Part shown: one piece after another, positions 1 through 64,000 of the stretch | Position numbering within the stretch: the first letter of the stretch is position 1 | Layout: the number at the start of each line of letters is the position of its first letter | Assembly: GCF_019880225.1 (NCBI RefSeq) | Contig: NZ_CP082284.1 | Span: 1,116,001-1,180,000, forward strand | DNA length: 64,000 bases | Reading direction: 5' to 3' | Source: Halobaculum rubrum | GTDB lineage: Archaea; Halobacteriota; Halobacteria; Halobacteriales; Haloferacaceae | Notes under the pieces: model-generated | Database searches by the model: none | Told to the model about the DNA's origin: nothing | Seen by the model: only the letters and a program-made list of their open reading frames with translations | Program-made: the position numbers and the translations under genes

Positions 1-1022
1 CGTTCGCTCCGGTCGACGAACTCCTCCGCCTGTTCGTGACGGTCGTCCGCCGGGTCGACGACCGCGTCGACGAATCGCTCGGTCGAGTCACCCATCACGT
101 ACGTCTTCCACGAGTTCTCCGCGGCGTCGTGACGGATCCGGGAGGCGATCCCGAGCTTCGCGAGCGCGTCGGCGTAGTCGCGAGCCAATCGCTCTGAGGC
201 CGTCGAAAAGGACATCGCCTCGCTCTCGACGCCGCCGTCGCCGGCGAACGCTCCGACGAGGAACCGTCGGATCTGATCCTCGGAGCCGCCGAGGACCCGG
301 GCGGGAATCCGTTTTTCGCGAGCAGTGTGCATGAGTTCGGGGAAGTTCTCCTCGAACCACCGGTAGAGTTTGGTCGACACCCATCGCTGAGTTACTGTTC
401 CCGCAGCGTTCGTCGTGTCAGTACTCTCGAACCCGAATACGCAGGACATCAGTTCGGCCATCCGCGCGAGAAGTCGTTCGTCCTGGTTCGAGAACCCGAT
501 CTCGTGTGTCGACCCCGCGTACGAATGCCCCTCCGCGGTGAGGAAGCCGAGGATCTCGGCGAGGTCCCCACTCAGATTCTCCGGGAGCGTAACGTCGCGT
601 TCCGTCCCGACGTGAGGCTCGTCGGCGAGGTCGACTGGCTTGGCGGAGTTCGGGAGTTTTCGGGGTGCCGGAACGAACGCTCCCTCGTCGATGTCGTTCG
701 CGTCGACCGTTCCGATCGAACCGTCGTCGTCGACGAACATCGGGTGATCCGGAGTTACGAGTACGTCGCGGCCGTTCGAGAACGTTACACGGACGAACTC
801 CTCGGGTGCCTCGTGTCTGCTCACTCGATCGATCGGGAGTTTCGTCGTCTCGTTCGTCTCGAAGTCGACGGAGTGAACGCGAGCGTCCTCGATCGGAAGG
901 ATCTCACAGTCGACACCCTCTACCACGTCGTCCGAGCGTGCAGCCATTCGATCGTCCACGAACTCGCCGATCCGAACGCGTCGGCCATCCGCGAGGAACA
1001 CCTCCGATCTCGGGTGATATGA
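1..1022 (-). mobile_element. Intein 2 of MCM, with LAGLIDADG homing endonuclease (C-terminal end not in window)
   Basis: The intein begins with a serine (SYHPRSEVFLADG) straight after extein EQQ, the point where MCM proteins normally continue with a threonine. The N-terminal splicing block A is followed by block B, VTPDHPMFV. Two LAGLIDADG-type motifs follow, GFLTAEGH and VGAFAGDGG, about 110 residues apart, so a dodecapeptide homing endonuclease appears intact. At least 341 residues are visible. The C-terminal splicing blocks F and G lie beyond position 1. With both endonuclease motifs present, this intein could still be mobile; that is an inference. Confidence 0.93.
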
Positions 1023-2801
1023 CTGCTGTTCGAGCGCTTCGTGCATTGCCGACCGGTCGTTCGAATCCATCTTATCCAGCTCGTCGACGGCGGCGATCCC
1101 CTTGTCGGCGAGCACGAGCGCACCGGCCTCCAACGTCCACTGCTGGCCGTCGCCGAAATCGTCGCGAACAGCTGCAGCAGTAAGCCCTGCAGCCGAGCTG
1201 CCCTTCCCGGATGTGTAGACCGACCGCGGAGCGATGTTCTGAATGTATGAGAGCATCTGGGAGTTGTGGGAGACCACCCCGTTCGAGACGTAGCTGTGCG
1301 TTCCTTCGACTTCGAGGTCGTAGACCCACTCCTCGTTGGGTTCGACGCGTTCGATGGACTCGATCCGTTCCCACGTTCGCTTGAACGACGTAGATCGGGG
1401 CGCCGACTCCGACGTGCGAATAGCGGCCGTTCCGCCGTCGGGTAGCGGCTCTGACACGGCAGCGATCGCTGTCGATTCGGAGAGTTGGTCGGCACGAACC
1501 GCATGGTGGCTCTCACCTGCTTGGACGAACAGCGGATGCGACGGCGTCATCTCCAACTCTCGCCCGCTGTTCGTGCGGACCCGGAGCATCTCATCGGGTG
1601 CCTCACGCTTCCACACCTTCGTCGCCCGCCGCGACTCGATATCGCCGTTCGGTCCGAGCGACGGCACCGAGAAGTCGGCGTGGTCCCACACCCCGTCGTC
1701 AACTGGCTTCGAGTCGTCGAGATTCGACTCGACCAACTCCCGGATCGGCACGTCACGGCCGTCTGCGAGCGAGACCCGCGTGTCCCCGTCGAGACACTTC
1801 CCCGTACCCGGATCCCCTATCAGAAGCATATGTAAGTCGCCCCGGATCCGCGACCCGTCCGGGAGGTGCTTCGTCACCCCCGAGAACAGTTGAAGGATCA
1901 TCGAGAGCTTCTCCTGCTCGTAGCCGTAGATGGAGGGCGCGACCGAGGCGACCATCTCGTCGTAGATGTTCTCGTGCGTCGAGAGCTCGAGGATCTCCTG
2001 TTTGTCCTCGTCGGTGATGTCCATGTCCTCGAACTCCTCGTCCTCGATGACGACGGAGACGCCCTCCATGTACGGGTCGAACACCGTCGTCTTCTCCTGC
2101 CCGCTCGTCACCTGCTCCATCTCCAGGCGGCCGACGACGGTGACGTGGTCGCCGGGCGTCACCTTCCCACAGATGTCGTCCTCCAGGTTCACGTCGATGC
2201 TCTGGGGCGTCTCCCCCCCGCGCAGGCCTTCCGGCGACTCCTGCACCCGGAGCTGCTGGGAGTCGATGAACTTCGACTCGTTGTTGTTCACGCGGAACGG
2301 CCCCTGCCGCTCACAGCCCTGGCACTCGTGGGGCTCCTGGAACCCGGAGTCGTTCTGCGGGATGTACGTCATCGTCCCGCAGCGCTGGCACTCGAAGGCG
2401 GCCTCGACGATCTTCGGGCGCACGTCCGTCGCCTTGCGGACGATCCCCATCACGGCGACCATCGAGCCGATGTGGTCGTCGCTGACGCGGATACCGCGGA
2501 TGTCGAGGGTGTTCTCGCGGGGGAGGTTCCGGAGGCGCACGTGCGCCTGTCCCAGCGAGATGTCGACCGGGAGGTCGTACGTGCGCAGCGCCTCTTCGGC
2601 GACCTGCTGCATCTCGCCGGGGCGGTTGAGGTAGCGTTCCGCGAGGTCGGGGTCGAACGTGTACAGGTCGTCGTACTCGACGTACAGCGACCGCTGCTCC
2701 TTCGGGTAGTTCTGGGCGAGGCGCGCGATGTCGTCCGCGCAGTAGGTCCGGTAGAAACTGAGGAAGGCGTCGACGTCCTGGCTCTCGGAGACCTGACTCA
2801 T
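1..2801 (-). CDS. mcm: MCM replicative DNA helicase with two inteins (3' part outside window)
   Basis: This is the hexameric ATPase that unwinds DNA at the replication fork. The ATG is at 2801. Extein residues 1-335 carry the N-terminal OB domain with a four-cysteine zinc motif (CQRCG, then CQGC) and end in Walker A, GDPGTGK. An intein follows directly after the Walker A lysine (residues 336-513). Eighty extein residues then include the Walker B segment VDELDKMD and end at MHEALEQQ, where a second intein begins. The frame is open to position 1, so the rest of intein 2 and the C-terminal AAA+ part lie outside. The extein is typical of haloarchaeal MCM. Protein splicing must remove both inteins for an active helicase, because both interrupt the ATPase core. 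The identity is certain; splicing activity is inferred from conserved termini. Confidence 0.97.
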   Translation of the reverse strand, partial: MSQVSESQDVDAFLSFYRTYCADDIARLAQNYPKEQRSLYVEYDDLYTFDPDLAERYLNRPGEMQQVAEEALRTYDLPVDISLGQAHVRLRNLPRENTLDIRGIRVSDDHIGSMVAVMGIVRKATDVRPKIVEAAFECQRCGTMTYIPQNDSGFQEPHECQGCERQGPFRVNNNESKFIDSQQLRVQESPEGLRGGETPQSIDVNLEDDICGKVTPGDHVTVVGRLEMEQVTSGQEKTTVFDPYMEGVSVVIEDEEFEDMDITDEDKQEILELSTHENIYDEMVASVAPSIYGYEQEKLSMILQLFSGVTKHLPDGSRIRGDLHMLLIGDPGTGKCLDGDTRVSLADGRDVPIRELVESNLDDSKPVDDGVWDHADFSVPSLGPNGDIESRRATKVWKREAPDEMLRVRTNSGRELEMTPSHPLFVQAGESHHAVRADQLSESTAIAAVSEPLPDGGTAAIRTSESAPRSTSFKRTWERIESIERVEPNEEWVYDLEVEGTHSYVSNGVVSHNSQMLSYIQNIAPRSVYTSGKGSSAAGLTAAAVRDDFGDGQQWTLEAGALVLADKGIAAVDELDKMDSNDRSAMHEALEQQSYHPRSEVFLADGRRVRIGEFVDDRMAARSDDVVEGVDCEILPIEDARVHSVDFETNETTKLPIDRVSRHEAPEEFVRVTFSNGRDVLVTPDHPMFVDDDGSIGTVDANDIDEGAFVPAPRKLPNSAKPVDLADEPHVGTERDVTLPENLSGDLAEILGFLTAEGHSYAGSTHEIGFSNQDERLLARMAELMSCVFGFESTDTTNAAGTVTQRWVSTKLYRWFEENFPELMHTAREKRIPARVLGGSEDQIRRFLVGAFAGDGGVESEAMSFSTASERLARDYADALAKLGIASRIRHDAAENSWKTYVMGDSTERFVDAVVDPADDRHEQAEEFVDRSE
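1263..1796 (-). other. Intein 1 of MCM: mini-intein inserted in Walker A
   Basis: This 178-residue intein lies between GDPGTGK and SQML, splitting the P-loop. It starts with cysteine (CLDGDTRVSLADG, block A), has block B MTPSHPLFV, and ends with block F/G, VYDLEVEGTHSYVSNG then VVSHN. The terminal His-Asn and the serine that follows are the residues needed for asparagine cyclisation and trans-esterification. No LAGLIDADG motif is present and the length fits a splicing domain alone, so this is a mini-intein that has lost, or never carried, an endonuclease. It cannot home by itself. Confidence 0.95.
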
Positions 2802-2908
2802 TGCACGGAGGTAGCCACCTCATCGGGTAAGAACTGTCGCCTCTCGGTGGAAGTGGATCCGGCGTCGGGAGACATCGACTCGGCCGTGGAGACCCTCGAG
2901 AACGGAAG

Positions 2909-2981
2909 TGGGACCGCCCGGATTTGAACCGGGGTCACGGGCACCCAAGGCCCGAAGTATACCAGGCTAACCCACGGTCCC
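2909..2981 (-). tRNA. tRNA-Pro (UGG)
   Basis: The minus strand folds as a cloverleaf. The acceptor stem GGGACCG pairs with CGGTCCC over seven base pairs, with discriminator A. The anticodon stem CGGGC/GCCCG closes loop CTTGGGT, giving anticodon UGG. The T arm has TTCGAAT in the loop. No CCA is encoded and no intron is visible. It sits between mcm and the transporter gene, transcribed in the same direction as both. Confidence 0.95.
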
Positions 2982-3043
2982 CTACCGTCCAGTCCCCGCC
3001 CGCCGAACTAAACCGTTCCGTTCGCGTCGCTCCCGCGACCGGC

Positions 3044-4900
3044 TCACAATCCCAACCCGAACACGACCGGGATCCCGAGGGTCGTCACGACCGCGAAGAT
3101 CGCCTGCAGCGGCGCCCCGACTCGCACGTAGTCGGTGAACCGGTAGCCGCCCGGACCGTACACGAACAGGTTCGTCTGGTAGCCGACGGGGGTCATGAAC
3201 GCCGTCGACGCCGCGAACGTGACGGCCATCGCGAACGCGAGCGGGTTCGCGCCGAGCGTCGCGGCCACCTGTAGGGCGACGGGGATCATGAGCACGACGC
3301 TCGCGTTGTTCGAGATGACGTTCGTGAGCAGCGCCGTCACGACGTAGAACGCCCCGAGCAGCGCCAGCGGGGAGAGCACGTCCGCGCTCGCGACGATGGC
3401 GTTCGCGATCAACCCCGCGGCGCCGGAGGTCTGCATCGCGATGCCCAGCGGGATGACGCCCGCGAGCAGGAAGATCACGTCCCACTCGACGGCCTCGTAC
3501 ACCTCCCCGGGCTTCAGACAGCCCGTGACGACCATCGCGAGCGCCCCCGCGAGCGCGGAGACGACGATCGGGACCGCGTCGACCGCGGCGAGCCCGATCG
3601 CGAGCGCGACGATCCCGACCGCGACGGGCGTCTTCGACTCGCGGTAGTCGTGGCGCTCGATCGTCTGCGCGACGATGAGGTTCCGGTTCGCGTCCAGTCG
3701 CTCGACGGACGCCTCGCTCGCCTGCACGAGCAGGGTGTCGCCCACCCGTAGCGGGACGTGATCCATGCGCTGGCGGAACAGCTCCCCCCCGCGGCGGAGC
3801 GCAAGCACCGTCGCGTCGTAGCGCTGGCGGAAGCTCGCGGAGGCGAGCGACTCGCCGACCAGCGACGACCCGGGAGCGACGACGACCTCCACGAGGTTCT
3901 GCGCCTCCTCGGCGGTCTCCAGTTCCGCCTCGTCGACGACATCGGGAACGAGGTCGAGGCCCTCCACGTCGAGCAGCTCGACGAGGGTGGCCCGGTCGGT
4001 CCGGACGGCGAACAGGTCGCCCGCCTGGATCTCCTTTTGGCCGAGCGGTTCGAGGAACGTCCGGTTGTCGCGGACGAGTTGAACCAGGTCGATGTCGAAC
4101 TCCGTCTCCGAGAGCGCCGCCTCGACGCGCTGGCCCACCAGCGGCGAGTCCTCGCGCACGACGACCTCCGTCAGGTACTCCGCCATCCGGAACTCCTCGG
4201 TGAGGTCCCCCCGTGGGGGGATCCGGGCCGGCGTGAGCCACCGCCCGATCGTGAGCAGGTACAGCGAGCCGACGATCAAAAGCACCGCGCCCAGCGGGAG
4301 GAACTCGAACATCCGGAACGGGCGGGCCACCGCGGCCGGTGCGAGCGTCGCGTACAGATCCGACGCGAGGATGTTGGTCGACGTGCCGATGAGGGTGAGC
4401 GTCCCGCCGAACATCGACGCGTAGCTCAGCGGGAGCAGCAGCTTCGACGGCGAGGTCTTCCCGCGCTCGGCCAGGTCGATCACCATCGGGAGCAGGATGG
4501 CGACCGCGGCGGTGTTGTTGATCAGCCCGGAGACCGGGCCGACGACGCCGATCGTCGCGCCCAGTTGCTTGGTCTCGTCGCCTTTGGTGATCCGGGCGAT
4601 GAACGAGCCGAGCCGCTGGACGATCCCGGTCATGCGGATCCCCTCCGAGAGAATGAACATCGCGAGCACCGTCAGCGTCGCCGGGTTCGCGAACCCAGAT
4701 AGCCCCTGCTCGACGGACACCAGCGCGAACGATTCCGCGAGCACGCCGACGTCCGCGAGCGCGGTCGTGACCGGTCCCGAGAGCAACAGCGCGACGAGAA
4801 CGCCGATCGCGGTGATGTCGACCGGCACCGGCTCGGTGACGAACAACACGAGCGCCGCGAGGATCACCGCGAAGACGAACAGGATCTCGGGCGCGAACAC
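3044..4900 (-). CDS. SLC13/DASS-type transporter with two TrkA-C (RCK_C) domains
   Basis: This 618-residue integral membrane protein of the divalent anion/sodium symporter type probably moves a small anion such as sulfate or a dicarboxylate; the substrate cannot be read from the sequence. An N-terminal hydrophobic half contains the family signature around LINNTAAVAILLPM and GTSTNIL. Two cytoplasmic TrkA-C-like domains lie at roughly residues 200-375, each with a SPLVG or SSLVG start. A second hydrophobic half has SNNASVVLMIPVA. The start is taken as GTG at 4900, because the divergent gene begins at 5043 and a T-rich element lies about 28 bases upstream. The frame stays open further upstream, but that stretch runs antisense through the neighbour. 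Confidence 0.88.
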   Translation of the reverse strand: MFAPEILFVFAVILAALVLFVTEPVPVDITAIGVLVALLLSGPVTTALADVGVLAESFALVSVEQGLSGFANPATLTVLAMFILSEGIRMTGIVQRLGSFIARITKGDETKQLGATIGVVGPVSGLINNTAAVAILLPMVIDLAERGKTSPSKLLLPLSYASMFGGTLTLIGTSTNILASDLYATLAPAAVARPFRMFEFLPLGAVLLIVGSLYLLTIGRWLTPARIPPRGDLTEEFRMAEYLTEVVVREDSPLVGQRVEAALSETEFDIDLVQLVRDNRTFLEPLGQKEIQAGDLFAVRTDRATLVELLDVEGLDLVPDVVDEAELETAEEAQNLVEVVVAPGSSLVGESLASASFRQRYDATVLALRRGGELFRQRMDHVPLRVGDTLLVQASEASVERLDANRNLIVAQTIERHDYRESKTPVAVGIVALAIGLAAVDAVPIVVSALAGALAMVVTGCLKPGEVYEAVEWDVIFLLAGVIPLGIAMQTSGAAGLIANAIVASADVLSPLALLGAFYVVTALLTNVISNNASVVLMIPVALQVAATLGANPLAFAMAVTFAASTAFMTPVGYQTNLFVYGPGGYRFTDYVRVGAPLQAIFAVVTTLGIPVVFGLGL

Positions 4901-5042
4901 GCCGAGTGCGACGCCCGGGGCGAGCAAAAAGGGTGAGGGAACGGACCGACGTAGCGACGGACCGCATCCGCGAACGGTCCGCGTTCGTACGGCCCGACAA
5001 TCGGACACGGAGTTATGCGGATCGGGCGCCAACGCTAGACGA

Positions 5043-5642
5043 ATGGCAGACGACAAACGCGGACGTGACAAGCAGGCGCACGACGCCGAGAAGCGCCGGC
5101 AGGAGCGAGCCATCGCCACGTATCTGGAGCGGTACGACGAGGAAGCGCCGGCGGTCGACCCGGACGTCCTGGCCGATATCGAACGGGCAGTCGAGACGCT
5201 GGAGTTCCCCGCGACCGGAGCCGAGATCGTCGCCGTGATCGGTGAACACGAGATCCCGACGGACACCGAGATGTACACTGCCGATTCGCTCCTCCCGGAC
5301 GCCAACGAGGAGCTGTTCGACTCCCCTGCAGCCGTCCGTGTCCGGATACAGCGACCGACGGTCGCCGCGGCGATGAAGCGGATCGTCGAGGCCGCCGGAT
5401 CGATCCGGGAGGTGAAACTCACCGGGTCACAGCGCGACGCCTACGAACGAACGCTACAGGAACTCGTGGATATCGACCCGGTCGACGAAAACGAGGGGAT
5501 TCCGGTCGTCGCCGAGTGGGTCATCGAGCGGATCCACGACGACGACGCTCCTCCCGGCTCCCGGTCTGTCCGGCGAAAGGCGGCCGAATACTGTCGGGCG
5601 AACGGCTACGAGGTCCGAAACGACGAGTGGCTCGGCGTCTGA
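5043..5642 (+). CDS. Conserved haloarchaeal protein, possibly DUF5789-like
   Basis: This 199-residue acidic, soluble protein has no cysteine cluster or membrane segment. A lysine/arginine-rich N-terminal helix (residues 1-30) is followed by a segment around residues 40-110 (LEFPATGAEIVAVIGE) resembling small haloarchaeal DUF5789 proteins. The C-terminal part is uncharacterised. The ATG lies about 27 bases after the weak TATA-like ggttatgc, so the transcript may be leaderless. It is divergent from the anion transporter. I do not recognise a function, and the family assignment rests on a short resemblance. Confidence 0.7.
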   Translation: MADDKRGRDKQAHDAEKRRQERAIATYLERYDEEAPAVDPDVLADIERAVETLEFPATGAEIVAVIGEHEIPTDTEMYTADSLLPDANEELFDSPAAVRVRIQRPTVAAAMKRIVEAAGSIREVKLTGSQRDAYERTLQELVDIDPVDENEGIPVVAEWVIERIHDDDAPPGSRSVRRKAAEYCRANGYEVRNDEWLGV

Positions 5643-5696
5643 CGGACGGATCGCGTCCCGGACGACCGAACCGGGAGTCGGGTCCGCGGCCGCAGA

Positions 5697-6119
5697 TCAG
5701 TCGCGACCGAGATACTCGTCGAGCCGTTTCTCGATGAGTTCCGTGACGCGCTCGGCGTACGTCCACAGCGCCGTGTTGATCCGTTCTTCGGTCTCGTCGT
5801 CGAGGTCGTCGAGGCCGCGGAGAACCGAGTCGCTCGTCACCTGCGGGTGGTACACACAGACGACCCTGAGCGCGTCGGTCGACCCACGGCCGTCGGCCGA
5901 GTGGACGCCGTACTGATCGGTTCCCCAGACGCCGTCACCGCCGTGGCGCTCCAAGCGCGAGTCGATCGCATCGAGCAGCCGGAGTTCCTCTTCCGAGAGG
6001 ATCGGATCGTCGCCCTCGAACAGTTCGGCGTACGCCTCGGCACGGGCGCGGGCCGTCCATCCGTCGAGCTGGGATCGAACCTCGAGAACGAGCTGTCGGC
6101 GGTCGGAAGCGTCGGCCAT
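5697..6119 (-). CDS. Conserved haloarchaeal hypothetical protein
   Basis: This 140-residue acidic protein starts MADASDRRQLVLEVRSQL. It appears mostly helical, with a central WGTDQYGVHS segment and a C-terminal amphipathic helix (TALWTYAERVTELIEKRL). There are no membrane segments, zinc-binding motifs or recognised catalytic residues. It is convergent with the hypothetical gene ending at 5642 and lies just downstream of the helicase on the same strand. Reading-frame quality and codon use match the neighbours, so I take it as real, but I cannot name a function. Confidence 0.72.
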   Translation of the reverse strand: MADASDRRQLVLEVRSQLDGWTARARAEAYAELFEGDDPILSEEELRLLDAIDSRLERHGGDGVWGTDQYGVHSADGRGSTDALRVVCVYHPQVTSDSVLRGLDDLDDETEERINTALWTYAERVTELIEKRLDEYLGRD

Positions 6120-6239
6120 ACCGAGACGACGACAGCGACGGCAATCAACCTTGGTACACGCTTCGGCACGTCCGGAACGTGATCGGCCGCGTCCGCTCCG
6201 CGGATCGAACGGCCGGGTCGCTCCGCGGCTCGTGCCCGG

Positions 6240-8282
6240 CTACAGCTCTTGCTCCGCGAGTTCCATGTCCGCGACGATCTCGTAGGGGTGGTGATCCTTC
6301 CGGATCCCGTCGAGGATGCGGAACGCGTCGTCGGGGGCGAGGAAGTGCTCGGTGACCGCCCGACCCAGCGGCGTCGGCGACAGGCCGTCGATGAACTCCC
6401 ACTCCAGTAGCTTGCCGATCGCGTGGGTGGTGGGGACCTCGCCGATCATCCGGTCGTTCAGCTTCTTGGCGCGCTTGCCCGCGACGACGACGTTCGCGAG
6501 CGTCTCTTCGGCGGCGGAGGTCGTGTCGTACACCGTCGTCACGTCCTCCATCTCACCCTTCAGGAGCTTGAACGCCGTCTCGTCTTCGGTGCCCTCCATC
6601 GAGGAGTGGTAGCTCGCGTCGGGTTCGACGAGCACGTACACCGTCCCCTCGTCGTGGTAGTCGGGGCGCCCCGCACGGCCGAGCATCTGCTCGAACTCCT
6701 GCACGGAGAGCCACTCGATCCCCATCGCGAGCGTGTCGAAGATCACCTGCGAGGCGGGGAAGTCGACGCCGGCCGCGAGCGCGGCCGTAGTGACAACTGC
6801 TGCCAGCTCCTGGTCCCCGAATTTGCGCTCGACGGTCTTGCGGCGCTTGTAGTCGAGGCCGGCGTGATACGGCGCGGAGTCGTACTCCAGCTTCCGGGAG
6901 ATCTCGTGACAGCGTCTGCGGGAGTTGGTGAAGATGATCGTCTGCCCCCGGTACCCCTTCGAGGACTTCGTGTCGAACTCGCGTCTGACGAGCTTCTTTT
7001 CTATCTCCAGCTTCTCGCGCTCGTCGGCGAAGGTGACGTGGCGCTCGATGGGGATCGGGCGCTCCTCGAACTCGATGAGCGTCGCGCGGAGGCGCTCGGC
7101 GAGGAACTCGGGGTTGCCGACGGTCGCCGAGAGGTACACCCACTGCGCCGAGGAGTTCCGGGTCTCGGAGTAGTGTTTGAGCCGCGAGATCATCCCGTCG
7201 AGGCGGTGGCCGCGGCCCTCCTCTTTCAGGGTGTGGACCTCGTCGATGACGACGGTGCCGATGTCGCCCATGTCCTTGCCGGTGCGCAGCGCGTGGTCGA
7301 TCCCCTCGTAAGTGCCGACGATCACGTCCGCGTTCGGATCGAACCGGGTGCCGTCGTCGTTGATCCGGGAGGCGCCCACGCGGATGGTCACGTCGAGCAC
7401 GTCGCCGTAGCGCTCCTCGAAGTCCTCGTGTTTCTGGTTCGCGAGCGCGACCAGCGGGACGAGAAACAGCAGCTTCCCCTTCCCGTTGAGCGCGTTGTCG
7501 ACGCCGGCGAGTTCGCCCACGAGCGTCTTCCCGGTCGCCGTCGCGCTCACGACGAGCTGGTCGTCCCCGTCGAACAGCCCGTTCTCGACCGAGAGGCTCT
7601 GCACCGGCAACAGTTCGTCGAACCGGCCCTCGACGCGCTCCTGGAGCGCGGGGTGGAGGTTCAGCGAGCTCGTGGGGACGGGGTCGATCTCGTCGGTCGT
7701 CGCCGAGATGGTGTCGAACTTCGTGAGGTCGGGGTCGAGGTTCCCTTGCAGGAGGTTCGTGATGCGCTCCAGGTCCTGCACCTCGAACAGGAGGTCCTCG
7801 AGGCGCTCCTGTGCGTTGCCGGTGAACTGTCCCTTGTAGGAGAGCTCGCGTTCGAGTTCCCGTTTCGCGCAGTCGGGACAGATGAAGTCGCGGTCCGCCT
7901 TCACCGCGGTGTCGGCAGTGACCGGCGAGTAGCGCCCGGCGTTGGCGCAGTAGCGGCAGGTGCGCACCTGCTTGGCGTCGAGCTGGTAGGCGTCGAGCAT
8001 CTCGACGAGCCGGTCGCGGGCGCCCGCCCCCGTCTGCTCGGAGATGCGGATGCGGCGCGCGTTGCGCGCCAGATCGACGAACTGGTCGGGCTGGCGCGGC
8101 TCCTCGCCGCCCTTTCGCTTGACGCGGAAGCGACGCGGGCGCGGACCGGCGTCGGCCTCCTTGAGTTCGAGGACGCCCTGGAGGACGCGCGAGCCGTCGC
8201 GCTCGACGACGACGGTGAACTCGTCGGCGTCGCTGCGCTCGTGGAGGAACAGGGTCTCGACCTGCGGGAGTTGCTCGGACAC
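6240..8282 (-). CDS. Ski2-like DEAD/DEAH-box helicase (COG1202 type)
   Basis: This 680-residue superfamily II nucleic-acid-dependent ATPase is of the archaeal Ski2/Hel308-like kind. An accessory N-terminal region of about 200 residues contains a zinc motif (CRYC, then CPDC near residues 110-138). The helicase core follows: Walker A SATATGKT, motif II DEVH, motif III SATVG, motif IV IIFTNSRRR, and motif VI GRAGRPDY. A C-terminal helical/winged-helix part begins about residue 570. The start is GTG at 8282. Such helicases act in DNA repair, fork restart or RNA metabolism; which of these applies here cannot be told. It is transcribed alone or with the small gene downstream. Confidence 0.92.
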   Translation of the reverse strand: MSEQLPQVETLFLHERSDADEFTVVVERDGSRVLQGVLELKEADAGPRPRRFRVKRKGGEEPRQPDQFVDLARNARRIRISEQTGAGARDRLVEMLDAYQLDAKQVRTCRYCANAGRYSPVTADTAVKADRDFICPDCAKRELERELSYKGQFTGNAQERLEDLLFEVQDLERITNLLQGNLDPDLTKFDTISATTDEIDPVPTSSLNLHPALQERVEGRFDELLPVQSLSVENGLFDGDDQLVVSATATGKTLVGELAGVDNALNGKGKLLFLVPLVALANQKHEDFEERYGDVLDVTIRVGASRINDDGTRFDPNADVIVGTYEGIDHALRTGKDMGDIGTVVIDEVHTLKEEGRGHRLDGMISRLKHYSETRNSSAQWVYLSATVGNPEFLAERLRATLIEFEERPIPIERHVTFADEREKLEIEKKLVRREFDTKSSKGYRGQTIIFTNSRRRCHEISRKLEYDSAPYHAGLDYKRRKTVERKFGDQELAAVVTTAALAAGVDFPASQVIFDTLAMGIEWLSVQEFEQMLGRAGRPDYHDEGTVYVLVEPDASYHSSMEGTEDETAFKLLKGEMEDVTTVYDTTSAAEETLANVVVAGKRAKKLNDRMIGEVPTTHAIGKLLEWEFIDGLSPTPLGRAVTEHFLAPDDAFRILDGIRKDHHPYEIVADMELAEQEL

Positions 8283-8423
8283 GGTGATCTGGTTGTGGGT
8301 GATAGGCGGATGCGGTATTTCAGGGATTCGGCTTCCGTGTGTGAGTTGGTACCGTGATCACTGTCGGGGGAGTTGTCGAGCCGTCGTCGTCCCGTCGAGA
8401 AGCCGGACGACCGCGAAAGCGGC

Positions 8424-8846
8424 CTACTCCTCGTCGATGACGCGGATCGTGTCGTCGCCGTGGGGGACCACACAGATGAACGCGGCCGGTTCGTCGCCGT
8501 CGTTGCGGTACCAGTGCCGGACACCCGCGGGGATGAGCAGCGCGTCGCCCTCCGCCACCGTGTACTCCTCGCCGTCGAGCCCCACGGTGTACTCGCCCGC
8601 GAGGACGTACTGCTCGTGTTCGACCTCGTTGGTGTGGTTCGGGACGTGCGCGTCGGGCGCGAGCTCGAACCGCCGCATCGCGAAGTGCGGCGCGTCGTCG
8701 GACTCGTCGATGAGCACACCCTTCGACATCCCCTCGCCCGCGTCGACCTCACTCGTCGCGAGCTCGTCGCCGCGCTTCACCACGGCCTCGGTTGTCGATC
8801 CGTCCGTCGTCGGTTCGTCCGTCGTCGTCGCATCGGGTTCGCTCAT
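8424..8846 (-). CDS. Cupin-domain protein
   Basis: This 140-residue protein has a disordered, threonine-rich acidic N-terminus (about 25 residues) and a single conserved beta-barrel. Cupin motif 1 appears as PNHTNEVEHEQYVLAGEYTV, with the metal-binding histidines and glutamate, and motif 2 as PAGVRHWYRNDG. Cupins of this kind bind a divalent metal and may act as dioxygenases, isomerases or binding proteins; the substrate is unknown. The gene is divergent from the M50 protease, and a TATA element 25 bases before the ATG predicts a leaderless mRNA. Confidence 0.88.
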   Translation of the reverse strand: MSEPDATTTDEPTTDGSTTEAVVKRGDELATSEVDAGEGMSKGVLIDESDDAPHFAMRRFELAPDAHVPNHTNEVEHEQYVLAGEYTVGLDGEEYTVAEGDALLIPAGVRHWYRNDGDEPAAFICVVPHGDDTIRVIDEE

Positions 8847-8870
8847 GGCCGCCGGTTTCGCGCGACGGGG

Positions 8871-8897
8871 GATAAATCTCGGCGGCCGGGTTTATAC
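8871..8897. promoter_or_regulatory. Back-to-back TATA boxes of the cupin and M50 protease genes
   Basis: The minus-strand element ATTTATC (8871-8877) lies 25 bases before the cupin ATG at 8846. The plus-strand element TTTATAC (8891-8897) lies 24 bases before the M50 ATG at 8921. Both distances place transcription start at or next to the start codon, so each gene is expected to be leaderless. Overlapping basal factors here could couple expression of the two genes. Confidence 0.7.
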
Positions 8898-8920
8898 GCC
8901 GTGGGAAACTACTCAGAGGT

Positions 8921-10108
8921 ATGCGAGGAATCCGTGTCGGGCGGGTCGCCGGTATCCCGATCCAGCTGAACTGGACGTTTCTCCTGATCCTCCCGCTGTT
9001 CGCGTATCTCATCGGGAGCCAGGTCGGGGAGTTCGCCGGGATCGTCGGCGACACGTTCGGCGTCGCGATCGCTGCGGACGCGCTCACCGGTGGGACCCTC
9101 CCGTGGGTGCTCGGTACCGCCGCGGCGCTGGGGCTGTTCGTCTCCGTCCTGCTTCACGAGTTCGGGCACTCGCTGACCGCGATGCACTACGGCTACGAGA
9201 TCGAGTCGATCACGCTGTGGCTGTTCGGCGGCGTGGCCTCCTTCGAGGAGATGCCTGAAGACTGGAAACAGGAGTTCGCCGTCGCGATCATGGGCCCGGT
9301 GGTTTCGGTCGCGCTCGGGGTCGTCACCTACGTCGTTCTCGTGAGCGTCAGCCTCCCGCCGACGGTCGCGTTCGTCGTCGGCTATCTCGCGCTGATGAAT
9401 CTCGTGCTCGCGGCGTTCAACATGCTGCCCGGCTTCCCGATGGACGGGGGACGGGTGCTCCGGGCGCTGCTTGCGCGGAACCGCCCCCACGCCCGAGCGA
9501 CCCAGATCGCCGCCGAGGTCGGGAAGGTGTTCGCGTTCCTGCTCGGCCTGTTCGGCCTGTTCGGCGGCAACTGGCTCACCGTCGGGCTCGCGTTCTTCAT
9601 CTACATCGCCGCCTCCAGCGAGGCCCAACAGACGACGATGCGCGCCGCCTTCGAAGGGGTCATCGTCGACGACATCATGACGCCGCGCGAGGAACTGAAC
9701 GTCGTCCACCCGAACGACAGCGTCGCGACCCTGATGGAGCGGATGTTTCGCGAGCGCCACACGGGCTACCCCGTCGTGAAGAGCGGCTCCCTCGTGGGGA
9801 TGGTGACGCTGGCGGACGCACAGGGCGTCCGCGAGGTCGAGCGCGACGCCTACACGGTGCAAGACGTGATGGAGACGGACATCCCCAGCGTCACGTCCGA
9901 CGCGGACGCGGTGACGGCGCTGGAGACGATGCAGCGGCGCGGCGTCGGCCGCCTCGTCGTCGTCGACGCCGACGGCGAACTCGTGGGACTCATCTCGCGG
10001 ACCGACCTCATGACCGCGTTCAACGTCATTCAACAGGGTGGCCGGGAGTCGCTCGGTATCGGCGCCGAGACGGGCGTCCTCCCGGACATCGGCGGTCGGA
10101 GCGTCTGA
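8921..10108 (+). CDS. Site-2-type M50 metalloprotease with two CBS domains
   Basis: This 395-residue integral membrane zinc protease belongs to the S2P/rhomboid-independent intramembrane family. The zinc-binding HEFGH motif lies near residue 87 and the third ligand in NMLPGFPMDGGR near residue 170. About six transmembrane segments fill residues 10-235. Two cytosolic CBS domains (roughly 245-300 and 310-365) should bind adenine nucleotides and regulate cleavage. Archaeal members of this class release membrane-bound regulators or clear membrane proteins; the substrate here is unknown. All catalytic residues are present and the length is normal. Confidence 0.93.
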   Translation: MRGIRVGRVAGIPIQLNWTFLLILPLFAYLIGSQVGEFAGIVGDTFGVAIAADALTGGTLPWVLGTAAALGLFVSVLLHEFGHSLTAMHYGYEIESITLWLFGGVASFEEMPEDWKQEFAVAIMGPVVSVALGVVTYVVLVSVSLPPTVAFVVGYLALMNLVLAAFNMLPGFPMDGGRVLRALLARNRPHARATQIAAEVGKVFAFLLGLFGLFGGNWLTVGLAFFIYIAASSEAQQTTMRAAFEGVIVDDIMTPREELNVVHPNDSVATLMERMFRERHTGYPVVKSGSLVGMVTLADAQGVREVERDAYTVQDVMETDIPSVTSDADAVTALETMQRRGVGRLVVVDADGELVGLISRTDLMTAFNVIQQGGRESLGIGAETGVLPDIGGRSV

Positions 10109-10154
10109 CCGCGGCCGTCGCTACAGTGTCGGCGGCGAGACAGGATCGGCCCCC

Positions 10155-10174
10155 GGGTGCGAGAACCGAACCAC
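10155..10174 (-). repeat. Degenerate copy of the tRNA-His 3' end
   Basis: The stretch gggtgcgagaaccgaaccac closely resembles the 3' part of the intact tRNA-His at 10269-10288 (ggtgcgagaattgaacccgc), in the same orientation and about 113 bases away. It covers part of the T arm and acceptor strand only. Partial tRNA copies beside an intact tRNA are the usual scar of integration or excision at a tRNA attachment site. No integrase gene is present nearby. Confidence 0.45.
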
Positions 10175-10263
10175 GGTCGTTCCGCTCACTTCGTTCGCGT
10201 CACTCCTGCTTCAGTTCTCTTCGCGGCGGACCGTCGGCTGCGCGCGTTCGTTCGCGGCGAGAA

Positions 10264-10337
10264 GTCCAGGTGCGAGAATTGAACCCGCGTCTCAGCCTCC
10301 ACAAGGCTGAAGGATAGTCCACTACCCCAACCCGGAC
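10264..10337 (-). tRNA. tRNA-His (GUG)
   Basis: The minus strand folds as a tRNA with an eight-pair acceptor stem, GTCCGGGT against ACCTGGAC. This includes the extra 5' G(-1) paired with C73 that marks histidine tRNA. The anticodon stem CAGCC/GGCTG closes loop TTGTGGA, giving anticodon GUG. The T loop is TTCAATT. There is no intron and no encoded CCA. The gene lies between the M50 protease and a histidine kinase gene on the opposite strand. Confidence 0.95.
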
Positions 10338-10501
10338 ACGCACCCGTAGGTAGCCCGGTGCGATTCAAATACGTTACGACTCGACCGGGCAGTCCGAAGA
10401 GGATCGGCGACGGCAGGACGACAGCGGGACGACGGTGGGGGGTGGATCACTCGACGCGCACAGAACGGCCGAACTATCGACTCCCGCTGGTTCCATCCGG
10501 C

Positions 10502-10508
10502 TTTATTA
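10502..10508 (+). promoter_or_regulatory. TATA box of the histidine kinase gene
   Basis: TTTATTA ends 24 bases before the ATG at 10532, the haloarchaeal spacing for a leaderless transcript. It decides the start codon: an in-frame upstream start at 10358 would extend the protein by 58 residues but would begin close to the tRNA-His 5' end, and its added segment has no domain character. Confidence 0.65.
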
Positions 10509-10531
10509 CCCGCCGGGGAAGACTCCGCACG

Positions 10532-11668
10532 ATGGTCGCTTCCGCGTATCGATGGGACGTGTCCTCGGCGGGCGTGACGTTCCTCGGCGCGGCTCTGATT
10601 GTCGCGACCGCGTATCATCACATCGTCCACGAGCCGTCAACCGTTGGTCAAGTGATCGCCCCGACGGCCGCGTTCCTGCTCGACGGAGGCCTCGCGGTCG
10701 GCGTCGCCGCCGCGGGTATCGCGATGGCGCGGTCGGATCGGGGCCCCGAACACAACCGGACCGTCGCCGCGTTCGGCGCCGGAACCGGACTCGCCTTCGT
10801 CGCGGCGGTGGCGCTCACGATCGGGATCCGGGCGGCCGAGGGGCGGACGGTCCCGGAGCCGGAGTTCGTCTTGTTCACCGCCGTCGGCGCTGGATTCCTC
10901 ACTGGCGCTCTCGCCGGGGAGTACCGAGCGCGCAGCCGCTCCTACGCCCGGTCGGCCGCCCGAAAGCGCGATTCGCTGGCGTTCGTCAACGGGATGCTCA
11001 GACACGACGTCCGCAACGACGCCGCGGTCATCGCCGGCTACGCCGAGGACCTCGACGGCGGGGAGGTGGCGACCGGCGACCGGACCGCGGCGACGGTCGT
11101 CCGCGACCGTGCACAGCGAGTCGTCGAGCGGACCAAGCTGGCCCGAGCGGTCGCCGAGACCGTCTCCGGGGAGGCCGATCCCGACGCGATCCCGCTCGCG
11201 CCGCTCGTCGACGAGGCGGTCGCGTCGGCCCGGGCCGCGTACCCGTCCGCGACGGTCACGAACGAGGTGCCGGAAGGGCTCGCCGTGCCCGTGAACGAGG
11301 CGTTCCGGCTCGTCCTCGATAACCTGATCGAGAACGCGATCGAACACCACAACGGCGACGCGACCGTCCGGATCGACGCCGCTCGGAACGACGATCGCGT
11401 CCGGATCCGCGTGCTGGACGACGGACCTGGGATCGACCCGGAGACGCGGTCCGGGCTGTTCGACCACGCGGCGGGAACTGCGAAGGGGCTCCACATCGTG
11501 AACACCGTCGTCGACGGGCTCGGCGGCGATGTACGCGTCGAAGACCGGGAGCCGGAAGGAACGGCGTTCGTGATCACGTTTCCGGCGGCGCCCGACGAAC
11601 GGCAGGACGGATCGGAGACCCAAGAGTCCCCAGAGCCGTACGTTTCCGGCGGCCGTCAGGAAGACTGA
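10532..11668 (+). CDS. Membrane-bound sensor histidine kinase
   Basis: This 378-residue kinase has an N-terminal membrane domain of about four helices (residues 10-135), with no extracellular sensor large enough to name. A short linker leads to the dimerisation/phosphoacceptor helix with H-box LRHDVRND near residue 153, the form common in haloarchaea. The ATP-binding domain has N-box LDNLIENAIEHH, G1 DDGPGID and G2 GTAKGLHIV. No response regulator is adjacent, so this is an orphan kinase. The acidic tail after residue 350 is low complexity. The stimulus is unknown. Confidence 0.9.
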   Translation: MVASAYRWDVSSAGVTFLGAALIVATAYHHIVHEPSTVGQVIAPTAAFLLDGGLAVGVAAAGIAMARSDRGPEHNRTVAAFGAGTGLAFVAAVALTIGIRAAEGRTVPEPEFVLFTAVGAGFLTGALAGEYRARSRSYARSAARKRDSLAFVNGMLRHDVRNDAAVIAGYAEDLDGGEVATGDRTAATVVRDRAQRVVERTKLARAVAETVSGEADPDAIPLAPLVDEAVASARAAYPSATVTNEVPEGLAVPVNEAFRLVLDNLIENAIEHHNGDATVRIDAARNDDRVRIRVLDDGPGIDPETRSGLFDHAAGTAKGLHIVNTVVDGLGGDVRVEDREPEGTAFVITFPAAPDERQDGSETQESPEPYVSGGRQED

Positions 11669-11709
11669 CCGTCGCGCTTTTCTCGTCCGATCGAGTATAG
11701 GAGATCGTC

Positions 11710-12165
11710 GTGGCCATCACGGACAAGATCTACCTGAAGAACCACCGGCAGATCGCCTCACAGCTCGACGCGAACGTTCCGAAAGGCGCGTTCTCGGGGG
11801 CGACGCTGGATCTGGTGTTCTCGGGCGACGGGCTCGCCGAACTCGATGAGACCACCCGCGACCGGGTGCTGGAGTTCGCCGAGGACTTCCTCGACTGCGC
11901 CTGCGACGACGCGCCGTACTGTGGCCACCCCGAGCGGAAGTTCGTTCGGTACCTGCTGGAGTTGCGCGCGCAGGGACTCGGCCCCGACGCCATCGTCGAC
12001 GTGATGGGCGACGATTACATGCTGTACGCCTACCCCGGCGACGTGCTCTCGTTTCTCGACTCGGCAGTGCGCACCCTGGAGGCGACGGAGTCGCTCGCGG
12101 CCGTCGAGGGTGACGGGGAAGCAAGAGACCGGGCGCGGCAGGCACGGAACGAACTGGCGCGGTAA
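11710..12165 (+). CDS. Conserved haloarchaeal protein with cysteine cluster
   Basis: This 151-residue protein is well conserved in style among haloarchaea (MAITDKIYLKNHRQIASQL). A central stretch, DFLDCACDDAPYCGHPE, holds three cysteines and a histidine that could bind zinc. The surrounding helices (RKFVRYLLELRAQGLGPDAI, then DDYMLYAYPGDVLSFLD) look globular. The start is GTG at 11710. It follows the kinase by 41 bases on the same strand and may share its transcript. The function is not known to me. Confidence 0.8.
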   Translation: MAITDKIYLKNHRQIASQLDANVPKGAFSGATLDLVFSGDGLAELDETTRDRVLEFAEDFLDCACDDAPYCGHPERKFVRYLLELRAQGLGPDAIVDVMGDDYMLYAYPGDVLSFLDSAVRTLEATESLAAVEGDGEARDRARQARNELAR

Positions 12166-12239
12166 CCTGAGTTCCGGGATAGTAACTGCCTACCAGCCGG
12201 ATCGGGGGACTGCACCGGCTTAATTCACCTCAATTCAGA

Positions 12240-12246
12240 TTTATAA
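12240..12246 (+). promoter_or_regulatory. TATA box of the HalOD1 gene
   Basis: TTTATAA lies 41 bases before the ATG at 12287, predicting transcription start near 12271 and a short leader. An in-frame ATG at 12254 is too close to the TATA box to be inside the transcript, so 12287 is the preferred start. Confidence 0.6.
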
Positions 12247-12286
12247 CACTTCCATGTTTACTCGTTGGCGGTCCGTCCTCGGTACT

Positions 12287-12565
12287 ATGTCCGACAGCGA
12301 TGCCAGCGAGGACGAGCGCGACGACGTGCCGGTGGGGACCGCTCGGGCGCCGAGCAGCCGCATCATCGACCGGGTCGCCGCGGCGGAAGGAACGGAACCC
12401 GCGGATCTCCATGCGCGCCTGTACGATGTCGTCGACCCGGAGGCACTCGATCGGGTTGTCGAGCGGAGTTCGCCGGGTCTGACGGTCGCGTTCCGATTCA
12501 ACGGCTACCGCGTGCGTGTCGGCGGCGACGGCGCGGTCACCGTGTCGGCTCCGGTACGCAAGTAG
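12287..12565 (+). CDS. HalOD1 output-domain protein
   Basis: This 92-residue protein is made almost wholly of the HalOD1 domain, a small haloarchaeal module usually found at the output end of signalling proteins or alone. Visible features are SSRIIDRVAAAEGTEP, LYDVVDPEALDRVVE, and the closing strands VAFRFNGYRVRVGGDGAVTV. The first 20 residues are acidic and disordered. It lies in its own transcription unit downstream of the kinase and could be its regulatory partner, although no experimental role of stand-alone HalOD1 proteins is known to me. Confidence 0.87.
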   Translation: MSDSDASEDERDDVPVGTARAPSSRIIDRVAAAEGTEPADLHARLYDVVDPEALDRVVERSSPGLTVAFRFNGYRVRVGGDGAVTVSAPVRK

Positions 12566-12656
12566 GGTCTGTTGACGGGATCGATCGTTCAAAAGCGGAT
12601 GCTCGGCGGGAAACCGACCGTGGGAACGGGACGCCCGACCGATGGGGATCTGTGAT

Positions 12657-13070
12657 CTACCCGAGCTGGTACGGCTCGTCGTCGTCGCGGTCGCCGTCGA
12701 GTTCCTCGAGGAACACGACCTCCTCGCCGTCGTCGGCCTCCTCGAGCCGGTCCTGCAGGTACGTGACGAACGCCTTGTACTCGTCCAGCTGCTCGCGGAG
12801 GTGCTCGGCCTCCAGCTCCAGGCGCTCGTGCTCGCGCACGAAGCTCTTGGGCACCTCGACGGTCGGCGGGAACGACTCGCCGTCGGCGTCCGTCTCCTCC
12901 ACTCGGTTCTCGGGGACGACCTCCACCTGTCCGTCGTGGGCGACGAGAGTGTCCACGTAGTCGCGAAACACCGCCGACAGCGAGAGGTCGCGCTCGTCGG
13001 CGATCTCGCGCAGCGCCTCGAAGGCATCCTCGTTGACACGGAACGAGACCGTCTTGTTCTTGCTCCCCAT
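12657..13070 (-). CDS. Ribbon-helix-helix protein with C-terminal coiled coil
   Basis: This 137-residue protein has an N-terminal ribbon-helix-helix fold: strand KTVSFRVN, helix EDAFEALREIADER, helix SLSAVFRDYVDTLV, a CopG/MetJ-type DNA-binding unit. A coiled coil follows (about residues 75-120, LELEAEHLREQLDEYKAF) and then an acidic tail. The ATG at 13070 gives a start directly before the ribbon; a longer frame to 13121 exists but adds only unrelated residues. It lies downstream of rpa3-rpap3 on the same strand with a 98-base gap and may be a regulator or structural DNA-binding protein. Confidence 0.85.
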   Translation of the reverse strand: MGSKNKTVSFRVNEDAFEALREIADERDLSLSAVFRDYVDTLVAHDGQVEVVPENRVEETDADGESFPPTVEVPKSFVREHERLELEAEHLREQLDEYKAFVTYLQDRLEEADDGEEVVFLEELDGDRDDDEPYQLG

Positions 13071-13168
13071 TGCCGGATGCTCGTTCGCGTCGCCACTTAA
13101 CCGTTCGTCAGACACTCGCACGGGGGTCTCGGTATCGAGCGCGAAAAAACGGAACGCCGGCTACCGAG

Positions 13169-13768
13169 TTACGCGGGCGCCTCGCCCTCGAGTTCGTCGG
13201 CGTCGTCGAGCGACTGCAGCGCCGCGACGGCGGCGTCGCGGTACTCCTCGACGGGCAGGTCGTACTGCTCGCGGGCCATCCGCGCGTACTCGTTGCCCTC
13301 GTCGTCGAACGCCTCGATGCGGTCGAGCGTCCGCGCGGCCGTCTCGGCGACCCAGCGATCGCGGGTCGCGGCGTCGACGGTCGTGATCGACTCGGGGCGC
13401 ACGGAGACGTTCACGTTGCCGTCGTCCGTCTCGTAGGTCCGTGGCTTGCCGACGACGGCGACGTACGCGGGCGGCTCCAGTTCCCGGAGGGCGCTGGCGG
13501 CCTCGGGCTGGTACTGCCCGGCGTAGGTGAAGAACGTCCCCGTCGGGTCGACGATGCGCCCGCGCCAGTACTCGCTGTCCTCGCCGACGTCCTCCTTCTC
13601 GGTGAGGGTGCCGACGACGAACACGCGGTTGGCACGCTCGCCCGTCGGGAGCAGCAGGTACAGGGGGGCCCGCTCGTCGTCGGACTCCTTGAACGTGTAG
13701 CTGGCGTCGTTGTACTCGGCCGCGAACACGCGGCGTGCGACCTCTCGGGATGGAACGGACTGGCTCAT
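13169..13768 (-). CDS. rpap3: RPA-associated protein (COG3390 type)
   Basis: This 199-residue partner of the single-stranded DNA-binding protein is encoded directly upstream on this strand. Its ATG overlaps the stop of rpa3 (TAATG at 13766-13770), so the two are translationally coupled. The protein has an OB-like core (LYLLLPTGERANRVFVVGTL, then WRGRIVDPTGTFFTYAG) and an acidic helical C-terminus. In Haloferax, Rpap proteins co-purify with their cognate RPA and are needed for DNA repair. The numbering as type 3 follows operon structure and lengths (about 315 and 199 residues) and is less certain than the family. Confidence 0.92.
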   Translation of the reverse strand: MSQSVPSREVARRVFAAEYNDASYTFKESDDERAPLYLLLPTGERANRVFVVGTLTEKEDVGEDSEYWRGRIVDPTGTFFTYAGQYQPEAASALRELEPPAYVAVVGKPRTYETDDGNVNVSVRPESITTVDAATRDRWVAETAARTLDRIEAFDDEGNEYARMAREQYDLPVEEYRDAAVAALQSLDDADELEGEAPA

Positions 13769-14715
13769 TACAGGGACCTCGCGCGGATCAGCAGCGATTC
13801 GGCGTCGACGGCCTCGTCGCCGTCGGCGGCGCCGGACAGTTCCTCGAACTCGTCGGCGAGCACGTACCGGCCCAGCGTCGGGCCGCGCACGCGGTAGTAC
13901 CGGCCGACGATCCGGTCGGCCATCTCCTCGCCCACGACGGTCGTGTCGAGCGCGTCCTGGGCCATCTCCTTGGCCTCCTCCAGATCGATACCGGTCAACT
14001 CGGCGGTCGCCTCCTCGTTGAAGATGACCTCCTGGACGGCGTCGCCGTCGTCCAGCACCGCCTTGATGCGGAGGTCGAACTCGCCGTCGGCCTGGCCGTG
14101 CTCGCTGCAGCGGCCGTTCTGGAGCACGCGCGTGCAGTCGTCCTCGGGACAGCGCTTGATGAGGCCCGAGCCCGACTGGATGTCCACCAGCGCACCCTCG
14201 ACCTCGTCGCTGTCGTCGCCGACCTCGATCTCCTCGTCGAGTTCGGTGATCGTGGTCGTCCGGTTGAGCTTCACCGAGTAGTTGCCCTGATACTCGTCGG
14301 TGACGACGTTCGAGAGCGCGTAGCTTTTGCCCTCCTCGAGTTCCTCCAGTTCGCTCGTGGAGAAGGAGACGAACTTGATCGTGCCCGACTCGTCGCCGAG
14401 CAGACCCACCTGCGCGATGGAGTCGTGGTTGGGGTCCCACAGGTCGGCCACCGTCACGCGAAGGTCGACCCACTGCTCGTCCTCGTCGATGTCGCCGACG
14501 AGCGCCTGTTCTGCGCCGCCGGAGCCGATCTCGTCACGCTCCAGCCCCGCCTCGTCGAGGTAGGAGTTGACGACGCTCCGGCGCGCCTCGTCGACGGGGA
14601 CGCTGTACTCGTTCACCAGCGAGGCGAGGCGCTCCTCGATCTCCTCGGTGGTGAGGTCCAAGTGGTCTGAAAACTGCTCGTGTATCTCTTCCGCGTGGGT
14701 TTGCAGGTCTGCCAT
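13768..14715 (-). CDS. rpa3: Replication protein A (single-stranded DNA-binding protein)
   Basis: This 315-residue single-stranded DNA-binding protein acts in replication, recombination and repair. An N-terminal helical segment (1-65) is followed by an OB fold (about 70-165: DLRVTVADLWDPNH, GLLGDESGTIKFVSF). A second OB-like region contains a zinc-finger motif, CPEDDCTRVLQNGRCSEHG (near 188-206). The single main OB fold plus zinc finger and the length match haloarchaeal Rpa3 rather than the longer Rpa1 or Rpa2. A TATA-like CTAAATAG at 14775-14782 implies a leader of about 35 bases. Confidence 0.93.
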   Translation of the reverse strand: MADLQTHAEEIHEQFSDHLDLTTEEIEERLASLVNEYSVPVDEARRSVVNSYLDEAGLERDEIGSGGAEQALVGDIDEDEQWVDLRVTVADLWDPNHDSIAQVGLLGDESGTIKFVSFSTSELEELEEGKSYALSNVVTDEYQGNYSVKLNRTTTITELDEEIEVGDDSDEVEGALVDIQSGSGLIKRCPEDDCTRVLQNGRCSEHGQADGEFDLRIKAVLDDGDAVQEVIFNEEATAELTGIDLEEAKEMAQDALDTTVVGEEMADRIVGRYYRVRGPTLGRYVLADEFEELSGAADGDEAVDAESLLIRARSL

Positions 14716-14892
14716 GGTTCTCTCGCCTCCGGTTGTTGTTTCGGTGGGAGGCGTACGACGGTTGGTTCGGGATCCTATTTAGTATTCCGTGACCGGGGTG
14801 AAAGTGGAGACACGGGACGGCGTGGGAGCCGTCGCCGCGACCGTTCGCGCGCGGGCAACGGACTGATAGTCGGGGCGCGCCCACACGTGGAC

Positions 14893-15192
14893 ATGGGACT
14901 GGGCGACAGGCTCCGGCGTGTGCTCGAACAGCAGGCTCGCAAGGCCGGCCGCGAGTACGCGCGCAGCAAGCGCGCCTACCGCGAGGGCCGCGAGTGGGGC
15001 GAGAACCACGCCGGCGACTTCGACCTCCCGACGGACGGGGAGGACCGCGCCCGTATCGTCTGTCGCCGCCACGCCGAGAAGCGCCGCGTCGCCGTGAACG
15101 CCGACGGGGAGCCGGCGTGTTTCGAGTCGGGGCACCCGGACTGTGAGGGGTGCGCCGAGGACGTGCGGGAGGGGCGTGTACAGACCTGGTAA
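14893..15192 (+). CDS. Conserved haloarchaeal small protein with cysteine cluster
   Basis: This 99-residue protein has a basic helical N-terminus (LRRVLEQQARKAGREYARSK) and a C-terminal part with cysteines in VCRRHAEKRRV, ACFESGHPDCEGCAED. The arrangement CRRH, then C and CEGC, could form a small zinc site. It is divergent from rpa3 and followed by the nucleotidyltransferase after 31 bases, probably as one transcript. It resembles a family found widely in haloarchaea with no known role. Confidence 0.78.
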   Translation: MGLGDRLRRVLEQQARKAGREYARSKRAYREGREWGENHAGDFDLPTDGEDRARIVCRRHAEKRRVAVNADGEPACFESGHPDCEGCAEDVREGRVQTW

Positions 15193-15223
15193 CGTTTTCC
15201 CCGCCGCGGGCGAGGGGGTCGAC

Positions 15224-16288
15224 ATGGATCGACCCGTCGTCGCCGTGATCCTCGCCGGCGGCACCGGCTCGCGGCTGTACCCCGCCTCCAGGAGCGACCG
15301 CCCGAAGCAGTTCCTCGCGCTGGGCGACCCCGACGACGACCGGAGCCTCCTCGCCAGAACCGCCGCCCGCACGGGCTTCGCGGACGCGACGCTGGTCGCC
15401 ACCCGGCCCGAGTTCGCCGACGAAGTCCCCGAACACGCCCCGGACGCCGAGGTCGTGGTCGAGCCGGCGGGCAAGGACACCGGCCCCGCGATACTGTACG
15501 CGACCCACCGCGCACGCGAGGCCGTCGACGGCGACCCGGTCGTTGTCGTCCTCCCCGCGGACCACCACGTCCCCGACGGCGACGCCTTCGAGACGACGAT
15601 GGCGCGGGGGGCGCACGTCGCCGCCGACACCGACCGACTGGTCGCCTTCGGCGTCGAGCCGACCCGGCCCGCCACCGGATACGGCTACATCGAACCCGGC
15701 GACGAGCGAACCGGCGACGAGCGAACCGGCGACGGCTCCGCGGTCGACTACCGCGAGCTCGCCGCCTTCCACGAGAAGCCGGACGCCGACAGCGTCGCGA
15801 GGTACGTCGACGCCGGCTACTACTGGAACGCCGGGATCTTCGCGTGGACGCCCGCGGCGCTGTTCCGGGAGGCGCGCGACACGCCGCTTGGCCCGCTTGC
15901 GGACGCGCTCGACGGCGACGATCCGGATCCGGAAGCCGGCTTCGCGGCCGTCGACCCGGTCAGTATCGACTACGCGGTGATGGAGCACGCCGAGCGCGCG
16001 GCGGTCGTGCCCGCGGCGTTCGCGTGGGACGACCTCGGGGCGTGGGACGCGCTCGACCGCGTGCTCGACGCGGACGCCGACGGCAACGTCGTCGCCGGCG
16101 GCGCCGAGACGCTGGCCGTCGACGCCGCGGACAACGTCGTCGCCGCGGACGGGAAGCACGTCTCGCTGGTCGGCGTGGAGGGGCTGTGCGTCGTCGCCTA
16201 CGACGACCGAGTGCTCGTCGTCCCGAAGGAACAGGCACAGCGTGTCCGCGACGCGGTCGACCGGCTGAAGGAGAGCGGGCAGTTCTGA
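15224..16288 (+). CDS. Mannose-1-phosphate guanylyltransferase-type nucleotidyltransferase
   Basis: This 354-residue enzyme would transfer a nucleotidyl group to a sugar 1-phosphate, most likely GTP plus mannose 1-phosphate to GDP-mannose, for glycans or compatible solutes. The N-terminal signature is VILAGGTGSRLYPASR with RPKQFL. A metal-binding aspartate lies in LPADHHV, and catalytic-domain elements FGVEPTRPATGYGYI, FHEKP and YYWNAGIFAW are present. The C-terminal mannose-6-phosphate isomerase domain of bacterial fusion enzymes is absent. A 15-base tandem repeat inserts GDERT twice in an exposed loop. Confidence 0.9.
   Translation: MDRPVVAVILAGGTGSRLYPASRSDRPKQFLALGDPDDDRSLLARTAARTGFADATLVATRPEFADEVPEHAPDAEVVVEPAGKDTGPAILYATHRAREAVDGDPVVVVLPADHHVPDGDAFETTMARGAHVAADTDRLVAFGVEPTRPATGYGYIEPGDERTGDERTGDGSAVDYRELAAFHEKPDADSVARYVDAGYYWNAGIFAWTPAALFREARDTPLGPLADALDGDDPDPEAGFAAVDPVSIDYAVMEHAERAAVVPAAFAWDDLGAWDALDRVLDADADGNVVAGGAETLAVDAADNVVAADGKHVSLVGVEGLCVVAYDDRVLVVPKEQAQRVRDAVDRLKESGQF
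15698..15727 (+). repeat. 15-base tandem repeat inside the nucleotidyltransferase gene
   Basis: Two perfect copies of ggcgacgagcgaacc lie head to tail (15698-15712 and 15713-15727), followed by a partial third copy. They keep the reading frame and encode GDERT twice, directly after the conserved GYGYIEP segment, so they sit in a surface loop. The unit is prone to slippage and may vary between strains. Confidence 0.85.
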
Positions 16289-16314
16289 GCGCGGAAGCGG
16301 GGTTTGCCGAGGTC

Positions 16315-17097
16315 TCAGGACCGAAGGCGCCCGCCGTCGACGGGCAGGGCCGCGCCGTTGACGAACGACGCGCGCTCCGAGGAGAGGAACGCGACCACGT
16401 CGCCCAGCTCGCGCGGGTCGCCGATGCGGTCCAGCGGGATGTCGCTGGCCCAGTCGGCGACGCCCGCCTCGTAGCTGTCGTACTCGCCGCGGTCGAGCGC
16501 GTCCTCGACGAGCTCCTCGATGCGGGCCGTCTCGTGTGCGCCCGGGAGCACCGCGTTCGCGCGCACGTCGGGCGCCCACTCCCGCGAGACGGTCTTGACG
16601 AGACCGATCACCGTCCGGCGGACGGCGTTCGAGAGGACGAGGCCGTCGATGGCCTCCCGAACCGACGTCGAGGTGATGCAGGTGACCGTTCCCGCGTCGC
16701 TGTCCGTGAGGTACGGGCGCGCCTCCCGGAGCGTCCAGACGGCGCTCATGACGAGCGTGTCGAAGGCGCCGCGCCACTGCTCGTCGGTCATCTCGTCGAA
16801 GGTGCCCGGCGGGACGCCGCCCGCGCTCGTGACGACGTGGTCGAGGCCGCCGAACTCGTCGACGGTCGCCGCCACGAGCGCGGCCACGTCGTCGCCGTCG
16901 GTGATATCGGCCTCGACCGCGAGCACCTCGCCCGGTTCCTCCGCCAGCGCCGCCTCGGCCTCCTCGAGGCGCTCGGGCGTTCGACCGCAGATCACCACGT
17001 TCGCGCTTTCGGCCGCCAGCGACGCCGCAGAGGCGAAGCCGAGGCCGCTCGAACTAGCCGTCACCAGCGCCGTGTTCCCGTCGAGTCTGAGGTCCAT
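16315..17097 (-). CDS. Atypical short-chain dehydrogenase/reductase (BKR-like)
   Basis: This 260-residue Rossmann-fold protein has the cofactor site VTASSSGLG near residue 14, an NNAG-equivalent written TSAGG, and a C-terminal PVDGGRLRS as in the SDR family. The catalytic YxxxK is missing: where it is expected, the sequence reads GLVLSNAVRRT, giving leucine and asparagine in place of tyrosine and lysine. This matches a known divergent subgroup of SDR-like beta-ketoacyl-reductase relatives. Whether it reduces anything by the usual mechanism is doubtful. The ATG at 17097 starts exactly at the Rossmann fold. It is convergent with the nucleotidyltransferase gene. Confidence 0.88.
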   Translation of the reverse strand: MDLRLDGNTALVTASSSGLGFASAASLAAESANVVICGRTPERLEEAEAALAEEPGEVLAVEADITDGDDVAALVAATVDEFGGLDHVVTSAGGVPPGTFDEMTDEQWRGAFDTLVMSAVWTLREARPYLTDSDAGTVTCITSTSVREAIDGLVLSNAVRRTVIGLVKTVSREWAPDVRANAVLPGAHETARIEELVEDALDRGEYDSYEAGVADWASDIPLDRIGDPRELGDVVAFLSSERASFVNGAALPVDGGRLRS

Positions 17098-17152
17098 ACC
17101 CGCGATTTCGACCGTTGCATCAAAAAGCCGCCAGAGTCGGCAGGGCGTGCGG

Positions 17153-17647
17153 TTACTCGGTGCGCGGCTGCTCCGAGCGTCGGACCCGGACGGTTCCACC
17201 GCCGGTGATACCGACGAGGATCGGGTCGACGACCTCCCGACCCTGGACCGCGTCGCCCGCGTCGTCGCTCACGAGTTTCATCAGGTCCGGCGCGGTGTGG
17301 TTGACCTTCACCTCCGCCTCGTCGCAGGCGTCGTACACCCGGTCGGGCACGTCGTAGAGGTCGGTTCCCGCGGCGATCTCGATCCGGACGGGCGCCGACA
17401 ACGCCTCCGCGAACGCGACCGTCTCGCGCGCCTTCTCGACGTTGTCGCGGGCCGACGACTCGACGCTCGACACGTTCGCTCGCGACGTTCCCAGCAGATC
17501 GGCGATGTCGGCCTGCCTGACGTCGCGCTCGCGCAGCGCGAGGACCTCCGCCTGCCGGCGGGTGAGGACGCTGTGCTCGGCGTCGAAGCCGGCGCGGTCG
17601 AGCAGTTCGGCGACGTCGACCGCGTCGACGCTCCCCTCGGTAGTCAT
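17153..17647 (-). CDS. Tfx family transcriptional regulator
   Basis: This 164-residue protein has an N-terminal helix-turn-helix at residues 27-62, LTRRQAEVLALRERDVRQADIADLLGTSRANVSSVE shared between two helices in the LuxR/sigma-like style. The C-terminal Tfx domain (about 80-150) begins PVRIEIAAGTDLYDVP. Tfx of Methanothermobacter activates a molybdenum formylmethanofuran dehydrogenase operon; in haloarchaea the target is unknown. It lies upstream of the SDR gene on the same strand, 55 bases apart, and may be co-transcribed with it. Confidence 0.9.
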   Translation of the reverse strand: MTTEGSVDAVDVAELLDRAGFDAEHSVLTRRQAEVLALRERDVRQADIADLLGTSRANVSSVESSARDNVEKARETVAFAEALSAPVRIEIAAGTDLYDVPDRVYDACDEAEVKVNHTAPDLMKLVSDDAGDAVQGREVVDPILVGITGGGTVRVRRSEQPRTE

Positions 17648-17723
17648 GGGTATCGATCGAACCCCGGCACACAAAAAGGATAGTACGGACTGTCCAGCCG
17701 CGACCGTCCGGGGCGAGTCGGCG

Positions 17724-18179
17724 CTACGATCCCCAGAAGTTGTCGCGCGATCCGAGCCGTTCGCCTCGCTTCGCTTCGGTCTCCTCGTCGATCTCCGCGT
17801 TCTCGTGTTCACCCTCGTCTCCCTCCTCACCCTCCTCGGGCACGTCGGGAAGCCGCTCGATGACGCGTTTCGCCTTCGCGTGGTTGTGCTTCACTCGATC
17901 GATGCGGACGACCGCCCGTGCGGGCGGGAGCAGGCCGTCGACCATGACGATGTAGCCGTCGTCGGTGCGCCCGACGCCCGCGCCGCTCTCGTGGATGTCG
18001 TCGACCTCGACGACGACCTCCTCGCCGGGTTTGACCGGCTGCTGTTTCAGATCCGAGATCGGCATGTCGTAATCGTTGCACCACTCGGCGCCGCCGCGGT
18101 CGCCGTAGTGCTGACAGCCCATGCCCTGGATCCGCTCGGAGAACCGGGGGCAGTCATCCGCAAGTGGACAGTCCGCCAT
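17724..18179 (-). CDS. TRAM-domain protein with N-terminal cysteine cluster
   Basis: This 151-residue protein carries at residues 3-33 a cluster of cysteines and a histidine (CPLADDCPRF, GCQHYG, EWCND), probably a metal site. A TRAM domain at about 50-110 (VKPGEEVVVEVDDIHESGAG, GYIVMVDGLLPP) is a small RNA-binding beta barrel seen in tRNA-modification enzymes. The tail is acidic. Stand-alone archaeal TRAM proteins act as RNA chaperones in some methanogens; a similar role here is an inference. The start at 18179 places methionine directly before the cluster. Confidence 0.85.
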   Translation of the reverse strand: MADCPLADDCPRFSERIQGMGCQHYGDRGGAEWCNDYDMPISDLKQQPVKPGEEVVVEVDDIHESGAGVGRTDDGYIVMVDGLLPPARAVVRIDRVKHNHAKAKRVIERLPDVPEEGEEGDEGEHENAEIDEETEAKRGERLGSRDNFWGS

Positions 18180-18315
18180 GCGGAGATGTACCTCCGGCAT
18201 CGTCTAAACGCTTCCGTCTGAACGAGTCGCCGTGCGCGGCGGCCGACGAGAGGACCGCGATCCGGCCGAAGAAGGGCGACGAGGGGCTTTTGCTCGCCCC
18301 GCCCGTACCGCGACC

Positions 18316-18996
18316 GTGAACCGCCGCGCTCCTGAGCTCGCGCTTGTGACCGGGCTGCTCCTCGCCGCACCCGTCGGCGCGTTCGCACTGTGGGCGACGG
18401 GCGACCTGTCCCGGTCGCTGCTCACCGGCGTCGGTCTCCTGTACCCGTTCGCGGTGTACGCGATCTATCACGACGACGATCCGACGAGCGTGCTGCCGCC
18501 GCGGGCCGTGGCGGTCGCCGGCACGGTGGCCGGTGCCGTGCTCGTCGTCGACGCGGCAGCGACCGCCGGGGTCACCGACGCGACGCTGCGCGGCACCTTC
18601 CTCGGGCTGCTCGTCGCCGCGCCCGCGTGGACGTACGCCGTCACGTACACCCCGGTCCGTACGCTCCCTGACGGCCGAGTGCTCATGCTCGCCGGCGCCG
18701 TCGGCGGTGCAGCGCTGCTGCTGGTCGGATTCTCCGTCGAGACGCCGTTCGGTGCGGCGGCGGCGCTGGTGCTGTGGATCACGGGCGCGATCGCCGCCCG
18801 AGCCGCCGGGTTCGCCGCGACGCCGACCGCCCGGCTCGGCGCCGTCGCCGCCGGCGTCGTCCTCGGCGTCGCCGTCCTGTTCGCCGCGCTGTTCGCCGGG
18901 TCGGTGTCCTCCGCGGCGGTCCTTTCGGCGGTGACGCTGGCGCTTGCTCCGGCGGTGTACTACGGGCTCACGGTCGAAACGGCGTCGTTCGAGTGA
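18316..18996 (+). CDS. Predicted multi-pass membrane protein
   Basis: This 226-residue, very hydrophobic protein has about seven transmembrane segments spread evenly from residue 8 to 222 and no sizeable soluble domain. No charged motif, signature or cofactor site is recognisable; a short polar loop, YHDDDPTSVLPPRA, follows the second helix. The GTG at 18316 is chosen because the first hydrophobic helix starts eight residues later, while the open extension to 18232 is arginine-rich and overlaps the upstream region of the divergent TRAM gene. The function is unknown. Confidence 0.72.
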   Translation: MNRRAPELALVTGLLLAAPVGAFALWATGDLSRSLLTGVGLLYPFAVYAIYHDDDPTSVLPPRAVAVAGTVAGAVLVVDAAATAGVTDATLRGTFLGLLVAAPAWTYAVTYTPVRTLPDGRVLMLAGAVGGAALLLVGFSVETPFGAAAALVLWITGAIAARAAGFAATPTARLGAVAAGVVLGVAVLFAALFAGSVSSAAVLSAVTLALAPAVYYGLTVETASFE

Positions 18997-19082
18997 CCAA
19001 CGGTTCGGCGGGCAGCGCATCGGGGACACTGGCCGCGTAGTCGGGTATAACCGTTGGGCGGGCACCCTGTGCCCCGGTTCGA

Positions 19083-19601
19083 TCAGAGGAACTCGGCGAC
19101 CTCGGAGTACCACATGTCGTGGCGGTCGACGCGGTCGACGCGCTCGGCGATGTCGACGGCGAGCGCGTGCCAGCAGCGCTCGCTCGGGTCGGAGCTGTCG
19201 AGGTTGTAGGTGGCGTCCCGGCAGTCACAGCCGCCGTCCTCGACGATGTGCTCGTCCCGATAGCCGACGACGACGGTGAAATCCCGGTACCGTTTCACCC
19301 GACCCTCCGCGACGGCCTCGATCGCCCGGCGACCGCGGTCGCCGTGGAGGGTGATGATCTCGGCGACGACGGGGGGCCGAAGCTCGCCGGCGGCCGCCAG
19401 CGCCGCGCGCCAGTCGTCGGCCGCGAGGTCAGCGAGCGCGCCCGGATCGAGGTCGACCGCGTCCGCCGCGGTCGGTTCCTCGTCGGCGACGGGTTCCGCA
19501 TCGGTGGCGGCGGAGTCCCCGCCGTTCGCGGCGGATCCATCGTCGGTGGCGGCGGCCTCGGATGTCGCGTCCGGATCGGCGTCGCCGTCGCCTCTTGTCA
19601 C
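19083..19601 (-). CDS. SWIM zinc-finger protein
   Basis: This 172-residue protein has an alanine- and acid-rich, low-complexity N-terminal region (1-60). A helical stretch leads to a C-terminal SWIM motif, [22 protein letters not shown], fitting CxC followed by CxH, which binds one zinc. SWIM domains mediate DNA or protein contacts; small archaeal SWIM proteins are linked with recombination factors in other lineages. The start is taken at GTG 19601, since further extension runs antisense through trm1. It is divergent from trm1, with 129 bases between the start codons. Confidence 0.85.
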
Positions 19602-19730
19602 GTCGCGTCGGTTCGCGTGGCCGCGGCAAAACGCTTCGGTCCCGTCAGGAGGCGGGCGGAGTCGCCGGCCGCTCGGGGGCGCGCCGATTCCACGCCAGTT
19701 AACCCCGCGGACGGCGCACGTCCGGCAACG

Positions 19731-20846
19731 ATGGAGGTCACGGAGGGCGGCGTCACCGTCGAGATCGAGGGCGCGCGCGACGGCGCGAGCGAGGGGCGCG
19801 CCGACGAGGTGTTCTACAACCCGGAGATGGAGCTGAACCGCGACATCACCGTCGCCGTGTTGCGAGCCTACGCGGACCGCGAGTCGCGCGCGGAGACGTA
19901 CCTCGATGCGATGGCCGCCTCGGGCGTCCGCGCCACCCGCGCGGCCGCCGAGGGGTGGGACGCGACCGCCGCCGACGTGGACGACGACGCCGTCGCGCTC
20001 GCGGGGCGAAACCTCGCGCAGTACGGCGGCGAGGCGGTTCAGCGCGACGCGAACGCGCTGCTGCACGAGGGGGTCTACGACGTTGTCGACGTCGACCCGT
20101 ACGGCTCGCCGATGCCGTTCGCCGACGCCGCCGTCGCCGGCACGCGGAACCTCCTGTGTGTCACCGCGACCGACACCGCGCCGTTGTGTGGCGCCCACTT
20201 CGAGTCTGGCGTCCGCCGCTACGACACGCTCCCCCGAAACACCGAGTATCACCCCGAGATGGGGCTTCGCGTGCTGATCGGCGCGCTCGTCCGCCGGGCC
20301 GCCAGCCGGGACAAGGCCGCCGTGCCGATCTGCTCGCACGTCTCCCGGCACTACGCGCGAACGTACCTCGAACTGGAGGCCAACGCCACCGAGGCGACGG
20401 CGACCCTCGACTCGCTGGGGTTCGTCCACCACTGCGAGGACTGCCTCGAACGCGACCACGAGTTCGGTCGCCTCCCCGAGGTACCCGAGTCGTGTCCGTA
20501 CTGCGGGTCGAACCGGGTCCTCACCGCCGGACCGATCTGGCTGGGACCGGTTGCCGACGCCGGGTTCACCGAGCGGGTCGCCGCCGAGGTAACGGACGAC
20601 ATGGGCGAGGCGAAACGCGCGCGGAAGCTGCTCCCGACGGTCGCCGGGGAGTTGGAGACGCCGACGCACTACGACCAGCACCGCCTGTGCAAGCAGTGGG
20701 GCCGTCCGGCCGTCGGCATGGACGAGTTCGTCGACGCCCTTCGGGAGGCCGGCTTCGACGCCTCTCATGCCCACTACTCCGGGACGGCGTTCAAAAGCGC
20801 CGCCACGGTCGCCGAGATGCGCGAGGCGACCGCCGATCTCGCGTGA
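19731..20846 (+). CDS. trm1: tRNA (guanine-26-N2)-dimethyltransferase
   Basis: This 371-residue enzyme dimethylates G26 of tRNA using S-adenosylmethionine. The N-terminal Trm1 signature [22 protein letters not shown] is followed by a class I methyltransferase core with catalytic motif DVDPYGSP near residue 122. A zinc-binding region, [10 protein letters not shown] and ESCPYCGSN (about 237-263), is followed by the C-terminal Trm1-specific domain ([15 protein letters not shown]). The length is normal for archaeal Trm1. The ATG at 19731 starts right before the first conserved strand. Confidence 0.96.
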
Positions 20847-20913
20847 GCTGGTCGGGCGATCGCTCCGGTCGCGGTCGCCGCCCTCTTAGCCCTCGACCGA
20901 CAACGCGGTCGGT

Positions 20914-21741
20914 GTGTCGAACGACGCTCGTGCCCCCGAGTCGTCCAGCGACAGGGGGTCTCGATCCGACGCCGCCGGTCCGATAGCGGTCGCGGGCGCC
21001 GTCGTCCGTGCTCTCCGCGCCGCGGACGCCACGTTCATGGCGGGGAGCCTCGCGTACTACAGCGGCGTCGCGACCCTTCCGGTCACGGTGCTGATCGTCG
21101 CGTTCCTGACCCGGGCCGGGGAAGGGGTCGTCGCCGCCGGAGCCGTCACCGCGGGAGGGGAACTGCTGACGCCCCGGGGGCGAGCGTTCCTCCGGGCCTC
21201 GCTGGCCGACGTGTCGGAGCGACGCGGGATCGTCGTCATCGCCGGGACGTTGGCGGCCTTCTCGGTCGTGCAGCTGTTTCGGGGGTTCGATCGCGCGTTC
21301 GCCGCCGTTTACCGGGTCGAGAAGCGGGGCATGCGGTCGCGCGTCCACGACACGGCGTTCGCGCTCGGCGTCGGCGGGCTGGGCGTCCTCGCGGTGCTGC
21401 TCGCGGCGGGAGCCCTGTCGCTGTACACCAACGAGTCGCTCGTGCGCGGGAGCGTCCCCGTCGCGGTGTTGCTGCTGTCGACCGTGGCGCTGTTCCCGCT
21501 GTTCTACTCGCTCCCGGCGACGCCGGTGTCGCGCACGGAGGTGGTCCCGGGGACGCTCGTCGCCGCGGTCGGGTGGACGGTCACCGGCGCCGTGCTCGGC
21601 GCGTACGCCGCCCTCGGCAGTGGTGTCGGGATCTACGGCGTCCTCGGGGGGCTCGTCGTGCTCGTCGCGTGGTTCTACGCGGCGAACCTGCTCGTGCTCG
21701 TCGGAGCGGCGACGAACGCGGTGCTGGCCGGACACGTCTGA
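20914..21741 (+). CDS. YihY/BrkB family membrane protein (copy 1)
   Basis: This 275-residue protein with about six transmembrane helices belongs to the BrkB/YihY family, former 'ribonuclease BN' proteins now viewed as membrane proteins of unclear transport role. Family features are MAGSLAYYSGVATLP at residue 35, the FRGFDRAFAAVYRVE loop, and the C-terminal VYGVLGGLVVLVAWFYAANLLVLVGA pattern (here IYGVLGG). The start is GTG at 20914. A second, longer family member follows 142 bases later on the same strand, which points to a tandem duplication. Confidence 0.9.
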   Translation: MSNDARAPESSSDRGSRSDAAGPIAVAGAVVRALRAADATFMAGSLAYYSGVATLPVTVLIVAFLTRAGEGVVAAGAVTAGGELLTPRGRAFLRASLADVSERRGIVVIAGTLAAFSVVQLFRGFDRAFAAVYRVEKRGMRSRVHDTAFALGVGGLGVLAVLLAAGALSLYTNESLVRGSVPVAVLLLSTVALFPLFYSLPATPVSRTEVVPGTLVAAVGWTVTGAVLGAYAALGSGVGIYGVLGGLVVLVAWFYAANLLVLVGAATNAVLAGHV

Positions 21742-21883
21742 TCCGGCCGGCGTGTCGTGTGCGACCCATCGAGTGGAACGGGAACGCATCGACTGTCCGC
21801 CGATCGTCTCACCTCGCCCACGCAGTTCACACCGTGTCAACACGAACCGTGCGCTTTTCTCGCGGTCGCGTGAACACCGTGAC

Positions 21884-22804
21884 GTGCAGGCCGAATCCGA
21901 ACCGGCGGGAGCGACGGGAGTGTTCCGGCGGGCAGTGTCGTTCGCCCGCGAGATCGTCGCCCGGACGAGCGAGGAGAACGTCACCTTCCTGGCGGCGGGC
22001 GTGGCGTACTACGCGTTCGTCTCGCTGTTGCCGGCGGCGGTCCTGGCGTTGGTAATCGCGGTGACCGTCGGAGGACAGCAGCTCGCGGCCGCGGTCGTCG
22101 ACGCGAGCGCGAACGTCCTCACCGCCAGCGGGCAGGAACTGCTCGTCACCGCGCTCATCGACGGCCCCGGACAAGGGTCGGCGACGCTCATCAGCCTCCC
22201 GCTGACGCTGTGGGGGGCGTTGAAGGTGTTTCGCGGCCTCGACATCGCCTTCTCGCAGGTGTACGGGATCGAGGGCGCCGTCGGGCTCGCGGACCAACTT
22301 CGCGACTCGCTGGTGGTCGCCGCGAGCGTCGGCGGGAGCCTCGGTGCGATGATCCTGCTCGGGGCGGTCGTCGCCGTCGTCGACGTGGTCGCCGTGGCCG
22401 TCGTCGCGAACGCTCTCGCACTGCCGGCACTCCTCTCGGCCGCGTTTCTCCCGATGTACTACGTGTTCCCCGACACGGACGTGACCCTCCGCGACGTGCT
22501 CCCCGGCGCCGTCTTCGCGGGCGTCGGCTGGACCGTGCTCAGGGTGGCGTTTCAGGCATACGTCGAGTTCGCCGGGGGGAGCAGTGGCGGCGAGGGAACC
22601 GTATACGGCGTGCTCGGCGCCGTGCTGCTGTTCGTGACGTTCCTCTACTTCGGCGCGACGCTGGTGCTCGTCGGGGCCGTCGTCAACGTCGTATCCAGTG
22701 ACAGCGGCCGGGAGAGTTGGGGCGGTGACGGGGACGACCCGACCGCCGCGACGGAAGAGACCGGCAGGATAAAGGGACAGACACGCGTGCGGAGTGACGA
22801 ATGA
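21884..22804 (+). CDS. YihY/BrkB family membrane protein (copy 2)
   Basis: This 306-residue paralogue of the preceding gene keeps the same landmarks: FLAAGVAYYAFVSLLPAAVL, FRGLDIAFSQVYGIEG, and VYGVLGAVLLFVTFLYFGA, with about six membrane helices and a charged C-terminal tail. The GTG at 21884 is the only in-frame start close to the conserved part. Its stop overlaps the ATG of the next gene (ATGA at 22801-22804), so translation is coupled to the two-helix protein. The family's transported substrate, if any, is not established. Confidence 0.9.
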   Translation: MQAESEPAGATGVFRRAVSFAREIVARTSEENVTFLAAGVAYYAFVSLLPAAVLALVIAVTVGGQQLAAAVVDASANVLTASGQELLVTALIDGPGQGSATLISLPLTLWGALKVFRGLDIAFSQVYGIEGAVGLADQLRDSLVVAASVGGSLGAMILLGAVVAVVDVVAVAVVANALALPALLSAAFLPMYYVFPDTDVTLRDVLPGAVFAGVGWTVLRVAFQAYVEFAGGSSGGEGTVYGVLGAVLLFVTFLYFGATLVLVGAVVNVVSSDSGRESWGGDGDDPTAATEETGRIKGQTRVRSDE

Positions 22805-23220
22805 GCGGCGAGACCGCGAGCGCCGAGGCGGACGTCGACGGCGAGGAGGACGACGGCCGTCCGGCGCCGGACATCGGGGAGTTGGACGAGCGCGTCGCCG
22901 AGCTCCGCGCGGACCTCGACGCGATCGACGACCGAACCGTAGAGAAGCCGACGCTGGAGGCCGATCTGAAGCGATACGTCCGCCGACGGATGCGCCGCGG
23001 CCACGCCCGCGGGTGGGGACCGTACCTCGTGTTGCTGTACGGCACCGTGATGACGCTGGGCGCGTTCTACTTCCTCGAAGGGTGGGTCGCGATCACCGCG
23101 ATGCTCGTGTTGTTCCTCTCGACGCTCGGGCTGTACACGCTGTTCGTCCTCGTCGGCGTCGGACTCAACCTCGTGTCGGTTCCCGGCCGCGCGATCGACG
23201 CCGTCCGGGACCGCCGGTAA
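22801..23220 (+). CDS. Small two-helix membrane protein
   Basis: This 139-residue protein has an acidic disordered N-terminus, a charged helical middle (LDERVAELRADLDAIDDRTV, then KRYVRRRMRRGHARG) that may form a coiled coil, and two transmembrane helices at about residues 75-95 and 98-122. It overlaps the upstream BrkB gene by four bases and ends eight bases before the PAP2 gene, so the four form one likely transcription unit. No family function is recognisable. Confidence 0.83.
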   Translation: MSGETASAEADVDGEEDDGRPAPDIGELDERVAELRADLDAIDDRTVEKPTLEADLKRYVRRRMRRGHARGWGPYLVLLYGTVMTLGAFYFLEGWVAITAMLVLFLSTLGLYTLFVLVGVGLNLVSVPGRAIDAVRDRR

Positions 23221-23228
23221 GGGGGCGG

Positions 23229-24263
23229 ATGTTCCGCACTATCACCGCCGCCGCGGCCGCGCTGCCCGACTGGCTCGTCGTGATCGCCGCCCTCCTCACC
23301 CAGCTGGGTGACGCGTGGTTCCTCTATCTCGGCCTCGCGCTCCTGTACTGGCTTGCCGACGATCGACTGGCCGCCAATCCCCGCCGCGTCGGCGCGACCG
23401 TCGTCGCCGTCGGCCTCGGCGCGCTCGCGGTGACCGTCGGCCTCAAGAGCCTGTTCGCGTTCCCGCGGCCGCCCGGCGCCGGCGAGGCGACCGTCCCGTT
23501 GTGGCTCCCCGAGCTGCTTCACGGTGTATACGTCAACACCGCCACCGGCGACGGGTTCGGCTTCCCCTCCGGGCACGCGATCGGCGCGACGATGGTGTAC
23601 GGCGCGCTCGCGACGTTTCTCGACGTGGGAACGCGGCGGAGCCGTCGCCGCGTCGCCGCGGTCCTGATCGGCGTCGTCGCACTCACGCGGGTCGCGCTCG
23701 GCGTGCACTACCTCGCCGACGTCGCCGTCGGCGTCGCGGTCGGACTCGCGGGGCTGTGGCTGTTCCACCGAGTCGCCCGGAAGGGGTTCCGTCCGAACCC
23801 CGACCGGGCGTTCTTCCTGTCGGCCGTACTCGGCGTCGCGGCGCTGATCCTCGCCACGGCCGGCGGCCACGACGGCGAGATGGTAGAGGCGGGGATCGTC
23901 GTCGGCGGCGGGCTCGGCGGGTACGCCGTCTGGCGGGTTCGTGGGACGGACTCGACGACCGTCGGTGTCGTCGGTACGGTCGTGGGACTCGCGGTCATCG
24001 GGGCGGTGTTCGGCTCGGCGTACGCCGTCGCCTCGATCGGGCTCCCGTACGTGTTCGGGGTCGTCCCCGACACCACCCCGTTCCGTCTGCTGGCGACCGT
24101 TCCCCTGTCGTTCGCGGGCGTCGCGCTCGTCGTTGGCTGGCCGACGATCCTGGGCCGGGTTCGAGCGTCACGAGCCGACAACGACGACGCGGAGCCCGTC
24201 GAGGATCTCATCAGCGAGGCCGAATCCGACGCCGACGGGGGCGGAGCGAATCGATCCGAGTGA
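23229..24263 (+). CDS. PAP2-type membrane phosphatase
   Basis: This 344-residue integral membrane protein has the three motifs of the phosphatidic acid phosphatase type 2 family: KSLFAFPRP (K-x6-RP) near residue 74, PSGH near 112, and TRVALGVHYLADV (R-x5-H-x3-D) near 157. The catalytic histidines are both present. It should remove a phosphate from a lipid or isoprenoid phosphate at the outer membrane face. An additional block of about five helices (200-320) extends beyond the usual PAP2 core. It ends the BrkB cluster, suggesting a role in envelope lipid handling. Confidence 0.92.
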   Translation: MFRTITAAAAALPDWLVVIAALLTQLGDAWFLYLGLALLYWLADDRLAANPRRVGATVVAVGLGALAVTVGLKSLFAFPRPPGAGEATVPLWLPELLHGVYVNTATGDGFGFPSGHAIGATMVYGALATFLDVGTRRSRRRVAAVLIGVVALTRVALGVHYLADVAVGVAVGLAGLWLFHRVARKGFRPNPDRAFFLSAVLGVAALILATAGGHDGEMVEAGIVVGGGLGGYAVWRVRGTDSTTVGVVGTVVGLAVIGAVFGSAYAVASIGLPYVFGVVPDTTPFRLLATVPLSFAGVALVVGWPTILGRVRASRADNDDAEPVEDLISEAESDADGGGANRSE

Positions 24264-24296
24264 GCGGCCGCACGCGTCGATCGGCGAAACGAAACG

Positions 24297-24310
24297 AAAA
24301 AAAAAAAAAA
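24297..24310 (-). terminator. T14 tract downstream of glnA
   Basis: Fourteen consecutive A on the plus strand read as T14 on the minus strand, 30 bases after the glnA stop at 24340. Archaeal RNA polymerase terminates on U-tracts without needing a hairpin, so this is a strong intrinsic terminator candidate for glnA. It also separates the convergent PAP2 operon. Such a homopolymer is exceptional in this GC-rich window. Confidence 0.7.
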
Positions 24311-24339
24311 CGAGCGGCCGATGACCGACCGGCGACGCC

Positions 24340-25722
24340 TCAGAACGTCTCGAGGTAGCGATCGAGCTCCCACTGGGAGACGTCGATGCGGAACTCGTCG
24401 TACTCGGCCGACTTGGCCTCGATGAACTTCTCGGTGATGTGCTCGCCGAGCGCGTCCTGCACGACCTCGTCGTCCTTGAGCTCGGCGACGGCCTCGCCGA
24501 GGTTCGACGGGAGCGTGGTGATGCCGTACTCCTCGCGCTTCTGCTCGTCGAACTCGTAGATGTTCTCGCGGACGGGCTCGTCGCACTCCAGTTCGTCCTC
24601 GATGCCGTCGAGGCCGGCGTGGATGAGTGCCGCGAACGCGAGGTACGGGTTACACGAGGGGTCGGGGAACCGCGCCTCGATGCGCGAGGCGGCCGGCACG
24701 CGCGCGGCCGGCTTGCGGATGAGCGCCGAGCGGTTGCGGTCGGACCACGCGACGTAGACGGGCGCCTCGTAGCCGGGGACGAGCCGCTTGTAGCTGTTCA
24801 CCGTCGGGTTCGTCACGGCCGCGATCGCGGGCGCGTGCTCGAGGATGCCCGCGGTGAACTGCTTGGCCGTCTCCGAGAGGTCGAACTCGTCGTCGCCGTC
24901 GTGGAAGGCGTTCTCGCCGTCCTCGGTGAACAGCGAGATGTGGGTGTGCATCCCCGAGCCGTTGATCCGCGGGATCGGCTTGGGCATGAACGTCGCGTGG
25001 AGGTCGTGCTGGGCGGCGATTGCGCGCACGACGGTGCGGAAGGTGCCGACGTTGTCGGCGGTGGTGAGGGCGTCGTCGTACTCGAAGTTGATCTCGTGTT
25101 GGCCCTCGGCGACCTCGTGGTGGGACGCCTCGATCTCGAAGCCCATGTCCTCGAGGCCGTAGATGATGTCCCGGCGCACGTCCTGTGCGAGGTCCTTGGG
25201 CGCGAGGTCGAAGTAGCCGCCGGCGTCGTTGGTCTTCGTCGTCGCGCGCCCGTCCTCGTCCTCCTCGAACAGGAAGAACTCCGGCTCGGGGGCGGCGTTG
25301 ACCTCGTATCCCATGTCCGCGGCGCGCTCCAGCGCGCTCTTCAGGACGCGACGGGGGTCGCCCTCGAACGGCTCGCCCGTCGAGGTGTTGATCACGTCGC
25401 AGATGAGGCGGGCGGCGCCGCCGCCGTTGTCGCCCTCGCGGGTTCTCCACGGGAGCACCGCGAACGTCTCGGGGTCGGGCTTGAGGCGCATGTCCGACTC
25501 CTGGATCCGTACGAAGCCGTCGATCGAGGAGCCGTCGAAGTAGATACCCTCGGTGAACGCCTTCTCGGCCTGCGTCGCCGGGACCGAGACGTTCTTGACC
25601 GTCCCCAGGATGTCCGTGAACTGGAGGCGGAGGAAGTCGATGCCCTTCTCGTCGATCTCGTCGATGACGTCCTGCTCGACGGCGCTGAGCCCGCCGTCCG
25701 GTTTGGTGTTTCCGTCCGTCAT
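24340..25722 (-). CDS. glnA: Glutamine synthetase, type I
   Basis: This 460-residue enzyme makes glutamine from glutamate, ammonia and ATP, the main entry of ammonia into metabolism. The N-terminal beta-grasp domain contains [12 protein letters not shown] and FDGSSIDGF. The catalytic barrel has [24 protein letters not shown], and the ATP/glutamate-binding [27 protein letters not shown] follows. No adenylylation-loop tyrosine motif of the bacterial beta subtype is evident, consistent with the archaeal/alpha subtype regulated by feedback or PII proteins. The ATG at 25722 fits the TATA position; a longer frame to 25815 runs past the promoter. It is divergent from an Lrp regulator. Confidence 0.97.
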
Positions 25723-25752
25723 GTTGTGACGTTTGTCTTCATACACTCCCTG

Positions 25753-25824
25753 TATATAGGAGTTGACGGTCAGTGCAATTACCCCTTCAGCTCTCTCGCA
25801 GTGGACATCCGTCAAATTCTAAAG
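25753..25824. promoter_or_regulatory. Divergent promoters of glnA and the Lrp regulator
   Basis: The minus-strand TATATA at 25753-25758 lies about 31 bases before the glnA ATG. The plus-strand TTCTAAA at about 25818-25824 lies 24 bases before the lrp ATG at 25848. The 125-base region between the two start codons contains both promoters, an arrangement that would let one regulator act on both genes. Confidence 0.6.
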
Positions 25825-25847
25825 GGAGGCACCCGTGGACGAGTGTA

Positions 25848-26306
25848 ATGACGTACGAAAACCTCGATGCCAAGCTCGTCAACTCGCTGTTAGGGAACGG
25901 TCGCGCCAGCCTCCGCTCGTTGGGCGAGGATCTCGACGTGTCGGTGACGACCGTCTCGAATCACCTCCGCGACCTCGAGGACGAGGGCGTGATCGAGGGG
26001 TACACGCCCCGGGTGAACTACGACCGGCTCGGCTACGACGTGACGGCGATCGTCCAGCTGAAAGTCGAAGGGAGTGCGTTGCCGGAGATCGTCGACCGCC
26101 TGCGCGAGCAAAAGCAGATGGTAACCGTCTACGAGGTCACCGGCGACTACGACGTCATCGCGGTCGGCAAGTTCCACGACACCGACGAGATGAACGAGGG
26201 GATCAAGGGACTGCTCGCCGATCAGGACATTCGCGAGACGAACACGTCGGTCGTGCTCAACACGGTCGTGGAGAACGCGCAGTTCGACCTCGACGTCGAG
26301 GAGTGA
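25848..26306 (+). CDS. lrp: Lrp/AsnC family regulator beside glnA
   Basis: This 152-residue transcription factor has an N-terminal winged helix-turn-helix (residues 5-50: [39 protein letters not shown]) and a C-terminal RAM/AsnC ligand-binding domain (65-145: [29 protein letters not shown]). In Halobacterium, an Lrp protein encoded next to glnA influences glnA expression; the divergent layout here supports the same role, an inference from position. A TATA box at the right distance predicts a leaderless transcript from the ATG at 25848. Confidence 0.94.
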
Positions 26307-26364
26307 ACTGTCGCTCGCGGCGGGCCGCGAGCGGTGAGAACGGTCGATCCAGCGAACGCCGAGT

Positions 26365-26517
26365 TCAGACCATGAGCTCGGTCACGTCTTCCATGTCCGT
26401 CTGACAGAACGGACAGCGGTACCGGGTCGAGAAGCCGCCGGACTGGGCCGTCGTCTTCGCTTCGAGTTCGTGCATTCCGATCTGACGGCCACAGTCGGGA
26501 CAGTTCACCTTGGGCAC
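26365..26517 (-). CDS. 50-residue double-CxxC zinc ribbon protein
   Basis: A short gene encoding 50 residues, starting at GTG 26517. Two CxxC pairs, NCPDCGRQIG near residue 6 and RCPFCQTDME near residue 36, form a compact zinc ribbon. Haloarchaea encode many such one-domain zinc proteins, several of which affect biofilm, swarming or stress phenotypes; the role of this one is not known. A minus-strand TATA (TTTATGC, 26541-26547) lies 24 bases before the GTG, which supports both the start codon and expression. It is convergent with the Lrp gene. Confidence 0.85.
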   Translation of the reverse strand: MPKVNCPDCGRQIGMHELEAKTTAQSGGFSTRYRCPFCQTDMEDVTELMV

Positions 26518-26540
26518 GTCCGAGTGACACGGTCACACAC

Positions 26541-26547
26541 GCATAAA
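26541..26547 (-). promoter_or_regulatory. TATA box of the 50-residue zinc ribbon gene
   Basis: TTTATGC on the minus strand is 24 bases from the GTG at 26517, giving a leaderless transcript. It is the main evidence that this very short frame is expressed. Confidence 0.6.
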
Positions 26548-26739
26548 TCCCGGCACCGGCGTACAGAGAGAAATCTATTAGTACACGCACTTCCGTGAAC
26601 GTTGGCGGTTCCGTGGGGTCGCGGTGACGCGAACGGCGACGCCGGATCCGAACGTGCTGTGTCTCACACCGGCGTACTGACGGCTCCCCAGCGGTCCCCA
26701 TGAGTTCGACTGGAGCGCCGGGTCGATTCGGGGATCGTC

Positions 26740-26800
26740 CTCGCGCTCTTCGTGGGCTCGCGTACTCGCCCTCGCGCTTTTCGTGGGCTCGTGCGCTCGC
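26740..26800. repeat. Imperfect 31-base tandem repeat in a 360-base non-coding stretch
   Basis: Between the zinc ribbon start (26517) and the aminopeptidase stop (26878) I see no gene apart from the TATA box. Two imperfect copies of a 30-31 base unit beginning ctcgcgctcttcgtgggctc lie head to tail at 26740-26769 and 26771-26800. They are followed by short inverted motifs rich in gttcgc and gcgaac up to 26880. This is GC-rich repetitive sequence of the kind common in haloarchaeal spacers, and part may serve as a terminator for the minus-strand aminopeptidase. Confidence 0.65.
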
Positions 26801-26877
26801 CGTTCGCCATCGCGGTCTCACGCTGTTCGACCGCGAACGCTCCCCGCTCGGTTCGAGGGCTCGTTCGCGCTCCGCGC

Positions 26878-27966
26878 TCACTCGCCCTCGCCGTCCTCGA
26901 ACGAGAACGTCCCGTCCCGCTGGACGACCTCGCCGTCCAACTCGATCACGGAGTCCTCGCTCATGTCGACGATCATGTCGACGTGCTCGGCGGACTCGTT
27001 GACCTCGTTACCCTCGCCGACCGTCTCGGGGTACGCCGAGCCGACGGCCATGTGAACGGTGTCACCCATCTTCTCGTCGAACAGCATGTTGTACGTGAAC
27101 CGGTCGATGGCGCGGTTCATCCCGATCCCGAGTTCGCCGAGGTAGCGGGCGTTCTCGTCCGTGTTGAACACGCCCTCAAGGACGTCCTCGTTGCGCTCGG
27201 CGGAGAACTCCTCGACGCGGCCGTCCTCGAAGGTGAGGCGGACGTCCTCGATCTCGCGACCCTGGCGGTACAGCGGCAGGTCGAAGTACACCTCGCCGTT
27301 CACGCTGTCTTTGACCGGCGCGGTGAACACCTCGCCGCCGGGGAGGTTCGCCTTCCCGTCGTCGTTGAGCGCGGTGTTGCCCGCGACCGACATCGTGAGG
27401 TCGGTCTCCTCGCCGGATCTGATGCGGACCTCATCCGCGTCGTCGATCAGTTCGACCATCTGCTGCTGGAACTCCGCCTGCGCCTCCCAGTCGAGGCTGA
27501 CCGCGTCGTACACGAAGTTCTCGTACTCCTCGCTGCTCATGCCCGCCAGTTGGGCGTGCCCGCTCGTCGGGAACTGGGTGAGACACCACGTCTTCGAGAG
27601 CCGCTCCCGCTGGACCGGCCGACGCGCGCGGTTGTAGTCGGCGGTCGTCTCCGGGTCGATGTCCGCCTTCTCGGAGACGTTACCGCCGCTGCGGGCGATG
27701 ACGAACGCGTCGGCCGCCTCGTAGAGGGCCAGCTCGTGGTCGGGCAGCTCGAAGTCGTCCTCGCGGGCGCGGAGGTACGCGCGGGCGGCGCGCTGGGAGT
27801 TGTTCAGGTAGACCGGGTTCGCGCCGATGTCGCCGGCGTACTCGTGGAGGGCGACCGCCAGGTCCTCGGCCTCGGCGGGGAGCTGGATGACGAGGTCGTC
27901 GCCCGCCTCGAGCTCGATGGAGTGGTCGACGATGGTCTCGGCGTGTTCGCGGATTCGCGGGTCCAT
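26878..27966 (-). CDS. M29 family aminopeptidase
   Basis: This 362-residue metallopeptidase is of the thermophilic aminopeptidase T/AmpS family, which removes N-terminal residues with two metal ions. The N-terminal signature is AETIVDHSIELEAGDDLVIQ. The C-terminal metal-site region contains SAERNEDVLEGVF, ARYLGELGIGMN and DEKMGDTVHMAVGSAYPET with the conserved His and Glu residues, and VDMIVDMSEDSVIELDGE ends the domain. The length (usual about 360-410) is normal and the protein is soluble. The ATG at 27966 is chosen; extension to 28080 adds an unrelated basic segment. Confidence 0.92.
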   Translation of the reverse strand: MDPRIREHAETIVDHSIELEAGDDLVIQLPAEAEDLAVALHEYAGDIGANPVYLNNSQRAARAYLRAREDDFELPDHELALYEAADAFVIARSGGNVSEKADIDPETTADYNRARRPVQRERLSKTWCLTQFPTSGHAQLAGMSSEEYENFVYDAVSLDWEAQAEFQQQMVELIDDADEVRIRSGEETDLTMSVAGNTALNDDGKANLPGGEVFTAPVKDSVNGEVYFDLPLYRQGREIEDVRLTFEDGRVEEFSAERNEDVLEGVFNTDENARYLGELGIGMNRAIDRFTYNMLFDEKMGDTVHMAVGSAYPETVGEGNEVNESAEHVDMIVDMSEDSVIELDGEVVQRDGTFSFEDGEGE

Positions 27967-28046
27967 GTCACGCGCTTGCCGTCCGGCGGAGTAGGGGTTT
28001 CGGTCACGGCCCGCGAACGGGTTCAGGACCGAACCGAGTGTGCCGG

Positions 28047-28334
28047 CTACGGCCCGCCGTACCCCTGCTCGGTCGCCCACTCCCGAAGCTCGGCGTACAC
28101 CGCCTCGCGGTCGTCGCGGTCGCCCGACGCCAGCACGCGGTAGCGCTCGGCCTCGCGGTCCTCGACGACGGCGAACGACCTCGTCTCGGTGGTGATCAAC
28201 AGCGCCGGCACAACCTCAGTCCCGGAGCGTTGTGCGATCACCTCGTGGTGCGCCTCGACGATCCGCTCGGAGTCGGCGAGGCCCCGCACCGCCGCGGCGC
28301 CCATCGGGTACGGGAGCGCGTCGATCAGCGACAT
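28047..28334 (-). CDS. Conserved hypothetical protein downstream of alaS
   Basis: This 95-residue soluble protein has a mixed alpha/beta appearance (AVRGLADSERIVEAHHEVIA, then VVPALLITTETRSFAVVED). It begins only 13 bases after the alaS stop on the same strand, so it is almost certainly co-transcribed with alaS. There is no metal-binding or catalytic motif and I do not recognise a family. The beta-strand pattern in the middle suggests a small globular domain. Confidence 0.75.
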   Translation of the reverse strand: MSLIDALPYPMGAAAVRGLADSERIVEAHHEVIAQRSGTEVVPALLITTETRSFAVVEDREAERYRVLASGDRDDREAVYAELREWATEQGYGGP

Positions 28335-28347
28335 CGGGTGCGGGGGC

Positions 28348-31116
28348 TCACGCCTCCAGCTTCTGCCGGAGGATGTCCGCCGCGCCGTCGAGCGCGTCGT
28401 CGAGCGCGTCCACGTCGGGACCGCCGCCCTGCGCGAAGTCGGCCGGGCCGCCGCCGCCGCCGCCGACGCGGCCCGCGAGCTCGCCGACGACCTCGCCGGC
28501 GTTGACGCCGACGCCGTCGGGGACGCCGACGACGAACGTCGCCGCGCCGCCGTCGCCGGATCCGAGGACGGCGATCCGGCCGTCTTCCACGTGGGCGTTG
28601 GCCGTCGCCCGAAGCTCGTCGCTGTCGGCGTCCGTTCGCTGGACGACCGCGACCGCGTCGCCGACCTCGACCTCCTCGCCGCCCGCGGCGGCGCGAAGCT
28701 CCGCCAGTTCCTCCGTCAGGCGGTCGATCGTCTTGCCGCGCTCCTTCCACTCGGTGAAGAAGCGCTCCGCAGTCTCGGGCACCTCCTGTGGGTCGATCGA
28801 GAGCACGTCCGCGGCGTCGTACAGCGCGTCCTCGGTGCGGTGGGTCGCATCGAGGGCGGCTTCGCCGGCGGCGAACACGAGGCGCTCGACGCCGTCCTGG
28901 ACGGGTTCGGTCTTCAGCAGCTTGATCGCGCCGATATCGCCCGTGCGGGCGACGTGGGTGCCGCCGCACGCCTGCACGTCGTCGCCGACGCGGATCAGCC
29001 GGATCTGCTCGCCCGGCGGGATCCCGCCCTGGTAGAGGTCGAAGCCGTGCTCGGACTCGGCCTCGTGACGGTCGGGCCACTCCTGTTTCACCGGGAGGTT
29101 CCGTCGCACGATGTCGTTGGCGACCCGCTCCATCGCCTTGACCTGCTCGCGAGTCACGCGGTCGTAGTGTGTCACGTCGAGCCGCGAGGAGTCGAGTCCC
29201 TTCTGGGCGCCCGCCTGGCGGACGTGCTCGCCGAGCACCTGCCGGGCGGCGTAGCCGACGATGTGGGTCGCGGTGTGGTGGCGCATCAGCCGCCGGCGAC
29301 GCTCGCCGTCGACCTGTCCGGTCACGAACTCGCCTTTCCCGGGATCGTCGTCGGTGCGGTGGAGCACCACGTCGCCGCGGATCTGGACGTCCTCGACCTC
29401 GACGGTGGCGTCGTCCGTCGAGAGCGTCCCGCGGTCGGCGGGCTGGCCGCCGCCCTCGGGGTAGAACATCGTCTGGTCGAGCACCACGTCGTAGCCGTCC
29501 TCGCGCTCGAACACGTCCAGCACGACCGCCTCGAACTCCGTGCGTTCCTGGTCGTCGTAGTAGAGCCGCTCCGTCGCCGGGAGGTCGTCGATCCGATCGT
29601 CGGTGTCGGTCTCGCGATCGAACGCCTGCGCGGAGTCGTGCCGGGAGGCGACGAGCCCGTAGAAGTCGTCGGGCACCTCGACGGTCGCGCCGCGGTCGGC
29701 GGCGATCTCCTCGACCATGTCCGGCTGGATCCCGTGAGAGTCGTACAGCTCGATCAGCTCCTCGACCGGGATCGGCTCGCCGGCGCCGGCGTACTCGTCG
29801 GCCAGCGCCTCGACCTTGCGACCGCCGCGCTCGAGCGTCTCGCGGTACTTCTCGACCTCGGTGCGCACCATGTCGCGGATCGTGTCGCGGTTCTCGTAGC
29901 CGAGGCGCTCGGCCTGCATGTCGACCAGCTCGTCGAGCGGAGCGTCGACGCCCACCTCGTCGACGAGGCGCTTCGTCCGGCGAAGTACCATGCGCGCGAG
30001 GTAGCCCGTCCCGACGTTCGAGGGGACGATCTCGTCGCCGAACATGTACGCGAGCGTCCGGCAGTGGTCGGCGATCGCGTAGATGTCCTCCAGCGGCTCC
30101 AGCAGCGCAGTCAGCTCGGCGGTGTCGACGCCGAGCTTGTCCGCGATGTTGTCGCGGGCGGCCTCGACGTCCTCCGCCTCGTCGATGTCGAGGTGTCCCG
30201 CCAGCGTGGAGGCGCGGCGGACCAGCTCCTCCTCCTCGTCCGTGAGGTCGATCCCGGCGTTGTCCTTCAGGAACTCGATCGTGTCCGGGTAGATGGCCTC
30301 GTAGACGGTCGGCGTGCCCTGGCTCATCCAGGTCCACCGCTCGAGCCCGTACCCCGTGTCCACGATGTACGTGTCCATCTCGGAGTAGGTGTTGCCGTCC
30401 TTCAGCTCGTAGTCGCCCTCGGGGTCCTGCTCCAGCGACATGAAGACGAGCGTCGCCAGCTCGGCGCCCTTGTAGATGACCTCGATGGCGGGACCGGCGT
30501 TGCCGCCGCCGACCCACGGGTCCTCGATGTAGGTGATCTCCGAGAGGTCCGCGCCCATCTCCTCGAACAGCCCGTCACACAGCCGGACTGTCTCGTCTTT
30601 CCAGTACACCTCCCCGGAGTAGGCGTACTCGTCGCCGACCTCCTCTCTCGCGTTGAACGCGTGGTGGGCCATCATCTCGAAGGCCATCGTGTGGCGGCCG
30701 GTCTTGCCCACGTTGTCGATGTCCTGCATCCGGATACACGGCTGACTGACCGTGAGCGGGTTCGCCGGCGGCGGCGTCTCCCCGGAGGTGACCAGCGGCT
30801 GGAAGTCGTAGATCGACGCCTGCGTGAGCAGCACGTCGTCGCGCCAGCGGTTCGCCGCCACGGGGTACGGCTCGATCCGTTCGTGGTCGTGCTCCTCGAA
30901 GTACGAGAGGAACGCCTCGCGCATCTCCTCGAGGGTGTACGCCTCGTCGAAGCCGGGGTCGCCGATGAAGGAGTAGTCCTCGCAGGGGGGCTCGCCGCAC
31001 AGCTCCCGCTCGTCGTCGCGGGTCCAGAAGTGGTCCCCGCAGGAGGAGCACTCCCGTCGGGAGAACCCCTCCTCCTCGAAGTAGTCGAGGCGGTACTCCG
31101 CGGTAAGGTCGCTCAT
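28348..31116 (-). CDS. alaS: Alanine-tRNA ligase
   Basis: This 922-residue class II synthetase charges tRNA-Ala with alanine. The archaeal N-terminal extension has two cysteine pairs ([17 protein letters not shown]), followed by the catalytic domain with motif 2 around [10 protein letters not shown] and motif 3 [13 protein letters not shown]. The tRNA-recognition domain follows, then the editing domain with zinc ligands HHTATHIV and [13 protein letters not shown], and the C-terminal oligomerisation/DHHA1 region with a glycine-rich segment near residue 895. The ATG at 31116 is two codons inside the longest frame and starts MSDLTAEY as in relatives. The length is typical for archaea. Confidence 0.97.
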
Positions 31117-31189
31117 TACCACGTTGTGCCCCGTCGCCGCGCAAAAGGGTTCCGGGCCGCGTTCGCCGGCGGTCGGTCCCCCGGTACGC

Positions 31190-31197
31190 TTAAATGA
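31190..31197 (+). promoter_or_regulatory. TATA box of the GAF/PAS histidine kinase gene
   Basis: TTAAATGA ends 24 bases before the ATG at 31221. The in-frame upstream ATG at 31194 overlaps the TATA box itself and so cannot be used, which settles the start at 31221. Confidence 0.68.
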
Positions 31198-31220
31198 AGA
31201 ACCGACAACATCGAGTACCC

Positions 31221-33995
31221 ATGGCGGATTCTGTCGCGGGCCCGTCGGTCGCTGTCCTCGTCTTGGCGACGGCCGACGCGACGGTCCCCGACGGATTGGT
31301 CGAGACCCTCGCGGCCGCCACCGACGGCGAGGTCGAAGCCGTCGATCCCGCCGCGCTCGCCGGACGGCTCGGCGGGGAGCGCCGTCCGAACGCGGTCGTG
31401 TTGGTCGGCGACCCGTCGCTTTCGGCGGACGCGGTGGACGCGCTGTCGACGACGACCGCGCTGGTCGTCGCGTACGCGGAGCGCGAGCCGGATCCGGACA
31501 CGTCGTACGTCGACGGCTACGTCACGCGAGCGGCCGACGCCGACCGGGTCGTCGAAGAGATCGACCGTGCGCGCGCCGGCAAGACCCGCCGACAGCTCCG
31601 AGCGGCGCGGCGACGAACGACCGAACTGCACGCCGGAACCGCCGAGATCGCGGCCGCCGAGACCGTCTCGGAGCTGTTCGACCGGACGATCGCGGTGGCA
31701 CGGCGCGTGCTCGAGTTCGACCACTGCGCGATCGCCGTCCACGACGACGGCGAGATGGTGGTCCGGGCACGGTCACGGGACGTCGACTGGCTTCGGACGC
31801 GGGTCAACGCGGACGAGTCGGTCAGCGGACGGGCGTTCCGGCGCGGCGAGACCGTGCACGTCGACGACATCTCGACGTGGGACATCTCCGACGCCGACGC
31901 GACCGGGTCGGGGATCTCCGTCCCGTTCGGCAGCGACGCCGTCTTCCAGGCGATCTCGACGACGCCGTACGCGTTCGACGAGATCGACCGCGAGCTTGCG
32001 GAGCTGTTGGCGACGCACGTCGGGCAGGCGTACGGGCGCCTGCGTGCCCAGGCAGACCTGACGCGACGCGAACGGGTGATGACCGAGCTCCACGAGGCGG
32101 CCCCGCGACTCGTCGACGCCGACAGCGAGCGCGAGCTGTACGACCTGGTCGTCGAGATCGCCCGTCGGGTGCTCGCGTTCGATCGCTCCTGCGTGTACAC
32201 GGCCGACAGCGAACGGTTCACGATGCGGGCGACGACCGACACCGACCTCCCGGCGGAGTTCCCGCGCGGGTTCGGCGCGATAGAGGAGAGCCACACCGAG
32301 AACCGCTCGTTGGTCATCGGCGACGTCACCGATCACGAGTTCGCTGAGTCGCACGACGGCGTGGCACGCGCGCTCATCTCGGTCCCGTTCGCCGGCGACG
32401 CCGTCTTTCAGGCGGTCACCGACAGCGTCGACGCCTTCGACGACGGCGACCTGGAGTTCGCGGAGCTGCTCACGTCGTACGCGACGGCGACGCGCGAGCG
32501 GATCCGCTCGGAGGCGGCGCTCCGTGATGCACGTCGCGTGACCGAGCAGCTCCACGAGGCGACCGCGGATCTCGCGGCCGCGGACGACGAGCAGACCCTG
32601 ATCGAGCACGCGATCCGCGCCTCCGAGGAGGTCCTCTCGTTCGACAAGTCGACGATCACACTCAGGGAGGGTGGCAAGCTCGTCCCCAAAGCCGACTCCA
32701 CGGGGAGCCCGCCCGACAGCTCCCGGCCGATGGACCTGGACGAGGGGGTCGCCGGTCGGACGTTTCAGACCGGGGAGTCGCTGCTCGTGGACGACGTCGC
32801 GGACAACGACGACGCGTCTCCGGCGCGATCGGAGTACCGCTCCGGGCTGTCGGTCCCGATCGGCGATCTCGGCGTCTTCCAGGCCGTCGCCACCGTCCCC
32901 GGCTCGTTCACCCGCGACGACCTCAACCAGGCGGAGCTGCTGATGGCACACGTGGCGGTGTCGCTGCAGCGCGTTCGCGCGCAGGCCGACCTCCGCGCGG
33001 AGCACGACCGGCTGTCGGCGCTGTTCGAGAACGTCCCCGACGCGGCGCTGTCGTTCGAGCTGGTCGACGGAGCCCCCGTCGTCCGCGATATCAACTCGGC
33101 GTTCGTCGACACGTTCGGCTACGGCGAGGAGGTGATCGGCGAATCGCTCGACGAGTACATCGTTCCCGATGACCCCGATTCGGAAACGCAGGCCGCCGAG
33201 TTCAACGATCGGCTCCACCGCGGCGAGAACCTGCGAACCGAGTGTCGCCGCGAGACGGCGGACGGCATGCGCGATTTCCTGATGTACGTCGTTCCGCTGG
33301 AGTTGGGCACCGAGAACGTGGGAGGCTACGCCATCTACTCGGACATTACCGAGCGGAAGGAGCGCGAGCGGGCGCTTCGCCGACAGAACGAGCGGCTCGA
33401 CGAGTTCGCGAGCGTCGTCTCACACGACCTGCGTAACCCGCTGTCCGTCGCCGAAGGGTACCTGGAGCTCGCCCGAGAGACGGGCGACCTCGAGCACCTC
33501 GCCACCGTTTCCGACGCCGTCGAGCGCATGCGCACGCTGGTCGACGACCTGCTCAGGCTCGCCCGCGATGGACGCGTCGTCGGCGACACAGAGCCGGTTG
33601 ACGTGTCGGTCGCCGCCCGCACGGCGTGGGGGAGCGTCGACACCGGCGACGCGACGCTCGCGGTCGATGACGGCCTCACCGTTCAGGCCGACGAGGACCG
33701 TCTGCGCGAGCTGTTCGAGAACCTGTTCCGCAACAGCATCGAGCACGGCGGCGACGCCCCGGCCGTCCGCGTGGAGGCGACGCCGGCGGGGTTCGCCGTC
33801 GCCGACGACGGGCCGGGGATCCCGGCCGACGGCCGCGAGGAGATATTCGAGGTCGGCGTCTCCACCGTCGATGAGGGCACCGGCTTCGGCCTGGCGATCG
33901 TCCGTCGCATCGCGGAGGCCCACGGCTGGTCGGTGACGGCGACGAACGGCGAGAACGACGGGGCGCGATTCGAGTTCGTCACCGACGCCGGGTAG
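31221..33995 (+). CDS. Soluble multi-GAF, PAS-containing histidine kinase
   Basis: This 924-residue cytosolic sensor kinase begins with residues 1-115 that resemble a degenerate receiver domain ([31 protein letters not shown]), lacking a clear phosphoacceptor aspartate. Three GAF domains follow at about 145-285, 287-430 and 437-590, each entered by a similar helix ([37 protein letters not shown]). A PAS domain spans about 593-715. The HisKA helix has [14 protein letters not shown] near 733, and the ATPase domain has [21 protein letters not shown] and GTGFGLAIV. It has no membrane segment and no adjacent response regulator. The stimulus may be light, redox or a small ligand. Confidence 0.92.
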
Positions 33996-34073
33996 TCGTC
34001 GGCCGGGTCCGTGATCCGCGGTCCCCGACGCGACGGGTGCCGAGCGTTCAGCGACGCGACGGGGAGCGCGCAC

Positions 34074-34616
34074 TCAGTTCAGGGCGAGAAAGCGGTAGTT
34101 CAACACCGCGGCGAAGCAGACCCACGCGAGATACGGCACCAGGAGCGCCGCCGCGCGGCGGTCGACGCGCGCGAACGCGGCGACCGTGCCCGCAAGCAGG
34201 ACCGCGAGGACGACGATGATCGCCAGCGCCGCCGCGATCCGTTGAAACGCGAAGAACGTCGGCGTCCACGCGACGTTGAACGCGAACTGGAGGACGAACG
34301 CGCCGAGCGCGAGCCGGCGCGCAGCCGAGGGCTCCGCACGAACGAGGAGCCACACCGCGACGGCCGACAGCGTGAACAGCGCCGTCCACACGACGCCGAA
34401 CAGCCACGACGGCGGGTAGATCGCGGGCTTGGTCAACGCCGCGAACCACGCGGAGTCCGGCCCGCCGAGGACGGCGGGGACCGCGCCGGCGACGTTGACC
34501 GCGAGGATCAGCGCGGCGAGTCCGACGAGCCCGTCGAGGCGGTCGTCGAGAGCGGATATCGGACCGCCGGGACCCCGAGGACCGCTGGATCCGCGGGTCG
34601 TCGTTGTGTCGGTCAT
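34074..34616 (-). CDS. tspO: TspO/MBR family membrane protein
   Basis: This 180-residue protein has five transmembrane helices (from about residue 28 to 178) and family motifs SAWFAALTKPAIYPPSWLFG, VWTALF, FNVAWTPTFF and VPYLAWVCFAAVLNY. TspO proteins bind tetrapyrroles and modulate porphyrin or carotenoid metabolism and stress responses in bacteria; the haloarchaeal role is unproven. The ATG at 34616 lies 25 bases after a TTTTATG element (34641-34647), so the mRNA is probably leaderless. Confidence 0.92.
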   Translation of the reverse strand: MTDTTTTRGSSGPRGPGGPISALDDRLDGLVGLAALILAVNVAGAVPAVLGGPDSAWFAALTKPAIYPPSWLFGVVWTALFTLSAVAVWLLVRAEPSAARRLALGAFVLQFAFNVAWTPTFFAFQRIAAALAIIVVLAVLLAGTVAAFARVDRRAAALLVPYLAWVCFAAVLNYRFLALN

Positions 34617-34715
34617 GGACGGACGTACATCGTCCGACGCCATAAAAGGGAAGCCGGCGGGTCAGTGGTCGTCGGGATCGAAATCGCGGAGAACACGATC
34701 GAGACGGGAGCCGAC

Positions 34716-35741
34716 TCAGGCCTCGGCGACGGCCGACTCGATCCGGTCGAGTCCCTCCGCCACGTCGTCCTCGTCCACGTCGAGGTGCGTGCACAGCCGG
34801 CAGGTGTACTCGCCGAAGGCGTGGAACTTCACGTCGGCGTCCTTGCAGGCGGCGGACAGCTCCTCGCCGGTCAGCCCGGCGGCCTCGCTGTCGACCATCA
34901 CGATGTTGGTGTCCGGGTCGGGCGCCGACAGGCCCTCGATCTCGTTCAGTCCCTCGGCGAGCCGGGCGGCGTTGGCGTGATCCTCGGCGAGCCGGGCGAC
35001 GTTCTCCAGCGCGAGCAGGCCGGGCGCGGCGATCAGCCCCGCCTGCCGCATGGCGCCGCCGAACAGCTTCCGGGTTCGGCGGGCGCGCTGGATGAACTCC
35101 TCGCTACCCGCGATCACCGACCCGACGGGCGCGCCCAGCCCCTTCGAGAGACAGAACATCACCGAGTCCACGCGCTCGGTCATCTCCGCGGGGTCGGTGT
35201 CGAGCGCGACGCAGGCGTTGAGGAAGCGCGCGCCGTCGAGATGGACCGGAACGTCCAGATCGTGGGCCGCCGCCGCCGCCTCGTCGATGTGCGCCTTCGG
35301 GACGGCGACGCCGCCGCGGGAGTTGTGGGTGTTCTCCAGGCACAGCAGCCCCGTGCCGGGACGGTGGAGGTCCTCCTCGACGTACCCCTCTCGCACCTGC
35401 TCGGGCGTCGGAACGCAGCGGTCGCCGCAGTCGAGGATCCGCGGTTGCACCTGCGAGAGCTGCGGGATACCGCCCAGTTCCCACTTGTAGACGTGTGCCT
35501 GCTCGTCGCACAGCAGCTCCTGCCCGCGGTCGGTGTGGGTGCGGATGGCGATCTGGTTGCCCATCGTGCCGGAGGGGACGTACAGCGCGTCCTCGAAACC
35601 GGCGAGATCGGCCGCGCGGGCCTCCAGCTCGTTGACCGTCGGGTCGTCGGCGTACACGTCGTCGCCGACGGCGGCGTCGCGGGCGGCGTCGCGCATCTCG
35701 TCGCTGGGGCGGGTCACCGTGTCAGACCGGAAGTCGATCAT
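34716..35741 (-). CDS. ltaE: Low-specificity threonine aldolase (PLP enzyme)
   Basis: This 341-residue fold-type I pyridoxal-phosphate enzyme splits L-threonine or allo-threonine into glycine and acetaldehyde. Landmarks are DFRSDTVTRP at the start, VPSGTMGNQ (phosphate-binding region), LENTHNSRGG, VHLDGARFLNA (aspartate that pairs with the cofactor), and FCLSKGLGAPVGS with the Schiff-base lysine. The length matches the family. The ATG at 35741 begins two residues before the conserved DFRSDT. Relatives that act as beta-eliminating lyases cannot be excluded. Confidence 0.94.
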   Translation of the reverse strand: MIDFRSDTVTRPSDEMRDAARDAAVGDDVYADDPTVNELEARAADLAGFEDALYVPSGTMGNQIAIRTHTDRGQELLCDEQAHVYKWELGGIPQLSQVQPRILDCGDRCVPTPEQVREGYVEEDLHRPGTGLLCLENTHNSRGGVAVPKAHIDEAAAAAHDLDVPVHLDGARFLNACVALDTDPAEMTERVDSVMFCLSKGLGAPVGSVIAGSEEFIQRARRTRKLFGGAMRQAGLIAAPGLLALENVARLAEDHANAARLAEGLNEIEGLSAPDPDTNIVMVDSEAAGLTGEELSAACKDADVKFHAFGEYTCRLCTHLDVDEDDVAEGLDRIESAVAEA

Positions 35742-35928
35742 GTGCGTCGGGTCGCTCTCGTCGCGGAAATACGGTCCGGTCACGGAGCGGACGCGGCACC
35801 GCGGCATCGCTCGGGACGGCCGCCACTTTGGACGGCCGGCGGCCGGAACCGACCACGGTCACGACCGACCAGCGCACGGCCGCGACCGATCATCGGGATT
35901 GACACCCCGCGGCGACGAACGCCCGAGC

Positions 35929-36717
35929 GTGCCTGACGCAGCGAACGGAAACGTGAACCTGTACTACGAGATCGACGGCGAGGGCGGCGACCGCGACGTC
36001 GACGCCGTCGCGTTCTGCGGCGAGATCGGCTACGGGCCGTGGCAGTGGGGGTGGCAGCACGCGGCCGTCGCCGGGCCGTACCGGGCGGTCGTTCCCGCGA
36101 CCCGCGGCACCGGCGGCTCCGACGCGCCGCCGGGGCCGTACACGGTCGGACAGCTCGCCGCGGACCTGGACGCCGTGCTCGCCGACGCAGGGGTCCGCGC
36201 GGCCCACGTCGTCGGCGTCGGCCTCGGCGGAATGGTCGCGCTGCACGCGGCGCTGCACTCCCGGCGCGTGCGGAAGATCGTACTCGTCGGCACGTCCGCG
36301 TACGGCGACGGTGTGAACCCCGGCTCGCTGTGGGCCGACCCCGCCGACCCAGAAGCGGTGGAGTCGTCGCTGCGGGCGGCCGTGACCGGCGAGTTCCTCG
36401 AGTACCAGCCGTCGGTCGTCTCGCGGATCGTCGAGTGGCGCGCCGCCGAGGACGCCGACCGCGACGCCTGGGAGGCCGCGCGGGCGGCCGTTCGTGAGTT
36501 CGACATCGCCGATCGGCTGTACGAGGTGTCGAACGAGACGCTCGTGCTCCACGGGAGCGAGGACGCGGTGTGTCCGCCGGCGAAGGGGCGGGAACTCGCC
36601 GAGGGGCTGCCGCGCGGCGAGTTCGTGGAGGTCGACGGCGCGGGCCATCTCGCCAACGTGGAGGCGAGCCGGGAAGTGAACGACCGGATCCTTGCGTTCT
36701 TCGAGGGCGAGGACTGA
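35929..36717 (+). CDS. Alpha/beta-hydrolase-fold protein lacking the nucleophile
   Basis: This 262-residue alpha/beta-hydrolase fold keeps the usual layout: strand GEIGYGPW, RAVVPATRGTGGSDAP, a lid region, acid strand LVLHGSEDAVCPP, and terminal histidine GAGHLANVE. At the nucleophile elbow, where G-x-S-x-G is expected, the sequence is VVGVGLGGMVA, with glycine in the serine position. The acid and histidine remain. It may be a binding protein, a non-hydrolytic relative, or an enzyme using another mechanism. The start is GTG at 35929; the frame continues upstream but into the ltaE promoter region. It is divergent from ltaE. Confidence 0.85.
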   Translation: MPDAANGNVNLYYEIDGEGGDRDVDAVAFCGEIGYGPWQWGWQHAAVAGPYRAVVPATRGTGGSDAPPGPYTVGQLAADLDAVLADAGVRAAHVVGVGLGGMVALHAALHSRRVRKIVLVGTSAYGDGVNPGSLWADPADPEAVESSLRAAVTGEFLEYQPSVVSRIVEWRAAEDADRDAWEAARAAVREFDIADRLYEVSNETLVLHGSEDAVCPPAKGRELAEGLPRGEFVEVDGAGHLANVEASREVNDRILAFFEGED

Positions 36718-36832
36718 CGCGTCCCCACCGGCCACAGCACCACCCGCCTCGTCCGCGCCCCCCGCGTCGGCGACGCCGGCGGGACTCGGCGGTGGCACAA
36801 ACCCTTTGCCCGCGAGCGACACAGCAACGCCA

Positions 36833-37546
36833 ATGACACGCCTCCGGCTCGCGCTGCTCAACGCGGCCCACGACGGCGCGAACACCGCCCGGAACTTCCG
36901 GCGGGAGCTCGACGCCGACCTCGTCGAGTTCGACGCCAACGCACAGCAACTGCCCGATCACTTCGAGTTTGACGGGGTGGTGATAACCGGCTCGCGCTCC
37001 TCAGTCTACTGGGACGAGGAGTGGATCCCGCCGCTGGTCGAGTGGACCGCCGAAGCGGCCGAGCACGGCCTGCCGATCCTCGGCGTCTGCTACGGCCACC
37101 AGGTGCTCGCGGAGGCGCTCGGCGGCCGCGTCGGCGGCATGGACGACTTCGATATCGGGTACAACGAGATCATCCACCGCGGCGACGACGAGCTGTTCGC
37201 CGGCATCGACCGCGAGTTCACCGTCTTCACCACCCACGGGGACGCCGTCGTCGAGCTCCCGCCCGGCGCGGAGCTGCTCGCGGAAAACGAGTTCGGCGTC
37301 CACGCGTTCCGCAAGGGCGACTGCTGGGGGGTGCAGTTCCACCCCGAGTACGACGTCGAGACCGCCGAAACCGTGACCGAGGGAAAACGCGAGCGCATCG
37401 GCGACGAGCGGGTCGACGATGTGCTCTCGGAGATCACCCCGGAGCGCTACGACGCCGCCTGCGAGGCGAAGACGCTGTTCGACAACTTCACCGCGCACTG
37501 CCGCCGCGTCCGCGACGCGGAGTCGAGCACGGAAATCGAAGCTTGA
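36833..37546 (+). CDS. Class I glutamine amidotransferase-like protein
   Basis: This 237-residue protein has the triad-type GATase fold: oxyanion strand VITGSRSSVYWDEEWI, nucleophile elbow GVCYGHQVLA near residue 83, and catalytic His-Glu in GVQFHPEYD near 165-170. It stands alone with no synthetase partner nearby. Relatives include GMP synthase GATase subunits and gamma-glutamyl peptidases, so it may hydrolyse glutamine or a gamma-glutamyl compound. Its stop codon TGA lies inside an insertion-sequence-like end (cttgacatcc), so the last residues may differ from those of orthologues. Confidence 0.9.
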   Translation: MTRLRLALLNAAHDGANTARNFRRELDADLVEFDANAQQLPDHFEFDGVVITGSRSSVYWDEEWIPPLVEWTAEAAEHGLPILGVCYGHQVLAEALGGRVGGMDDFDIGYNEIIHRGDDELFAGIDREFTVFTTHGDAVVELPPGAELLAENEFGVHAFRKGDCWGVQFHPEYDVETAETVTEGKRERIGDERVDDVLSEITPERYDAACEAKTLFDNFTAHCRRVRDAESSTEIEA

Positions 37547-37582
37547 CATCCTCCCCGCCCTGAAGGGCGAGGCTTTCTCCTC
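37543..37582. mobile_element. Solo end of an IS200/IS605 (IS1341-type) element
   Basis: The sequence cttgacatcctccccgccct followed by gaagggcgaggct matches, from memory, the terminal sequence found at haloarchaeal IS200/IS605-type tnpB elements. A perfect hairpin, CGCCCT-GA-AGGGCG, lies at 37556-37569. No tnpA or tnpB is present on either side, so this is a leftover or solo end. It begins within the stop codon of the preceding amidotransferase gene. The assignment needs comparison with complete elements. Confidence 0.55.
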
Positions 37583-37658
37583 GCACTTCCGTAAGCCCGG
37601 TCGACCCTCCGCTCTCCCTGTCGAAACCCCTATGGCCCGCAGCGTCGCATCGGGGGGC

Positions 37659-37814
37659 ATGGCAGTTGTCGACACGCTGATCGAGGCCGTCGCCGCGAAC
37701 CCCGCGTTGACGATCATCCTCGTGGTGCTGCTCGCGCTGGTGTTCGGCGCGTACCTGTTCATCCGCCGGATCGTCGTCAACGTCGCCGAAGGGTACGATC
37801 AGGGACGGCAGTGA
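37659..37814 (+). CDS. Small single-helix membrane protein
   Basis: This 51-residue protein has one strong transmembrane helix (PALTIILVVLLALVFGAYLF, residues 17-36) and a short cytosolic tail, RRIVVNVAEGYDQGRQ. An in-frame ATG at 37632 would add nine residues; 37659 is preferred because the sequence then begins with a regular amphipathic helix. It lies between the IS-like end and the PiT transporter gene on the same strand. Similar tiny membrane proteins occur in other haloarchaea, but no role is known to me. Confidence 0.65.
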   Translation: MAVVDTLIEAVAANPALTIILVVLLALVFGAYLFIRRIVVNVAEGYDQGRQ

Positions 37815-37894
37815 CCGCGTCCGCGTCGCCCCGGGCTCCGAGCGCCCGACACCGGACCCAACAACGACTTACCCGCGGGGCCTGACGCCCGGGT

Positions 37895-39100
37895 ATGGTC
37901 GCAGCCGGCACCCTCGCTACGCTCCTCATCGCCGCCCTCGCATCGCTGTTCATGGCGTGGGCCATCGGCGCCGGATCCTCCGGGTCGACGCCGTTCGCCC
38001 CCGCCGTCGGCGCCAACGCCATCTCGGTGATGCGCGCCGGGCTGATCGTCGGGGTGCTCGGCTTCCTCGGCGCCGTGCTCCAGGGCGCAAACGTCACCGA
38101 GGCGGTCGGAAACGACCTCGTCGTGGGGGTGTCGATCACCGCCACCGCCGCCATCGTCGGCCTGATCACCGCCGCCGTGCTCGTCGCGATCGGCGTGTTC
38201 GCCGGCTATCCGATCGCCACTGCGTTCACCGTCACCGGCGCCGTCGTCGGCGTCGGCCTCGCGCTCGGGGGCGACCCCGCGTGGGGGAAGTACCGCGAGA
38301 TCGTGGCGCTGTGGGTCGCGACCCCGTTCGTCGGCGGCGGCATCGCCTACGCCACGGCGCGACTCCTGCGCGCGGACCGCGTTCCCGAGCGGATCGCCGT
38401 ACCGACGCTTGCCGGCCTCGTCGCCGCCCTCGTCGCCAACATCGGCTTCACCGTCCTCGGCCCGCCGGGCGTGCAGCGCTCGCTCGCGGGCGCCGTCGCC
38501 GACGCGCTCCCGGCCGTCGGCGTCGCGGGCGTCGACCTCGGCTGGGTCGCCGTCACGGTGGCGTTCGCGATCCTCGTCGCGCTCGCGCTGTTTCGCGACA
38601 TGACGCTCGACGAGGCCCGCGGACAGCGACGCTTCCTGCTCGTGTTGGGGGGGCTGGTCGCCTTCTCCGCCGGCGGCTCGCAGGTCGGCCTCGCGATCGG
38701 CCCGCTCGTCCCGCTCATCGGCGGCGAGGGCACGGCCGTGCAGGTCCCCCTGATCGCCGTGCTCGTCGGCGGCGGGCTCGGCCTGCTCGTGGGGTCGTGG
38801 ACGGGTGCCCCGCGGATGATCAAGGCGCTCGCGCAGGACTACTCCTCGCTGGGGCCGCGGCGCTCGATCGCCGCGCTCATTCCCAGCTTCGCCATCGCCC
38901 AGACCGCCGTCGCGTTCGGCATCCCCGTCTCGTTCAACGAGATCATCGTCTCCGCGATCATCGGGTCGGGGTACGCCGCCGGCGGCGCCGGCGTGAGCAC
39001 GCGGAAGATGGCGTACACCGTGCTGGCGTGGATCGGATCGCTCGCGCTCGCGCTCGGGATCGGCTACGGCGCGTTCACCGCGGTCGACGCGGTGCTGTAG
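37895..39100 (+). CDS. PiT-type inorganic phosphate transporter
   Basis: This 401-residue membrane protein of about ten helices has two related halves, as in phosphate permeases of the PiT family. The first signature is APAVGANAISVMRAGLIVG with GAVLQGANVTEAV. The second lies in the C-terminal half at PSFAIAQTAVAFGIPVSFNE followed by GSGYAAGG. Such carriers take up phosphate with a proton, sodium or as a metal complex. A charged loop near residue 230 (FRDMTLDEARGQRR) separates the halves. The ATG at 37895 starts just before the first helix. The family is well supported; the substrate is inferred. Confidence 0.88.
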   Translation: MVAAGTLATLLIAALASLFMAWAIGAGSSGSTPFAPAVGANAISVMRAGLIVGVLGFLGAVLQGANVTEAVGNDLVVGVSITATAAIVGLITAAVLVAIGVFAGYPIATAFTVTGAVVGVGLALGGDPAWGKYREIVALWVATPFVGGGIAYATARLLRADRVPERIAVPTLAGLVAALVANIGFTVLGPPGVQRSLAGAVADALPAVGVAGVDLGWVAVTVAFAILVALALFRDMTLDEARGQRRFLLVLGGLVAFSAGGSQVGLAIGPLVPLIGGEGTAVQVPLIAVLVGGGLGLLVGSWTGAPRMIKALAQDYSSLGPRRSIAALIPSFAIAQTAVAFGIPVSFNEIIVSAIIGSGYAAGGAGVSTRKMAYTVLAWIGSLALALGIGYGAFTAVDAVL

Positions 39101-39154
39101 GAGAAGTCGCAGCGCTATCCGGAGACGAGCCGAGAGCGACGGCGCGCCGGCGCG

Positions 39155-39331
39155 TCAGCCCGAGTACGCGAGGACGCCGCCGGCGGCGAGGCCGCACGCG
39201 ACGCCTTGGAGTGCGGCACTCGATAGGTCGCCGTCGAAGAACGGCAGTTCGATACCGACCCAGATCGCTGCCGAGAGCGCCGTGGTGAGTCCGACGAACC
39301 CAACCCCTCGCTTCGACGGGATCGAGTGCAC
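39155..39331 (-). CDS. Small two-helix membrane protein
   Basis: A short gene of 58 residues starting at GTG 39331. Two hydrophobic stretches, GFVGLTTALSAAIWVGIEL and ALQGVACGLAAGGVLAY, flank an acidic loop (FFDGDLSS). It starts two bases after the stop of the CNNM/CorC gene on the same strand, so the two are almost certainly co-transcribed. No homologue of known function is recognised. Tight spacing and a clean hydrophobicity pattern are the evidence that it is real. Confidence 0.65.
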   Translation of the reverse strand: MHSIPSKRGVGFVGLTTALSAAIWVGIELPFFDGDLSSAALQGVACGLAAGGVLAYSG

Positions 39332-39333
39332 GG

Positions 39334-40719
39334 TCAGTTCTCGATCTCGGGCTCGTCGCTCTCCTCGTCGTCCGTCGCGAAGTACTCCTCGGTGACGGTG
39401 ACGCGGGCCCGCATGATCCGGGTGTTGTCGACCTCCTCGATGCGGATCTTCACGCCCTCGTAGTCGATCTCCTCACCCTCCTCGACGAGCCGACCGGCGC
39501 GGTTGAACACGAAGCCCGCGAGCGTCTCGAACTCCTGTCCCTCCGGCAGGTCGATCTCGAGCACCTCGTTCACCTCGTCGATGTTCACCTCGCCGCGCAC
39601 GAGGACGGTGTCGTCGTCGACGAACTCGAACGGCTCCTCCTCGTCGCCCTCGAGGATCTCGCCGACGATCTCCTCGACCATGTCCTCCAGGGTGAGGATG
39701 CCCTCGGTGGTACCGAACTCGTCGATGACGACGACCATCTGCATCCGGGAGTCCTGCATCTCCTCGAGCAGCTCGTCGGCGTTCTTCGACTCGGGGACGT
39801 GCAGCGTCGGCTGCACGACGCTCGCGAGGTCGTTCTCCCCCTCGCCGTAGTAGCGCGCGCGGACCAAGTCGCGAATGTTCACGACGCCGATGATGTTGTC
39901 GAGGTTACCCTCGTACACCGGGACGCGTTCGTGGTCTGCCTGCACGCACGTCTCGATCGCCTCGTCGATTGAGGCGTCCTTCGGCACCGCGTTCACGTCG
40001 AGCCGGGGCGTCATCACTTCCTTCGCGATCGTCTGGTTGAACCGGAAGATGCGGTCGAGCATCTCCCGCTCCTCCTCCTCGATGACGCCCTCGCGCTCCC
40101 CGGTCTGGATCATGTTCTGGATCTCGTCGCGGGTGACGTACGACGTCTCGATGGCCGACCGGCCGCCGGTGACCTTGTTGACGAGCCGGGTGAGGTAATC
40201 GAACGTGACGACGAGCGGGAGGAGGAGGTACTCCGAGAGCTGGAGCGGCCGAGCGATCCGGAGCGCCCACGACTCGGTGTTCTCGACGGCGTAGCTCTTC
40301 GGGGCGGATTCACCGAACAGCAGCACCAGCGTGGTGATCCCGAAGGTGGAGATGAGGACGGCCGCGCCGGCGCTCTCGACGTAGATCCCGACGAGCGCCG
40401 TCGCCAGCGACGACATCGCGATGTTGACGAGGTTGTTCCCGACGAGGATCGTCACCAGCAACCGGTGCGGATCGGACTTCAGCTCCGCGACGGCGTCGGC
40501 ACCGCGGCGACCCTCCTCGACGAGCAGGTCGATCCGGTGGGCCGCCAGCGAGAACATCGCGATCTCCGAGGAGGAGAAGAACGCCGAGAGCGCGATGAGA
40601 GCGGCGATGGCGACGACGCCACCGATCGAAACGGTCGCGTCGTTGATCGGCACCACGTTCGTGAGCCCGGCGAACTGCGCGGGCGCGACTACTGGAGCGT
40701 GTACCGGCGACAAACCCAT
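39334..40719 (-). CDS. CNNM/CorC (hemolysin C-like) membrane protein with CBS domains
   Basis: This 461-residue protein has a DUF21/CNNM membrane domain of about four helices (25-200: FFSSSEIAMFSLAAHRIDLL, VGNNLVNIAMSS, LLFGESAPKSYA). A CBS pair follows (215-345: VMTPRLDVNAVPKD, RVPVYEGNLDNIIGVVNIRD, VVVIDEFGTTEGILTLEDMV) and then a CorC/HlyC C-terminal domain (365-445). Members are linked to magnesium or cobalt efflux and ion homeostasis; the name hemolysin is historical. The ATG at 40719 lies 27 bases from a CTTAATT element (minus strand), so it is likely leaderless. The small membrane gene downstream is probably in the same operon. Confidence 0.93.
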   Translation of the reverse strand: MGLSPVHAPVVAPAQFAGLTNVVPINDATVSIGGVVAIAALIALSAFFSSSEIAMFSLAAHRIDLLVEEGRRGADAVAELKSDPHRLLVTILVGNNLVNIAMSSLATALVGIYVESAGAAVLISTFGITTLVLLFGESAPKSYAVENTESWALRIARPLQLSEYLLLPLVVTFDYLTRLVNKVTGGRSAIETSYVTRDEIQNMIQTGEREGVIEEEEREMLDRIFRFNQTIAKEVMTPRLDVNAVPKDASIDEAIETCVQADHERVPVYEGNLDNIIGVVNIRDLVRARYYGEGENDLASVVQPTLHVPESKNADELLEEMQDSRMQMVVVIDEFGTTEGILTLEDMVEEIVGEILEGDEEEPFEFVDDDTVLVRGEVNIDEVNEVLEIDLPEGQEFETLAGFVFNRAGRLVEEGEEIDYEGVKIRIEEVDNTRIMRARVTVTEEYFATDDEESDEPEIEN

Positions 40720-40745
40720 GCGATACGATGGCTTGACGGTCCCCC

Positions 40746-40753
40746 GAATTAAG
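40746..40753 (-). promoter_or_regulatory. TATA box of the CNNM/CorC gene
   Basis: CTTAATTC on the minus strand lies 27 bases before the ATG at 40719. It rules out the 43-codon upstream extension of the frame, which would start upstream of the promoter. Confidence 0.6.
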
Positions 40754-40905
40754 CGTTGTCCTCGGGTGGCGCGGCGCCGTCGTCCGCTCTCGGGGAGCCC
40801 GTCCGCGCGACGAGCGTGACGACGCACCGCGAGACCTCGCGGCGGCACGACGCGGCGAGTGCCGCGGGCGAAGACGTTACCAGACTCGCCGTCGTAGCCG
40901 TGGTC

Positions 40906-41175
40906 ATGACAACGTCCGACATTACGCTGTACCGGCTCCAGGCGTGTCCGTACTGCGAGCGCGTCGTTCGAACGCTCGATCGCTACGGGCTGGAGTACGA
41001 GTCACGGTTCGTCGAGCCGATGCACTCGGACCGAAACGCGGTCGCGCGACTCACCGGCAAGCGGTCGGTGCCGGCGATCCGCGACGAGAACACCGGCGTG
41101 ACGATGTCCGAGTCCGGCAACATCGTCGAGTACCTCGACAACACCTACGGCGACGGCGCGGCGGGGGGTTCCTGA
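40906..41175 (+). CDS. Glutaredoxin/GST-N-like thioredoxin-fold protein
   Basis: This 89-residue protein is a single thioredoxin fold with active site ACPYCERVV at residues 12-20, followed by TGKRSVPAIRDENTG (cis-proline) and MSESGNIVEYLDNTYG, typical of glutaredoxins and GST N-terminal domains. Haloarchaea use gamma-glutamylcysteine instead of glutathione, so it may reduce disulfides of that thiol. The stop codon is followed immediately by the ATG of the redoxin gene at 41176, with no gap, so the two are expressed together. Confidence 0.9.
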   Translation: MTTSDITLYRLQACPYCERVVRTLDRYGLEYESRFVEPMHSDRNAVARLTGKRSVPAIRDENTGVTMSESGNIVEYLDNTYGDGAAGGS

Positions 41176-41688
41176 ATGGTCGACTTCGACGTCGTCGAAC
41201 TCCCGGAGGCCGACCACGTCGCCGTCGGCGAGGAGGCGCCCGACTTCACCCGGCCGCTCGTCGGCGACGAGTACTGGAGCGACACCGCGCTGTCGGCCCT
41301 CGACGGCCCGGTGGCGCTCGTGTTCTTCCCGATGGACGGCGCGTTCCCCGCGACGTACGTCTGGAACGAGATCCGGGACCGCGAGTGGGGCCACGGCGAC
41401 ACCGACGACGTGACCGTGGTCGGCGTCTCCATCTCGACCCCGTACGAGCACAAGACGTTCATCGAGGAACGCGGGATGGACTACGAGTTGTTCTCCGACC
41501 CCTCGGCGGAGGTCGGCGAGCAGTATGGTGTCGTCCACGACCTCGACGGGATGACGGGGATCCGCGAGCACCGTCCCGCGGTGTTCCTCCTCGACGAGGA
41601 CCACACGGTCGAGTACGCGTGGGTCGCCGCCGAATGGCCGGAGTTCCCGGACTACGACGAGATCGAATCGCACGTCGAACGCCTGTAA
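41176..41688 (+). CDS. Cysteine-free peroxiredoxin-like protein
   Basis: This 170-residue thioredoxin-fold protein of the AhpC/TSA-redoxin type shows GEEAPDFTRPLVGDEYW at the start, VALVFFPMDGAFPATYVWNE where the peroxidatic region should be, VVGVSISTPYEHKTFIEE, and a terminal RPAVFLLDEDHTVEYAW strand. No cysteine occurs anywhere in the protein; the peroxidatic cysteine after PxxxT is absent. It therefore cannot act as a thiol peroxidase. It is encoded directly after the glutaredoxin-like gene, which suggests a partner or regulatory role. Most conserved structural residues remain, so it does not look like a decayed gene. Confidence 0.9.
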   Translation: MVDFDVVELPEADHVAVGEEAPDFTRPLVGDEYWSDTALSALDGPVALVFFPMDGAFPATYVWNEIRDREWGHGDTDDVTVVGVSISTPYEHKTFIEERGMDYELFSDPSAEVGEQYGVVHDLDGMTGIREHRPAVFLLDEDHTVEYAWVAAEWPEFPDYDEIESHVERL

Positions 41689-41696
41689 GCCGCCCC

Positions 41697-42350
41697 ATGA
41701 ACGCCGACGGATCGAATCATGGACCGGATCACGGGGCGGACCACGAGCCGAATCCCGGGGTGACGGACGCCGACATCGAGGACGCCGCCGAGGCGCTCCG
41801 TGGGGGCGGGGCCGTCGTCTACCCGACGGAGACCGTGTACGGGCTCGGCGCCGACGCGACTGATCCGGCCGCCGTCGAGCGCGTGTTCGCGCTGAAGGAC
41901 CGCCCGCGGGACAAGCCGCTGTCGGTCGCGTTCGGGAGCGTCGAGGCGGCGCTGTCGCTGGCGCCCGCGAGCGACCGGGCCGCCCGCTTCGCGCGGGCGT
42001 TCCTTCCCGGCCCCGTGACCGTCGTCGTCGACCGCGGCGACGTCCTGGCCGCCGAGCTCACCGACGGCGGGCCGCGCGTCGGGATCCGCGTGCCGGATCA
42101 CGAGGTCGCACGAGCGCTCGCGGACGCCGCCGGCCCGATCACCGCGACGAGCGCGAACCGCTCGGGCGCCGGGAGCGTCCGCCGGGTCGCCGATCTCGAC
42201 CCCCGAATCCGCGACGGCTGCGCGGCCGTGCTCGACGGCGGCGAGACGCTCGGCGGCGAGAGCACCGTCGTCGACCCCGATCGCGGCGTCATCCACCGCG
42301 CGGGACCGCTGGCCGACGAGATCCGCGAGTGGCTGGCGAGCCAGCCCTGA
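41697..42350 (+). CDS. Sua5/YciO/YrdC family: threonylcarbamoyl-AMP synthase
   Basis: This 217-residue protein forms threonylcarbamoyl-AMP from threonine, bicarbonate and ATP, the first step of the t6A37 modification of tRNAs reading ANN codons. A histidine-rich disordered N-terminus (1-22) precedes the YrdC fold: VYPTETVYGLGADATD, FALKDRPRDKPLSV, GPVTVVVDRGD, and the ligand-binding TATSANRSG. The C-terminal Sua5 extension is absent, so it is the short form. It begins eight bases after the redoxin gene and may share its transcript. Confidence 0.92.
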   Translation: MNADGSNHGPDHGADHEPNPGVTDADIEDAAEALRGGGAVVYPTETVYGLGADATDPAAVERVFALKDRPRDKPLSVAFGSVEAALSLAPASDRAARFARAFLPGPVTVVVDRGDVLAAELTDGGPRVGIRVPDHEVARALADAAGPITATSANRSGAGSVRRVADLDPRIRDGCAAVLDGGETLGGESTVVDPDRGVIHRAGPLADEIREWLASQP

Positions 42351-42374
42351 GCCGAACGGCTCGCCATCCCGGAG

Positions 42375-43088
42375 CTACAGCCCGACCAGGCTCCGCAGAC
42401 TCCGGGTTCTCACCCCGCAGTTCGTCCGGTGACGGCACTCCCGACACTTCGGGCTCCCGGAGAGCCGGGCCGGCGGGCCGTCCATCTCTCGAACCGATCT
42501 GAGCACCCGTCGGTAGGTCCCGGAGCGTCGCACGGACAGCGACATGTCCCTGACGACGCCGTGGGTCGGGTACTCGACGAGCGCTCGTCGGATCCGTCGC
42601 CCCTCCTGCCAGGAGAGCGCGTGCATCGCCGCGACCGCCTTCACCGACTGTGGCTCCCAGACGCCCTGCTCGGGCGGTTCCCCCGGCGAGACGATCACCG
42701 GAACCGGCGGATCCCCGATCGGGTTCCCGTCGTCGTCGCGCGGCGCGTCCGCGCCGATAGCGCCGATCACCTTGTGCGCGACGCCGCGGGCGTCCTTCCC
42801 GTCGAGGAGGACGCGGGTGTCGGTCGGACTCGACAGCGACTCCCAGTCCGCTCGGTCGGCCAGCCGAGCGAGCGCCGCGCGGTACTCCCCGGGCGGGCGA
42901 TCGATCGGCTCGGCCGCCAGCGCCGCGTCGTCCAGATCCCGCAGCTCGGAATACCGGAAGGCGAGGTCGATCCGGGCGGTCGTCTCCGACGGTGGCCCGC
43001 GGTCGTCCTCGCGCCGGTCGTAGTACAGTTGGCGCGGGCAGTACGTCGCCGTCGCGAGATCCGTGAACGTCGCCTTCTCCCGGGGCAC
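42375..43088 (-). CDS. Cas4-like protein with degenerate nuclease site
   Basis: This 237-residue protein is related to Cas4/RecB-type nucleases. It has the N-terminal cysteine in TATYCPRQLYYDRRE and a C-terminal trio KCRECRHRTNCG, together the four cysteines that hold an Fe-S cluster in Cas4. The PD-(D/E)xK core looks altered: where an E-x-K strand is expected the sequence is PVPVIVSPGEPP, without the acidic and lysine residues. The following helix, QSVKAVAAMHALSWQE, resembles the conserved QxxxY-type helix. No CRISPR array or cas gene is in the window. A DNA- or Fe-S-binding role without cleavage is possible. Confidence 0.82.
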   Translation of the reverse strand: MPREKATFTDLATATYCPRQLYYDRREDDRGPPSETTARIDLAFRYSELRDLDDAALAAEPIDRPPGEYRAALARLADRADWESLSSPTDTRVLLDGKDARGVAHKVIGAIGADAPRDDDGNPIGDPPVPVIVSPGEPPEQGVWEPQSVKAVAAMHALSWQEGRRIRRALVEYPTHGVVRDMSLSVRRSGTYRRVLRSVREMDGPPARLSGSPKCRECRHRTNCGVRTRSLRSLVGL

Positions 43089-43308
43089 GGGGGTGGTGGT
43101 TCCGGGTTCGTATTTGAACGTTCGGCGAGGGGCAGTTCGCGTAGCGGTTGCCGCGATACCATCGAGTGCAAAACAGGTGCAGTGGCGGTCGCGGCTGCGG
43201 TGCGGTCAGTGGGTGCGGCGCGGTAGCGGGGTCGCTAGAGGTTGTACCGCGAGCGAGCCGGCCGAAGGCCGGCGAGCGAGCGGCCTTTTGATCATGAACG
43301 GGTTTCGG

Positions 43309-43361
43309 CCGCCGGGTTTCCTCGCGAGCGGCGGAGCCGCTCGCTGCGGGGAACCCGGCGG
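43309..43361. repeat. Large imperfect inverted repeat in a 284-base gap
   Basis: The arms ccgccgggtttcctcgcgag (continuing cggc) and gccgctcgctgcggggaacc (continuing cggcgg) face each other around a gga loop at 43333-43335, forming a stem of about 24 pairs with few mismatches. A second small palindrome, ccggccgaaggccgg, lies near 43258-43272. The gap 43089-43372 holds no gene that I can support. The hairpin sits just after the stop of the minus-strand gene ending at 43373, where it could mark the transcript end. Confidence 0.7.
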
Positions 43362-43372
43362 TGAAAAGCGGT

Positions 43373-43969
43373 TCAGAAGGAAACGTTCGTCTCGATGTCC
43401 TCGGCGGCCTCCCGGAGCCCGTCCTCGCGGGCGTCCCCGGTGTGGCCCCCCTTGAGGTCCTGCTCCGCGAGCAGGTCGGCGAACTCGTCGCGGAAGCGGT
43501 CGTTCGCCCGCGTCGAGCGAGCGTCCGCGGCGGCGACCGCCGAGTAGCGGGCGACGAGTTCCTCGTCGGCGTCCAGCGCGGCCGCGCGCTCCGCGAGCGG
43601 GACCTCGTCGACGACCAGCGAGCGGAGACGCGAGAAATCGAACGGCGCCTCGCGGTCCGACTCGCGTACGAGGTGGAGGTCCATCCGGGCGTCGAACACG
43701 GCCTCCTCGGAGACGCCAAGATCGTCGGCGATCGCGGCGTCGTCGCCGTCGTCGAAGTACAGCCGGACGAGCCGAACGAGGTCGTCGTCGGACCAGTCGG
43801 AGTCGAACTCGTAGCGCTCGCGCATCCGCGCGACGAGGTCCGAGAGCCGCTCGGCGGCGTCGCCCTCGTCCGCGAGCGAGCCGTGCCCCTCTTCCTGACG
43901 CTCGGTGACGGTGTCGCCGCCCGTCGTGTCGAGGAAGATGTCGCGGAGTTCCTCCGTCTTTTCGTCCAT
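43373..43969 (-). CDS. Conserved haloarchaeal protein, resembles conditioned-medium-induced protein 4
   Basis: This 198-residue soluble, acidic protein starts MDEKTEELRDIFLDTTGGDTV. The centre contains a helix-turn-helix-like stretch, LVRLYFDDGDDAAIADDLGV with SEEAVFDARMDLHLVRESD, and a second helical repeat, RAAALDADEELVARYSAV. It resembles proteins annotated in haloarchaea as conditioned medium-induced protein 4, identified from growth-phase-dependent expression. The name is from memory of the family and should be checked. The ATG is at 43969, and it is divergent from the membrane Fe-S reductase gene. Confidence 0.78.
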   Translation of the reverse strand: MDEKTEELRDIFLDTTGGDTVTERQEEGHGSLADEGDAAERLSDLVARMRERYEFDSDWSDDDLVRLVRLYFDDGDDAAIADDLGVSEEAVFDARMDLHLVRESDREAPFDFSRLRSLVVDEVPLAERAAALDADEELVARYSAVAAADARSTRANDRFRDEFADLLAEQDLKGGHTGDAREDGLREAAEDIETNVSF

Positions 43970-44060
43970 AGAATGAAACGATGACAGCCGTCGGACAAAA
44001 GGGTGTTGCCGGCGACGACGACCGTCGTCGCGGACCGTCACGCACGAAAGTGTGGGAAGA

Positions 44061-44067
44061 TTTAATC
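44061..44067 (+). promoter_or_regulatory. TATA box of the membrane Fe-S reductase gene
   Basis: TTTAATC ends 24 bases before the ATG at 44091, so the transcript should be leaderless. It excludes the in-frame start at 44052, which lies upstream of the TATA box. Confidence 0.65.
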
Positions 44068-44090
44068 GGGGCCGGCGACGCGCTATCGAC

Positions 44091-46214
44091 ATGCAATCCG
44101 ACGTGACGCGCGAGACCTTCTGGACGATCGGTCCCGTCGGGAAGGCCGCGTTCTACTACCTCGCTGCGGTCGCGATCGCGGTGTTCCTCTACGGGACGTA
44201 CGCGCGGTTCGCGCGCTACGCCGCCGGGGAGGACGACTGGTTCGACCGCCTCGACGACCTGCCCGGGCGTGTCCTGCGGGCCGCGCGGATCGTGGCGTCG
44301 AACCGGAACCAGTTCGACCGCGACCTGTACGCGGGCGTCATGCACGCGTTCATCCTGTGGGGGTTTCTCACGCTGCTCATCGGGACGACCATCCTCGGCA
44401 TCGACCTCGACTTCTGGCGCCCCGTCACCGGCGAGTCGTTCTTCGTCGGCGACTTCTACCTCTCGTACTCGTTCGTGATGGACGCGATGGGGCTGCTGTT
44501 CGTCGTCGGCGTCGGGATGGCCATCTACCGGCGCTACACCGAGCGCGAGGGTCGTCTGTGGGGCAAACACACCTCGCTGGAGGACGACGCGTTCGTCTGG
44601 ACGCTGCTGGCGCTGGGCGTCGGCGGCTACGTGCTGGAGGCGTTCCGCATCATCGGCTCCGCCGAGTTCGCCGCATACGAGCAGGTGTCGTTCGTCGGCT
44701 TCTTCCTCGCCGGCGTGTTCGCCGAGGCGGGCGTCACCGTTGGAATGGCCGAGACGCTGTACACCGTCACGTGGTGGAGTCACGCGCTGCTGGCGTTCGC
44801 GTTCATCGCGCTCATCCCGTACGCCAAGCCGTTCCACATGATCTCCTCGTTCGCGAACGTCGTCACCCGCGACGAGAAGGCGGGCGTGCGCCTGCCGGGC
44901 GTACCCGAGGACGCCGGCCCCGACGAGATCGGCTACGGCTCCATCGAGGACTTCTCGTGGCGCCACATCCTCGACCACGACGCCTGCACGAAGTGTGGCC
45001 GGTGCTCGTCTGTCTGTCCAGCGAAGGCTTCCGGCCGGAACCTCGACCCGCGGGACGTGATCCTCGATCTCAAGAGCTACCGCGAGTCCCTCGACGCCGG
45101 CGAAACGGAGCCGGTGGAGATCGTCGCGGACGGCGGCGACTCCGTCATCGCCGCCGAGTCCATGGAGTCGTGCATGTCCTGTATGGCCTGCATGGATGCC
45201 TGTCCCGTCGACATCGAACACGTCTCGGAGTTCACGCAGATGAACCGCCGGCTCACCGAGACGGGGCAGATGGACGAGATGGTGCAGGACGCGATGATGA
45301 ACGTGTTCCAGAACGGCAACACGTTCGGCGACCCCGCCCGCAAGCGGCCGGACTGGACCGACGACCTCGACTTCGAGGTGCCCGACGCCCGCGAGGAGGA
45401 CGTGGAGTTCCTCTGGTACGTCGGCGAGTACCCCAGCTACGACGAGCGCAACCGGCGCGTCGCCCGGTCGCTGGCGACGCTGTTCGAGCGCGCGAACGTC
45501 TCCTACGGCATCCTCTACGAGGACGAACAGCACGACGGCAACGACGTGCGCCGCGTCGGCGAGGAGGGGCTCTTCGAGATGCTCGTCGAGGACAACGTCG
45601 AGGCGTTCGAGTCGGCGACCTTCGAGAAGGTCGTCACCACCGACCCCCACTCGATGAACACCTTCCGCAACGAGTACCCCGAGGTCAGCGAGTTCGACGA
45701 CCCCGTCTTCCACTACACGGAGGTCGTCGAGAACCTCGTCGAACAGGGCCGCCTCGGGCTCGACGGCACGGAACTGGACTACACCGCGACGTACCACGAC
45801 CCGTGTCACCTCGGCCGAATGAACGACGTGTACGAGGCGCCGCGGGACCTGATCCGCGCCACGGGCGTGGATCTCTACGAGATGCCGCGCAATCGCGCGG
45901 ACTCGTTCTGCTGCGGGGGCGGCGGTGGCGGCCTCTGGATGGACCACGAGGAGGAGTCCAAGCCCAGCGAGGAGCGTCTGCGCGAGGCGCTGGAGGACAC
46001 CGACGCCGGCGACGCCGTCGAGAAGTTCGTCGTCGCCTGTCCGATGTGCGGGACGATGTACGAGGACGGCCGCAAGACGGGGAACTTCGAGGACGACATC
46101 GAGGTCGTCGACATCGCGGAGCTGCTGTGTGAGGCGCTAGCGGCGAAGGAGGGCGTCGGTGTCGACGCACCCACGGACGCTGACGCCGACGCGTCGCCGA
46201 CTGCGGCCGACTGA
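44091..46214 (+). CDS. Membrane-bound heterodisulfide-reductase-like Fe-S protein
   Basis: This 707-residue protein fuses a cytochrome-b-like membrane domain to an Fe-S reductase. Residues 15-265 form about six helices with histidines suited to haem b binding (VMHAFILWGFLTL, WWSHALLAFAF). Two ferredoxin-type [4Fe-4S] motifs follow: CTKCGRCSSVCP (near 302) and CMSCMACMDACP (near 363). The C-terminal HdrB/GlpC-like domain has YHDPCHLGRMNDV and FCCGGGGGGLW, a cysteine-rich CCG site, then CPMCGTMYE. Related proteins pass electrons between a soluble donor such as ETF and the quinone pool. A ferredoxin gene faces it 52 bases downstream. Confidence 0.93.
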   Translation: MQSDVTRETFWTIGPVGKAAFYYLAAVAIAVFLYGTYARFARYAAGEDDWFDRLDDLPGRVLRAARIVASNRNQFDRDLYAGVMHAFILWGFLTLLIGTTILGIDLDFWRPVTGESFFVGDFYLSYSFVMDAMGLLFVVGVGMAIYRRYTEREGRLWGKHTSLEDDAFVWTLLALGVGGYVLEAFRIIGSAEFAAYEQVSFVGFFLAGVFAEAGVTVGMAETLYTVTWWSHALLAFAFIALIPYAKPFHMISSFANVVTRDEKAGVRLPGVPEDAGPDEIGYGSIEDFSWRHILDHDACTKCGRCSSVCPAKASGRNLDPRDVILDLKSYRESLDAGETEPVEIVADGGDSVIAAESMESCMSCMACMDACPVDIEHVSEFTQMNRRLTETGQMDEMVQDAMMNVFQNGNTFGDPARKRPDWTDDLDFEVPDAREEDVEFLWYVGEYPSYDERNRRVARSLATLFERANVSYGILYEDEQHDGNDVRRVGEEGLFEMLVEDNVEAFESATFEKVVTTDPHSMNTFRNEYPEVSEFDDPVFHYTEVVENLVEQGRLGLDGTELDYTATYHDPCHLGRMNDVYEAPRDLIRATGVDLYEMPRNRADSFCCGGGGGGLWMDHEEESKPSEERLREALEDTDAGDAVEKFVVACPMCGTMYEDGRKTGNFEDDIEVVDIAELLCEALAAKEGVGVDAPTDADADASPTAAD

Positions 46215-46266
46215 GCGGTCGAATCGGCGGCTTCCAGACTCGGCGGGGCCGGAAACCCGGCCGCGG

Positions 46267-46596
<330 letters not shown>

Positions 46597-46704
46597 TTAC
46601 CGCGACACGTACAAAAACGCCGGCATCCGGGGGCTGCGGGAGCAGCGGCGGGGGAAGTCGCTGCGGGCGATACGATTACCGTCGACGCAGGAGACCTCGG
46701 AGGC

Positions 46705-47193
46705 ATGAACCGCGTTAACGCCGACGGCCTCGACTGGGAGGAGACCGACCGCGGCGAGTCGGTCGGCTCGCGACGCAAGAAGCTGGCCGCGGCAGCCGGC
46801 GGCGAGGATCTGGGCTGTAGCCTCTACGAACTCCCGGCGGGCAAGCGCGCGTGGCCGTATCACCATCACGCGGGCAACGCGGAGCCGCTGTACGTCCTCG
46901 CGGGCGAGGGAACCTTGCGCCACGCCGACGGGACGAGTCCGCTGCGCGCGGGCGACTACGTCACGCTTCCGGCGGGCGAGGACGGTGCCCACCGCGTCGT
47001 CAACGACTCCGCGGGCGCGCTCCGGTACCTGATGGTCTCGACGATGCGCGACCCGGAGGTGCTCGTGTACCCCGACTCCGACAAGGTGGGCGCGATGGCG
47101 GGCGCGGCGCCGGGGGAGAACGGGGAGCGCGACGTGGACGCGTACTTCCGCCGCGGCGACGCCGTCGACTACTGGGACGGCGAGGAAGAATAG
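46705..47193 (+). CDS. Cupin-domain protein
   Basis: This 162-residue single-domain cupin has metal-binding motif 1, WPYHHHAGNAEPLYVLAGEG, with three histidines and a glutamate, and motif 2, PAGEDGAHRVVNDS. The C-terminal part, VSTMRDPEVLVYPDSDKVG, is typical of a haloarchaeal/bacterial group sometimes annotated as sugar-binding cupins. The substrate is unknown. The ATG at 46705 starts 35 residues before the barrel. The upstream open frame runs antisense through the ferredoxin gene and is not used. Confidence 0.88.
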   Translation: MNRVNADGLDWEETDRGESVGSRRKKLAAAAGGEDLGCSLYELPAGKRAWPYHHHAGNAEPLYVLAGEGTLRHADGTSPLRAGDYVTLPAGEDGAHRVVNDSAGALRYLMVSTMRDPEVLVYPDSDKVGAMAGAAPGENGERDVDAYFRRGDAVDYWDGEEE

Positions 47194-47251
47194 CGGGACG
47201 GACGGGGACGACCGCCCGAAGCGACATATCCGCCGAGCCCGTACATCGGGT

Positions 47252-47635
47252 ATGGCAGTCCCCCGCCTCGTGTACGACGACGACTGCGGCTTCTGCACGT
47301 TCGCCGTCTCGCACGCGCTGGAGCTGGGCGAGTTCGAGGCCGTCGGCTTCTCCGAACTGCCCGAGGACGACGAGTTGCGCGCGCGTCTGCCCGACGACTA
47401 CGAGGAGTGCGTGCACCTCGTCACCGACGCCGCGGTGTACTCCTGCGGCGAGGCGCTCGAACAGGTCACAAGGCGCACCGGCGCGGCCGGCTGGTGGCTC
47501 ACCGCGGCCGCGAAGGGGCTGCCGAAGTATCCGGAGGCCCGCGAGACGCTCTATCACTGGGCCGCCGATCGACGCGCGCTGTGGGGGACGTTCGCGCGGC
47601 GCGACTCGCTGTCGAACGGGGACGGCCCGACGTAG
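47252..47635 (+). CDS. DCC-family thiol-disulfide oxidoreductase-like protein (DUF393)
   Basis: This 127-residue protein has the diagnostic motif LVYDDDCGFCTFAVS at residues 6-20 (DxxCxxC), a small thioredoxin-like domain with a redox CxxC. A third cysteine is in ECVHLVTD and a fourth in YSCGEALEQ. Family members are predicted oxidoreductases without a firmly known substrate. It follows the cupin gene by 58 bases on the same strand. Confidence 0.9.
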   Translation: MAVPRLVYDDDCGFCTFAVSHALELGEFEAVGFSELPEDDELRARLPDDYEECVHLVTDAAVYSCGEALEQVTRRTGAAGWWLTAAAKGLPKYPEARETLYHWAADRRALWGTFARRDSLSNGDGPT

Positions 47636-47639
47636 CGCA

Positions 47640-47945
47640 TCACGTATCCGGAGCCCCGGGAACGCCAGTCCGCCGCAGGGCCGCCCGCCCGGGCGCCAGA
47701 TCTCGCGGGGGTGCGGATCTGAGGTACACCTCGAGGGCCCGCCGGACGACCCCGATCTCGTCGGGAGCGAAGCGCTCGCGTCCGTCCTCGAGCGCCGTCA
47801 ACGCGTCGAGTTCCGGGTACCCCTCCGCGGTGTCGCCCGCCTCGACCGCCGTCCGGACCCGGTCGAGGAGCGCGGCGTGGACCACCCACGCCTCCTCGCG
47901 GGAGAACGCAAGCGTCCGCCACCCGCCCTCGACTGGTTCGGCCAT
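47640..47945 (-). CDS. Conserved haloarchaeal small protein
   Basis: This 101-residue soluble protein begins with a beta strand (GWRTLAFSREEAWVVHAALL), continues with a helical hairpin (RVRTAVEAGDTAE, YPELDALTALEDGRE) and the segment FAPDEIGVVRRALEVYL. It resembles small haloarchaeal proteins of one helical domain without known function. It is convergent with the DCC gene, only four bases apart. There are no metal-binding residues. Confidence 0.7.
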   Translation of the reverse strand: MAEPVEGGWRTLAFSREEAWVVHAALLDRVRTAVEAGDTAEGYPELDALTALEDGRERFAPDEIGVVRRALEVYLRSAPPRDLAPGRAALRRTGVPGAPDT

Positions 47946-48154
47946 CTCGGTTGGCGCGTCAGGGTCTACCTACTTAGCTATGATCATGGTTGTCACGCCG
48001 TTACCGCGGCGGGTACGGGTTCGATTCCGCTCGACGGCGTCGCGGCACCGCAGCTCGGAACGGCGCGATCGGACGGCGTGAGCGGGAAGCCGACGAGTAC
48101 CCGCGCGTGAGCGCGGTCTCCCGGGTCGCACGCGACGGTAGGGCGTCGTTCGTT

Positions 48155-48175
48155 CGAGGCGGCTTCGCCGCCTCG
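48155..48175. terminator. Perfect hairpin at the end of the acyl-CoA dehydrogenase gene
   Basis: CGAGGCGG, a five-base loop CTTCG, and CCGCCTCG form an eight-pair stem directly adjoining the minus-strand stop at 48176. It lacks a clear U-tract, so it is a possible but not certain transcription end. The rest of the gap 47946-48154 shows no gene. Confidence 0.45.
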
Positions 48176-49339
48176 CTACGAGAAGGCTGACAGGCCGGTC
48201 AGATCCTCCCCGAGGATGAGCGAGTGGATGTCGTGGGTTCCCTCGTAGGTGTACACCGTCTCCAGGTTGCTCATGTGCCGCATCGGCGAGTAGTCCGTCG
48301 TGATCCCGTTGCCGCCGAGCATCTCGCGGGCCACGCGCGCCTGATCGCGGGCCATTCGGACGTTGTTGCGCTTGGCCATCGACACCTGCTGGGGCCGGAG
48401 GTCGCCGCGCTCCTTCAGGTCCGCGAGCCGGTAGGCGAGCAGCTGCGCGAGGGTTATCTGCGTCGCCATCTCCGCGAGCTTCTCCTGTTGGATCTGGAAG
48501 CGGGCGATGGGCCCGCCGAACTGCTCGCGGCCGGTCTGATACTCGCGGGCCGTCTCGAAGCAGTCGCGGGCGGCGCCGACGGCGCCCCAGGCGATGCCGA
48601 ACCGGGCCTGCGTGAGACACGACAGCGGCCCCTTCATCCCCTCGACGTCCGGCAGGACGTTCGCCTCGGGGACGCGCACGTCGTCGAGGACGATGCCGCC
48701 GGTGACGGAGGCGCGCATCGAGAGCTTCTCGTCGATCTTCGGGGTCTCGACGCCGTCGCGGTCGGTCTCGACAAGGAAGCCGCGCACGGGCGAACCCTCC
48801 TCGGAGGTGAGCTTCGCCCACACGACCGCCACGTCGGCGATGGGAGAGTTGGTGATCCACGTCTTCTCGCCGTTCAGGACGAACCCGTCGGCGTCGCGCT
48901 CGGCACGCGTCTCCATTCCCGAGGGGTTCGAGCCGTGCTCCGGCTCGGTCAGGCCGAAGCAACCGACGGCCTCCCCCTGCCCGAGGGCCGGGAGCCACTC
49001 CTCCTTCTGGGCGTCGCTCCCGAACGCGTGGATGGGGTACATCACGAGCGCACCCTGCACGCTGGCCATCGAGCGTAGGCCGGAGTCGCACGCCTCCAGC
49101 TCCTGCATGAGCAGTCCGTACGCGCGCTCGGAGACGTTCGGGGAGCCGTACCCCTCCAGGTTCGGCGCGTAGAATCCCAGCTCCCCCATCTCCGGGATGA
49201 GCTCCGTGGGGAAGGTCCCGGCCTCGTAGTGGTCGGCGATGTCCGGGGCGACCTCCTCGGCGACGAACTCCCGGGCCGTGTCCCGGATCAGCTTCTCCTC
49301 CGCCGAGAGGTCCGCCTCCAGACCGACGTAATCGAGCAT
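48176..49339 (-). CDS. Acyl-CoA dehydrogenase, glutaryl-CoA dehydrogenase-like
   Basis: This 387-residue FAD flavoenzyme oxidises an acyl-CoA to the enoyl-CoA, passing electrons to ETF. Family features are CFGLTEPEHGSNPSGMETRA, WITNSPIADVAVVWAK, the FAD-binding RQ-type loop EYQTGREQFGGPIARFQIQ, and MLGGNGITTDYSPMRH. The catalytic glutamate sits in TYEGTHDIHSLILG. The C-terminal pattern and AYRLADLKERG are closest to glutaryl-CoA dehydrogenases, which also decarboxylate, although substrate choice cannot be proven. The ATG at 49339 starts MLDYVGLEADLS. Confidence 0.92.
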   Translation of the reverse strand: MLDYVGLEADLSAEEKLIRDTAREFVAEEVAPDIADHYEAGTFPTELIPEMGELGFYAPNLEGYGSPNVSERAYGLLMQELEACDSGLRSMASVQGALVMYPIHAFGSDAQKEEWLPALGQGEAVGCFGLTEPEHGSNPSGMETRAERDADGFVLNGEKTWITNSPIADVAVVWAKLTSEEGSPVRGFLVETDRDGVETPKIDEKLSMRASVTGGIVLDDVRVPEANVLPDVEGMKGPLSCLTQARFGIAWGAVGAARDCFETAREYQTGREQFGGPIARFQIQQEKLAEMATQITLAQLLAYRLADLKERGDLRPQQVSMAKRNNVRMARDQARVAREMLGGNGITTDYSPMRHMSNLETVYTYEGTHDIHSLILGEDLTGLSAFS

Positions 49340-49529
49340 ACGAGGACTCGGTGACACGTCGACAAAGGGGTGTCGGGATCTTCCGGATCGACGATGAGTG
49401 ATGTGATCGGACCGACCCGGACGAAAGCGGAGCGGGAGACGAGCGAACGCCGTCAGGTCGGCACCGATAGCTACGACGCCGGTTTGTCCCTCCACGAGGC
49501 ACTTGCCGGTCGCGTTCGAAGCCCGAGCC

Positions 49530-50576
49530 ATGCCTCGATCGTCAGGTCGTTCCGCGTTCACCTACGCGGCGTGTCTGCTGTGCGTGCTCTGGACGGTTGC
49601 CGGGGTGGCGGGCGCGACGACAGCGTCGGCGACGCCGATAGCGCCGGCCACGACGGACGATCCCGGCCCGGGCGACGACGTTCGGATCGACGGGACGGTC
49701 ACCGGCGTCGACGGGGAACCGGCCGCCGACGCGGCGGTGATCGTCGGCGAGTCCGGAACCCTGCGTGAGCTGTCGACCGACGGTCTCCGTGCGCTCGCGG
49801 CCGCCGATCCGCCGAACGTGACCGTGGTCCGGGTCGGCGACGACGGCGGGTTCGCGGCAACCGTCGACTGGGATCGCGCCGACGCCGCCGTCGCGGTGAG
49901 CGACCGGGGGGTCAGCGAGCTTCGGATCCTCGGCCACGAGAACGCGACGCTCGCGCTTCGTCTGCACGAGCGGCGGCCGCAGACCGTCTTCGCCCACCTC
50001 GGCTCGATCGGTCAGGGAGAGCGACGCGGGGACCTGTATCTCAGTCTCGTCAACAACGACGGGACGGCGGTCCGAACGCTCTCCGTCCGCGTCACGTCGC
50101 TGCCCGAAGGGTGGTCGATCGCGGCCGTGCGTGGCGACGGTCGGTTCCACCCGACGAACCGGACGATCGAGTGGTCGTCGGTGGCGCCCGGCGAGGAGAT
50201 CGACACGACGGTTGTCGTCGCGACCCCGCCGACCCCCTCACCGGGAGCGTACGCGGTGGGGCTGCGGGCCGCCAGCGCGACCCACCCGGTCGCGATCGAG
50301 AACGAGACCGTCGAGGTGCGCCCGGCGGAGACGCCGGGGCCGACGACCGCGCCGCTGCGGACCGGCGGCACGGACACGACGGGCGCGGCCGGGCGCGGTT
50401 CGGCGACGGGGGACGAGTCATCGACGGAGACGGCCAGGGCGTCCGGCCGGTCCGGAACGGCCGACGCCACCGGGACGAACGCGACCGGAGACGGCCTCGG
50501 GATCGCGACGGCAGTTGTCGGGGCGGCGGCCGCCGTGCTGCTCGGCGTCGCGCTCGGTCGCGGCCGCCGGAGGTGA
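49530..50576 (+). CDS. Secreted, membrane-anchored surface protein
   Basis: This 348-residue protein has an N-terminal signal sequence (hydrophobic TYAACLLCVLWTVAGVAGA, then ATTASA), an extracellular part with beta-rich repeats (VRIDGTVTGVDGEPAADAA; NNDGTAVRTLSVRVTSLPEG, resembling an Ig-like/NEW3 domain), and a Thr/Gly/Ser-rich stalk (280-320). A C-terminal transmembrane helix, GIATAVVGAAAAVLLGVALG, precedes RGRRR. The layout is that of a haloarchaeal cell-surface protein anchored at its C-terminus. The ATG at 49530 gives the best signal peptide. The function is unknown. Confidence 0.8.
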   Translation: MPRSSGRSAFTYAACLLCVLWTVAGVAGATTASATPIAPATTDDPGPGDDVRIDGTVTGVDGEPAADAAVIVGESGTLRELSTDGLRALAAADPPNVTVVRVGDDGGFAATVDWDRADAAVAVSDRGVSELRILGHENATLALRLHERRPQTVFAHLGSIGQGERRGDLYLSLVNNDGTAVRTLSVRVTSLPEGWSIAAVRGDGRFHPTNRTIEWSSVAPGEEIDTTVVVATPPTPSPGAYAVGLRAASATHPVAIENETVEVRPAETPGPTTAPLRTGGTDTTGAAGRGSATGDESSTETARASGRSGTADATGTNATGDGLGIATAVVGAAAAVLLGVALGRGRRR

Positions 50577-50685
50577 CGCGTCGTTCGGGGGCGTGAGGGC
50601 CGTTAGTTCGTGAGGACGGTCAGCGCTCCGACGACGGCGAGCGCACGGAAAGCTTACCAACTCCACCGTGAAAGAGGAACGACGA

Positions 50686-51558
50686 ATGGCCGACATGCCC
50701 TCCTCCATCCCGGGGATCGGCGGGCCGTGGTCCCGCGGCGACGACGACGGCGACCGCGACCCGCGGGTGATCGGCGTCGACGGCGACGACGCCGACGACG
50801 TCCTCGCGGCCCTCTCCTCGGACACCGCCCGCGCGATCCTCTCCGCCCTCCACGACAGCCCCGGCCCCGCCAGCGACGTGGCCGACCGCGTCGACACGTC
50901 GCTGCAGAACACCCAGTACCACCTGAAACGCCTGCGCGAGGCGGGCGTCGTCGAGGTGGTCGACACCGCCTACTCACAGAAGGGCCGCGAGATGGACGTG
51001 TACGCCCCCGCCGACGGGCCGCTCGTGCTCGTCGCCGGTCCCGAGTCCGAGGCATCTGGCGTCCGCGCGACGCTCAGCCGCCTGCTCGGCGGGGTCGGCG
51101 CCGTCGGCCTCGGCGCCGTCGTCGTCGAGACCGTCCTCGACGGCCCGTTCGCGCCCGCGGTCGGGTTCGGCTCGGCCGGCGGCGCGGACGGCGCCGGCGG
51201 GGGCTCCGAGGACGGCACCGACGTGAGCGTCGAGTCGACGAACGCGACGGCCACGGAGGCTGCTGCCGACGACGCGGCGACGCCGACGCCCACCGAGTCC
51301 GCGGACGACGGCGGAATAGGTGTCCAAGAGGTGACCGAAACCGCCGCGGAGACGGGGACGCCCGCGCCGACGGCGTCGCCGGCGCCCGAGTCGACCGCGA
51401 CCGAACTGGCGCGCGAGACGACGTACGCCGTCGCCGGTGACGCCGGACCGACGCTGATCGACCAGCTCGCCGCCTCGCCCGGGTTCCTGTTCCTGTGCGG
51501 GGGGCTGCTCGCGCTCGCTGTCGTCGCGGTCGTCGCCCGCCGTCGCGGCGGCGCGTGA
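50686..51558 (+). CDS. Membrane-anchored ArsR-type winged-helix protein
   Basis: This 290-residue protein has a winged helix-turn-helix at residues 40-105: LAALSSDTARAILSALHDSP, SDVADRVDTSLQNTQYHLKR, LREAGVVEVVD, and a wing with SQKGREMDVYAP. A hydrophobic segment at 130-152 (LGGVGAVGLGAVVVETVL), a long acidic Thr/Ala/Pro-rich region (160-260) and a C-terminal transmembrane helix (FLFLCGGLLALAVVAVVA) follow. This suggests a DNA-binding domain tethered to the membrane, with an extracytoplasmic disordered segment between two helices. Such membrane-bound regulators are common in haloarchaea. It lies downstream of the surface protein. Confidence 0.87.
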   Translation: MADMPSSIPGIGGPWSRGDDDGDRDPRVIGVDGDDADDVLAALSSDTARAILSALHDSPGPASDVADRVDTSLQNTQYHLKRLREAGVVEVVDTAYSQKGREMDVYAPADGPLVLVAGPESEASGVRATLSRLLGGVGAVGLGAVVVETVLDGPFAPAVGFGSAGGADGAGGGSEDGTDVSVESTNATATEAAADDAATPTPTESADDGGIGVQEVTETAAETGTPAPTASPAPESTATELARETTYAVAGDAGPTLIDQLAASPGFLFLCGGLLALAVVAVVARRRGGA

Positions 51559-51986
51559 GTCGTCGCATCCGTCCGTGCGCCTGTTCGCCTGTCCTCCGTT
51601 CGTCCGTTCAGTCGTCCGGCCGCTCGTCCGTCCGCGCCGCCGGCGCGGTGACTAAAAACGGCGTTTGACCATAGAGAAAGTACTTGACACGAGCCACAGT
51701 ATGAACTGGTACCGGTTCCCGGTGGCGCGCCGGCCCTCCGTTCGCGGTTCCCCGTCGGCCCTCCAACCGCCGCGCCCGAGTCGCCACCAGCCACCGTCTC
51801 CCCGACACCCCCGACCGGGCGCGCGGGCGGCCGGCGGCCCGGGAACCCGGTCCCCGTTGACGCGATCCGCACCGTCGTAGACGCGATCCGAACGAGCGAG
51901 ACGGGTGCGGCACACGCTTCTCGACCGTCACAACGGACGGTTCGACTATCTCGGAACAGGGCTCGGACGTCCCGACCCGAGCGATC
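51559..51986. other. 428-base intergenic region without a supported gene
   Basis: The region lies between the winged-helix gene and the phosphoesterase gene stop. A short AT-richer part at 51652-51700 (ctaaaaacggcgtttgacc and following) looks promoter-like, with an ATG at 51701, but the resulting frame is proline/arginine-rich with no protein-like pattern. Positions 51585-51640 are a low-complexity cgtccgt-type repeat. I see no RNA fold that I can support. Confidence 0.5.
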
Positions 51987-52505
51987 TCACGGCGACCGTA
52001 CCGGGACGGAGAACCGCTCGAACGCCTCGCCGTCGGGGGTCACGAGTTCTCCCGAGAGCGCCTCGTCGGTCCGCGTCACCTCGGCGTGTGCCGGGCGATT
52101 TCCCCTCGGCTGCGCGTAGCTTCCCGGGTTGAGCAGCGGTATCTCCCCGGAGTCGTCGAACTCGGGACGGTGGCTGTGGCCGAAGACGACCAGATCAGCG
52201 TCGCGCTCGCGGCCGAACATGACGAGGCCGGTCGCGCCGCTTCGCGACCGGTGCCGAACCGCGACGGTCGCGCCCTCGTAGCCGACGACGCGGTCACGGG
52301 GCAGTCGCTCGCGCAGCGCGTCGTCGTCGTTGTTGCCGGTGACGCCGTACACAGTCGACGCCTCGCGCCGGAGGTCGTCGAGCACCGCCTCGCGGTAGAA
52401 GTCGCCGGCGTGGATCACGGCGTCGGCCTCCCGGACCGCGTCGAGGGTCCGTCCCCGGAGGCGGTGGCCGTCGGTGGCGTGCGTGTCGGAGAGGATCACG
52501 AGCAT
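51987..52505 (-). CDS. YfcE/MJ0936-type metallophosphoesterase
   Basis: This 172-residue calcineurin-like phosphoesterase has a dimetal site made from LVILSDTHATDGH (Asp, His), VIHAGDFY (Asp), VTGNNDDD (GNxD), and FGHSHRPE (GHxH) with LLNPGSYAQPRG. Archaeal relatives of about 165 residues hydrolyse phosphodiesters such as bis-p-nitrophenyl phosphate or cyclic nucleotides in vitro; the natural substrate is unknown. The length is typical. It is divergent from the CDF transporter gene, with 88 bases between the start codons. Confidence 0.94.
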   Translation of the reverse strand: MLVILSDTHATDGHRLRGRTLDAVREADAVIHAGDFYREAVLDDLRREASTVYGVTGNNDDDALRERLPRDRVVGYEGATVAVRHRSRSGATGLVMFGRERDADLVVFGHSHRPEFDDSGEIPLLNPGSYAQPRGNRPAHAEVTRTDEALSGELVTPDGEAFERFSVPVRSP

Positions 52506-52593
52506 ACAGACGGGTCGGGGCGACCGGTACTAACGGTTCGGGAGCCCGCCGTACTCCCTGGGGTTGATTACGGTCGGCGGAGACGTGCCGACA

Positions 52594-53559
52594 ATGGCTG
52601 GAGGAAGCAGATCGGTCGTCATCGCCGCGCTGATCGCCAACGGCGCCATCGCGGTGCTGAAGTTCTTCGGCTTCCTGCTCACCGGGTCGCCGTCGATGCT
52701 CTCGGAGACGTACCACTCGATCTCCGACACGGGGAACCAGGTGTTCCTCCTCATCGGCATCCGCTCCTCGAGCAGGAAGGCGAGCCGGGCGCACCCGTTC
52801 GGCTACGGCAAGGCGCAGTTCTTCTACGCGTTTCTCGTCTCCGTGCTCCTCTTTGGCATCGCCGGCTGGGAGTCGCTGAAACACGGATACGAGGCGATCA
52901 TGCACCCCGCCCACGGCGGCGAGCGGGCGGACGTGATCCTCGCCGGGGTCAACTTCACCGAGCTGATTCCGGTCGACCCGTTCTGGATCAACGTCGCCGT
53001 CCTCCTCGGTGCAATCCTGTTCGAGGTCTACGCGTTCGAGAAAGCGCGGGCGGAGTTGAACAGACAGATCGACGCATACGGCTGGTCCGGGCTCCGCGAG
53101 GCGTTCTCGAAGACCAGCGACGTGACAACGCTCACCGCGTTCACCGAGGACGCCATCGCGCTCGCCGGCGCCGTCATCGCGCTCGTCGGAATCTCGCTCG
53201 CGCGGTTCCTGGAGATGCCGGTCTTCGACGCGATCGCCTCGGTCCTCATCGGCGCGCTCCTGATGTTCTTCGCGGTCGCGCTGGCGTGGGAGAACAAGCG
53301 GCTCATCCTCGGGGAGTCGCTGCCGGCGGACGTGGAGGCCGAGCTCCGGGAGGCGATCTCGGAGCACGACGGCGTCGTCCACATCGACGGGTTCCGGACG
53401 GTGTTCGTCGGCCCGGGCGAGGTGCTCGTCACCGCCGACGTGAGCTTCGACGGCGACGCGGCCGCCCGCGGCGTCGACGAGGACATCACACAGATCGAGG
53501 CGACGCTCCGCGATATCGACGACCGCGTCCGGATCATCTACATCGAGCCGGAGGTGTGA
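52594..53559 (+). CDS. Cation diffusion facilitator transporter
   Basis: This 321-residue CDF exporter of divalent metals (Zn, Mn, Co or Fe) driven by protons has six transmembrane helices. The N-terminal part has SPSMLSETYHSISDTGNQVF with metal-binding HSISD in helix 2; the helix 5 counterpart is TAFTEDAIALAGAVIALVG, with Glu-Asp in place of the usual HxxxD. The C-terminal cytosolic domain (235-320) has GVVHIDGFRTVFVGPGEVLV. An insertion between helices 3 and 4, HPAHGGERADVILAGVNFTE, is longer than usual. The ATG at 52594 starts just before helix 1. Confidence 0.93.
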   Translation: MAGGSRSVVIAALIANGAIAVLKFFGFLLTGSPSMLSETYHSISDTGNQVFLLIGIRSSSRKASRAHPFGYGKAQFFYAFLVSVLLFGIAGWESLKHGYEAIMHPAHGGERADVILAGVNFTELIPVDPFWINVAVLLGAILFEVYAFEKARAELNRQIDAYGWSGLREAFSKTSDVTTLTAFTEDAIALAGAVIALVGISLARFLEMPVFDAIASVLIGALLMFFAVALAWENKRLILGESLPADVEAELREAISEHDGVVHIDGFRTVFVGPGEVLVTADVSFDGDAAARGVDEDITQIEATLRDIDDRVRIIYIEPEV

Positions 53560-53625
53560 GGTCGCCGCCCGCGAGCGAACGCGAATACGACACGAACACG
53601 AAACCCCCGCTTCCCCGTCTACTGC

Positions 53626-54612
53626 CTACTCGTTCGCCAGCGCCAACGACGCCAACAGCGCCTCTAACTGCACCTGCTCGTTGGCGCCCTCGGTGATGCG
53701 GAAGTCGGTCTCCCCGATGTGTTCCATCAACCGCACCGCCTCCCGGTCCGAGAGGCCGAACTCCCACACCGACCGGTGGAGCTGGTCGATGATGTCGCCG
53801 CCGGCCATCCCGGTCTCGGTGAGCAGCGTGTCCAGCGTCGCCCGCGACTTCGAGAAGTCGCCCGCGAGCGCGTCCTCGACCATCGCCTCGATCTCCTCCG
53901 GACGGGCGGTCGCGGTGATCTCGTAGACGGCCTGCTCGTCGACGATCTCCCCCGTGGTCGCGGCCGCCTGCAGGGAGTTGATCGCGCGACGCATATCGCC
54001 GTTGGCGGCGTACACCAGCGCGTCGAGCCCGGCGTCGGTGATCTCGATGTCCTGGTCGGCGGCGATGTCGCGAACCTGCGCCTCGACGGCCTCGTCGGAG
54101 AGCGGCGAGAAGCGGAACACCGCACACCGCGACTGGATCGGATCGATGATCTTCGAGGAGTAGTTACACGAGAGGATGAACCGCGTGTTGTCGGAGAACT
54201 GCTCCATCGTGCGCCGCAACGCTGACTGGGCGTCGTCAGTGAGCGAGTCGGCCTCGTCGAGGAAGATGATCCGGTAGTCGTGGCCGCCGAACGACGAGCG
54301 CGCGAAGTTCTTGATTCTGTCCCTGACCACGTCGATGCCGCGCTGGTCGGAGGCGTTGAGTTCGAGGAAGTTCGTCCGCCAGTCGTCGCCGTAGATCGTC
54401 TTGGCGATGGCGACGGCTGAAGTAGTTTTCCCGACGCCGGCCGGGCCTGCAAATAAGAGGTGCGGCAGGTCGTCCTGCTCGATGTAGCTTCGGAGCCGGG
54501 AGACGATCTGCTCGTGTCCGTACACGTCCTCCAGCGTCTGCGGGCGGTACTTCTCGATCCAGACCTCCCGCCCGGGGGAGGACTCGGCCTCGCCGTCGTC
54601 GGCCTCGCTCAT
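53626..54612 (-). CDS. rfcS: Replication factor C small subunit
   Basis: This 328-residue AAA+ subunit of the clamp loader places PCNA on DNA. Motifs in order: RFC box [15 protein letters not shown], Walker [12 protein letters not shown] near residue 53, [11 protein letters not shown], Walker [12 protein letters not shown] motif [13 protein letters not shown], and sensor 2 [16 protein letters not shown]-terminal helical collar completes it. No intein interrupts the gene, unlike mcm in the same window. The ATG at 54612 begins an acidic leader of 16 residues. It is divergent from samp2. Confidence 0.96.
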
Positions 54613-54745
54613 GGACGGTCGTCGGCGGCCCGGGGGGATAAACGCCCCGAGATATCGGCCCGGCGGTCCCCGACCGGGGGCTCGCGGCCGACGGTCCGAC
54701 CGACGCGACGGCAACGCTGAAAGCCGCGCGGCGGCGACTGCGAGC

Positions 54746-54946
54746 ATGGACGTGACCTGCGAGGTCGTCGGCGAGGGCACCGAGACCCTCTCGCTCGCCG
54801 ACGACGCGACCTACGCCGACGTGTGCCGGGCGGCCGACTACTCCCCCCACGAGGTGACGGTGCTCGTGGACGGGAACCCGGTTCCGGAGGACGCCCCCGT
54901 CGAGTCGAGCGAGGTCAAGGTGCTCAGGCTGATCAAGGGCGGATGA
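54746..54946 (+). CDS. samp2: Ubiquitin-like small archaeal modifier protein SAMP2
   Basis: This 66-residue beta-grasp protein ends in the diglycine LRLIKGG needed for activation and attachment. [20 protein letters not shown] closely matches Haloferax SAMP2, which is linked to lysines of target proteins (sampylation) and also donates sulfur for tRNA thiolation through the E1-like UbaA. The length equals that of SAMP2. The stop overlaps the start of a GNAT gene (ATGA at 54943-54946), so the two are co-translated. It is divergent from rfcS. Confidence 0.95.
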
Positions 54947-55431
54947 CCGGCGGCGACGGCGGCGGCGACGAGCCGAACCGAGATGCGGACGCCGGCACCA
55001 CCCCCGACGCCGACACCGTCCCCGATACCGACGTGTCGATCCGGGCCGCCCGCGACGACGAGACGGGCGCCATCAGGCATCTCCTCGACGCGGCGATGTT
55101 GACCGTTCCGGCGAACCTCCCCGAGCGCGTCGCCGGCGGCGACGCACTGGTCGCAGTGCCGGGGGAGATCGGAACCGAATCGGCCGACGTGGTCGGCGCG
55201 CTCGTCCTCGACGGCACCCGCGTCGAGGCGGTCGCGGTGCGCAAGCGCCGGCGGGCCGACGGCGTCGGCACCGCGCTCGTCGCGGCGGCGGCCCGGCGAA
55301 CCGACGGGCCGCTGACGGCGACGTTCCGACCGCAGGTTCGGCCGTTCTACGAGGCGCTCGGGTTCGAGGTGGCGGAACGCGACGAGCGACTGTTCGGGAC
55401 GCTCGCGGCCGACGCGGACGCGACGCGGTGA
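54943..55431 (+). CDS. GNAT family N-acetyltransferase
   Basis: This 162-residue acetyltransferase has an acidic disordered N-terminus (1-28), beta strand DVSIRAARDDETGAIRHLL, and the acetyl-CoA-binding loop VAVRKRRRADGVGTALVAAA (motif A, R/Q-x-x-G-x-G/A; here RRRADGVGTA). It ends with FYEALGFEVAERDERLFG. The acceptor is unknown: a small molecule or a protein N-terminus or lysine. The four-base overlap with samp2 ties its expression to the ubiquitin-like modifier, which may or may not mean a shared pathway. Confidence 0.9.
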   Translation: MTGGDGGGDEPNRDADAGTTPDADTVPDTDVSIRAARDDETGAIRHLLDAAMLTVPANLPERVAGGDALVAVPGEIGTESADVVGALVLDGTRVEAVAVRKRRRADGVGTALVAAAARRTDGPLTATFRPQVRPFYEALGFEVAERDERLFGTLAADADATR

Positions 55432-55458
55432 CCGCCGCGGTCAGGTTGGAGTAGACGA

Positions 55459-56856
55459 TCAGATCACGTCAGACAGCGGCGCGACCGCGAACGGCGTCAT
55501 CATCTCCTCGGGGGTCAGCCCGCCGTGCCAGCCGACGTAGCCGAGTTTCCCCGGCTCGTCGCCGCGCCAGACGGCCTTCCGACGGTGGACGAACACCACG
55601 TCGCCGCACCGGCGGCGGAAGCGGTCAGAGACCCCCCGGTCGCCGAACAGGTCCCGGTCGAGGGCCTCCTCCCGGGTGAACGCCCGTCCCTCGAAGGTCC
55701 GATCGAGGTATTCGATCACCTCCTCGGTCGTCCCCGGCCGCAGGTGGAGGTGGACGTTGCGCGCGCCGCCGACCGGCGGGAGCGGATCGCCATCCGCCGC
55801 GCGGTCGTCGCCCCCGGCGTCGTCGCCGGGGTCGTTCCCACCCTCGGGCTCCTCCGCGAACGGGTACCCGTCGGGGGCGCCCGTCTCGTAGCGGCGCATA
55901 CGCTCGGTGATGAAGTCGTGCTCCCAGATGTCGATGTTGGTCTCGGGGTCGGTGTCGACGTGACCGTGGTCCGCGGTGAGCACGAACAGCGTCGAGTCGG
56001 CGACCTCGTCTGGAACGTCGGCCAACGCCGCCGAGACGGCGTCGGAGACCGATTGCAGCGTCTCCCGGTAGTGGTCGGACTCGGTGCCACTCTCGTGGGC
56101 CGCGCCGTCCACGTTCGAGAGGTACGCGTAGCAGTAGGTGCCGGGGTCGGACTCGGCCAACGCCTCTGTCAGCAGCGACCGGAAGCCGTCGAGGTCCTCG
56201 TACCCGCGGGAGTCGGCGCCGGCGAGGGCGTGTGCGGAGTAGGCCCCCGTCGCCGCCTTCGTCGGCTGGACGGTGACCGAATCGACGCCCGCCGCCGCCA
56301 TCGTCTCGTATATCGACCCGCCGGCGAAGAGGTCGCCGGCGTCGACGCCGTACGCCTCGTCGGCCGGCTCGCCGGACTTCGACGCGAACGGCAGCGTCTG
56401 GACCACGCGGTCGACCTCGGGAAGGTACATATCCCAGCCGATCACGCCGTGTTCGGCGGGCGTGCGGCCGGTGTGGACGGTCGTGATCGCCGCCGCGGTC
56501 TCCGAGGGATAGACGGAGGTGAGCGGCGTCACCTCCGCGGTTTCTGCGAGGTCGTCGACCCAGTCTGGCGCGCGTCCGGCGGCGATCTCGCGGCGCCACT
56601 GTTCGTAGCCGAAGCCGTCGACGAGCACGTGACAGACGCGGTCGTAGTCGGCGTCGTCGCCGGGAGCGGTGCCGGCGAGCCCGGGCACGTCGGCGACGAC
56701 GCCGTCCGGGAGCGGGTCGCCCGGGAGGTCGACGCCGAGCACCCCGCCGAGGGTGGCGGGGACGCCGGCGAAGCAGTACCGGCCGTAATCCGGGAAAAAG
56801 TAGCCGTCGCGCTCGCGGTCCGCACGCAGGCGGGCGGCCGCCTCGTCGTCGAACAT
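55459..56856 (-). CDS. Alkaline-phosphatase-fold nucleotide pyrophosphatase/phosphodiesterase
   Basis: This 465-residue protein of the alkaline phosphatase superfamily (ecto-NPP/phosphodiesterase type) has metal-ligand aspartate in HVLVDGFGYEQW and the nucleophile in SVYPSETAAAITTVHTG (threonine or serine before AA). EHGVIGWDMYLPEVDRVVQT, SNVDGAAHESG and LTADHGHVD supply further metal ligands. No signal peptide is visible, so it appears cytosolic. An acidic insertion (EEPEGGNDPGDDAGGDDRA) near residue 345 is haloarchaeal in style. The substrate could be a nucleotide, phospholipid or sugar phosphate. It is convergent with the GNAT gene. Confidence 0.9.
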   Translation of the reverse strand: MFDDEAAARLRADRERDGYFFPDYGRYCFAGVPATLGGVLGVDLPGDPLPDGVVADVPGLAGTAPGDDADYDRVCHVLVDGFGYEQWRREIAAGRAPDWVDDLAETAEVTPLTSVYPSETAAAITTVHTGRTPAEHGVIGWDMYLPEVDRVVQTLPFASKSGEPADEAYGVDAGDLFAGGSIYETMAAAGVDSVTVQPTKAATGAYSAHALAGADSRGYEDLDGFRSLLTEALAESDPGTYCYAYLSNVDGAAHESGTESDHYRETLQSVSDAVSAALADVPDEVADSTLFVLTADHGHVDTDPETNIDIWEHDFITERMRRYETGAPDGYPFAEEPEGGNDPGDDAGGDDRAADGDPLPPVGGARNVHLHLRPGTTEEVIEYLDRTFEGRAFTREEALDRDLFGDRGVSDRFRRRCGDVVFVHRRKAVWRGDEPGKLGYVGWHGGLTPEEMMTPFAVAPLSDVI

Positions 56857-56991
56857 GGCAACCGAAGCGGCGGCCGCGCACTCAAGTCTGTGGGTCCCGG
56901 TCGGGAGCCGGGATGGGCGCGGGACAGGGAGATCGGCACGGGACGCGGGAACGAGGAACCGAAACGGGACGCAAGAGGGCGGGAGCGAGCC

Positions 56992-58395
56992 TCAGACCAG
57001 CGGCTCGACCAGTTCGCGGCCGTCCGCGAGGATGGCCGCCGTGTCCGCCTCGGAGCCGGATTCGGCGTACACGCGCATCTTCGGCTCGGTGCCGGAGGGG
57101 CGCACGAGCAGCCACGAGCCGTCCGCCAGCAGGAGCTTGAAGCCGTCGACCGTCACCACGTCGGCCACCGCCTCCCCGGCGACCTCGTCGGGGATGTGAT
57201 CGGCGAGGTCGTCGATGACGCGCGCCTTCTCGCTGTCGGGGCAGTCGACGCTCACCTTGTCGGCGACGATGCGACCGTGTTCGTCCTCGAGGCGCTCGAC
57301 GCGGTCGTCGTACGACGCCTCGCTGGCGGCGACCGCCGCAAGCAGCGCCAGCAGGACGCCGTCCTTCTCGCGAACGTGCCCGCGCACCGAGAAGCCGCCC
57401 GACTCCTCGCCGCCCATCAGCGCGTCGTGTTCGCCCATCGCCTGCGCGACCCACTTGAACCCGACCGCGGTCTCGTACACCGCCTCGCCGTGCGCCTCGG
57501 CGATGCGGTCGATGAGGAACGTCGTCGAGACGGTGCGGATCGCGGCTCCGGAGTCGTCTTCGAGGAGGTGGTCGTACGTCGCCGCGAAGAAGAGGTTCTC
57601 GTCGAGGTGGCCGCGCTCTGGCGTGACGACCGCCAGACGGTCGGCGTCGCCGTCGTTGGCGATCCCCAGATCCGCGTCGCCCTCCCGGACGTGCGCGACG
57701 AGTTCCTCCAGGTTCTCCGCGGAGGGCTCCGGCGACCCGCCGCCGAACTCCGGATCGCGCTCACAGCGGATGCGCTCGACCGCCGCGCCCGCGGACTCGA
57801 GGAGCGCGTCGGTGACGCCGCGGCCGCTGCCGTGCATCGCGTCGTAGGCGACCGTCAGCCCCGAGAGGTCGAGCGTCCCCCCCTCGCCGGCGACGAGGTC
57901 GCGGGCGTGCTCGGCGTGGGGCGTCACGAGGTCGACGCGGTCGATCTCCCCCCCGTCACCGGTTCCGGCGGCGTCGAGGGCGGGCTCGCGGAGGTTCGCC
58001 TCGATGCGCTCGGTGACCTCGGGGAGCGCGGGCGCGCCGTCGTCGGGGATGAACTTCACGCCGTTGTACTCCGGCGGGTTGTGCGAGGCCGTCACCATCA
58101 GCGCGCCCGCGGCGTCGCGCTCGACGATGGCGTGCGCGACCAACGGCGTCGGGCAGTCGCGCTCGGGGAGAAGCACGTCGAAGCCGTTGCCCGCGAGCAC
58201 CTCTGCGAGCGACTCGGCGAACCCCTCGGAGGTCGGCCGGGCGTCGTAGCCGACGAGCACGGGGCGCTCGGAGCGGTCCGCCGCGGTCTCGGCGAGCGTG
58301 TCGGCGACCGCCTGGCCGACGATCCGGACGCGTCGGTCGGTGAACGTGTCGAGGGTGGCGCGCCACCCGTCGGTTCCGAAGGAGATCTCGTCCAT
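56992..58395 (-). CDS. Phosphoglucomutase/phosphomannomutase
   Basis: This 467-residue alpha-D-phosphohexomutase interconverts hexose 6-phosphates and 1-phosphates. The active-site phosphoserine is in MVTASHNPPEYNGVKF near residue 103, the magnesium loop is DGDADRLAV, the sugar-binding loop is GGEESGGFSVRG, and the phosphate-binding loop is VRPSGTEPKMRVY near the C-terminus. All four domains are present. Substrate choice (glucose, mannose or glucosamine) cannot be read. With the nucleotidyltransferase at 15.2 kb it could supply sugar 1-phosphates for nucleotide sugars. Confidence 0.95.
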   Translation of the reverse strand: MDEISFGTDGWRATLDTFTDRRVRIVGQAVADTLAETAADRSERPVLVGYDARPTSEGFAESLAEVLAGNGFDVLLPERDCPTPLVAHAIVERDAAGALMVTASHNPPEYNGVKFIPDDGAPALPEVTERIEANLREPALDAAGTGDGGEIDRVDLVTPHAEHARDLVAGEGGTLDLSGLTVAYDAMHGSGRGVTDALLESAGAAVERIRCERDPEFGGGSPEPSAENLEELVAHVREGDADLGIANDGDADRLAVVTPERGHLDENLFFAATYDHLLEDDSGAAIRTVSTTFLIDRIAEAHGEAVYETAVGFKWVAQAMGEHDALMGGEESGGFSVRGHVREKDGVLLALLAAVAASEASYDDRVERLEDEHGRIVADKVSVDCPDSEKARVIDDLADHIPDEVAGEAVADVVTVDGFKLLLADGSWLLVRPSGTEPKMRVYAESGSEADTAAILADGRELVEPLV

Positions 58396-58542
58396 GCGGG
58401 AGGCGTCGGCGCCGGACGGCAAAAACCCGGGTGCCCGGCGGCGCTCCTCGGAGAGCCGCCGGGCACCGAACCGCCGCAGCGACCCCACCGAACCCCCGTC
58501 GCGACCCGACGGGCTTTTGCACGCGCTCGGAAAGCCACGCAC

Positions 58543-59163
58543 ATGTCGCAGACGCCCACCGTCGTCGCCGTGAACGGCTCGCGGCGCGACGGGAGCTACG
58601 GCCGGGCGACGCTGGGGTACGCCCTCGACGCGGCCGCCGAGTACGGCGCCGAGCCGGACTTCATCGACCTCGGCGACCCCGACCTCGACGTCCCGCTGTA
58701 TCATCCGGACGTGGACGCCGCCGACGCCGGCGACGTGCCCGAGCTGCTCGCGCGGATGCGCCGCGCCGACGGCGTGCTGCTGTGCTCGCCGGTGTACCAC
58801 GACTCGTACTCCTCGGCGTTCCGCTCGTTCCACGACTGGTGCAGCTTCGACGAGTACGAGGACACCGTCGTCGGCCTCTTCGCGGTCGCCGGCGGCGGCT
58901 CCTACGGCGGCACGCTCGAACACATGCGCGCGACGATCCGCGGCGTCCACGGCTGGGTCGCACCCCTCCAGGTCGGGATCCGAAACGCGCGCAACCGCTT
59001 CGAGCCGTGGGACGACGGGGAGCGCCCGCCGGCGGGGGCTGCGGGGGCGGAGACGCGATACGAGTTCGTCGACGACGACCTGCGCGAGCGCACCGAGACG
59101 CTGGGCCGCCGGATCGCCCACTACGCCGGCCACACGGACGAGTTCCTCGACGTTCCCGAGTAG
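58543..59163 (+). CDS. NAD(P)H-dependent FMN reductase-type flavodoxin-fold protein
   Basis: This 206-residue flavoprotein of the NADPH-dependent FMN reductase family has FMN phosphate loop VAVNGSRRDGSYGRATL at the N-terminus, isoalloxazine-contacting LLCSPVYHDSYSSAFRSF, and VAGGGSYGGTLEHMRATIRG. It should transfer hydride from NAD(P)H to FMN, quinones or other acceptors in the cytosol. The C-terminal 50 residues contain an acidic insertion before YEFVDDDLRERTETL. It is divergent from the phosphohexomutase, with 147 bases between the start codons. Confidence 0.92.
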   Translation: MSQTPTVVAVNGSRRDGSYGRATLGYALDAAAEYGAEPDFIDLGDPDLDVPLYHPDVDAADAGDVPELLARMRRADGVLLCSPVYHDSYSSAFRSFHDWCSFDEYEDTVVGLFAVAGGGSYGGTLEHMRATIRGVHGWVAPLQVGIRNARNRFEPWDDGERPPAGAAGAETRYEFVDDDLRERTETLGRRIAHYAGHTDEFLDVPE

Positions 59164-59224
59164 CGGCTCGACAGAGCGGCCGGCGAGTCGGGAAGTCGGC
59201 CGAGTCCCCCGCCGACTGCCGGGG

Positions 59225-59563
59225 TTACTCGACCAGCGACTCTTTCGCCCGGCGCGAGAGCTGTTTCACCGCGTACTCCCGGCTCATCGCCCCCGACTTC
59301 GAGTCGAACGCCTCGACATGGACCAACTCGACGGGCGTTCGCCCGCGGGTGTACTTCGCGCCGTCCCCGGCGTCGTGCTCGGCGACGCGGCGGACCACGT
59401 CGGTCGTGTAGCCGGTGTACAGCGACCCGTCGGCACACTCGAGGACGTACACGTAGTGGTCGGCCGGCGGGACGGCGACGCCGTGGATGCGGTCGGGCCC
59501 CTCGATGCGCTCGGGACCGTCGCCGACGCCGGCGCCGTCGACGGTCGGATCGCGATCGCTCAC
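59225..59563 (-). CDS. GIY-YIG nuclease-domain protein
   Basis: This 112-residue protein has the GIY-YIG fold as its only domain, in the variant form [20 protein letters not shown] (the two tyrosine motifs separated by ten residues), followed by [11 protein letters not shown] with the catalytic arginine, and [20 protein letters not shown] with the metal-binding glutamate. Small stand-alone proteins of this UPF0213 kind are widespread; a DNA-repair nuclease role is assumed but unproven. The first 30 residues are an acidic leader. Confidence 0.92.
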
Positions 59564-59695
59564 GGCGCGAGGTTCGAGACGCGGGTGAAAAACTGACGCG
59601 GTGCTGCACGGAGCCGTCAGTCCCGGGTCCAGCGGGGGAACGGGAGACGGATGGGTGGTGGCCGTCGCGGCGCGGCGAGGTGGTCGCGGCGCGGT

Positions 59696-59848
59696 TCAGT
59701 CGTCTGCGCGGGTCCGCTCTCGTGCCGCTTCGGCGATGCCCGCGTTCGCGGAGCAGGACGGGCACGCGTTCAGGTTCCCGCGTTCGTCGCCGAACACGCG
59801 GGCGAAGCGGTCGGATACGTGCGACCCGCAGTGGTCGCAGCGTGGCAT
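59696..59848 (-). CDS. 50-residue zinc-ribbon protein
   Basis: This small haloarchaeal zinc ribbon starts MPRCDHCGSHVSDRFARVFG and has a second pair in ACPSCSANAG, four cysteines in two CxxC pairs. The ATG at 59848 puts methionine two residues before the first CxxC, as in relatives. In-frame ATGs at 59863 and 59896 would lengthen it by 5 or 16 residues. A TATA-like TATATG near 59906-59911 fits transcription starting close to 59885, so 59863 remains possible. The role is unknown. Confidence 0.82.
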   Translation of the reverse strand: MPRCDHCGSHVSDRFARVFGDERGNLNACPSCSANAGIAEAARERTRADD

Positions 59849-59961
59849 GTGGTCGTCCGGCATCCGCCGCTGCCGGTACCAGTCGTAGGGGAGCATGACA
59901 CATATACCCTTTCACGGCGAACACCGCGGGTAGCGGCGGGTAGCGGCGCCGAATCGGCCGG

Positions 59962-60738
59962 TCAGCGATCCGGATCGTCGGGGGATCCGTCGACGCCGAG
60001 CGCGATCAGTCCGGCCTGTGTCCCGGCGACGAAGCCGGCGTCGACGTTCACCACCGACAGCACGGTACACGACTGGAGCAGTCCCAACAGTGCCGCGACG
60101 CCGTCGCCGCCGACGCCGTACCCCGTCGACGTGGGCAACCCGATCACGGGCGCACCGACCAGTCCCGCGACGAGCGTCGGGAGCGTCGCCTCCCGCCCGG
60201 CGGCGACGACGAGCACGTCGGCCGACCGGAGCGTCTCGATCTCGTCGAGGACGCGCGTGAGGTTCGCGACGCCCACGTCCTCGATCGTCTCGATGCGAGG
60301 GCCGGCCTCGCCGGCGACGACGGCCGCCTCCCGCGCCGCGTGCGCGTCGGCGGTGCCGCCGGAGACGACGACCACGTCGGCGTCGACGCCGGACTGCTCG
60401 TAGTCCGCCGCGTGGATCACGACGGTTCGCGCGCGGGCGTCGCGTTCGACCGTCGCGTCGGGATGCTCCCGGTCCATGTAGGCGCGCACCTGCTCGGCCG
60501 TGTCGTCGTCCGCGCGCGTGACGAGCGCGCGCCCCGTCGAGTCGACGGCGGCGTCGGCCATCGACGCCACCTCGGCGGGCGTCTTCCCCTCCGCGAGTAT
60601 TCCCTCGGGGATCCCGCGGCGATGCTCGCGGGCGGCGTCGAAGCGCCCGGCCTCCGTGGTCGCGTAGCCGCGCAGCGCCGCCTCCGCCTGTGCGGGCGTG
60701 AGGTCGCCGGCGGCGACCGCCTCAAGCGTTTCGCGCAT
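59962..60738 (-). CDS. larB: Nickel-pincer cofactor biosynthesis protein LarB
   Basis: This 258-residue protein carboxylates nicotinic acid adenine dinucleotide, the first step in making the nickel-pincer nucleotide cofactor of lactate racemase and related enzymes. The N-terminal helical part has LRGYATTEAGRFDAAREHRR and PEGILAEGKTPAEV. The C-terminal PurE/AIR-carboxylase-like domain has VVVVSGGTADAHAAREAA, DVGVANLTRVLDE, and GLPTSTGYGVGGDGVAAL. No larC, larE or racemase gene is in the window. The ATG at 60738 starts MRETLEAV. Confidence 0.93.
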   Translation of the reverse strand: MRETLEAVAAGDLTPAQAEAALRGYATTEAGRFDAAREHRRGIPEGILAEGKTPAEVASMADAAVDSTGRALVTRADDDTAEQVRAYMDREHPDATVERDARARTVVIHAADYEQSGVDADVVVVSGGTADAHAAREAAVVAGEAGPRIETIEDVGVANLTRVLDEIETLRSADVLVVAAGREATLPTLVAGLVGAPVIGLPTSTGYGVGGDGVAALLGLLQSCTVLSVVNVDAGFVAGTQAGLIALGVDGSPDDPDR

Positions 60739-60859
60739 GCCCGCACCTGCGCGACGGAACGACTCGAACCCTCCGACCGGAGATAGTATATAAACTGGGA
60801 GTCGGAAACCCCCGTGAACGGCCGCGAGGGGCCCCGCTTCGCGGGTTAACTTGGGAAAC

Positions 60860-60867
60860 CTTATAAG
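60860..60867 (+). promoter_or_regulatory. TATA box of the small histone-fold gene
   Basis: CTTATAAG, inside the perfect palindrome CCTTATAAGG, ends 25 bases before the ATG at 60892. It predicts a strong, leaderless promoter, and the symmetry could also let it work in the other direction toward larB. Confidence 0.68.
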
Positions 60868-60891
60868 GAGGCGTCGGGAAAACCCGGTTGC

Positions 60892-61059
60892 ATGGCAGAC
60901 CTCATCGTCAAGGCAGCCGTCAAGGAGTACCTCGAGGAGAAGAACGTCGCGTCCGATTTCTACGACGCACTCGACGGGGAAGTCGAGGAGCTGCTCGAGG
61001 ACGCCGCCCGCCGCGCCGAAGAGAACGACCGGAAGACGGTCCAGCCGCGCGACCTGTAA
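60892..61059 (+). CDS. Small histone-fold protein (DUF1931-like)
   Basis: A short gene encoding 55 residues: MADLIVKAAVKEYLEEKNVA, then SDFYDALDGEVEELLEDAAR, ending RAEENDRKTVQPRDL. The helix-strand-helix arrangement and the terminal KTVQPRDL match the half-histone DUF1931 family of archaea. Relatives form dimers with a histone-like fold, and a role in DNA binding is suspected. The calculated composition is acidic apart from the basic first helix, unusual for a DNA-binding protein but normal in haloarchaea. A TATA box sits at the right distance. Confidence 0.88.
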   Translation: MADLIVKAAVKEYLEEKNVASDFYDALDGEVEELLEDAARRAEENDRKTVQPRDL

Positions 61060-61180
61060 ACTCGGATAGTATTCCTCCACTTCTTTCAGCGACCGCGTAG
61101 CCGCGGCGCCGTCGCGATCGGCGGCTCGCCGGGGGCGGTCCGACCGTCAGGGCCACGTGTAGATCACGGCGACCGCCGAG

Positions 61181-61876
61181 TCACGGCGACCGCCGGGTCG
61201 CGCCGCCCTCGTCGTCGCCGACGAACACTGCGTCGGCCATCCCGACGAACAGGCCGTGTTCGACGACGCCCGGGGTCTCCGACAGCGTCCGCGCCAGCGA
61301 CGCCGGCTCCTCGACGGCGCCGAAGTCACAGTCGAGCACGAGGTTTCCGTTGTCGGTGATCACGGGGCCGTCCTTGCGTTCGGCGGCCCGGGGTTCCGGG
61401 TCGCCGCCGGCGTCACGGACCGCCCGCTCGACGCGGGCGAGCGCGTCCGGCAGTACCTCGACGGGGACCGGATGTTCGAGCGGCTCGGCGAGCTTCGAGT
61501 CGTCGGCGACGACGAGAAAGCGGTCGGCGGCCGACGCGACCACCTTCTCGCGGGCGTGGGCGGCGCCCCCACCCTTCACGAGCGCGTTGGTACCGAGAGC
61601 GGCCTGATCGGCGCCGTCGATCGCGAGGTCGACGCGGGCCACGTCCGACAGCGACAGCAGCGGAATGTCGACTTCCTTGGCGAGCGCACGCGACTGGTAG
61701 GACGTGGCGACGCCCTCGATGTCGAGCCCCTCGGCCACCCGGTTCCCGAGGTCGCGGATCGCGTGCGCCGCCGTCGAGCCGGTGCCGAGGCCGACCACGT
61801 CGCCCTCGTCCACCTCGGCGGCGGCCGCCTCGCCGGCCGCCCGCTTCGCCGCCTCCGTCCCCGCGGTGTTCTTCAT
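61181..61876 (-). CDS. rpiA: Ribose-5-phosphate isomerase A
   Basis: This 231-residue enzyme interconverts ribulose 5-phosphate and ribose 5-phosphate for nucleotide synthesis. Family motifs: VVGLGTGSTAAHAIRDLG (phosphate loop), TSYQSRALAKEVDIPLLSL, LAIDGADQA with catalytic aspartates, VKGGGAAHAREKVVASAA with catalytic lysine and glutamate, and VITDNGNLVLDCDFG near the C-terminus. The length is normal. The ATG at 61876 begins MKNTAGTEAAKRAAG. Archaea without a full oxidative pentose pathway make ribose phosphate through this step. Confidence 0.96.
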   Translation of the reverse strand: MKNTAGTEAAKRAAGEAAAAEVDEGDVVGLGTGSTAAHAIRDLGNRVAEGLDIEGVATSYQSRALAKEVDIPLLSLSDVARVDLAIDGADQAALGTNALVKGGGAAHAREKVVASAADRFLVVADDSKLAEPLEHPVPVEVLPDALARVERAVRDAGGDPEPRAAERKDGPVITDNGNLVLDCDFGAVEEPASLARTLSETPGVVEHGLFVGMADAVFVGDDEGGATRRSP

Positions 61877-62004
61877 GTCCGGGTCCTCCGCCGGGGCGCG
61901 CAAAACGCTTGCCCGTCGGGAACGAGCCCGGGGCGTGCAGCCGACACGCCGCGAACGCGCGGCCGGGACGAAGACGTTACGGGCGCCGACGACGAGGACG
62001 GGGT

Positions 62005-62247
62005 ATGCGAATCGAGTACGACCGCGATACGTGTGTCGGGATGTTCCAGTGTGTGGCCGAGTGGGACGCCTTCGAGAAGGACATGAACGCCGGGAAGGCG
62101 ACGCTCGTCGACGCCGAGGAGACCGACGAGGACGTGTTCTCGCTGGAGGTTCCCGACGGCGAGGAGCTGGACGCGAAGTTCGCCGCCCGAACCTGCCCCG
62201 TCGACGCGATCCGGCTGTACGACGACGACGGCGAACAGGTGATCTGA
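62005..62247 (+). CDS. Three-cysteine [3Fe-4S]-type ferredoxin
   Basis: This 80-residue protein has the ferredoxin pattern DTCVGMFQCVAEWDAF (C10, C16) and ARTCPVDAIRLYDDDG (C64). Only three cysteines are present, spaced as in [3Fe-4S] ferredoxins (C-x5-C ... CP), where the usual second cysteine of CxxCxxC is missing. Such ferredoxins often serve cytochrome P450 or other oxygenases. An acidic middle (KATLVDAEETDEDVF) fits halophilic surface charge. The ATG at 62005 begins MRIEYDRDTC. No P450 gene is in the window. Confidence 0.9.
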   Translation: MRIEYDRDTCVGMFQCVAEWDAFEKDMNAGKATLVDAEETDEDVFSLEVPDGEELDAKFAARTCPVDAIRLYDDDGEQVI

Positions 62248-62379
62248 CGGGACCGCGGCCGCGAACCCTCGACCCCGGGGCAACGCATGAGGGGAGGCCG
62301 GTGCGCTCACCCGAGTGCGCGCTCTCACGAGTGATTCGCGCGGGCCCGACCTTATGATGCTTCGATCCGTCCATCGGAT

Positions 62380-62427
62380 ATGATTCGGGAGCGCCGGAAG
62401 GACGCCAGCGCGGGTGGACACCGGTGA
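62380..62427 (+). CDS. 15-residue leader ORF upstream of crtY
   Basis: A minimal frame, MIRERRKDASAGGHR then TGA, ends so that its stop overlaps the GTG start of crtY (GTGA at 62424-62427). A TATA-like CTTATGA at 62351-62357 lies 23 bases before its ATG, the exact distance for a leaderless start, while crtY itself is too far (67 bases). If real, crtY would be translated by termination-reinitiation from this leader. It is too short to judge by composition, so positional evidence is all there is. Confidence 0.45.
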   Translation: MIRERRKDASAGGHR

Positions 62428-63290
62428 CGCTTACCTACCTCGGCGTGCACGCCGTGTTCCTGCTTCCGGTGCTCGCGCTGTTGCTGTGGCGGCGGCCGAC
62501 GCTGCCGGTCGAACGTCGTCGGACCGCGCGTATCGGCCTGCTGCTCATGGGGACCGTCGCGTTCGCGTACACGACGCCGTGGGACAACATCCTCATCGAG
62601 CGCGGGGCGTGGGCGTACGGGGAGGGTCGCGTCCTCGCACGGGTCTGGGCGGCACCGGTCGGCGAGTACCTCTTTTTCGCGCTTCAGACCACGCTGGTCG
62701 GCCTGTGGCTCTACCGCGTCGGGTTCGACCCGACGCCCGTCGAAGGCGATACGGCGCGCGTGCCACGAGCGCTCGGCGCGCTCGCGTTGCTCGGTCTCGC
62801 CGGCGTCGGCGGCTGGCTCGTGCTCGCGGGCCCGACGCGGTTCCTCTATCTGGGCGCGATCTTCGCGTGGGCGTGCCCGGTGCTGGCGCTCCAGTGGGGC
62901 GTCGGCGGCGCGTTCCTCCTTCGCCGTCTCCGCCCGGTCGCCGTCGCCGTCGGCGTCCCGACGCTGTACCTGTGGGTCGTCGACCGCCTCGCGATCGCCG
63001 ACGGCGTGTGGACCGTCGCCGCCGAGACCTCGACGGGTGTCCACCTCATCGGGCTCCCGATCGAGGAGGCCGTGTTCTTCCTCGTCGCCAGCGCGCTCGT
63101 CGTCAACGGGCTCGTGCTGTTCGAGTGGGCGCTGTTACGCTTCCGCCCGCAGTCCGCGGGAAGCACGAAACGCGATCGCCTTCGGACCCTCGACGACGGC
63201 AACGGTCCAGCTCCCGGAGCCGCCCTCGGTGCCGACGACGGCGCCGACGACACCACAACTGACCACGATCCGACCCCGATAGCCGACTGA
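62424..63290 (+). CDS. crtY: Lycopene beta-cyclase (fused CrtYcd type)
   Basis: This 288-residue integral membrane enzyme cyclises lycopene to beta-carotene. Two related halves, as in the fusion of bacterial CrtYc and CrtYd, show the repeated motif PWDNILIERGAWAYG with APVGEYLFFALQTTL in the first half and the PIEEAVFFLVASALVVNG counterpart in the second. There are about seven helices. A charged tail (250-288) is disordered. GTG 62424 is the start, directly before the first helix. The stop overlaps the ATG of the blh gene (TGATG), so both are made together for retinal production. Confidence 0.93.
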   Translation: MTLTYLGVHAVFLLPVLALLLWRRPTLPVERRRTARIGLLLMGTVAFAYTTPWDNILIERGAWAYGEGRVLARVWAAPVGEYLFFALQTTLVGLWLYRVGFDPTPVEGDTARVPRALGALALLGLAGVGGWLVLAGPTRFLYLGAIFAWACPVLALQWGVGGAFLLRRLRPVAVAVGVPTLYLWVVDRLAIADGVWTVAAETSTGVHLIGLPIEEAVFFLVASALVVNGLVLFEWALLRFRPQSAGSTKRDRLRTLDDGNGPAPGAALGADDGADDTTTDHDPTPIAD

Positions 63291-64000
63291 TGGGGGTGTC
63301 GGATCGCTCTCGGTCGGGAACGGCCCTCGGCGGCGCTCTACACCGCTGGGGCGTCCGCGCGCCGTGGATCGCGCTGGCGCTCGCGGTCCCGTTCGGGCTG
63401 CTCGCGCCGTCGCTTCCGCCCACGGTCCGCTACGCGCCGTTTCTCGCGTCCGTGCTGCTGTTCGGGTTCCCGCACGGCGCCGTCGACCACCTCGTTCCCG
63501 CGCGTCTCGCGGGGATCGACCTCGGGCGGTCCGTGGGTGCCGTCGTCGCGGTCTACGCGGTGCTCGGCGTCGGCTACGGACTCTGGTGGCTGCTCGCCCC
63601 CGCCTCGGCGTTCGTCGCGTTCATCGCGATCACGTGGGTTCACTGGGGGCAGGGCGACGTGTACGCGCTCCTCGCGCTCGCGGACGCCGAACATCTCCCG
63701 ACCCGAGCCGAACGCGCGCTGTCGCTCGTCGTCCGCGGCGGCCTGCCGATGCTCGTCCCGCTGGTCGGCCATCCGGAGGCGTACCGTCGGGTCGCGGCCG
63801 CGCTGGTCGGGCTGTTCGCCGGCGACGCGGCCGCCCTCGACGCGGCGTTCACCCCGACCGCTCGCGCCGGCGTCGCCGCCGCGTTCGGGATCGTCACGCT
63901 GCTCGCGCTCGCGGCGGGCGCGCGACGGGTGCGCCGCGACGACGCCGCCCGGCGACCGTGGCTCGTCGACGCCGGCGAAACCGTGGGCCTGTGGGCGTAC
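63290..64000 (+). CDS. blh: Brp/Blh-type beta-carotene 15,15'-dioxygenase (3' end outside window)
   Basis: This membrane enzyme cleaves beta-carotene into two retinal molecules, the chromophore of rhodopsins. The visible 237 residues contain FGFPHGAVDHLVPARLAG with its histidines and ITWVHWGQGDVYALL with another histidine and aspartate; these are the iron ligands of the family. Several membrane helices are seen. The start ATG at 63290 overlaps the crtY stop. The frame is open to the right edge, with about 100 residues missing by family length. A rhodopsin gene is implied elsewhere in the genome. Confidence 0.93.
   Translation, partial: MGVSDRSRSGTALGGALHRWGVRAPWIALALAVPFGLLAPSLPPTVRYAPFLASVLLFGFPHGAVDHLVPARLAGIDLGRSVGAVVAVYAVLGVGYGLWWLLAPASAFVAFIAITWVHWGQGDVYALLALADAEHLPTRAERALSLVVRGGLPMLVPLVGHPEAYRRVAAALVGLFAGDAAALDAAFTPTARAGVAAAFGIVTLLALAAGARRVRRDDAARRPWLVDAGETVGLWAY

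Follow-up and report, generated by a model that had tools for sequence, protein, structure and literature searches.

The window analysed here is a 64,000-nucleotide stretch of the 3.06 Mb genome of Halobaculum rubrum. It carries, end to end on the forward strand, a glutaredoxin-like gene (Grx-A) and a gene for a cysteine-free protein of the AhpC/TSA fold (the family A redoxin), in the following arrangement:

39334-40848, minus strand: CNNM/CorC-family transporter gene
40906-41175, plus strand: Grx-A, glutaredoxin / GST-N-like gene, 89 aa, ATG at 40906 to TGA at 41173-41175
40945-40956, plus strand: codons for the CPYC active site (Grx-A residues 14-17), read from the sequence
41173-41178, plus strand: TGA|ATG junction with a zero-base gap, read from the sequence
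41176-41688, plus strand: AhpC/TSA-fold gene, putative pseudo-peroxiredoxin (family A), 170 aa, ATG at 41176 to TAA at 41686-41688
41329-41358, plus strand: codons for P52-Y61 (PMDGAFPATY), in the place of PxxxTxxC, with the Ala59 codon at 41350-41352
41697-42350, plus strand: Sua5/YciO/YrdC gene

Grx-A matches the Pfam families GST_N_3 (E 3.8e-14) and Glutaredoxin (E 1.8e-12), and the redoxin matches AhpC-TSA (E 1.2e-21; 77.3 bits against a cut-off of 26). An earlier note on this DNA had described the two genes as fused end to end. They do abut, the ATG following the TGA directly, but they are two separate reading frames, and no natural fusion occurs among 93 orthologous loci (55 from one scan of a genome collection, the remainder from a class-wide search). 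The same note had reported a redoxin that keeps its fold motifs and has no cysteine at all, and this reading was correct, as the 170-residue protein contains none and retains the AhpC-TSA match. Its closest relative found is that of Halobaculum saliterrae (L007; 92% identity). In 82/93 loci the CNNM/CorC gene is upstream of the pair and divergent from it, and may have a regulatory region in common with it. The Sua5/YciO/YrdC gene begins 8 nt past the redoxin and is close behind the pair in some relatives only (e.g. L007, L008). A scan of the locus for bacterial promoters and terminators gave no matches; it used bacterial models on an archaeal host and is hence uninformative.

Peroxiredoxins are textbook cysteine enzymes. 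Because haloarchaeal proteins are cysteine-poor, the zero count in the redoxin is less telling: within the window, a 401-aa phosphate permease also has no cysteine and the 504-aa CNNM protein has one. The total absence is weak evidence, and the loss at the peroxidatic column is what counts. Columns were assigned by gap-free alignment between the anchors LVF[F/Y]P and RDxEW with a cysteine-bearing paralogue from the same genome (L142; LVFYPFDFSPVCTAEICGFRDAEW), and the P52-Y61 segment also aligned gap-free to PrxQ. Where peroxiredoxins have PxxxT(S)xxC, the redoxin of the window has Ala56 at the Thr position and Ala59 at the peroxidatic cysteine. Among the 93 orthologues, column 59 holds Ala (74), Ser (7), Gly (6) or Thr (6) and never Cys, and the Thr/Ser column holds Ala (64), Ser (21), Asp (6) or Gly (2). 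A register shift placing the invariant Tyr61 at the cysteine column was rejected, given that the alignment is gap-free between the flanking anchors against both L142 and a second redoxin family, described below. No cysteine at all was present in the aligned part of 71/93 orthologues, and the stray cysteines of the other 22 share no common column. At the column of the active-site Arg (KRAVF) most family A orthologues have Pro134, and an invariant Arg133, one residue before, might substitute for it spatially. Loss of the peroxidatic cysteine beside the glutaredoxin-like gene is conserved at every one of the 93 loci; the same gene pair with a normal peroxidatic cysteine was sought in all of them and not found. 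Judged by its sequence, the family A redoxin fits best among pseudo-enzymes with a peroxiredoxin fold, outside the thiol peroxidases.

The class-wide search returned a strong redoxin match in 189/194 haloarchaeal genomes, one of these being split in two by an insertion. In a search of 295 genomes from the phylum, only Halobacteria gave matches at E < 1e-20, and the 242 non-halobacterial genomes gave none. In the five genomes that lack the redoxin, glutaredoxin matches were at the level of paralogues or absent; redoxin and cognate glutaredoxin are therefore jointly absent, from a small number of genomes. Some copies are irregular. At L042 (5001-5618), L132 (1510-2112) and L133/L139, the redoxin of Halovivax asiaticus and of two relatives of it (G071, G101) is interrupted mid-chain, after about residue 70, by a long insertion. 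In the Haladaptatus halobius redoxin (L022, 4995-5510) an in-frame TGA stands in place of Trp149, which is invariant elsewhere; this would reflect either a damaged gene or an error in the sequencing. In-frame stops in some genomes of genus g25 were considered and rejected; in the three read, any stop within the match was the terminal stop. The genome of the window itself also has an incomplete AhpC/TSA match, interrupted by a TAA (L068, G000:C1:2630874-2631050), which is probably the remnant of a cysteine-bearing redoxin like L064.

Grx-A lies directly upstream of the redoxin, on the same strand, in 93/93 orthologous loci. The tight spacing seen in the window extends to this whole set: the gap is -1 (a one-base overlap of stop and start) in 69 loci, 0 in 10 and at most 5 nt in 92. 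The Grx-A motif is CPYC in 48/93 and CPFC in 45/93 loci. Across 20 aligned proteins C14, P15, C17, V55 and P56 are invariant, so that Grx-A has both the CPYC/CPFC motif and the cis-Pro (VP) of a glutaredoxin. The same 20 proteins have an invariant GST-like Glu-Ser pair (E69, S70), which in GSTs holds the gamma-Glu group. At 89 aa, Grx-A consists of the N-terminal domain only, and has no C-terminal helical GST domain. A gamma-glutamylcysteine ligase of the GCS2 family is present in the genome, as would be anticipated in haloarchaea, which use gamma-glutamylcysteine (review PMC7278568).

A second family (family B, loci L165-L194) repeats this association in another arrangement. These AhpC/TSA-fold proteins of about 158 aa, marked by GFxFSAIAxxWWxRY, occur in about 36/194 haloarchaeal genomes, and the window's own genome gave no match at E 1e-30. 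Their peroxidatic column is not Cys in 30/30 loci read, usually being Ala, and in 26/30 a CP[Y/W/H]C glutaredoxin is divergently adjacent, head-to-head (for example L167, redoxin at 1501-1974 on the plus strand and glutaredoxin at 1115-1357 on the minus strand). Profiles of the two families align over their whole length. In a tree computed with the active-site columns left out, families A and B together fall on one side of a branch, opposite 26 cysteine-bearing proteins, with support of 97/91. In the glutaredoxin tree, Grx-A and Grx-B group together with modest support (80/77). The simplest reading, which both trees fit, would be a single cysteine loss in one ancestral pair that later duplicated, although the branches are long.

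The redoxin is retained under purifying selection, with a dN/dS of 0.14-0.35 against four relatives by the simple Nei-Gojobori method. Over the 93 orthologues, the segment 50-69, which contains the former active site, is more conserved than the remainder (mean entropy 0.80 vs 1.11 bits). M53, G55, F57, Y61 and R69 are invariant within it, as are R133, W149, P155, P158 and Y160 outside it, and the invariant residues of family A exceed those common to ordinary PrxQ proteins. A dead enzyme that had taken on no new role ought to have relaxed constraint at this site; newly fixed residues there point to a new use. Together, purifying selection and the new invariant residues argue for a functional redoxin. 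Its presence behind the glutaredoxin in nearly all haloarchaea, despite the lost cysteine, suggests a look-alike kept for a new job linked to that partner. A predicted model of the redoxin (pLDDT 91, pTM 0.88) has a PrxQ-like peroxiredoxin fold; its best fold matches are Sulfolobus Bcp4 / PrxQ, with a TM-score of 0.81 to 3hjp. We also modelled Grx-A and redoxin as one chain, reading through the TGA purely as a modelling device; this prediction, from 11 sequences, gave pLDDT 68 and pTM 0.56, values too low to define how the two would dock.

Comparison with archaeal PrxQ/Bcp proteins (S. solfataricus Bcp4, 3hjp; S. tokodaii PrxQ, 2ywn/4g2e; Aeropyrum pernix PrxQ, 2cx3/4gqf) showed a shared fold, about 28-30% identity along almost the full length and a retained C-terminal W-V ... 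P-x-Y-D segment. Unlike these proteins, the redoxin has both the peroxidatic Cys and the active-site Thr replaced, mostly Pro at the usual Arg position, and new invariant residues. ERp29-type proteins likewise retain a thioredoxin-superfamily fold after loss of the reactive cysteines, there for binding, although they are proteins of the eukaryotic ER, from another subfamily and with no glutaredoxin operon. The peroxiredoxin of the PGdx-type Prx-Grx hybrids is of the Prx5 type. Like these hybrids, found for example in Haemophilus influenzae (PMC1361801), the haloarchaeal locus supplies a peroxiredoxin fold and a glutaredoxin jointly, but as two polypeptides, glutaredoxin first, with a PrxQ-type partner that has no catalytic cysteine, whereas PGdx is a single chain with an active one. 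The Bcp/PDO relay of S. solfataricus (PMC7278568) also sets an archaeal peroxiredoxin beside a glutaredoxin-like protein, although the peroxiredoxin there is an active thiol enzyme. A literature search, with subscription journals mostly outside it, found no paper on this redoxin family or on the pair.

These data allow us to propose, with about even confidence, that the redoxin is an ancient, conserved pseudo-peroxiredoxin kept as a non-catalytic partner, adaptor or regulator of the glutaredoxin, the ancestral peroxiredoxin having been a client of that glutaredoxin. Of the ideas in the earlier note, that of a pseudo-enzyme gains support from the conserved cysteine loss in 93 loci, the co-conservation of the two genes, their joint absence and the existence of a second such pair; a regulatory role, a new chemistry and a use of gamma-glutamylcysteine by the pair are more hypothetical. 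The ancestor would have been a peroxiredoxin reduced by this glutaredoxin; reduction of an archaeal peroxiredoxin by the glutaredoxin-like S. solfataricus PDO is a precedent (review PMC7278568). Catalysis would then have been lost and docking to the glutaredoxin retained. The present redoxin would bind Grx-A, and either regulate it or offer it substrates or an oxidised ligand, with the thiol chemistry performed by the CPYC protein and the small thiol probably being gamma-glutamylcysteine. The lack of any fusion among the 93 loci counts against such a partner model, as does the fact that conserved operons can join proteins that are never in contact.

There are rival explanations. The redoxin could be a chaperone-like or structural protein with a role of its own, paired with Grx-A only for shared regulation, for example under oxidative stress. 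Cysteine-free thioredoxin-fold proteins do serve as binding proteins elsewhere, as in the ERp29 type, and the H. volcanii glutaredoxin HVO_0337, which is not necessarily Grx-A, rises 12-fold under hypochlorite via OxsR (PMC9426492). Either HVO_0337 or HVO_0251 may be the Grx-A of that species. We regard separate roles as somewhat unlikely, given that adjacency in 93/93 loci is far stricter than in ordinary archaeal operons and that the pairing recurs in family B, divergent there instead of same-strand. It is unlikely, too, that the former active-site pocket has been rebuilt for cysteine-independent chemistry or ligand binding, with the glutaredoxin supplying, removing or repairing a substrate. 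The five invariant residues clustered at the former site, and the five outside it, would suit such a pocket, but the set is mostly aromatic, Pro and Gly, and so interface-like, and no metal- or cofactor-binding motif was recognised in the redoxin.

A remaining peroxidase or redox activity, through another residue or a cysteine elsewhere in the chain, is compatible with the predicted intact fold, but we consider it very improbable, since no cysteine column is conserved, most orthologues are cysteine-free in the aligned part and both the Thr and the Cys of PxxxTxxC are replaced. Recent local loss or gene decay, to which only the in-frame TGA in Haladaptatus halobius would point, was rejected as next to impossible: the reading frame is open in the other orthologues read, all orthologues lack the peroxidatic cysteine, the gene is widespread and its dN/dS is low. 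The preferred model of a non-catalytic glutaredoxin partner can also be carried further, to a class of obligate glutaredoxin/pseudo-peroxiredoxin complexes that would already have existed in the ancestor of the Halobacteria and undergone at least one duplication, with the dead peroxiredoxin directing or gating disulfide chemistry that depends on gamma-glutamylcysteine. This extension is tentative, and we think it rather doubtful.

For annotation, the name AhpC/TSA or redoxin fold would mislead, and would distort counts of peroxide-defence genes. Species of Haloferax (L030, L032) have the pair, and laboratory genetics exists for this genus, which opens the idea to direct tests. Having dropped its cysteine while keeping its glutaredoxin partner, this near-universal family of haloarchaea offers a clean natural pseudo-enzyme for dissection.
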